A DNA stretch of 25,955 nt. Source: a virus. Under the pieces are notes generated by a model, which worked only from the letters and a program-made list of their open reading frames with translations, was not told where the DNA came from and ran no database searches. The first letter of the stretch is position 1. Each line of letters opens with the position of its first letter. Location of the stretch: positions 1-25,955 of the IMG/VR virus record IMGVR_UViG_3300020195_001266. One strand, written 5' to 3'. Below, piece by piece: positions 1-25,955 of the stretch. A program made the translations under genes and the position numbers.

Positions 1-192
1 AATCAGGTGTGACAATTTACCCATGGCGAATTGACCGTATAGCTGGGATAGAGTCGATTGATCCCCACCATCAGCGTTGACAATCAAAGTGTATGGATAA
101 TCCGCAGTTAGCCTGATACTCTCCAAGGTTTGCAAAAGCTGTTGAGGCCTCTTATACCCCAGCACACAGAGGGAAGCATGCTTAATCATCAT
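1..192 (-). CDS. Glycosyltransferase-like protein, N-terminal part (cut by window edge)
   Basis: The frame is open from an ATG at 192 down to base 1 (64 codons, no stop). The protein starts MMIKHASLCVLGYKRPQQLL and reaches a segment reading YTLIVNADGGD. A start with a short beta strand, then a Y-K-R-P loop, a helix, and a second strand ending in an acidic turn is the pattern of the nucleotide-sugar-binding half of GT-A glycosyltransferases. The ATG overlaps the last codons of the upstream methyltransferase-like gene, which stops at 182, so it is the next gene of the same minus-strand operon. The catalytic half lies outside the window, so the exact family cannot be given. Confidence 0.6.
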   Translation of the reverse strand, partial: MMIKHASLCVLGYKRPQQLLQTLESIRLTADYPYTLIVNADGGDQSTLSQLYGQFAMGKLSHLI

Positions 193-802
193 TTACCTTT
201 CTATAAAGCCCACTAAAAGCAGGTTGTTTCCGCCAGCCATAAGTTAAACCGTCCGTTTTATAGTCCAGGTACCAAACAGTTTCAAAGCCATCCTTAAGGT
301 AATAGTTGAGATAGTCCGGGTTAATATTGTGGACATGGGCTGGATGAGGGTGGGTAAGAGCGTTGTTTTGCGCGTGGAGGTGGGCAAAGAAAGCCCCCCG
401 TTTCATAAAGGTTGAAAGCGCACCTAAGAAAAGCTCAGGATCTTCAAAATGGTCCATGGCGTTTGTCACAATAATTAAATCAGCATCTGACAACCTCTCT
501 TCTAAACTCTCAGCCCGGTCAGACAAATAGTTGGTACAGGGATAGTACTTTGAATATTCATACACCAACGGGTCAAACCTAAGGATCTCTTTGGCATTGA
601 GCAAAGAAGAAACGCCGCCTAAAGGCCCTGCCCCTATATCAAAGACTATCATATCTGAAGTATCTAAATGGTCAAGTCCCATCTGTTTTTTTAAAAGGGG
701 ATAGCGGATGGATTCACGCTGGGCTTTCTCCCTTCTTTCTTTTTCGTTAGGGATAAGCCATGTGGCTGCTTCTTTTTTTTGGATCTGGTTAAATGTCTTC
801 AT
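182..802 (-). CDS. SAM-dependent methyltransferase-like protein
   Basis: This 206-aa protein shows a class I SAM-methyltransferase outline. A glycine-rich motif I (VFDIGAGPLGG, about residues 53-63) follows a hydrophobic strand. An acidic residue at the end of strand 2 (RFDP, about 75-78) would bind the ribose. A strand reading ADLIIVTNAMDHFEDP (about 107-122) matches motif IV. The acceptor is unknown. It overlaps the upstream methyltransferase gene by 14 nt and the downstream glycosyltransferase-like gene by 11 nt, so the three are probably co-translated. Its place among glycosyltransferases suggests methylation of a sugar or sugar precursor, which is inference. The fold is fairly secure, the substrate is not. 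Confidence 0.65.
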   Translation of the reverse strand: MKTFNQIQKKEAATWLIPNEKERREKAQRESIRYPLLKKQMGLDHLDTSDMIVFDIGAGPLGGVSSLLNAKEILRFDPLVYEYSKYYPCTNYLSDRAESLEERLSDADLIIVTNAMDHFEDPELFLGALSTFMKRGAFFAHLHAQNNALTHPHPAHVHNINPDYLNYYLKDGFETVWYLDYKTDGLTYGWRKQPAFSGLYRKVNDD

Positions 803-1310
803 ATCTTTTTACTTCAGTATAGGGCAACTCCCCCCCAGGCTTGTTTGGGATTAACTCGGCAGTAATATTTTCTCCGTTTAGGGGATCAGCCTCCAGCTTT
901 TTTAAATGCCAATGGCCTTTTAAATACCCATGGGGGTCAATGTTCCCCTCATTGTCAGGTACCAGAAAGAAACTAAAAGTCCCTTCGATAAAGTGCAGCT
1001 TATGGTCTGGGTGGATGTAGAAAGCCGGAGTTCCGGCCTTGGGTACCTCGATATGGATATACCCGTCAGGCTTTAACACCCTGTGTGCCTCTTCCATAGC
1101 ATGGAACAACTCATGGGAGTAGAAGTGTTCAAATAGATGGATACTTTTGATATAGTCCACCGAGTTATCCTCAAACGGCCAGATTTCTTTACCTACGTTC
1201 AGAACATAATCCACTCTCTTAAAGGGGCGGATGTCCAATCCATACCACTTCTCTTTCTCATTATCCTCAGGTTTTCTCATACCCGAGCCTAAATCTATAC
1301 AAATATTCAT
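789..1310 (-). CDS. Class I SAM-dependent methyltransferase (Methyltransf_11 type)
   Basis: This compact 173-aa protein begins almost directly with motif I (ICIDLGSG, residues 3-10). Then come an acidic motif II (GLDIRP, about 24-29), motif IV (SVDYIKSIHLFEHF, about 50-63) and the helix-strand pair HRVLKPDGYIHIEVP (about 76-90) that is characteristic of Methyltransf_11 domains. The histidine-rich stretch after it (near 100-107) may sit in the acceptor site. It starts 3 nt after the preceding glycosyltransferase gene and overlaps the next methyltransferase by 14 nt. The substrate is not deducible. The operon suggests glycan modification. Confidence 0.75.
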   Translation of the reverse strand: MNICIDLGSGMRKPEDNEKEKWYGLDIRPFKRVDYVLNVGKEIWPFEDNSVDYIKSIHLFEHFYSHELFHAMEEAHRVLKPDGYIHIEVPKAGTPAFYIHPDHKLHFIEGTFSFFLVPDNEGNIDPHGYLKGHWHLKKLEADPLNGENITAELIPNKPGGELPYTEVKRYEDI

Positions 1311-1313
1311 AAC

Positions 1314-2033
1314 TCAGAGATAGTTTGTCTGGTATTCATAATAGTCCTCCAAATGCCCCCAATCTTTCCCCTTGTTGGCTACAATTGATTTCTTTTTTTC
1401 ATAAAGCAGTGATTCATTGGCATCCCCGATGGCTTTTTGGGGTGGACGGTTATGGTATTGGTGAAAAATCCTCAGCTCATCCAACACACTATGCTTAACC
1501 CCGTTTAACCCTAGCCTATACATCAAATCATTATCATCATTCCCCCACAGAACAAACCGTTCATCCCAACCGCCTACCTTCAGCAATTCCTTTTTCAAAA
1601 CCCCGGCACTAAAAGGAGCTTGGGAATGGTAGGTGACATTTTCATTGCTAGGGATATCCCCTTCCCACCTGCCTGAGTAGAGAGTACCCGGGACAAGGAA
1701 CTGTTTGGGGTCAAGCCTCAACTCACTTTCAAATACTTCGATACAAGGGTACATATGCATTACCTCAGGGTCATTTACAACAATCATCTTGTTTTGGGCT
1801 AACCTTAACCCAATGTTTTTAGCCAGACAGCCCCCCTTATAGTTTCCCTCAAACATCTGGACATACTGGAAAGGGAAGTCCAGGGTGTTTAAATATGGTA
1901 TCCAGTCTTCCTCATCCCCATCCGCCACAATAATAATTTCATCCTCCCTTGTAAGCTGGGTCTTTAAGGTTTCCCAAGTAAATCTAAAATAACTCAATCT
2001 GTTAAAAGAAGAGATGATAACTGACTTACGCAT
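1314..2033 (-). CDS. Glycosyltransferase family 2 protein with galactosyltransferase-like C-terminus
   Basis: The 239-aa protein has an N-terminal GT2 start (SVIISSFNR, residues 4-12), a second strand EIIIVADGDEED (about 32-43) and AKNIGL (about 71-76). A degenerate metal-site region reads VVNDPE (85-90) where GT2 enzymes carry DxD. The segment GGWDERFVLWGNDDNDL (about 154-170) matches the Glyco_transf_7C pattern in which an acidic patch holds the acceptor. A late histidine pair (FHQYH, about 190-194) is also typical. It is predicted to transfer a sugar from an activated nucleotide sugar in the cytoplasm, with donor and acceptor unknown. The ATG shares one base with the stop of the upstream GT2 gene. 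No signal peptide or membrane segment is seen. Confidence 0.82.
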   Translation of the reverse strand: MRKSVIISSFNRLSYFRFTWETLKTQLTREDEIIIVADGDEEDWIPYLNTLDFPFQYVQMFEGNYKGGCLAKNIGLRLAQNKMIVVNDPEVMHMYPCIEVFESELRLDPKQFLVPGTLYSGRWEGDIPSNENVTYHSQAPFSAGVLKKELLKVGGWDERFVLWGNDDNDLMYRLGLNGVKHSVLDELRIFHQYHNRPPQKAIGDANESLLYEKKKSIVANKGKDWGHLEDYYEYQTNYL

Positions 2034-2908
2034 CAGCTATCTTTGTCCTCCTTCCTCTGGAAGTTAGCATCTCCCACCCATGAGGCTGGTGGCTCCCAGT
2101 CCAAGCCCCATTTTCTATATACTTCACCGGTCTCTTTAATGATATCTATGCCATGCTTTTCATCAATCCTTTTAACGCATTCCTGGATGAACTGAGTCCT
2201 CTCAGGAACAATCTCATGGGGTTGATGCCAGCCTAACAGGCCTTTATCCATAGAAAATACCGCCCCGCTTTCCCATAAGGTTAAGCCAAAGTCGCCATCT
2301 TCCACCCCGGATAACATGGTTTCATCATAGCCACCTGCTTTAAAGAAAAGATCCCTTGGGATCATTAGTGAACCGCCGAAACAAGCTAAGGCAAAACCTA
2401 AACCTTTGTTTAACTCATCTGGAGAATGCTCTTCAAATGACTGCCAACGTATATCTTGTGAGTAATCAGTAATGTTTTGGTACCAGAGTGGATGGTCTGT
2501 CTCAATGTCTTTGTTGACAAAATGGTAAGGCCCGATTAAAACCCGGTTGGGTTGTTGCTTCTCGCTCCAAATATCTATATACCTTTGGATCCTATCTGGA
2601 GGCAGCAGGATATCCGAATCTAAAAACAGCAGACAATCCCCGTCAGTCCGTGAAATCCTAGCCCCCAGGTTGCGGGGGATAGAGGCATTCCAAACTGTCC
2701 GGTTGTTGCGGTAGATATACTTTAAGTTTTTGGTGTTTTGGGCGATGTTTTTTAAGATAGATACACCTGTCTCATCGGTCGAGTTGTCATCCACCACAAT
2801 AATCTCCACCTCTTGCTCATCCCTAATCTCCTGCCTTTGTAAACAGATCAGCGTCCTAACGATATTGTTTCTTCTGTTCCATGTGGGGACAATCACACTC
2901 AGTTTCAT
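2033..2908 (-). CDS. Glycosyltransferase family 2 protein
   Basis: The 291-aa protein is a textbook GT2 domain. It has MKLSVIVPTWNR (1-12), EIIVVDDNSTDET (about 35-47), the DxD metal motif in LLFLDSDILLP (D97-S-D99), and the base/acceptor region GGYDETMLSGVEDGDFGL (about 192-209), whose ED pair matches the usual catalytic acidic residues. Known members transfer sugars from UDP or GDP donors onto lipid-linked or protein-linked acceptors. The ATG overlaps the stop of the upstream glycosyltransferase by 4 nt (ATGA), which indicates translational coupling. The tail after about residue 250 is charged, with no membrane span. Donor and acceptor are unknown. Confidence 0.88.
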   Translation of the reverse strand: MKLSVIVPTWNRRNNIVRTLICLQRQEIRDEQEVEIIVVDDNSTDETGVSILKNIAQNTKNLKYIYRNNRTVWNASIPRNLGARISRTDGDCLLFLDSDILLPPDRIQRYIDIWSEKQQPNRVLIGPYHFVNKDIETDHPLWYQNITDYSQDIRWQSFEEHSPDELNKGLGFALACFGGSLMIPRDLFFKAGGYDETMLSGVEDGDFGLTLWESGAVFSMDKGLLGWHQPHEIVPERTQFIQECVKRIDEKHGIDIIKETGEVYRKWGLDWEPPASWVGDANFQRKEDKDS

Positions 2909-3669
2909 GCTCTAAATTCTCCTAAAATCTTCTGTGCCCTACCTGTATCCACCCAAATACTATCATATCTTTGCCTGTTTAAAGCCTCATGCTGGTGTCT
3001 ACCTGGAGAACCGTGATGTAGATGCTGGATGGATGCTTGTCCGTTATACCATATCTTATACCCTAACTCCCTGGCTTTCAAACAAAAGTCGGTATCCTCC
3101 CAACCGTTGATGTAGCCTTCATCCAACCCTCCCACCTTGTCCCAAACCTCACGCTTGACCAGCATACAGGCAGCTGTCACAGCCGGAACTTCCCTGATAG
3201 TCCTGACCCTGTCATCATTGGGGATAATCCCGGGTGAGAACCCCTCTACAGGCTGTCCCAGCTCGTAAGGGACATAGGTATCAGTAAAAACCACCCCGGC
3301 GTGCTGAACCTTAGGTTCACTATCCATCAGCCAGATCAGACAGCCCACAATCCCTATGGCTGGGTCTAAATCAAAGGTTGTAAGCATCCTGGACAAGAAC
3401 CCCTCAGGCACCATAGTGTCATTGTTTAAAAGTAACAGGTACTCCCCCTGAGCCAGTTTGGCAGCCTGGTTGTTAGCCTTGGCAAAGCCCAGGTTCTCTT
3501 TGTTTATCTTAATGATGCATTCGTAGGTAGACAGGTAATTGACAGTCCCATCCCTGGAGTTGTTGTCTACCACAATAATCTCGGTATCCTTCTCTCTGGA
3601 GAGGGTAGGCATCAGTTTGGCTAAATGATATAGTCCAGCGGTCATTGTAGGTATCATAATCGAGATCAT
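2905..3669 (-). CDS. Glycosyltransferase family 2 protein (rhamnosyltransferase-like)
   Basis: This GT2 enzyme has about 254 residues from the ATG at 3669. The frame can be extended to a TTG at 3684, but the ATG lies one base after the stop of the preceding gene and starts directly with MISIMIPTM, the normal first strand. It shows EIIVVDNNSRDG, ENLGFAKANNQ, and NND in LLLLNNDTMVP in place of DxD. This combination is typical of the WbbL/rhamnosyltransferase branch of GT2. The acceptor-side segment GGLDEGYINGWEDTDFCLKA carries the conserved E-D-x-D. It is followed by HLHHGS, as in that branch. Identity as a rhamnosyltransferase is a family-level guess and GT2 membership is secure. Confidence 0.87.
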   Translation of the reverse strand: MISIMIPTMTAGLYHLAKLMPTLSREKDTEIIVVDNNSRDGTVNYLSTYECIIKINKENLGFAKANNQAAKLAQGEYLLLLNNDTMVPEGFLSRMLTTFDLDPAIGIVGCLIWLMDSEPKVQHAGVVFTDTYVPYELGQPVEGFSPGIIPNDDRVRTIREVPAVTAACMLVKREVWDKVGGLDEGYINGWEDTDFCLKARELGYKIWYNGQASIQHLHHGSPGRHQHEALNRQRYDSIWVDTGRAQKILGEFRA

Positions 3670-3670
3670 T

Positions 3671-4156
3671 TTAAGGGACGTCAAAGTAAAGCCGCATGTC
3701 CATCAAAGGTAACATCTCCGGTTGTCCCCGGGCTTGGATATAGTCAAAGGTCAAAGAGATACAGCGCCCATTAGGAAAGATAGGGTAGAGCAGTTCTTCC
3801 AAAGTCTTTTTATCCAAAGGAATATCAGTCAAAGGCTGTTTGTACTGATAAGCAATCATACAGTCATAGGCCAGCACTCTCCTTAACCTCTTCATAACCG
3901 GCTTACCCAACTGCCTGGCCATCTGCCAATAGACATTATGGGCAAAGTATGTCCGGTCATCAGTGATCCAGCGGTAGGGGAAGACAAAGGTAACAGAAGG
4001 GTTACCCAGCCCCCCTGACTCGTCCTCCTCATCTAAAGCCGCAAAGGAAGACATATCTAAATCAGGTTCAGGTTGGGGAGCATCATCAGTATCTGTAGGG
4101 AGCGGTATGTCCAGGGTGTTGAGGTTATGGGGCTTTTCCTTCTTTGGGACATCCAT
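3671..4156 (-). CDS. Hypothetical protein, acidic N-terminus, first gene of the minus-strand operon
   Basis: I do not recognise this 161-aa protein. The first 55 residues are low-complexity, rich in Asp, Glu and Pro (segments such as DTDDAPQPEPDLD and ALDEEDESGG), and look disordered. The remainder is a compact mixed domain with aromatic strands (VTFVFPYRWITDD, AHNVYWQMARQ) and a C-terminus ending MRLYFDVP. There is no signal peptide, membrane helix or cysteine cluster. It is the promoter-proximal gene of the glycosyltransferase/methyltransferase operon, and its ATG sits 6 nt from a -10 element, so it is probably translated from a leaderless message. It could be a structural protein or an operon-specific factor, but nothing decides between them. 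Confidence 0.6.
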   Translation of the reverse strand: MDVPKKEKPHNLNTLDIPLPTDTDDAPQPEPDLDMSSFAALDEEDESGGLGNPSVTFVFPYRWITDDRTYFAHNVYWQMARQLGKPVMKRLRRVLAYDCMIAYQYKQPLTDIPLDKKTLEELLYPIFPNGRCISLTFDYIQARGQPEMLPLMDMRLYFDVP

Positions 4157-4171
4157 ATAGATATGTTATCA

Positions 4172-4188
4172 ACATTATGATATAATGT
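4172..4188. promoter_or_regulatory. Inverted repeat, candidate operator between divergent promoters
   Basis: ACATTAT-GAT-ATAATGT is a perfect 7-bp inverted repeat with a 3-bp centre. It lies between the -35 and -10 of the minus-strand promoter and contains the -10 of the plus-strand promoter, so a dimeric repressor bound here could shut both. No regulator gene is visible in the window. Confidence 0.4.
4178..4186 (+). promoter_or_regulatory. Extended -10 promoter for the plus-strand genes
   Basis: TGATATAAT is an extended -10 (TGn plus a perfect TATAAT) facing right. No good -35 lies 17 bp upstream, as is usual for extended -10 promoters. The predicted start at about 4193 is a few bases before the ATG at 4197. 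Confidence 0.5.
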
Positions 4189-4196
4189 CAACAGAC

Positions 4197-4334
4197 ATGG
4201 ACAAAAAGAAAAAGGTTAATATATTTGTATATTGGTGGAGAGTATTAAGGGATAAAAGCCTATGCTGTGATGCTGATATATGGTCATGGTCATATAAGAA
4301 ATTCTATTGCACAAATTGTAGTAAGCAAACTTAA
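4197..4334 (+). CDS. Small cysteine-rich protein (possible zinc finger)
   Basis: This 45-aa ORF starts with a lysine cluster (MDKKKKVNIFVYWWR). It contains Cys at residues 23, 24, 38 and 41, the last pair as YCTNC, which could form a one-zinc knuckle. Its ATG lies 10 nt after a perfect TATAAT, so it fits the near-leaderless start pattern of this window, and there is no Shine-Dalgarno. Small CxxC proteins of this kind are common in phage genomes. It overlaps in another frame the upstream extension of the next gene, whose real start is at 4360. The gene is plausible but short, and its function is unknown. Confidence 0.5.
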   Translation: MDKKKKVNIFVYWWRVLRDKSLCCDADIWSWSYKKFYCTNCSKQT

Positions 4335-4340
4335 ACAGAA

Positions 4341-4349
4341 AGGAGGTGA
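4341..4349 (+). promoter_or_regulatory. Shine-Dalgarno sequence that fixes the start at 4360
   Basis: AGGAGGTGA is a near-perfect anti-16S match located 10 nt before the ATG at 4360. The same frame is open upstream to 4267, but that extension has no ribosome site. Confidence 0.75.
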
Positions 4350-4359
4350 ATCACCATTT

Positions 4360-4674
4360 ATGAAGACTTTACAAGTTACAGATGAACAGTATAAAAAGAT
4401 CCAGGACATTGTCGGTAAAGAGATTGACAAAGATCAGGCAATTAAAGATTTGCAGGATTTAGTGGGTAAAGTTTATACATTCTGGTGTGCCAGATATATT
4501 TATTACGGAGAAGTACAGGCAGTTAATGCTACCTTTATTACTTTAAAAAACGCCGGGATTGTTTACGATACAGGAGAGTTAAATGCTACTGAAGCAAGTG
4601 ATATGCAAGCTTTACCAAAGGGTTGTCAAATAGTCTGGGGAGCTGTAGAGAGTTTTATGTTACTGAATTGGTGA
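4360..4674 (+). CDS. Small phage protein, possibly DUF6948-like
   Basis: The 104-aa product starts MKTLQVTDEQYKKIQDIVGK. Residues 1-35 form an acidic/lysine helix. The rest reads as short beta strands (YTFWCARYIYYGEVQAV, ATFITLKNAGIVYDTG) ending IVWGAVESFMLL. The pattern of a strand, 'YxGxV', 'LKNA', a Tyr/Trp strand and a final 'E-x-F' strand reminds me of the DUF6948 family of small phage proteins. That is recall by eye and not a proven match. The start is set by the strong Shine-Dalgarno sequence at 4341. Its role is unknown. Confidence 0.65.
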   Translation: MKTLQVTDEQYKKIQDIVGKEIDKDQAIKDLQDLVGKVYTFWCARYIYYGEVQAVNATFITLKNAGIVYDTGELNATEASDMQALPKGCQIVWGAVESFMLLNW

Positions 4675-4678
4675 AGCT

Positions 4679-4837
4679 ATGTTAATAATCCAGAAGTATT
4701 GGGCATGGTTAGGGAGTGGGAGTAGGAGTTGGAGTAGGAGTAGGAGTGAGAGTTGGAGTTGGAGTTGGAGTTGGAGTAGGAGTAGGAGTAGGAGTAGGAG
4801 TGGGAGTAGGAGTAGGAGTAGGAGTGGGAGAAATTAA
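4679..4837 (+). CDS. Dubious ORF made of Ser-Arg/Ser-Trp repeats
   Basis: An ATG 5 nt after the preceding stop opens a 52-aa frame. Its first 12 residues ([12 protein letters not shown]) are ordinary. The rest is a two-residue repeat of Ser with Arg, Trp or Gly (one Glu), dictated entirely by the hexanucleotide array. There is no ribosome site. It may be translated, but the sequence is best explained as a DNA repeat, and I list it only because the frame stays open through the whole array. Confidence 0.15.
4712..4825 (+). repeat. Hexanucleotide array (GGAGTN-type), 19 units in perfect phase
   Basis: GAGT recurs every 6 bp from 4714 to 4822, giving 19 units with no spacing error. The two bases between copies vary (mostly AG, TG or GG, once GA). 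The plus strand is almost pure purine plus T, with a GG pair in nearly every unit, so two-layer G-quadruplexes are possible. It lies between the 104-aa gene and the broken nuclease gene, about 300 bp before terS. Candidate roles are a packaging or replication recognition site, a protein-binding iteron array, or a slippage-prone tract. Nothing in the window decides. Confidence 0.9.
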
Positions 4838-4839
4838 AA

Positions 4840-5129
4840 ATGTTAGGTATTAAAGACAAACAGGAGATTGACCACAAATTCGATTCCCAGCAATTAGATG
4901 AGACTTTAGGTAAGATAGAGCTCGTGGTATAGCTGCCAGAAACTTTGTCCAGTCTAAACTCCCACCGGGTAATCTTGTGAAAGTAGATACCTTTAAGGAT
5001 AAAAAGGAGAAGTATGGCAGGTACCTGGCCAAGGTCAGTTATATTACAGAGGATCTCACTTCTTCTGTTTGTATAAATGATGAATTAATTAAAAACGGTT
5101 TAGCCAAAGAATATTATGGAAGAGCTTAA
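4840..5129 (+). pseudogene. Frameshifted staphylococcal-nuclease-like (thermonuclease) gene
   Basis: Two frames together spell the C-terminal two thirds of an SNase domain. From the ATG at 4840 the first frame gives [14 protein letters not shown]...LDETLGK, where LGI is like the LxGIDxPE strand. After a -1 shift near 4914 the second frame gives DRARGIAARNFVQSKLPPGN, then KYGRYLAKV and LIKNGLAKEYYG. Those last three segments are the classic SNase motifs (R-x-F helix, YGRxLA, LI-x-x-GLA-x-Y). The N-terminal barrel strands with the calcium-site DGDT are absent; the repeat array lies where they would be. A single missing G after GGTAAG explains the break, so sequencing error, programmed shift or true decay are all possible. 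It ends 2 nt before terS. Confidence 0.6.
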
Positions 5130-5131
5130 AA

Positions 5132-5503
5132 ATGGCAACATTAAAACAAAAAGCAGCGGTTAAGAGAATCCTTGAAAATCCAGGCATAGCAATTTCGAAA
5201 GCGATGAGGGAAGTAGGTTATGATGAAAATACAGCTAGAAATCCCTCAGATCTAACGGAATCTAAAGGTTTTCAAGAGTTAATGGGCGATAGGTTGTCTG
5301 ATGAAGTGTTAGTAGAAGCACACTTGTCCCTATTACAGAATAAGTATTGGGAAGCTAAGGCTAGAGGTTTAGATATGGCATATAAGGTTAGAGGTAAATA
5401 CCAGTCTACAATTGTAGATAACAGCGTAAAGATTATAATTACACCATCAGAGTTAATTAAGAAGTATGATCTTCCATCCGACCCAGAGCATAGTAGCAGC
5501 TGA
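5132..5503 (+). CDS. terS: Terminase small subunit
   Basis: The 123-aa protein has an N-terminal helix-turn-helix. The segment LKQKAAVKRILENPGIAISK, then AMREVGYDENTARNPSDLTE (about residues 4-43), matches the DNA-binding domain of phage small terminases, including the 'A-x-x-x-x-G-Y' turn. The central helix (SDEVLVEAHLSLLQNK) and the segment GLDMAYKVRGKY (about 80-91) fit the oligomerisation part and a conserved linker of this family. It recognises phage DNA at the start of packaging and hands it to TerL. It overlaps terL by 38 nt, the normal order. The ribosome site is weak (GGAAGA). Identification is strongly supported by its position. Confidence 0.8.
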   Translation: MATLKQKAAVKRILENPGIAISKAMREVGYDENTARNPSDLTESKGFQELMGDRLSDEVLVEAHLSLLQNKYWEAKARGLDMAYKVRGKYQSTIVDNSVKIIITPSELIKKYDLPSDPEHSSS

Positions 5504-6848
5504 CAATACCCAATTTAGGGTTGTTGATTGCGGCAGACAGTGGGGGAAGACCACCTTAGCTGTCTGGGAGATGACAGCTTGTGCAATGTCCAAAGGTGGG
5601 AAGAGGATAAGATTTTACGCTACCACCTTTACCCAAGCCCGAGATATCGCTTGGAGTATGCTCAAGGAGATCACCCGGGATATCTGGGCTAAACCCCCCA
5701 ATGAAACCCGTTTAGAGCTGTCCGTCAGGGCTGTAGACGGTGGTATATCCGAGATTTCCCTTTCCGGCTTTGAGAGTGTTGAAACCGCTAGGGGACAGCA
5801 GTTTGACCTATTGGTACTCGATGAAGTATCCAAGATGCACAACTTCAAAAGCGGCTGGCAAGGTGCTCTACTTGGGACACTGGCCTTTAGAAGAGGTAAA
5901 GCATTATTCATCTCTACCCCATATGGTAAGAACCACTTCCATGAACTGTATCAGTTAGGACAAGGCTTAAACCCGCTATATAAGTCATGGAAGTTCCCAT
6001 CCCATGAAAATCCCCACTTACCTAAAGATTATCTGTTAGGTATCCAACAGACAGTTACCCCTGACTTCTGGGCTCAGGAGTATCTAGCCGACTTCAGGCG
6101 CTTTACCGGCTTAATCTACGGTGAATTTGATATGGTTCGTCATGTCCATGCCATAGAGCATACCTTTAATGAACCCGCAGACTATCTATTTGGGTTAGAC
6201 TTTGCTGTCAGGGGCTATACCGCCTCTATTGCCGGTTACATCAAAGAAGACGGACACCTATACATCCCTCCATATGCAGAGTACAAACAATCTAATGACA
6301 CCGCCCTAAGCCATGGTATGAAGATCAAGGATAACTTAAGCAAGATAGCCGAGTTTAACAAGTACACAGGTTATGCCGATCCCTCAGGTTGGATAAACAA
6401 CCAACAGTCTGCTGACCCTACCAGGCAGATTAAGGGACAGATGGTATGGAGCCTGGCAGATGAGTACTTAGATCAGGACTTCCCTCTAGTCCAAGCCAAC
6501 AACGAGGTAGTCCCCGGCATTAACTACATCAAGCAGCTGTTTAGGGCAGATAAGATCCATATAGACCCTTCCAATACCATGCTGCTCGATGAGTTGATGC
6601 AGTACCAATGGAAACAACTACCCGAGACCCGCATAGGACTCGAGGAAGAACCTGAAGCAGTCAGGAAGGTTAACGACCACATATTAGACGGACTAAGATA
6701 TATGGCATATTCCAAGCCTGAAGGTTACAAACGAGAAGAGAAAGAACAAAAGATCGCCTTCCCGATTAAGTTTGTACCCAAGATAGAGGAAGCAAGCGGG
6801 GATATAGATAACTTTGAACCACTTGATATTCCGGACATATATGATTAA
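5466..6848 (+). CDS. terL: Terminase large subunit (packaging ATPase-nuclease)
   Basis: The 460-aa motor drives genome packaging into the prohead and cuts the concatemer. The ATPase half has a Walker A GRQWGKTT (residues 23-30), a Walker B DLLVLDE (114-120) and the coupling motif ISTP (149-152). The nuclease half has an RNase H-like start LFGLDFAVRG (Asp245), a second acidic site ADPSG (Asp305) and late DHILDG (Asp404, Asp408). Together these are the acidic metal-binding set of Terminase_6-type proteins. Length and domain order are complete. The ATG at 5466 lies inside the end of terS and has no strong Shine-Dalgarno, which suggests translational coupling. The protein would act at the portal vertex. 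Confidence 0.95.
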   Translation: MIFHPTQSIVAADNTQFRVVDCGRQWGKTTLAVWEMTACAMSKGGKRIRFYATTFTQARDIAWSMLKEITRDIWAKPPNETRLELSVRAVDGGISEISLSGFESVETARGQQFDLLVLDEVSKMHNFKSGWQGALLGTLAFRRGKALFISTPYGKNHFHELYQLGQGLNPLYKSWKFPSHENPHLPKDYLLGIQQTVTPDFWAQEYLADFRRFTGLIYGEFDMVRHVHAIEHTFNEPADYLFGLDFAVRGYTASIAGYIKEDGHLYIPPYAEYKQSNDTALSHGMKIKDNLSKIAEFNKYTGYADPSGWINNQQSADPTRQIKGQMVWSLADEYLDQDFPLVQANNEVVPGINYIKQLFRADKIHIDPSNTMLLDELMQYQWKQLPETRIGLEEEPEAVRKVNDHILDGLRYMAYSKPEGYKREEKEQKIAFPIKFVPKIEEASGDIDNFEPLDIPDIYD

Positions 6849-6854
6849 CCCCAC

Positions 6855-6883
6855 TGGACTTTTAGGACTAAAGAGGATACAAC
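6855..6883 (+). promoter_or_regulatory. Candidate leaderless promoter for the small membrane protein and portal
   Basis: TGGACT (inside the box TGGACTTTTAGG) is followed after 17 nt by TACAAC, and the ATG comes 7 nt later at 6891. The -10 is weak on its own (four of six), but box and spacing repeat those at 15651 and 19742. Confidence 0.4.
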
Positions 6884-6890
6884 TTGTACT

Positions 6891-7220
6891 ATGGAGTCTC
6901 TTCTATATATCCTGGCCTTTCTGACTATTACCATCCTTGTCCTTTGTTTAACAGCCATAACCGGTGCACTGGTCTATTCAGTTATATATATGGTAAGGCA
7001 AGCCCGTGGTAATGATTCATGGATCCCTGCCGGTTTCATGCCCTTTAAAGGAAAGAAAGAGATACCCCAAGACGGTAGGAATGCCTATACCCCAATGGAC
7101 AATGTTTCTGAGAAGATACCAATAGACCAGTTTACTCCGGACTTTAGCAAACCGATTAAGTTTAAGATAGAAGATGATGAGGACGGATCATCACTTGAGG
7201 AGAAACCATATGAAGTCTAA
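6891..7220 (+). CDS. Small single-span membrane protein between terL and portal
   Basis: The 109-aa protein has one long hydrophobic N-terminal segment (about residues 4-34, ILAFLTITILVLCLTAI and following). After a basic stretch (MVRQARGND) comes a polar, partly acidic cytoplasmic or external tail ending EDDEDGSSLEEKPYEV. There is no signal-peptidase or lipobox motif. It could be a holin-like or a virion-associated membrane protein. Location alone cannot tell, and single-span holins are usually not placed between terL and portal. The start lacks a Shine-Dalgarno and sits 7 nt behind a -10-like hexamer. Its stop overlaps the portal start by 11 nt. Confidence 0.65.
   Translation: MESLLYILAFLTITILVLCLTAITGALVYSVIYMVRQARGNDSWIPAGFMPFKGKKEIPQDGRNAYTPMDNVSEKIPIDQFTPDFSKPIKFKIEDDEDGSSLEEKPYEV
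7197..7202 (+). promoter_or_regulatory. Shine-Dalgarno sequence that fixes the portal start at 7210
   Basis: GAGGAG stands 7 nt before the ATG at 7210. The frame is open to 7174, but that ATG has no such site. Confidence 0.7.
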
Positions 7221-9129
7221 CCCCATTTCCGGTACTATAGATAAAGCAGTACCAAAGATTAAAACCAATGTTAAGTACCATGCCCCTAAAAAGACATCAG
7301 ACAAGCCCTATGCCATGAAAGATGGTCAGGGCAATAAAGCCCCTGATCTATCCAAGTTACTGGGTTGGAGGGACTTTAGTAAGGCTGCATCCCAAAGGAA
7401 GCATTGGGAATGGTTTGTAATCGACCAGTTCTTAAGGGGTAACCATTCAGTCAAGGGAGATTCCAACAATAACTCTATCATCCTGTCAAGAAAGGGGGAC
7501 AGGGTAGACTACCCCTTAAACAAGATCTTCTCTACCTTCAGGGCGGTTAGAGGATATGTAACAAGGCATAAGCCAAAGGTTACGGTAGAGCCTGAGAACT
7601 CGGGTGATGAGAAAAGCGTTGATTATGCCCGTAAGTCTAACAAACTACTTGATCGTGATAACCAGTTAAACAACTTCAGGAAGATCAACAAGGAATGGGT
7701 ATACTACGGCGTTAAGTACGGTGAAGGTTATAGGCAGATCGGTTATGACACAGTCAACAAGCGCTCCATCAGGTGGACAATAGATCCATTTGACTTAGGG
7801 ATAGGTTCCAAGGTGGGAGAGTTTGAGGATGCCCCTTACCTGGTTAAGTCCGTTGTCAGGACAGTAGGTTACTTAAGGAACAAATTCCCTAAAGAAGCTG
7901 CTTCAATAGTACCTGATAACCAATTAGCCTTCGATGAATTTAAAAGGATGGCTTTGGAGCTGCAGTACCCCAACACTACCCCCAAGGACACGCTAGATGA
8001 TAGCGAAGAGACAGCTATAGTCCATGAGTGCTGGTATAGGATGTTTGAACCCAACAGCAAGGGAGGGCTTGTTAATAAGTGCACCTTTACCGAGACTGCT
8101 ACCCTAGACCATGAAGAAACCCCATATAAAGACTACCCTTTTATTGTCTACAAATCCGACATCACCCCCAATGAGGTACACGCTGAAGGACATCTAAAGC
8201 ATGTGATTGCCCCCCAAAGGATGTTAAACCTTCTTAACACCCAAGTACTGGAGTATAACCACTTAACTAACAGGGGAAGATATATGATGGATAAAAACTC
8301 AGGCTTTAAGCTGATTACCACCAAAGAGGGACAGATCATCCTAAAGAATCCCGGCAAACAAGTCATCTCACTGCCAATTCCAAGCCTAAATCAGCTGATC
8401 CAATGGCAGATCCAGTTTGCCTCAGAGCAGATAGAAGACCTAGGCGGACAGCATCAAGCATCCCTAGGTGCTACACCCCCTAGGATCTCTACAGGTAATG
8501 CTATAGAAGCCCTACAGTCCGGGGATAGTAACAACATATCCGATTTAAGGGATAACTTTGAAGATGCTCTAGCTGCAGAAGCAGCCTGGATACTTAGGGT
8601 ATATTCCCTGTTTGAATCAGATGGCGTAACGGTCAACTATGCTGACGAGGAGGGCACTGACAAGTCATTTAGGGCCTACGGTTCACAGGCTGTTAAGGAG
8701 TCAGGACGGGATGTACCCTCAAAGTACTTTACTGAGGAGTCAGATGATTATGTTGATGCTTATGCTGTTTTACCTGAGAACCAGGTTAAAGTCACCGTTA
8801 CATCAGAGCTGGGAGAGAGTAGGCAGGCAAGGCTGCAGCTGTTGATGGATCTGGTGGATAGGGGTATGCCACTTAAGTTCTTGCTTGAAAACATTGAGTT
8901 CCCTAATGCAGGCGATGTCTTTGAAAGGATAGCTTCAGAATCAGTAGCAGACATGATGATGCAGAAGATGGCAGAGCCTCCCCAAGTTGGACCTGATGGC
9001 CAACCAATGCCTCAAGGACCTCCGGGAGCTATACCTCCTGATGGAGCGCCACCGCCTGGAGAGGGAGCACCCCCGGATGACATACTGGCGCAGCTTGAAA
9101 CGCTGGCCCAAAATACAGGAGGACAATAA
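7210..9129 (+). CDS. Portal protein
   Basis: The 639-aa protein (from the ATG with the Shine-Dalgarno) would form the dodecameric portal ring through which DNA enters. N-terminal features are typical of P22/T7-style portals: WFVIDQFLRGNHSVKG, then the helix FSTFRAVRGYVTRHKPKVTV, which is frequent in these proteins. Near two thirds, GGQHQASLGATPPRISTGNA precedes a helix-rich stem and crown (SGDSNNISDLRDNFEDALAA). The last 60 residues are Pro/Gly-rich (MPQGPPGAIPPDGAPPPGEG) and end in a short helix, so they are probably flexible. Position directly after terL and the size support the call. It is followed by a 1-nt overlap (TAATG) with the next gene. Confidence 0.85.
   Translation: MKSNPISGTIDKAVPKIKTNVKYHAPKKTSDKPYAMKDGQGNKAPDLSKLLGWRDFSKAASQRKHWEWFVIDQFLRGNHSVKGDSNNNSIILSRKGDRVDYPLNKIFSTFRAVRGYVTRHKPKVTVEPENSGDEKSVDYARKSNKLLDRDNQLNNFRKINKEWVYYGVKYGEGYRQIGYDTVNKRSIRWTIDPFDLGIGSKVGEFEDAPYLVKSVVRTVGYLRNKFPKEAASIVPDNQLAFDEFKRMALELQYPNTTPKDTLDDSEETAIVHECWYRMFEPNSKGGLVNKCTFTETATLDHEETPYKDYPFIVYKSDITPNEVHAEGHLKHVIAPQRMLNLLNTQVLEYNHLTNRGRYMMDKNSGFKLITTKEGQIILKNPGKQVISLPIPSLNQLIQWQIQFASEQIEDLGGQHQASLGATPPRISTGNAIEALQSGDSNNISDLRDNFEDALAAEAAWILRVYSLFESDGVTVNYADEEGTDKSFRAYGSQAVKESGRDVPSKYFTEESDDYVDAYAVLPENQVKVTVTSELGESRQARLQLLMDLVDRGMPLKFLLENIEFPNAGDVFERIASESVADMMMQKMAEPPQVGPDGQPMPQGPPGAIPPDGAPPPGEGAPPDDILAQLETLAQNTGGQ
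9117..9122 (+). promoter_or_regulatory. Shine-Dalgarno sequence of the 609-aa structural protein
   Basis: AGGAGG lies 6 nt before the ATG at 9129, inside the last portal codons. Confidence 0.65.
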
Positions 9130-10958
9130 TGGATAAGAAGAGAGCCCAGGAACTGATATCAAAGATTCAAAAGAATATTGAGAAGAAGAATACCCAACCT
9201 ACAGACGAACATATCCTGACAGTTAAGTTAAGGGAGCCTAAAGAACCTGAGGCAGTAGTTAAAAAGCTGGGTGAAGTCCAAAATGCCCTGGTAAAAGCCT
9301 TTGATGAGGTCAAGGTTACCTATGAGAAGATGGATTTTAACCCCAAGGTTGAGGTGAAAGCCCCCAACGTAACCTTAAATGCCCCTGATACAGTCAAGGT
9401 TGATAAACCCGGGTGGTTAAATGAGCTAAAGCCCGAGAAAATGCCTGATTTAGGCCCCATTGCGACTACCTTAGAGAAAATATCGTCCTTTAAGCTGCCT
9501 ACAGGCCCTGAAAACCCTATCCCCGTCAGGTTATCCGATGGCAAGGCGTACTACAACGCCCTGCAGGCTATGTTTGGGGGTGGAGGTTCATCCTCAAGCT
9601 CTTTCCAGCGCCTTGACGGTCAGATAGAAAAGGCCAGGCTAACAAACAGCAACTACTTAATAGTAGTTAATGCAGATGGTACGGCTATAGGTGGAGGTGG
9701 AGGTGGGTCAGGCACAGCTGCATACTCTGACTCAGGAGGGGTAGACAAAAAGGGTTTAGTAGATGCTGACAGACACGTTCAGGTAGATGTCTTAACAGCT
9801 CCCGTAACAGCCGTCACTGGTACGTTCTGGCAAGCTACTCAACCAGTTAGCGGAACGATTACAGCAAATATAGGTACGGTTGCAACTCTAGCCACTGCCG
9901 CTAACCAACTCGCAAACAACCACAATGTTGTAGTGACTTCAGCTCCCACCACAGCGGTCACAAATGCGGGCATCACTTCAATAGACGGCAAAACTCCAGC
10001 CTTGGGACAGGCTTTAGCAGCAGCATCAGTTCCTATTGTTTTAACAGCTGCTCAGGTTACGACCTTAACTCCACCAGCAGCTATAACAGGCTTTGCTACC
10101 TCAGCCAAACAGGATACTTTACTTACGGAGCTACAACTCAAAGCGGATTTAACTGAAACTCAACCAGTATCTTTAGCTTCCGTGCCTTCTCACGCTGTTA
10201 CAAACGCAGGCACTTTTGCTACTCAAGCTACTTTGCAAACTGGATCAGCTGCTATTGGAAAATTAGCTGCAAATTCTGGAATTGATATTGGTGATGTGGA
10301 TGTGACTTCTATTGTTGCCGGAACTGGAGCTGCTAACTTAGGTAAAGCTGAGGATGCAGCCCATGTAACTGGTGATACCGGAGTAGCTATCTTTGCAGTT
10401 AGGCAGGATACCCTAGCAGCCTTAGCCGGTACTACAGGTGACTATATTCCACTCTCCACCGACTCCTCAGGCAGGTTATATGAAATATCAAGACCAGATA
10501 ATTATGCAGTTGATGATTCCGTTATGCCGGCAACTCCTAACACCTTTCCTGTTAGTGGGGAATACAGGGCTACCGCTACAACTTATGCAGATGGGGATGT
10601 AACGGTTTTACAAGCGGATGTTAACGGCAACGCTAAAATTACTCAAGCCACAGCTATAGCCGGAGAAGACTTAACCAATAATGTATTAAAGGTCGAACAG
10701 CGTTCAAGCTACACCAATTTAACAGTCGATACAGCCGTAAAATCAGCACCAGGTAGGTTGTTTGGGATCTTTGTAGCCTCTGCCTCAGCTACCCCAACTA
10801 TCAAGATTTGGGATAACACTTCTGCTGCAACAACTGTCTTAATCAACACCTTTACCCCCGTTGCAGCGACTTACTACCAATTCCCAGGGGTAGAATTTGG
10901 GGTTGGACTTTATGTTGATGTAGGGGGAACAGTTGATATTACCGTATTTTATAAATAA
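9129..10958 (+). CDS. Fibrous virion structural protein
   Basis: The 609-aa protein is built of successive parts. Residues 1-60 are a Lys/Glu-rich helix that may be a coiled coil. Next comes a short beta-repeat stretch (VEVKAPNVTLNAPDTVKVDK). The segment PIPVRLSDGKAYYNALQAMF and a glycine linker follow. The middle is long and Thr/Ala-rich with imperfect repeats (PVSGT, VTNAG). DTLAALAGTTGDYIPL is a motif widely seen in phage surface proteins. The C-terminal 55 residues (IKIWDNTSAATT onward) form a beta domain that recurs in the 192-aa protein at 15798. It probably forms a head fibre or tail appendage, with exact placement unknown. It is translationally coupled to the portal. Confidence 0.7.
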   Translation: MDKKRAQELISKIQKNIEKKNTQPTDEHILTVKLREPKEPEAVVKKLGEVQNALVKAFDEVKVTYEKMDFNPKVEVKAPNVTLNAPDTVKVDKPGWLNELKPEKMPDLGPIATTLEKISSFKLPTGPENPIPVRLSDGKAYYNALQAMFGGGGSSSSSFQRLDGQIEKARLTNSNYLIVVNADGTAIGGGGGGSGTAAYSDSGGVDKKGLVDADRHVQVDVLTAPVTAVTGTFWQATQPVSGTITANIGTVATLATAANQLANNHNVVVTSAPTTAVTNAGITSIDGKTPALGQALAAASVPIVLTAAQVTTLTPPAAITGFATSAKQDTLLTELQLKADLTETQPVSLASVPSHAVTNAGTFATQATLQTGSAAIGKLAANSGIDIGDVDVTSIVAGTGAANLGKAEDAAHVTGDTGVAIFAVRQDTLAALAGTTGDYIPLSTDSSGRLYEISRPDNYAVDDSVMPATPNTFPVSGEYRATATTYADGDVTVLQADVNGNAKITQATAIAGEDLTNNVLKVEQRSSYTNLTVDTAVKSAPGRLFGIFVASASATPTIKIWDNTSAATTVLINTFTPVAATYYQFPGVEFGVGLYVDVGGTVDITVFYK

Positions 10959-10964
10959 TAACTT

Positions 10965-12314
10965 ATGCTAAGACAGGTTATACGAAACTTTGGAACGTGT
11001 TTAAAATTCAATGGTACTTCAGACGTTGTTACTGTAACTAACGTTGCTGCGCTAAGGTTAACTTCTGCATGGACAGTCGCTGCTTGGGTCAAGTTTACTT
11101 CCCGCCCTAATGGAACTGGAGTAATATCAACTGCTTATTCTGCTGGTTCTGTGATGTATGAATTGGGGTTTGGGTTCGAAGAAGGTGGAGGCGGTACTTC
11201 TAAATTAAAGGTTGGTTTTTATACTGGCGCTGCTTGGGCAATATGTGCAGATACTCTTGATATAGGATTAACTCACAAAAACCAATGGATGCACATTGCA
11301 GGTACCTGGGATGGGACTACCTTAAAATTATATAAAGATGGTACTTTAATTAATACTAACGTTCCAGGAGTAAGTGATGTTTCAAGTACTAATTCAATTT
11401 ATCTTGGCAGAAGACATGATGCTGCTGGATCTGTAAACTTTTTTCCAGGTTACATTGATGACCCTATTATTATTGATACTGCTTTAACAGCAGCCCAGAT
11501 AGAGACTTTATTCACCGGGGCAGTCCCTACACCAACCGGAACAGTCTCCAGATGGTTGTTTGACGAGGGATCAGGAACAACGGCTAACGATGCAGTCAGT
11601 ACAAACCATGGCACCATCACAGGAGCTACCTACTCTTCGGATGTGGTAATGGTTAACCGAAGTGTATTGGGACCTGCTGTCTGTACATTTTTACAAAACA
11701 CCAGTGATTTAACCACCCAAACCACTTATACTTTTGCTGCACAAAATTTAGGCACTGCTAGTGCAGAACGGTATATTATTTGTTCTATCGTTACAAGGAA
11801 GGCTGGGACGGGTGGAGCCATAAATACAGTCACTATTGGAGGAATAAGTGCAACTATTGTAGGACAGGTTACAGGAACTAGTGATGGCAATTCTATGGTG
11901 ACAGGTATTGCAATAGCAGTTGTGCCTACAGGGACTACAGGTACTGTGGTGGTTACTCTAAACGTAGCCCATCTTCGTTGTGGAATAGCCCTTTACGCTG
12001 CTACCTCAGTTGGGACAGCAGCTGTGAGTGAGGTGCTTACCTCGACGGCAACAGACCCTACCGTTACCCTTGATATCCCTGCTGGTGGTTTTGCCGTTGG
12101 AGTAGCGGGTATGGGGGCTTCTACCAGTGCGACATGGACAGGTTTAACAGAAACTTATGACGATCCCTTCCAGGCTTTTTGCACTCAAAGCGGTGGAGCA
12201 CTCACCTTTGCAGCTGCACAAACAAACTTAGCTATTACCTGTGACTTTGCTGGAGCAGCTGCTGCCTCGGGGGTATTTGCGTCTTGGGCTGGGAAAGTTA
12301 GGATAGCAGTCTGA
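10965..12314 (+). CDS. LamG-domain adhesin (virion surface protein)
   Basis: The 449-aa protein starts with the short seam peptide RQVIRNFGTCLKF, then a concanavalin-like LamG/jelly-roll domain (about residues 15-185). Visible marks are WTVAAWVKF, the strand pair HIAGTWDGTTLKLYKDG, IYLGRRHD and GYIDDPIIIDTALTAAQIE. After a linker (SRWLFDEGSGTTAND, GTITGATYSSDVVM) comes a different Thr/Ala/Gly-rich beta region of about 220 residues with no recognisable family. LamG folds bind carbohydrates or glycoproteins, so a host-attachment role is likely. Both the seam peptide and the GTITGATYSSDVVM linker recur in the gene at 16382. No Shine-Dalgarno is present; a TATAAA lies 9 nt before the ATG. Confidence 0.75.
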   Translation: MLRQVIRNFGTCLKFNGTSDVVTVTNVAALRLTSAWTVAAWVKFTSRPNGTGVISTAYSAGSVMYELGFGFEEGGGGTSKLKVGFYTGAAWAICADTLDIGLTHKNQWMHIAGTWDGTTLKLYKDGTLINTNVPGVSDVSSTNSIYLGRRHDAAGSVNFFPGYIDDPIIIDTALTAAQIETLFTGAVPTPTGTVSRWLFDEGSGTTANDAVSTNHGTITGATYSSDVVMVNRSVLGPAVCTFLQNTSDLTTQTTYTFAAQNLGTASAERYIICSIVTRKAGTGGAINTVTIGGISATIVGQVTGTSDGNSMVTGIAIAVVPTGTTGTVVVTLNVAHLRCGIALYAATSVGTAAVSEVLTSTATDPTVTLDIPAGGFAVGVAGMGASTSATWTGLTETYDDPFQAFCTQSGGALTFAAAQTNLAITCDFAGAAAASGVFASWAGKVRIAV

Positions 12315-12349
12315 TGATGGTATAGTACAGGAAACATTACCATATAGAA

Positions 12350-12602
12350 AGAAAAGGAGAATTAAGATCTGTCTTTGACTCCATAGCTTCAAGAGAAGTT
12401 TCTAAAACTTTGCGTAACGTCAGTGCCAACTCCATAGTGAGAGGGATTTTGACGCAAAGTTTTGATCCTGAAAGCCCAGATTGCCAAAGCAGAGATAATT
12501 AAATTTATCAAACAGGTGACTAAAAGTAAGGAGGGTAATGTATCAGCTAACACGGCTAGACAAACCAAGGATACGGAGATAGAATCATTTAATATAACCT
12601 AA
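12350..12602 (+). pseudogene. Decayed small ORF in the 12315-12615 gap
   Basis: The 301-bp gap before the 74-aa gene holds no intact gene but is not random. A Shine-Dalgarno (AAAAGGAG, about 12352-12359) precedes a frame without a start codon that reads LRSVFDSIASREVSKTLRNV and SANSIVRGILTQS. If one T is removed from the TTTT at 12460-12463, it continues as LILKAQIAKAEIIKFIKQVT, then EGNVSANTARQTKDTEIESF, to the TAA at 12602. The joined product would be an about 80-aa charged helical protein. The broken spot lies exactly in the right arm of a 12-bp inverted repeat. Gene status rests only on protein-like composition and the ribosome site. Confidence 0.35.
12404..12463. repeat. 12-bp perfect inverted repeat with 36-nt loop
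   Basis: AAAACTTTGCGT (12404-12415) and ACGCAAAGTTTT (12452-12463) are exact reverse complements. It is not a normal terminator, because the loop is long and no U-run follows the stem. ACTCCATAG also occurs twice nearby (12378 and 12429), 51 bp apart. Confidence 0.8.
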
Positions 12603-12610
12603 GGAGGTGA
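12601..12610 (+). promoter_or_regulatory. Shine-Dalgarno sequence that selects the TTG start at 12616
   Basis: AAGGAGGTGA is a perfect ribosome site. The in-frame GTG at 12607 lies inside it and cannot serve as the start, so the TTG 5 nt downstream is the likely initiator. Confidence 0.7.
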
Positions 12611-12615
12611 GTATT

Positions 12616-12840
12616 TTGAAAACTAATGAAAACCAAACCGACATTATAGAAGGTGAGGTAATTAAAGGCAATCAAGAGGAAGATTTTAAACAAAGGGCTA
12701 ATAAATTCCAACAGGAGTTCCAGGCTTTAGGTGAGAAATACCGTTGCCAGTTAATTATCAACCCTGGTTTTAAGGCTAGGGACGATGGCACTTTTAGTGT
12801 AGTTTTGTCCCAGTCTATTGGGGAATTACCTAAAACTTGA
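12616..12840 (+). CDS. Small hypothetical protein (74 aa, TTG start)
   Basis: I do not recognise the family. From the TTG the product has a polar N-terminus (KTNENQTDIIEGEVIKGN), a helix (FKQRANKFQQEFQALGEKYR) and a beta hairpin (CQLIINPGF, FSVVLSQSI). A helix followed by a strand pair with 'EKYxCQL' is a layout seen in many tiny phage proteins of unknown role. It lies just before the scaffold gene, so a head-assembly accessory role is possible but unproven. Confidence 0.65.
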   Translation: MKTNENQTDIIEGEVIKGNQEEDFKQRANKFQQEFQALGEKYRCQLIINPGFKARDDGTFSVVLSQSIGELPKT

Positions 12841-12888
12841 CCTATACCCAAAGATATGCTATTACTACCCTAGTCTAATTTCACAACG

Positions 12889-12901
12889 CGAGCCGTGCTC
12901 G
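12889..12901. repeat. Short GC hairpin between the 74-aa gene and scaffold
   Basis: CGAGC-CGT-GCTCG is a perfect 5-bp stem with a 3-nt loop in an AT-richer gap (12841-12939). No U-run follows, so it is not a canonical terminator. It may be an RNA processing or stability element. Confidence 0.35.
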
Positions 12902-12926
12902 TTAAAAACGACAACATAAGTGAAGG

Positions 12927-12933
12927 AAAGGAG
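12927..12933 (+). promoter_or_regulatory. Shine-Dalgarno sequence that fixes the scaffold start at 12940
   Basis: AAAGGAG ends 6 nt before the ATG at 12940. The frame is open to 12895, but no ribosome site precedes that start. Confidence 0.65.
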
Positions 12934-12939
12934 ACACCT

Positions 12940-13671
12940 ATGCCTGACGACAATAATCAGGATAATAACAACGCACGTTTACAACCCAATAATGATGAAA
13001 CAGGAAATACTCCAGAGAACAAGGGTAATCAAGGCCCACCTGAAGGGCATCCCAGATGGGATCAGGTCATGGAAAAGATTGACAGGCTTGAATCCACGGT
13101 AGGGGAAAAAGATACTACTATTTCGAATTTAACCGATCAAATGGATGAACTTAGAGGTAGTATTGATACCCGCCAATCTGCTACAGGTAAATTTGAGTTA
13201 ACCGTAGAGGAAGAAGAAACCTTAAATAGGATAGACGAAGCTCTTCGGAAAAATAAAGGCTACATGACTAAAGACGATTATGAAAGGTCAGAAAGGCAAA
13301 AACAGTTTGCTGATTCCTTAAGGGGTCTGGCAACAGAGTTCCCTGGAGGCAATGGGCTTCCCCGGTTTAAAGCTGATGATGTGACAGTCTATGCCAAACG
13401 TAATGGTTTTGGAGAAAGTAGTTCAGCTTTAAAAGCAGCTTTCAAGGAGATGCATACAGAGGCCTTTGATGAATATAATTATAAACAAAGGCTAAATGCA
13501 CCCACTCCTCCAAACAGTGAGAAACCAACTGGTGGAGATAGGGAACTACCAACGGGCAAGGAAGTAACCCCAGAGCAAATCAATAAGATGAGCGATCAGG
13601 AGTATGCTAATGCCTCCCCGGATCTCTTAAAGAGTATGAAGGATGCCGCCAGGCAAGCTGATAGGTCTTAA
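12940..13671 (+). CDS. Scaffolding protein
   Basis: The 243-aa protein is hydrophilic and directly precedes the capsid gene, the standard place for the scaffold. Residues 1-45 are Asn/Asp/Gln-rich and disordered, ending GPPEGHPRWDQVMEKID. A 'G-H-P-R-W' segment leading into a coiled coil is frequent in phage scaffolds. The coiled coil follows (RLESTVGEKDTTISNLTDQM). A helical middle (LRGLATEFPGGNGLPRFKAD) and a second disordered linker (TPPNSEKPTGGDRELPTG) come next. The C-terminal helix-turn-helix is basic (PDLLKSMKDAARQADRS), as in the coat-binding tail of P22-like scaffolds. It would direct prohead assembly and then leave. No protease is seen, so exit may be intact. Confidence 0.75.
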   Translation: MPDDNNQDNNNARLQPNNDETGNTPENKGNQGPPEGHPRWDQVMEKIDRLESTVGEKDTTISNLTDQMDELRGSIDTRQSATGKFELTVEEEETLNRIDEALRKNKGYMTKDDYERSERQKQFADSLRGLATEFPGGNGLPRFKADDVTVYAKRNGFGESSSALKAAFKEMHTEAFDEYNYKQRLNAPTPPNSEKPTGGDRELPTGKEVTPEQINKMSDQEYANASPDLLKSMKDAARQADRS

Positions 13672-13698
13672 AACCCCTGTTTAATCATTTTTGGGCTG

Positions 13699-13737
13699 TA
13701 AGTGAATAACGCGTTAGAAAGAAGGTGATTTCACTTA
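13699..13737 (+). promoter_or_regulatory. Hairpin enclosing the capsid ribosome site
   Basis: TAAGTGAA (13699-13706) pairs exactly with TTCACTTA (13730-13737), whose last base is the A of the capsid ATG. The 23-nt loop holds the Shine-Dalgarno AAGGTGA (13722-13728). The stem would partly occlude initiation. Confidence 0.4.
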
Positions 13738-14645
13738 TGCCAATCGGAACAAACCATATGACCATCACTACCGGTGATGTTTTTATCCCGGAAATTTGGT
13801 CAAAAGAAACCCAAAAAGCAGTCGAACAAACATTAGTTATGGCGAATCTTGTAAAAGATTTCTCCGGTGATTTAGATGATGGAGGAGATATCCTTCATGT
13901 ACCTAAAATCTCCAATTTAACAGCTAATGCTAAAGTTGCAAACACCCAGGTTACACTAAACAATCCAACCGAAACAGATTTCACTTTGACTATTAACAGA
14001 CACTTTGAATCTTCTATTTTGGTTGAGGATAGGCTAAAGGCTACCGCCAAGTACAACTTACTTGAGCAATACACCTCCAAAGCTGGGTATGCAATCGGAC
14101 AAAAGATTGATGGAGATCTGACAGGATTATATTCCTCACTTTCACAAACAGTTGGAAACAACACTGTGGCTGTGACAGATGCAAACATCAATCGGGCTAT
14201 CCAATATCTGGATGACGCTGATGCTCCCCAAACCGACAGATACTTTATCATCAAACCAGCTGGATTATCCCAGTTAAGGCAAATTGATAAATTCTCAAGA
14301 TGGGACGCATTAGGTGTAGTACCAAATCCAGCTTCAGGCGCAGGCGGACTAGCTAATTTGACTACTACAGTCAGAAGGATAGGCCCTAACGGCTTCGTGG
14401 GAACGGTTTACAACTTAGAGGTGTACATGTCTACTGCATTGACAGAAGAGGCAGGTACAGCCCCGACAGTCCACAACCTGATCTTCCAAAAGGAAGCATT
14501 TGCAAAAGCTATGTCTATGAGACCAAGGACACAATTCCAGTACAAACAGGAATACTTGGGTACTTTAGGGACAACTGATGCACTTTGGGGTTTTGGAGTC
14601 TATAGATCCACATTCGCTGTTGACTATAGAACTAAGAGTACCTAA
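13737..14645 (+). CDS. Major capsid protein
   Basis: The 302-aa protein should build the icosahedral shell. Support comes from its position after the scaffold, its strong Shine-Dalgarno (AAGGTGA 8 nt before the ATG at 13737), and its sequence style. The N-terminus ITTGDVFIPEIWSKETQKAV leads into an E-loop-like segment (FSGDLDDGGDILHVPKISNL). Then comes a beta-rich P-domain (TDFTLTINRHFESSILVEDR), a spine-helix region with FIIKPAGLSQLRQIDKF, and the closing strands LWGFGVYRSTFAVDYRTKST. This resembles HK97-fold coats of the group without a delta-domain protease, often annotated as P22 coat-like. The frame is open to 13725, but those codons overlap the ribosome site. Confidence 0.85.
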   Translation: MPIGTNHMTITTGDVFIPEIWSKETQKAVEQTLVMANLVKDFSGDLDDGGDILHVPKISNLTANAKVANTQVTLNNPTETDFTLTINRHFESSILVEDRLKATAKYNLLEQYTSKAGYAIGQKIDGDLTGLYSSLSQTVGNNTVAVTDANINRAIQYLDDADAPQTDRYFIIKPAGLSQLRQIDKFSRWDALGVVPNPASGAGGLANLTTTVRRIGPNGFVGTVYNLEVYMSTALTEEAGTAPTVHNLIFQKEAFAKAMSMRPRTQFQYKQEYLGTLGTTDALWGFGVYRSTFAVDYRTKST

Positions 14646-14734
14646 TCTATTCTAGATTGGGAGTCTTTTCTGCTTCATACCATTTTGTCCTCGGCAAGGC
14701 AGTTGCCACCCGAGAGGTATGGGGCGGAATAGAT
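14645..14734. other. Structured intergenic element after the capsid gene
   Basis: Nested exact complements fill the 108-bp gap. ATCTATTC (14645-14652) pairs with GAATAGAT (14727-14734). CATACC (14676-14681) pairs with GGTATG (14716-14721). CTCGG (14690-14694) pairs with CCGAG (14710-14714). CAA/TTG sits at the tip, or alternatively GGCAA (14693-14697) pairs with TTGCC (14703-14707). The three stems are co-linear and would form one long bulged hairpin. There is no terminal U-run and no T-loop, so it is neither a plain terminator nor a tRNA. It could be a capsid-mRNA 3' stabiliser, a processing site or a regulatory RNA. Confidence 0.55.
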
Positions 14735-14739
14735 ATATA

Positions 14740-14745
14740 TATAAT
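14740..14745 (+). promoter_or_regulatory. Perfect -10 hexamer 8 nt before a start codon
   Basis: TATAAT is followed after exactly 8 nt by the ATG at 14754, with no Shine-Dalgarno in between. There is no convincing -35 17 nt upstream. It lies in an alternating AT run. Confidence 0.4.
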
Positions 14746-14753
14746 AACTCCGT

Positions 14754-15020
14754 ATGAAAAGATGCTTTGATTGCAGGAAAGAGATATCAGATAAACTACT
14801 CCGGTGTGAGTCATGCGCTCAGGAATCTGTGGCTTCATTCGAGAAGGCCAGACGGCCTTTGACTGACTATGAGAGGCTAAAACTGTCATGGTACAGGAGT
14901 GAGAAGAAATGGATAGACCACATCCAAAACCGTCAGGTTATTACCGATAAACAGGGTAAAAAACATGCCGTAACTGTTGATCCCCGTGGTAATATTAGGC
15001 CAATGCCCCAACCCAAATGA
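14754..15020 (+). CDS. Zinc-ribbon-like small protein
   Basis: This 88-aa protein carries two CxxC knuckles at its N-terminus (CFDC at residues 4-7 and CESC at 18-21), spaced like a four-cysteine zinc ribbon. A helical basic region (FEKARRPLTDYERLKLSWYR) and a short C-terminal domain (KHAVTVDPRGNIRPMP) follow. Such small zinc-ribbon proteins in phages can bind nucleic acid or simply be stable scaffolding, and no specific function can be claimed. Its stop overlaps the next gene by 4 nt (ATGA), so it is co-translated with the glycosyltransferase-like gene. Confidence 0.65.
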   Translation: MKRCFDCRKEISDKLLRCESCAQESVASFEKARRPLTDYERLKLSWYRSEKKWIDHIQNRQVITDKQGKKHAVTVDPRGNIRPMPQPK

Positions 15021-15646
15021 TAGCTTGCTGCACTCCATCCAGAGGCCTTATATACTCAAGGACTGTAGAGTCTCTCTTTGCAGGTATGGATGCCTTAAGG
15101 GAGAAGGGATTTGAAGCTAAACTCTACCTTTCCCATGACAAACCCATACCAGAATGTCATAACTACTGTATAGAAAAAGCCTTAGCGGACGGGGCGGATA
15201 CCATCTTCTTTATAGAGGAGGATATGTATGTTGCCCCCGATACCTTTGTAGCTATAGCCACCCACCCAGCAGACCTAGTTACAGTCCAGTATAATGACAA
15301 GAACGGTTCCCCTTTCGGAATTATCCACAAGAACGTCCAAGGTGAGGTGCTATGGTCAGGTTTGGGTGCTACTGCCGTAAAAAGGGCTGTTTTAGAGGCC
15401 TTAGGCACGCCATACCTGTCTACTGACAGAAGGTACAAGATAGTCCGGGGTGGTAACCTTGAGGCTATAGAAAACCCGGGATCCCCTTGGAGCTATGGCG
15501 GACTGGATGTAGACTTTTATACTAGAGCCCGTGCTAAGGGCTTTAAGATAACGGTACTGGAGAACCATAGAGCCCACCACTTTAAACTGCACAAGCTGGG
15601 TGAGGAATATACCAACAACGGCTGTCACGATATACGGGAGGTATAA
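15017..15646 (+). CDS. GT-A-fold glycosyltransferase-like protein next to the capsid gene
   Basis: The 209-aa protein starts MIACCTPSRGLIYSRTVESL. It carries a predicted donor-binding strand ending in an acidic motif, DTIFFIEEDMYVAPDT (about residues 61-76), in the place of DxD. A later segment reads SPWSYGGLDVDFYTRARAKG (about 156-175), where the D-V-D-F element resembles the catalytic or acceptor acidic patch of GT2-type enzymes. HRAHHFKLHKLGEE near the end is a histidine-rich metal-site candidate. It could glycosylate a virion protein, since it is embedded in the structural block 370 bp after the capsid gene, whereas the main glycosyltransferase cluster is on the other strand. It could also be a glycan-remodelling enzyme of another kind. 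Donor and target are unknown. Confidence 0.7.
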   Translation: MIACCTPSRGLIYSRTVESLFAGMDALREKGFEAKLYLSHDKPIPECHNYCIEKALADGADTIFFIEEDMYVAPDTFVAIATHPADLVTVQYNDKNGSPFGIIHKNVQGEVLWSGLGATAVKRAVLEALGTPYLSTDRRYKIVRGGNLEAIENPGSPWSYGGLDVDFYTRARAKGFKITVLENHRAHHFKLHKLGEEYTNNGCHDIREV

Positions 15647-15650
15647 TCCC

Positions 15651-15679
15651 TTGACTTTAAGGAAAGTAAGTTCAATACT
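15651..15679 (+). promoter_or_regulatory. Candidate leaderless promoter (TTGACTTTAAGG box)
   Basis: TTGACT (start of TTGACTTTAAGG) is followed after 17 nt by AATACT (four of six -10 bases), and the ATG at 15688 comes 8 nt later. No Shine-Dalgarno is present. Confidence 0.5.
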
Positions 15680-15687
15680 AGTTGTAT

Positions 15688-15798
15688 ATGCCTCAAAATA
15701 AATTGAGCTTAAGAGAGAAGATCAAACAAAAATCCAATACTATGCAGGCACAAAGCTTTATGAAGAAATTCCATGAGATGAAAAAGAAAGGTAAATAA
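15688..15798 (+). CDS. Very small basic protein (36 aa)
   Basis: The ORF starts MPQNKLSLREKIKQKSNTMQ, continues AQSFMKKFHEMKKKGK and stops in TAATG, sharing its last base with the next ATG. It is strongly basic and helical. Two things support it as a gene: the tight coupling to the 192-aa structural gene, and the promoter-like box whose predicted start is at this ATG. Nothing in the sequence indicates a function. A DNA- or RNA-binding peptide, or a leader used only to couple translation, are both possible. Confidence 0.5.
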   Translation: MPQNKLSLREKIKQKSNTMQAQSFMKKFHEMKKKGK

Positions 15799-16376
15799 TG
15801 GCTACACTTGGAGCAGGCAGATACAGCGTAAATACCCCCAACCCCCCCGCTGGTGACCAGGGCGAGGTACCTTTAAGGGTTAACCAGGATGGATCTTTAC
15901 AAACTTCAGGTGGTGGCTCCGCCACCGCAGATGGGTCAACATTTACCCCAGGGACTACCAGCGGAACAATAGCCGAAGGTGTCTACGAATCTACACCGAC
16001 CACAGTCACCGACAATAAGGCCGCGGCTATAGGGATTGACAACAAGCGGAACGTCAAAGTCACCCTGGGCACGGCGCTGGCCAAGACCATCGATTCGGTG
16101 ACCGTCAGGCCAGAGGCCGCCACCTACACCAACATCACTGCCAGCACGCTCATCAGGACGGGAGCGGGTATCCTGGTCGGGATGTACGTCAACAGCACCT
16201 CCACGGGGACGATTAAATTCTGGGATAACACCTCGGCAGCCACTACAGTTATCAATAACACCATCACCCCAGCGATCGGCTGGCACAACTTGGGGAACGC
16301 TGCCTTCACGACAGGGCTCTATGCTACGATAGCCAGCACCCTCGACGTAACTATCTATTGGATCCCAACACCTTAA
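15798..16376 (+). CDS. Virion structural protein with shared C-terminal beta domain
   Basis: The 192-aa protein starts MATLGAGRYSVNTPNPPAGD and has a Gly/Ser/Thr-rich N-terminal half. After TDNKAAAIGIDNKRNVKV, the C-terminal 57 residues (TGTIKFWDNTSAATT onward) match the end of the 609-aa protein at 9129 very closely: both have IKxWDNTSAATTVxxNTxTP and finish in a strand DxTxxW/F. The shared piece is probably a trimerising or capping beta domain of surface fibres. The stretch about 16010-16340 is visibly richer in G and C, with C/G-ended codons, than the flanking genes. It is coupled to the 36-aa ORF upstream. Confidence 0.65.
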   Translation: MATLGAGRYSVNTPNPPAGDQGEVPLRVNQDGSLQTSGGGSATADGSTFTPGTTSGTIAEGVYESTPTTVTDNKAAAIGIDNKRNVKVTLGTALAKTIDSVTVRPEAATYTNITASTLIRTGAGILVGMYVNSTSTGTIKFWDNTSAATTVINNTITPAIGWHNLGNAAFTTGLYATIASTLDVTIYWIPTP

Positions 16377-16381
16377 TTACT

Positions 16382-17764
16382 ATGTCCAGGACTACAGCAG
16401 CTCAAAGACATATAGTTAGAGACTTCGGAACGTGTGTTCGAGTTCCGGGAGGCGCCTCATCGTCTTGCTCGACACTCGCCAATGGGGTCTGGACTACGGC
16501 AAAGACCAACGTTAGCATGGGCGCATGGTTCAGGACATCTAACTACAAGACTGACAGACAGCCGATCATTTCTAATGGGTTGAGTGCGGCGAGTAATACC
16601 GGATATGCATTAATTCTTAGCGGCAACGGTACTACGGATGGATCTATCTATATCCTGAACCATAATGTTGTGTGGATAGACGCTGGCTTTAAGGTCCAAG
16701 ATAGTTCTCGACATCACATTATGCTTACTGTTGATGGCTCAGGAAATGCCGTAATATATCTCGATGGCATAAGTAGATATACGGGAACTCCTCCGATCGG
16801 TAACCCCTCTGCTAACAGCAATATCGGCAATGATGGGGCTGCTAACTTCTTTGGCCTAATTGATGACGCAAGATTCTATTCCCGTCAACTCACTAGTACC
16901 GAGGTTTTAAACCTGTATTATGGAATAGAACCTTCTCCTGGACCTATCAACTGGTATAAGTTTGATGAAGGGTCTGGTGCAACAGCCAGTGATAGCGGAT
17001 CATCAGCTAAAACGGCTACGATTGATGGATATACGTATTCCACAGATGTCTTCATGAAACCTAGAACTACAGCAGCACAAAGACAGGTAGTTAGAGACTT
17101 TGGGACGTGTTTGAATTTTAGCACTAGTGGGGGTACCAATGAAGTGATCAAGACAGGAATCACTGGAGTAAATTATACTGAATTTAGTGTTTCTATCTGG
17201 TTAAAGCCATTTAGACAAACAGGTAATTCTGGTTATTGTGACTTCTGGGGAATAGAAGGGGCTTCAGCAAGTAAGCTGGTATTAGAATCAAATTCAACAT
17301 TCCCCAATGTATTCATCATTAGTGGTCTTGCAGGTGGTGATTCTATATCCACTTCCAAGAATATGGTATCAGATGGTCTTTGGCATAATTTAGTCTACAC
17401 AGCGTCAAAATCTGGAAATAGTGCCGTTCTATATCTTGACGGAGTCTCAATAGGCACTTCAGTATGGAACCCTGCATCAGAAAATATCACAAATTTTACA
17501 GTGGCTAATCGTACTGCGACAGATGCTAGAGAGGCAAGTGGCTTTTATGATGAGGCAATCCTCTTTTCCAGAAGTCTCACAGCAGCAGAAGTAACAGGTA
17601 TTTATTATGGCACTAGTATCCCAGCGGAAAGAATACTCTACTGGAAGCTCGATGAAGGTAGTGGCACTTCAGCCACAGACTCATCAGGTAACTCTAACAC
17701 GGGTACCATCACAGGCGCTACCTATTCCTCAGATGTGGTAATGTTAGCAAGGACAACAGCATGA
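16382..17764 (+). CDS. Double LamG-domain adhesin
   Basis: The 460-aa protein (ATG at 16382; an in-frame ATG at 16358 lies inside the previous gene) holds two LamG/jelly-roll modules. Each is preceded by nearly the same seam: SRTTAAQRHIVRDFGTC at the start and PRTTAAQRQVVRDFGTCLNF in the middle (about 17057). Module marks are ISMGAWFRTS-type strands, HHIMLTVDGSGNAVIYLDG, FFGLIDDARFYSRQLTSTEV, and in module two SVSIWLKPF, LVYTASKSGNSAVLYLDG and FYDEAILFSRSLTAAEV. Each module ends with WYKFDEGSG or WKLDEGSG plus GYTYSTDV or GATYSSDV. The protein stops at ARTTA, the first residues of a third seam, as if cut at a recombination joint. It is likely a carbohydrate-binding virion adhesin. Confidence 0.78.
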   Translation: MSRTTAAQRHIVRDFGTCVRVPGGASSSCSTLANGVWTTAKTNVSMGAWFRTSNYKTDRQPIISNGLSAASNTGYALILSGNGTTDGSIYILNHNVVWIDAGFKVQDSSRHHIMLTVDGSGNAVIYLDGISRYTGTPPIGNPSANSNIGNDGAANFFGLIDDARFYSRQLTSTEVLNLYYGIEPSPGPINWYKFDEGSGATASDSGSSAKTATIDGYTYSTDVFMKPRTTAAQRQVVRDFGTCLNFSTSGGTNEVIKTGITGVNYTEFSVSIWLKPFRQTGNSGYCDFWGIEGASASKLVLESNSTFPNVFIISGLAGGDSISTSKNMVSDGLWHNLVYTASKSGNSAVLYLDGVSIGTSVWNPASENITNFTVANRTATDAREASGFYDEAILFSRSLTAAEVTGIYYGTSIPAERILYWKLDEGSGTSATDSSGNSNTGTITGATYSSDVVMLARTTA

Positions 17765-17765
17765 T

Positions 17766-18242
17766 ATGGCAGCTCCACAACCAGTAGCAGAAAACTACGC
17801 ACAACCGGCCTTACCTACCACCAAGTCAGGGTGGGCTATTAACTGTTTAGATTACCAGATACTCACCAAGTCAGACGGATGGAACCAGAGCCAGGCAGCC
17901 CGGCTTAATGAGTTTCAGGAGGCTGTAAATGTAGGTGGCATTAACTATGTGGCTTTAGCTTTCCCCTCATGTAAAATCATGATCGGAGAATGGGGTTTTC
18001 ATACAGTGACTGATTATGGAGAGGGTGTGCAGTATGGAACTTATGACCGAGTTTGCACAGCCCTTAGGAACAAAAGCTTTGTGATCGGAGTTAACTTTTG
18101 GAATCACTTAGGGCAGACTCAGTCGTCACTCTGGACAGATGCATCAGGGACTATAATCAAGGGCGGGAGGAAAGCAGTTAACGCACTAAGATTGGCATTT
18201 AACGCAGGAAACAAAACCTTTGGTTGGAGGGTTAGGATTTAA
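17766..18242 (+). CDS. Glycoside-hydrolase-like protein, C-terminal half only
   Basis: The 158-aa protein has MIGEWGFHTVTDYGE (about residues 72-86) and later GVNFWNHLGQTQSSLW (about 128-143). A strand ending in E-W-G, followed by a helix and a strand ending in F-W, is how the last barrel strands of many (beta/alpha)8 glycosidases read, with the Glu as nucleophile. The first 60 residues do not supply barrel strands 1-6 or an 'NE' acid/base, so alone it would lack half the catalytic pair. It may be a truncated enzyme, a non-catalytic sugar binder, or a partner of the complete glycosidase that follows 5 nt later. No Shine-Dalgarno is seen. Confidence 0.5.
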   Translation: MAAPQPVAENYAQPALPTTKSGWAINCLDYQILTKSDGWNQSQAARLNEFQEAVNVGGINYVALAFPSCKIMIGEWGFHTVTDYGEGVQYGTYDRVCTALRNKSFVIGVNFWNHLGQTQSSLWTDASGTIIKGGRKAVNALRLAFNAGNKTFGWRVRI

Positions 18243-18247
18243 TAATT

Positions 18248-19735
18248 ATGTCTTATGTCACCCGTTCAGGTTCAGAATTCAGGCTAGATGGTAAGAAGTT
18301 TAGATTTATCGGGTTTAACTACTACCCCGGTATTATAGACCAGCCCTCACAAGCCTCAATCCAAACTTTATTTACCAATGCCCTCAAAAAGGGTGTGACA
18401 GTTTTTAGGATGTGGTGTTTTGACAGGGGAAACTTACCCACTAACTCCACAGGTAACTTTAGATATGAGTCAGGAGGAGCATTACTGCAAAGGGAGGCAA
18501 CCTTTGCCCATTTAGACATGGTGCTGGATGAAGCCAGGCAACGGGGTATTAAGGTTATTTTATCTCTATCAGATAACCCAACCTATAAAACCAAGGAAAA
18601 TTATGTTCGGTGGTCGGATGCGATTCACGGTACTGATTACTGGACTCCTATATCCAAGTCAGTCTCAGGGGCAGTCTTGGCTTCCAACACCATAACAGTT
18701 ACCACAGCCGCAGCTCATGGATACCATGTTGGGCAAATTGTTACTACCTCAGGTGCAAACGAAGCTGACTTTAATAATGGGGCATTTATCCGGACTGTGC
18801 CTACAACCACAACCTTTACCTATGCTAAAACAGGAGCCAATGCCACAGCTACGGGAACCATGGCAGTCATCAGAAATGCTTCCTACAAGACCCAGAACTT
18901 TTACAGGGATTCCAACTGTAAGCAAATGTTTAAGGATTTTGGGACTATTTTGGCTGACCGGACAAATACCATAAACGGTAGGGTTTACAGTTCAGATGAT
19001 ACTATCTTTGCCGTAGAGATGGGAAATGAGCTTAGGTATGACCAGGATAATGACCCTTGGATAAACTCAACCTCTTCCCATAACTTAACCACTATGGAAA
19101 CCTGGATAACTGAGATGGCCTCACACATCAAGACTAAATTCCCCAATCACCTGTGTACATTCGGGGCAATGTCGCATACCTGGCAGTGGAATGATGGTGA
19201 CACCGTCTCTAACGGAACTTATTACGGAGTTGATTATGGCCGGATTTCTGCAATGACAAATATTGACTACCTGGATTTCCACCTTTACCCAAACCAGGCA
19301 GACAATGTTAATTTACAAACCTTTGGCCAGAGGTTAGGTTGGCCTAATTCAGTGTCCAAGGGTGGATTCTTAGCCCAGATTAAAGATTATATCTCTGTAG
19401 GACATGCTAACGGAAAACCTGTTGTTTGTGCCGAAACAGGGCTAGTGAGTGAAATTACAGCTTCAAGGGTGCATTATCCGCTATACCCCAGACACGACTA
19501 TATGAGGCAGTTTGCCAAGGACTTTTTTGGATTTGGTGGGGATGGTATTCTCATCTGGCATGCAGCCTCAGGTGCAACATCAGGCAGTTATGATGTGGCT
19601 TTAGCTGCTACAGGCGGAGAGAATATTAACACTAATTCAAACGATACTAAACTAGTCTCAGTAATTCATCAAATGAACTACAACGCTAATGGTCAAAGAA
19701 TCCCAATAGAAGCAATAAGCGGAATTGATATCTAA
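18248..19735 (+). CDS. GH5-type glycoside hydrolase (mannanase-like) with inserted beta domain
   Basis: The 495-aa protein is a (beta/alpha)8 glycosidase resembling GH5 mannanases (GH5_7 style). It opens EFRLDGKKFRFIGFNYYPG, then GVTVFRMWCFDRG. The acid/base is in FAVEMGNELR (Asn260-Glu261), HLYP near His345, the nucleophile in VVCAETGL (Glu396), and the substrate-binding LIWH at Trp437. Both catalytic Glu are present, so it is probably active. Residues about 138-208 interrupt the barrel with a small beta domain (NTITVTTAAAHGYHVGQIVT, then TTTTFTYAKTG) of a type common in phage fibres. There is no signal peptide, so it is likely virion-borne and degrades a host surface polysaccharide. Confidence 0.82.
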   Translation: MSYVTRSGSEFRLDGKKFRFIGFNYYPGIIDQPSQASIQTLFTNALKKGVTVFRMWCFDRGNLPTNSTGNFRYESGGALLQREATFAHLDMVLDEARQRGIKVILSLSDNPTYKTKENYVRWSDAIHGTDYWTPISKSVSGAVLASNTITVTTAAAHGYHVGQIVTTSGANEADFNNGAFIRTVPTTTTFTYAKTGANATATGTMAVIRNASYKTQNFYRDSNCKQMFKDFGTILADRTNTINGRVYSSDDTIFAVEMGNELRYDQDNDPWINSTSSHNLTTMETWITEMASHIKTKFPNHLCTFGAMSHTWQWNDGDTVSNGTYYGVDYGRISAMTNIDYLDFHLYPNQADNVNLQTFGQRLGWPNSVSKGGFLAQIKDYISVGHANGKPVVCAETGLVSEITASRVHYPLYPRHDYMRQFAKDFFGFGGDGILIWHAASGATSGSYDVALAATGGENINTNSNDTKLVSVIHQMNYNANGQRIPIEAISGIDI

Positions 19736-19741
19736 TCCTGT

Positions 19742-19770
19742 TTGACTTTTAGCTCCCATTAGACTTTAAT
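19742..19770 (+). promoter_or_regulatory. Candidate leaderless promoter of the adaptor-tail block
   Basis: TTGACT (in TTGACTTTTAG) and TTTAAT are separated by exactly 17 nt, each matching five of six consensus bases. The ATG at 19779 follows the -10 by 8 nt, and no Shine-Dalgarno fits in the 43-bp gap. Confidence 0.6.
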
Positions 19771-19778
19771 CAAGATGT

Positions 19779-20498
19779 ATGGCTCAAGATAATCCAACCT
19801 ATACAGTCTCCGATGTTATAACTGATGTTAACAATAGAACCAGGAATCCAGGACTTTCCAACTCGGTCCTGATCCCTTGGGTCTCCTATGCCTATAACAG
19901 GCTGTATAACAAGATCTTAAACGTTAACCAACAGATTAAAGAACAGCTCTTCTCAGCTTATACTACTATTCCTTTAGTCTCTGGAACCAGTGAGTACACC
20001 ATTACCACCTATATGCCCCGTTATCACTCCATGATCAAGGTAGAAATGCTTTATGGAGCTACAGGAGACCAGAGGGTGACAGCCCGGAAGATCCCTTCTA
20101 TCGCTTACTGGAAACTTCAAAATCAGGTCTCAACCTCATATGCTAACAAAGGTGCGCCTATGTGGTATATCTTAGGCTCTTTAATCGGTTTTATACCCAC
20201 CCCTGATGGAGGTACTGCATATATCTGGTATGTTAAAAGGGGTACCCAGTTAACAGAGGTAGCGGATGCGATAGATATCCCCTACAGGTATGTTTACCCG
20301 GTTATAGATTACGTTGAAGCCAAAATTATCGCTAGGATTAATGAGGATTATTCCACAGCTGATATGCTTGAGCGTAAATTTGCCTCCCAACTTGAAGAGG
20401 TAGCCGAAATGGTTGATGGTGAGTACTCCGAGTTTGAAGGTAACTCCATAGTTGACATGGAGGGAGGGGTGGAGCTAAATCCATTCGCCGAGCCATGA
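19779..20498 (+). CDS. Head-tail adaptor (P22 gp4 / T7 gp11-like)
   Basis: The 239-aa protein is helical at its start (YTVSDVITDVNNRTRNPGLS, NSVLIPWVSYAYNRLYNKI). A beta section follows (IPLVSGTSEYTITTYMPRYH, SMIKVEMLY), and it closes with long helices (RYVYPVIDYVEAKIIARINE, DMLERKFASQLEEVAEMV). Helix, 'VSGTSEYxI' hairpin, 'MWY...GFIPTP' and a C-terminal helix are typical of ring adaptors that extend the portal in short-tailed phages. Position after the head genes and before a nozzle-like protein supports it. The next gene overlaps by 4 nt. Assignment to a specific family needs a profile search. Confidence 0.65.
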   Translation: MAQDNPTYTVSDVITDVNNRTRNPGLSNSVLIPWVSYAYNRLYNKILNVNQQIKEQLFSAYTTIPLVSGTSEYTITTYMPRYHSMIKVEMLYGATGDQRVTARKIPSIAYWKLQNQVSTSYANKGAPMWYILGSLIGFIPTPDGGTAYIWYVKRGTQLTEVADAIDIPYRYVYPVIDYVEAKIIARINEDYSTADMLERKFASQLEEVAEMVDGEYSEFEGNSIVDMEGGVELNPFAEP

Positions 20499-20707
20499 AT
20501 GACAAAGATAGGCCTAACACTAGTATCCCTACCAGGTTACAAATTATCCAAAAGCTTAACGATTTAAAAAAAGATAATACAATTAAGATAAAACAGGATA
20601 AAAAGGAGAAGGTCGTAACCCATATTAAGGGTGTTTTCCCTAACTTATCAGGAGCTGACCTACAGGCCATAACGGATGACTTAGAATCGTATAAGGAGCT
20701 TGAATGA
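20495..20707 (+). CDS. Small hypothetical protein (70 aa)
   Basis: I do not recognise this short, lysine-rich helical protein (QIIQKLNDLKKDNTIKIKQD, ending ITDDLESYKELE). Its start overlaps the adaptor stop (ATGA). Its final codons contain the ribosome site AAGGAG used by the nozzle-like gene, so it is a coupled member of the operon. It could be a tail-assembly chaperone, judging only by its position between adaptor and nozzle. Confidence 0.6.
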   Translation: MNDKDRPNTSIPTRLQIIQKLNDLKKDNTIKIKQDKKEKVVTHIKGVFPNLSGADLQAITDDLESYKELE

Positions 20708-20708
20708 A

Positions 20709-22241
20709 ATGCTTAGGAACCCGCAGGAAAACTTTGAACATAAGTATTTTTTCACTATTAAAGACCGTGATGATGGCCAGATAATCTCCGACTATTATGC
20801 TACTAATGTAGAAAACTTAATCCTCCGCAACGCCCAACAGCCGGAACTTCGGGATGGGTTAACAGCCAGGGGTACAAGCCCGGCTAAGACTAACCTAGGA
20901 TCGGATGCACTGTATAAAGCCAACGGTTTAAAGAAGTTTTTAAGGGTAGTCAACGGTGCTGCCAATACATCTAAGTTCCAATCCTCAGATGAGGGTATCA
21001 CCTGGTCAGACGTTTCAGGTGGGACGCTTAGGACAACTGATGCGCTATGGAGTTTTGCCCAGGCCAACGATAACCTCTACGGTGTTAACGGCAATGATAC
21101 CCCTATTAAGTTTGACGGTTCAGTCATTACCACGATAGCGGCTATTCCCCAAGGTTATTACTGTACCTGGTGGAAAAACCACTTTTGGGTCTTTAGGAAT
21201 CCGACATATAAGGACAGGGTCTATTTTTCTAACCCTAATGATCCCGAGCTTTGGACAGGGTCAGACTATGTCAATGTTAATTTAGGGGATCAATCACTAG
21301 GCACCGGCATCAAAGGGACAGGCGGTTTTACGGGTAGGCTTTATTTGGGTAAGGAACGTTCAGTTTGGTACATCACTGGTACTGCGGCAGCCAATTGGGC
21401 GTTGTCTATCCTAACCTATGATCACGGCGTTGCCTCCCATGAGTCAATGATCAACGCCCAAAACGGGATGCTTTGTATAGATTTAGAGGGAAACGTCAGG
21501 AACCTATACAGGTCATCAACCGATGACCCCTTTTCCTCCCTTTTATCAAAAGATATTCCCCAAACCATTGCTGCTTTGAACAAATCATCTATTAGACTAT
21601 CCTCAGCTGTCTTTTATAACAACTTTGCCCTGTTTTTTGTACCTTACGGAGTCTCTTCCGTTAATAACTACGTTTTATGCTATGACATATTGGCTAATTT
21701 AGGCAAAGGGGGGTTTACTAAATTTACTAATTGGAATGTAGCCCGGGCTACTATCTTTAATGAATCCAACAAACCCAAGCTTTTTATGCACGATTCAAGG
21801 GTAGCTAACGGCCAAACCTATGAGTGGATAGGCACCTCGGATAACGGACAGGCTATAACGGGTAGGTTTGAGACAAAGATATATGATTTTGGGGTAGCAG
21901 ACCAGGAAAAACGCTTCGCCTACTCTTATGCCTTTGCCCCAGCATTGGGAAATTACACATATAACTTCTTTGCCTCAATTGACCGCTATTACTACACTTT
22001 GCTTAAAGCATTATCTTTGCTGGGTACAGGAAATAAGTTGTTAGGGTCAACTTGGACGTTAGGGACAGATAAGTTAGGATCCGGTGGTTTTGTCAAAAAC
22101 CAGATTAATTTTACCGATAACGGTGGTACACCCGAGGGAACAACTGTCCAAGTTAAGCTGGAATTGGAATCATCATCAATTAAGCTTCAGGTCAGGCAAT
22201 TTACTATACATTTCAGACCGTATGCATTACGCAGCAATTGA
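20709..22241 (+). CDS. Tail nozzle / stabilisation protein (P22 gp10 / T7 gp12-like)
   Basis: The 510-aa protein is read from the ATG at 20709, 10 nt after AGGAG; a TTG at 20700 in the same frame sits almost on that site. It has an N-terminal NLILRNAQQPELRDGLTARG. Then comes a run of beta-propeller-like strands around WSFAQANDNLYGVNGNDTPI, then GYYCTWWKNHFWVFRNPTYK, with DRVYFSNPNDPELW. The C-terminal part is a separate beta domain (RFETKIYDFGVADQEKRFAY, QVRQFTIHFRPYAL). 'RVYFSxPNDPExW' is a hallmark of many short-tail nozzle/tubular B-type proteins, which close the tail tube under the adaptor. Confidence 0.7.
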   Translation: MLRNPQENFEHKYFFTIKDRDDGQIISDYYATNVENLILRNAQQPELRDGLTARGTSPAKTNLGSDALYKANGLKKFLRVVNGAANTSKFQSSDEGITWSDVSGGTLRTTDALWSFAQANDNLYGVNGNDTPIKFDGSVITTIAAIPQGYYCTWWKNHFWVFRNPTYKDRVYFSNPNDPELWTGSDYVNVNLGDQSLGTGIKGTGGFTGRLYLGKERSVWYITGTAAANWALSILTYDHGVASHESMINAQNGMLCIDLEGNVRNLYRSSTDDPFSSLLSKDIPQTIAALNKSSIRLSSAVFYNNFALFFVPYGVSSVNNYVLCYDILANLGKGGFTKFTNWNVARATIFNESNKPKLFMHDSRVANGQTYEWIGTSDNGQAITGRFETKIYDFGVADQEKRFAYSYAFAPALGNYTYNFFASIDRYYYTLLKALSLLGTGNKLLGSTWTLGTDKLGSGGFVKNQINFTDNGGTPEGTTVQVKLELESSSIKLQVRQFTIHFRPYALRSN

Positions 22242-22266
22242 CTTTAAGGCGGGATAATATAAAGAT
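22238..22266 (+). promoter_or_regulatory. TTGACTTTAAGG box plus ATAATATAAAGAT element
   Basis: TTGACTTTAAGG starts 35 nt before the ATG at 22273. A TATAAA at 22258-22263 lies 9 nt before it, giving a short 14-nt spacer. The 13-mer ATAATATAAAGAT (22254-22266) recurs exactly at 23928-23940. Confidence 0.4.
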
Positions 22267-22272
22267 AGAACA

Positions 22273-22824
22273 ATGGGAATCATCACAAAACCAACCACCC
22301 ATGTTGACGGTACGGTTCCAACGGCAGCCCAGTTTAATGGGAACTTTGATACAATCTACAACGAGTTTAACGGTAACATCTCAAATGCTAATGTCTTAGC
22401 TGCGGCTGGACTTGCAGAATCCAAGGTAGCCTTCTCCACCTCAACTGGACATACACATAACGGGACTGACTCCAAACTTATTTCACTTCGGGCTTCATAC
22501 GGAGGCTTTATTTCCGGTACCCCCGCCGTTGCAAATGACCTAGCTACTAATCCAAGGGTCAGGGTAGCTGCTACAGCTACCAGGCTATCTGCCTATGCCA
22601 GGACTGCACCTACGGGAGCAGATCTAATTATTAGGGTTTGGAACGTGACCCAAGCTGCAACCGTCACCTCAGTAACTATTACAGCCGGTACCCAGTCGGC
22701 CTCTACTACCACGATTACTAATGCAACGCTCGTGGCTGGAGATTTTCTAAGATTTGACGTAACCCAGATTGGATCTACTGTAGCTGGAGCAAACATTACA
22801 ATTCAGCTGGATGCGAGTGAATAA
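22273..22824 (+). CDS. Tail tip or fibre protein
   Basis: The 183-aa protein begins MGIITKPTTHVDGTVPTAAQ, then FNGNFDTIYNEFNGNISNAN. A segment with 'GTVPTAAQFNxNFDTIYxxFNG' is a common N-terminal attachment segment of phage tail-tip proteins. It is followed by TGHTHNGTDSKLISL, a histidine-threonine-rich strand typical of fibre shafts. The C-terminal 100 residues are a beta sandwich-like domain (RVRVAATATRLSAYARTAPT, DLIIRVWNVTQAAT) of unknown specificity. It is one gene before the glycine-rich adhesin and shares the TAATG overlap with it, so the two may assemble into one receptor-binding structure. Confidence 0.65.
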   Translation: MGIITKPTTHVDGTVPTAAQFNGNFDTIYNEFNGNISNANVLAAAGLAESKVAFSTSTGHTHNGTDSKLISLRASYGGFISGTPAVANDLATNPRVRVAATATRLSAYARTAPTGADLIIRVWNVTQAATVTSVTITAGTQSASTTTITNATLVAGDFLRFDVTQIGSTVAGANITIQLDASE

Positions 22825-23936
22825 TGGCAATCTTTTTAACTTATGGTGATGGAAGGTCAGGGTCAGCCGCCGGGGTTTCCGGAACAGTTAATACTTACGC
22901 GACATGTACGGGAACTTCTGGAACTAGAACTGTTACAACTACTTTAACGGTTGCAATTGGTGATCTAATTTTTCTTTATCAAACTACAGGGACAGGGGCA
23001 ACTAATTGTGAAATGCTCAAGGCTGCAACAGCTACCTCAGGAGGAGCGTTTACCTCTACTACAGCCCTAGTTAATACCTATGCTTCAGGCGCCCAAGCTA
23101 TTAAAGTTCCCCAATACACTTCTGGCACTACCGGGGCTTTGTCTTGTCCGGCTTGGGACGGTTCTTCCGGAGGAATTGCGGTAGTCCTAGCAAATGGAGC
23201 GTTAACTATCGCGGCTTCAACTAGCTGGAATGCTAAGGGATTTCGGGCGGGAATAGCTGGAGGTTCACAACATACAGCCGGTACTCAAGGTGAAGGAACT
23301 TTAGGAACAGGGGCGGTTGGTACAAATGCGGCCAATGCTAATGGAGGAGGTGCCGGAACTGATACCCATGATAATTTTGAAAGTGGAGGTGGAGCAGGAG
23401 GTGGTAATGGTGTTGCTGGTAATCAGGGAATAGACAATGGTGGAGGGGAAAGAGGTCTGGGTGGACTTGTTTCGGGAAATGCTGCGTTATCTGCTTTCTC
23501 TCTGGGAGGCGGCGGGGGCGGAGGATCTGCTGCACATAATAGTAGTGCAATTGGCGGGGCTGGTGCCATTGGCGGAGGGGGCTTAATTGCTTTTGCACCC
23601 TCTCTAACAATAAGTGGAGCTAACACTTTTACTGGAAATAATGGTTCTGATGCACAAAATCCAGGTGCGGGTGGCGGAGGCGGAGGTGGAGCAGGTGGAT
23701 CATGTTTGTTAGGAGGTAATTCTGTAGCTTTAGGATCTAGTTTACTGACTGCTGCTGGAGGAACTGGAGGTAATGCTTTTTCTGGAGCAACATTACCTGT
23801 TGGAGGAGCTGGAGGTAATGGTAGATTTGCAGTATTAGCTCCTGTTTCCTCAGCAGTTACAGGTACAGTCGGGATTGGTTATACTTTCACAGCAGATAAC
23901 AGCTTATCTCAAGGGTCACAGGGGTATATAATATAA
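22824..23936 (+). CDS. Glycine-rich adhesin (possible polyglycine-helix tail tip)
   Basis: The 370-aa protein has a beta-rich N-terminal part (FLTYGDGRSGSAAGVSGTVN and following, to about residue 140). From about 150 to 315 it is dominated by glycine runs (GGGAGTDTHDNFESGGGAGG, LGGGGGGGSAAHNSS, GAGGGGGGGAGG) separated by short loops. A known precedent is the gp38 adhesin of some Salmonella phages, in which glycine segments pack as polyglycine-II helices and the loops bind receptor. By composition and position this fits, but there is no sequence-level proof. It is coupled to the tail-tip protein by a 1-nt overlap. Confidence 0.65.
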   Translation: MAIFLTYGDGRSGSAAGVSGTVNTYATCTGTSGTRTVTTTLTVAIGDLIFLYQTTGTGATNCEMLKAATATSGGAFTSTTALVNTYASGAQAIKVPQYTSGTTGALSCPAWDGSSGGIAVVLANGALTIAASTSWNAKGFRAGIAGGSQHTAGTQGEGTLGTGAVGTNAANANGGGAGTDTHDNFESGGGAGGGNGVAGNQGIDNGGGERGLGGLVSGNAALSAFSLGGGGGGGSAAHNSSAIGGAGAIGGGGLIAFAPSLTISGANTFTGNNGSDAQNPGAGGGGGGGAGGSCLLGGNSVALGSSLLTAAGGTGGNAFSGATLPVGGAGGNGRFAVLAPVSSAVTGTVGIGYTFTADNSLSQGSQGYII

Positions 23937-23940
23937 AGAT
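23904..23940 (+). promoter_or_regulatory. Perfect TATAAT and shared 13-mer before a start codon
   Basis: TATAAT (23927-23932) lies exactly 8 nt before the ATG at 23941. A weak -35-like TTATCT sits 17 nt further upstream at 23904. ATAATATAAAGAT (23928-23940) is identical to the copy at 22254-22266. The element overlaps the last codons of the glycine-rich gene. Confidence 0.4.
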
Positions 23941-24678
23941 ATGGGAAATTTAGCTAATGTACTAGTTCAAAGAGGCGGTTACGGCATGCAGGACGCTTTA
24001 AACGCCGAAAATGGCCCTAGGGCAGCCCAGTTAGCCCAAGAATTCGGGGTTTCCCTTGGAGGGGCAGCAGGTGTCCCCGCCCCTTTTAACTTTGATTATG
24101 CAGGGGAGGCTACCAAAGCTTATGGCGAGCTTGGGTCATACTATGACCGGATCTTAAAAGAATCTAAGGGGGATATGAACTTAGCTTTGGCTAGACTCAA
24201 AGAGGACTACGAAACAGGCACCAGGATCCGTAAGGAAGATTTAGGCCAAAACCAGGCAGAAGCCCAAGCTTTAGACACGGAGGCACAAAGAAGGGACATA
24301 CTGGAAAAACAGGGTGTTGTTGGTAACGCCTTAGATAGAGGGCTGTACCAAAAGAGTGCTTTTGAACCGGCTGCTACAGCCCAACCAGGGGGTGCAGGTT
24401 ATGGTATCCCCGATACGAATATGGCCAATCTCACCGCTGCCCAGTCCTACGCCTCCCAAGGCCGGGCAAACACCAAGAACAGGCTCCTACTAAATGACAC
24501 CAGGGCTGCAGATGAGTCAAGCTTGCTTTTAGGAAGGAAGAATGTTGATATTAACCAAGCCCAAACAAGGTTTGAAAGCGAACAGGAAAGGCAAAGGAGA
24601 CTGGAAGCAGCCCAGTTGGCAGACACCAGGGGTCAGCGGGCTTATACCAAATGGTCCTCCTCAGTATCAATGGTTTAA
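23941..24678 (+). CDS. Helical structural protein, candidate internal virion protein
   Basis: The 245-aa protein is mostly polar helix. Examples are GPRAAQLAQEFGVSLGGAAG, YGELGSYYDRILKESKGDMN, EAQALDTEAQRRDILEKQGV and FESEQERQRRLEAAQLADTR. The middle is Gly/Pro-rich (TAQPGGAGYGIPDTN). I recognise no family. In P22-like and T7-like phages, helical proteins after the tail genes are ejection or core proteins, and this gene starts such a run of three. It lacks cysteine and membrane segments. A tail-fibre chaperone is an alternative. The start has no Shine-Dalgarno but a TATAAT 8 nt upstream. Confidence 0.55.
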   Translation: MGNLANVLVQRGGYGMQDALNAENGPRAAQLAQEFGVSLGGAAGVPAPFNFDYAGEATKAYGELGSYYDRILKESKGDMNLALARLKEDYETGTRIRKEDLGQNQAEAQALDTEAQRRDILEKQGVVGNALDRGLYQKSAFEPAATAQPGGAGYGIPDTNMANLTAAQSYASQGRANTKNRLLLNDTRAADESSLLLGRKNVDINQAQTRFESEQERQRRLEAAQLADTRGQRAYTKWSSSVSMV

Positions 24679-24681
24679 AAA

Positions 24682-25293
24682 ATGAAAAACGTATCTATAG
24701 ATGAGCTCACTAAAGTACTCGAAAAGTCAGGTTTACCCTCAGGCAACGGGGCATCAATGACACAGGCTTTAACAGGGGCTAGGGATCCAATTGCTAAAAC
24801 AGTTTATGGAGCAGATTCAAAGCTTCCTGCCTACCAGACAAACTATAAGAGCCAGCTTTCCCAAATAGCCTCAATGGATCAAAAACTACAGGGGGTATAC
24901 GCTGACCCCTCCAGTCCATTATTTATAGAGCATCCCTTAAAAAGGGAGGGGTTTTATGCCGGGGCTGAGAATAGGGGTTATGGGGCTGCCGGTACTTTCC
25001 AAAATATGGCCAAATCCCAACAATCAGAGCTTGATAACGAGATCAATGACGCTTTGAGTGTCTATGGCGAGTTTGCCAAGCAGACCCGCACAGCTGAAAA
25101 GGAATATGAGAAAAATCAAAAGGAAATACAAAAACAGCAAAAGAAGATGAATACAAAAACAACGACAAAATCAAAAAAGACATCCTCCAAAACTAACCTT
25201 GACTTTAATACCCTCTTAGAGGAATATAACGGTACTGGCCCGGGGCCAAGTTCCGGGTTAGAAGACTTGTTTTCACAGTTTATCGGAAGGTAA
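24682..25293 (+). CDS. Helical protein with lysine-rich tail, candidate internal virion protein
   Basis: The 203-aa protein reads ISIDEL-like at its start (MKNVSIDELTKVLEKSG). It has a central helix region (YKSQLSQIASMDQKLQGVYA) and a glycine patch (FYAGAENRGYGAAGTFQN). A long coiled coil rich in Lys, Glu and Gln follows (TRTAEKEYEKNQKEIQKQQK) and runs into a run of Lys/Thr/Ser (TTKSKKTSSK). The last 30 residues (FNTLLEEYNGTGPGPSSGLE) may be a short peptide motif for docking. The family is unknown. It starts 3 nt after the preceding gene and lies 2 nt before the next, so it is operonic. A basic tail suits DNA contact inside the head, by inference only. Confidence 0.5.
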   Translation: MKNVSIDELTKVLEKSGLPSGNGASMTQALTGARDPIAKTVYGADSKLPAYQTNYKSQLSQIASMDQKLQGVYADPSSPLFIEHPLKREGFYAGAENRGYGAAGTFQNMAKSQQSELDNEINDALSVYGEFAKQTRTAEKEYEKNQKEIQKQQKKMNTKTTTKSKKTSSKTNLDFNTLLEEYNGTGPGPSSGLEDLFSQFIGR

Positions 25294-25295
25294 AT

Positions 25296-25955
25296 ATGGA
25301 TCAAACCCAACCCAAAGATATAAGAGCATTCAAAGAGTTTGTACTTAAGAAATACCCCAACCTTTCTACGGCTCAAATTAAAGCATTGGATAACTTTGTT
25401 AATGAAAGGGAGACTGAACAAGCCGTCAGGTCGGGGGTAAGGACGGTTGACCAGATTGCCACTAAATATCCGGGACTGGCAGCAAAACTTAAAAATGAAG
25501 GTTTTCAGACCAAAGAAGAGACTAAGGCCAGTCAAAAAAGCCCTTCACCTTCGGCCGGCTCTGATTTAACAGAAGGTCAGGCACAAAAACAAGGTTTAGC
25601 CAAAGCAGGGTTAAGAGCCCTAAATGTAGTTAAGGAATTGTATGAGAAAGACCCTTCACTTTTAACTAAACAAATCCAACCGGGTAAATTCCAATCAAGA
25701 CAATTTGACAGTGCCCTCTTTAACACTGTTAACTCACTCTTAAGGATTCAAACAGGGGTTGCAGCCCCTGAAGGGGAAATCAGGAGGTATATGGGCAGTT
25801 TGGGACCGAACTTTGGTGATAACGAAAGTGATGTTGCTTTTAAAATTCAACAACTGGGAACGGATCTATTAGAACAGGGATATCTTAAACCAGAAGAATC
25901 CCCGGACTATCAAAAAATAGTCACGTCTTACCAAAAAAAAAATACCCAGGACTTC
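25296..25955 (+). CDS. Internal virion / DNA-ejection-like protein, N-terminal part (cut by window edge)
   Basis: From the ATG at 25296, 220 codons are open to the window end. The start has helical segments (IRAFKEFVLKKYPNLSTAQI) and TVDQIATKYPGLAAKL. After a Ser/Pro linker, about residues 98-185 hold the more conserved-looking domain: GLRALNVVKELYEKDPSLLT, FNTVNSLLRIQTGVAAPEGE, then IRRYMGSLGPNFGDNES. The element 'RxQTGxAAPExExRRxxxxLGP' is one I associate with large phage internal virion or transglycosylase-linked proteins. That is memory and not a search result. The C-terminal part is missing, so a lytic domain cannot be excluded. Confidence 0.55.
   Translation, partial: MDQTQPKDIRAFKEFVLKKYPNLSTAQIKALDNFVNERETEQAVRSGVRTVDQIATKYPGLAAKLKNEGFQTKEETKASQKSPSPSAGSDLTEGQAQKQGLAKAGLRALNVVKELYEKDPSLLTKQIQPGKFQSRQFDSALFNTVNSLLRIQTGVAAPEGEIRRYMGSLGPNFGDNESDVAFKIQQLGTDLLEQGYLKPEESPDYQKIVTSYQKKNTQDF

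Follow-up and report, generated by a model that had tools for sequence, protein, structure and literature searches.

The window, a linear 25,955-bp metagenomic virus record from IMG/VR that carries phage genes, holds at positions 18248–19735 (+ strand) a GH5 (GH5_7-type) glycoside hydrolase gene, in whose product the catalytic (β/α)8 barrel is predicted to be opened at the β3–α3 loop by a second domain, a small six-stranded β-barrel of the phage endosialidase kind. The window, a podovirus-like fragment, encodes a P22/SU10-type portal, a phrog_267 major head protein and an SU10 adaptor, and the GH5 gene lies within its head-tail morphogenesis block. The reading that we favor, and that we consider about evenly poised between right and wrong, is that the β3–α3 loop of a phage GH5 endo-β-mannanase-type enzyme received a mobile endosialidase-barrel/FCCH domain, which would work extracellularly as a glycan-binding addition.

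The open reading frame is intact, begins with ATG and encodes 495 residues. In a phmmer search of the PDB with this protein, GH5 β-mannanases come first (3pz9, E = 6.7e-24; 4qp0, 4e-22; 1rh9, 1e-15), and these best three alignments are split, covering residues ~11–131 and ~216–441 and leaving the ~85 residues in between uncovered. The full-length AF2 model (pTM 0.80) has a confident (β/α)8 barrel core, and Foldseek relates it to GH5_7 mannanases, the top match being 8gf3 (BlMan5_7; E = 1e-24, TM 0.86 by target). The N-terminal barrel part (residues 1–131; 18248–18640, + strand), delimited by the PDB alignment at 11–131 and the AF2 model, contains β1–β3 and Arg54. The C-terminal part (residues 216–495; 18893–19732, + strand), delimited by the PDB alignment at 216–441 and by conservation, runs from α3 to β8 and holds Asn260, Glu261, His345, Tyr347, Glu396 and Trp437.

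GH5 enzymes are retaining glycosidases with the active site at the C-terminal ends of the barrel strands, i.e., an Asn-Glu acid/base at the end of β4, a Glu nucleophile on β7, Arg on β2, His/Tyr on β6 and Trp on β8; the β3–α3 loop is on the same face. The retaining-GH5 residue set is complete in the window protein (R54, N260-E261, H345, Y347, E396 and W437). Among 41 relatives, the acid/base pair Asn260-Glu261 (19025–19030, + strand) is conserved as Asn in all 41 and as Glu in 40, the nucleophile Glu396 (19433–19435, + strand) in 40, and the substrate-platform Trp437 (19556–19558, + strand) in 39, whereas Arg54 and His345 are invariant (41/41) and Tyr347 is found in 36. The protein is, as judged from sequence and model, a complete GH5 enzyme of the GH5_7 β-mannanase type with predicted activity, and the earlier note, which had called it a complete GH5-like glycosidase with Asn260-Glu261, Glu396 and the substrate tryptophan intact, is borne out. 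Pfam gives no PF00150 match at E 1 and NCBIfam no family match, a chance match to NlpE being all that the two return; the PF00150 profile is probably missed because of the interrupted barrel and the divergence of the window GH5.

Between the two barrel parts lies the whole extra segment (residues 132–215; 18641–18892, + strand), bounded by the gap in the PDB alignments, the comparison with relatives and the linkers. It comprises these linkers and the nested six-stranded β-barrel domain (residues 137–208; 18656–18871, + strand), which is defined by PHROG matches, the A7 family profile described below, AF2 and Foldseek. Searching 84,980 genome species, together with viral contigs, for the GH5 core yielded 80 genomic and 2 viral relatives, and loop length was compared across 76 well-aligned relatives (74 cellular, plus the viral L019 and L020). 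The stretch equivalent to Asn110–Phe218 is 108 residues long in the window protein versus 19–41 residues in all 76, and no bacterial homologue examined has the segment. Bacterial and other GH5_7 β-mannanases (3pz9, 8gf3, 4qp0 and 1rh9) have the same barrel, catalytic residues and HLYP/NE motifs, but their β3–α3 loop is short and lacks the phage-type insert. The insert domain is also absent from the loci of the genomic GH5 relatives, of L019 and L020, and of the syntenic phages considered below.

PHROG matches are confined to residues 135–207 (phrog_9998, E = 6.6e-8; phrog_5838, a virion structural protein, 2.7e-6). Under a phage-domain profile built without the window sequence, the insert reaches 55.8 bits; among 2,000 composition-matched shuffles the highest score is 12.2 bits. 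The full-length AF2 model has a separate small β region between helices 115–126 and 217–237, connected by linkers (132–137 and 205–212) of low pLDDT; the pLDDT of the insert itself is ~50–75, and the relative placement of barrel and insert is not fixed by that model. Modeled alone with its family, the insert forms a six-stranded β barrel at a pLDDT of 94.3. These profile matches and models identify the insert as an autonomous nested domain of predicted fold, neither a chance match nor a long native loop. A fibre-type β domain at about 138–208, spliced into the GH5 barrel, is what had been claimed earlier, and both its nature and its bounds prove right; neither of the two outcomes that would have spoken against it, a predicted fold that merges the segment with normal barrel loops or bacterial homologues that share it, was encountered. 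That an assembly or frameshift artefact fused two genes, a concern raised by the source being a 25,955-bp metagenomic virus record, is close to refuted already: matching GH5 halves flank the domain in one frame, which a single mis-join cannot yield, the same domain is nested in other phage proteins too, and there are no repeats at the insert boundaries. A direct-repeat origin of the insertion was also rejected, the boundaries sharing no k-mer of at least 7. The insert has a G+C of 0.478 versus 0.427 for the flanking halves, with equal GC3, values that are uninformative on foreign origin.

By phmmer, the insert alone retrieves only noise from the PDB, and a 66-member profile is needed to place it. 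An earlier alignment of the family (A3) proved too divergent for scanning. The 66-domain profile, A7, must be read with caution for circularity, the window insert being one of the two seeds used to gather its members; the PHROG matches and the shuffle test with the window-free profile depend less on that seed. With the window row removed, the profile recovers window residues 137–205 at E = 9e-21. Against the PDB, A7 matches the phage endosialidases first, 4hiz (4.6e-6) ahead of 1v0e and 3gvj (1.5e-4), followed by a phage tail protein and the E1 FCCH domain (0.011). Direct matches to PF12195 (endosialidase barrel) or PF16190 (E1 FCCH) are given by 12–13 of the 66 members, the window insert itself having neither. 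Foldseek with the insert-alone model finds 4hiz (TMq 0.80), 1v0e (0.77) and E1 (0.73–0.81), at E values of 0.002–0.01. Profile and predicted fold together place the insert with the β-barrel of phage endosialidases (1v0e and 4hiz) and the FCCH domain of ubiquitin E1. E1 ubiquitin enzymology was rejected as a function of the insert; what is shared is the domain fold alone.

The same domain is widespread in phage proteins. In a family scan of viral sequences, seeded with the insert plus the phage homologue closest to it, at least 208 domain relatives were confirmed among the 600 stretches listed, and in the 103 carrier ORFs among the matches listed the domain is nearly always internal, in 1–5 copies. 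Carriers among these matches include the tail sheath phrog_205 (in L010 and L017), a phrog_6268 protein, the major head protein phrog_1357, the head-tail adaptor phrog_783, the major tail protein phrog_792 and the structural protein phrog_3287. The tail sheath, phrog_6268 and major head protein carriers are at L010:13713–15104, L010:9473–10333, L017:9800–11233 and L139:2730–3860, and the 211-position profile of phrog_6268 spans a 286-aa domain-bearing protein. On this evidence the barrel domain looks like an all-purpose phage module for insertion into loops.

The closest precedent for the arrangement in the window is the K1F endosialidase tailspike gp17 (1v0e), in which PF12195 (424–506) is nested in the catalytic propeller PF12217 (313–754); of the structures known, this K1F barrel is also the nearest relative of the insert. 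Like the window GH5, gp17 is a phage glycanase with a member of the same small barrel family inside its catalytic fold. Unlike the window GH5, it is a six-bladed propeller in a trimeric tailspike, with a T7-type N-terminal anchor, a stalk, a chaperone and polysialic acid as its substrate. As judged from profiles and models, the window gene repeats the K1F design in another catalytic fold. The K1F barrel carries a binding site for polysialic acid, and deep mutational scanning shows it to be a hotspot of host discrimination (PMC12632334); that site is specific for sialic acid, and the window barrel is likened to the K1F barrel by family and fold. A comparable design is seen in the tailspike gp49 of Pseudomonas phage LKA1, where a six-stranded β-barrel within the catalytic fold deepens the substrate groove (PMC6966330), and the nesting is visible in Pfam, with PF20745 at 281–368 and catalytic matches on either side. 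Unlike the GH5 barrel, gp49 is a β-helix lyase. Its barrel was rejected as a homologue of the window barrel, given that it has no match to the window domain profile, and serves as a design analogy only.

Because the K1F barrel bears a polysialic-acid site, a substrate-binding role for the insert would, by analogy, be at least as likely as docking. A docking element, as the earlier note proposed, or an oligomerization element that fixes an ordinary GH5 onto the virion is credible too, if somewhat unlikely as the whole account, given that the domain is carried mostly by virion proteins: among the matches listed, the family is chiefly embedded in tail sheath, major head, head-tail adaptor, major tail and phrog_3287 proteins. 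The GH5 match in the window protein starts at residue ~3, with no T7-tail, other virion anchor or trimeric-spike domain detected by Pfam, PHROG or NCBIfam, which leaves the barrel as the one recognizable candidate anchor of a protein encoded within a structural block. However, the endosialidases, the sole enzymes of known structure with this domain, attach to the virion by a separate N-terminal T7-tail domain (PF03906), and it is their barrel that has the glycan-binding site (PMC12632334). The role of the insert may also be purely structural, as the family is embedded in non-enzyme sheath, head, connector and propeller-like virion proteins too.

The nearest homologue found for the window GH5 is that of L019 (IMGVR_UViG_3300010396_000010), with 35% identity over the core (E = 5e-36). 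The two are sisters in the GH5 tree (support 99/94) with long branches on both, and the L019 enzyme does match PF00150 (E = 3e-7). It lacks the insert, having 30 residues in that loop and a C-terminal extension instead, and is encoded in the tail-gene block of a siphovirus-like contig. Beyond this pair, tblastn of the window GH5 against 50,697 phage records gave no match, the window GH5 alone as a query against viral contigs found none, and the window GH5/L019 core recovered the L019 contig again and none besides; a viral structure library contains other phage GH5 proteins at TM ~0.45. The window branch measures 1.5 changes per site and the insertion is near the active site, both of which might suggest that the insert wrecked the enzyme and left a catalytically dead structural relic. 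We judge this very improbable: the catalytic residues are all intact and the frame is open, the G+C of the gene agrees with that of its neighbors, the insert is in a loop and is predicted to fold alone, and the long branch is common to the L019 homologue. We note that the other viral relative, a more distant GH5 of 472 aa in L020, is followed directly by a LamG gene and then by a gene for a repeat-rich β-helix-like protein (L020:9455–14460), so that a LamG/GH5 neighborhood recurs there as well as in the window.

The window was compared with a synteny set of eight phage loci (L002–L009) whose major capsid proteins (MCPs) are 45–72% identical. Where the loci extend far enough, the common order is portal, variable block, scaffold, MCP, a gene of the 15017 type, a variable slot, adaptor and a propeller-like protein. 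The GH5 gene is between the MCP and 15017–15646 genes and the SU10-type adaptor, adjoining a LamG gene. This second variable slot holds one 114–125-aa protein in L002, L005, L006 and L007, 98-aa and 267-aa proteins in L004, and in the window 15798–16376, a two-LamG gene, 17766–18242 and GH5. The product of 15798–16376 (+ strand) has its C-terminal domain in common with that of 9129–10958 (34% identity, E = 9e-24). The two-LamG protein (16382–17764, + strand; PF13385, E = 8.5e-27, two stretches), upstream of GH5, is a paralogue of that encoded at 10965–12314. The two paralogous pairs, 10965–12314/16382–17764 (LamG) and 9129–10958/15798–16376 (sharing the IWDNTSAATTV-domain end), flank the scaffold and MCP genes in two variable slots, and suggest a repeated cassette of surface proteins. 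We also note that 15798–16376 has a G+C of 0.558 and a GC3 of 0.637, versus 0.445 for the window, unlike every other gene measured, and may be a recent import.

Immediately upstream of GH5, 17766–18242 (+ strand) encodes a 158-aa protein that resembles the β7–β8 end of a GH barrel (GEWG...NFW). Its segments KIMIGEWGF and IGVNFWNHLG are in register with GH5 Glu396 and Trp437, and hhalign against A5 gives an E value of 0.05, which is suggestive only. It has no match in Pfam, the PDB, phages, plasmids or viral contigs, and is possibly a relic of a second glycosidase.

The GH5 and barrel domain are absent from all eight syntenic records, the A7 screen of which had no positive control. As these records contain no counterpart of either the enzyme or the insert, both are accessory, as they would be if the gene were an auxiliary metabolic gene, its enzyme made in the infected cell and, once lysis frees it, breaking down mannan of plants or microbes, the insert being neutral. 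A soil viral GH5 has been read in that way: the recombinant GH5 endomannanase from Stordalen Mire (Emerson et al. 2018) is active on glucomannan and galactomannan, and this enzyme with activity on plant polymers was interpreted as the product of an auxiliary metabolic gene (PMC6786970). It resembles the window enzyme in being a virus-encoded enzyme of the mannanase type in a viral context, and the description by which we compare it mentions no nested barrel (PMC6786970). For the window we regard this explanation as quite unlikely. No signal peptide is apparent by eye. The gene sits within the morphogenesis block with the LamG and adaptor genes on its sides, and the presence of a virion-type domain in the enzyme would make little sense without some role in virion or glycan contact. 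Glycosidases as virion components are already known in GH25 (PMC4870245), and the virions of SSV19 break down host N-glycan by means of a putative endo-mannanase tailspike (PMC12042106). The combination had earlier been called unusual; this holds in that no other GH5 with this barrel turned up in the collections searched, whereas viral GH5 mannanases, one of them shown to be active (PMC6786970), and barrels nested in phage glycanases were both known already.

Other features of the window are recorded here as observations. On the – strand, 789–3684 encodes a methyltransferase and three family-2 glycosyltransferases, scattered relatives of which occur in related phages (gt1/gt2 in L004, gt5 in L002 and a methyltransferase-like gene in L005). 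In the ORF at 4677–4877 (– strand), Ser-Tyr, Ser-Asn and Ser-His dipeptides follow one another in a long run; this DNA repeat lies immediately upstream of the gene for the small terminase. The 370-aa protein of 22824–23936 is very Gly-rich, with a GC3 of only 0.23, and has a weak likeness to the model of the N-terminal part of the gliding-motility protein AgmC (NF047640, E = 2e-11, under the model cut-off).

In the mechanism that we favor, a mobile phage β-barrel would have entered the β3–α3 loop of a phage GH5 endo-β-mannanase-type enzyme. The protein, which the virion probably carries, would act extracellularly and cut a β-mannan-like or other surface or matrix glycan. Because TIM-barrel topology places the β3–α3 loop on the catalytic face, the nested barrel is expected there as well; hinged by its short linkers at that end and near the cleft, it would add a glycan-binding surface. 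We also put forward a broader proposal, tentatively and with somewhat less than even confidence: the endosialidase/FCCH barrel would be a general mobile module put into loops of unrelated folds (the sialidase propeller, the GH5 TIM barrel, the tail sheath and the major head protein), which in GH5 re-targets an acquired mannanase to a glycan relevant to the phage and adds a substrate-holding site, convergently with the sialidase propeller.

Phage depolymerases are mostly β-helix or propeller spikes, and their specificity changes by swaps of whole domains. If the proposal is true, one small mobile domain would be reused to adapt unrelated glycanases, as illustrated by a TIM-barrel mannanase with an endosialidase-type barrel. 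Insert-free relatives, such as the phage enzyme of L019, make the role of the insert directly testable, and the answer would inform the question of whether viral mannanases labelled ‘auxiliary’ act in carbon metabolism or in infection.
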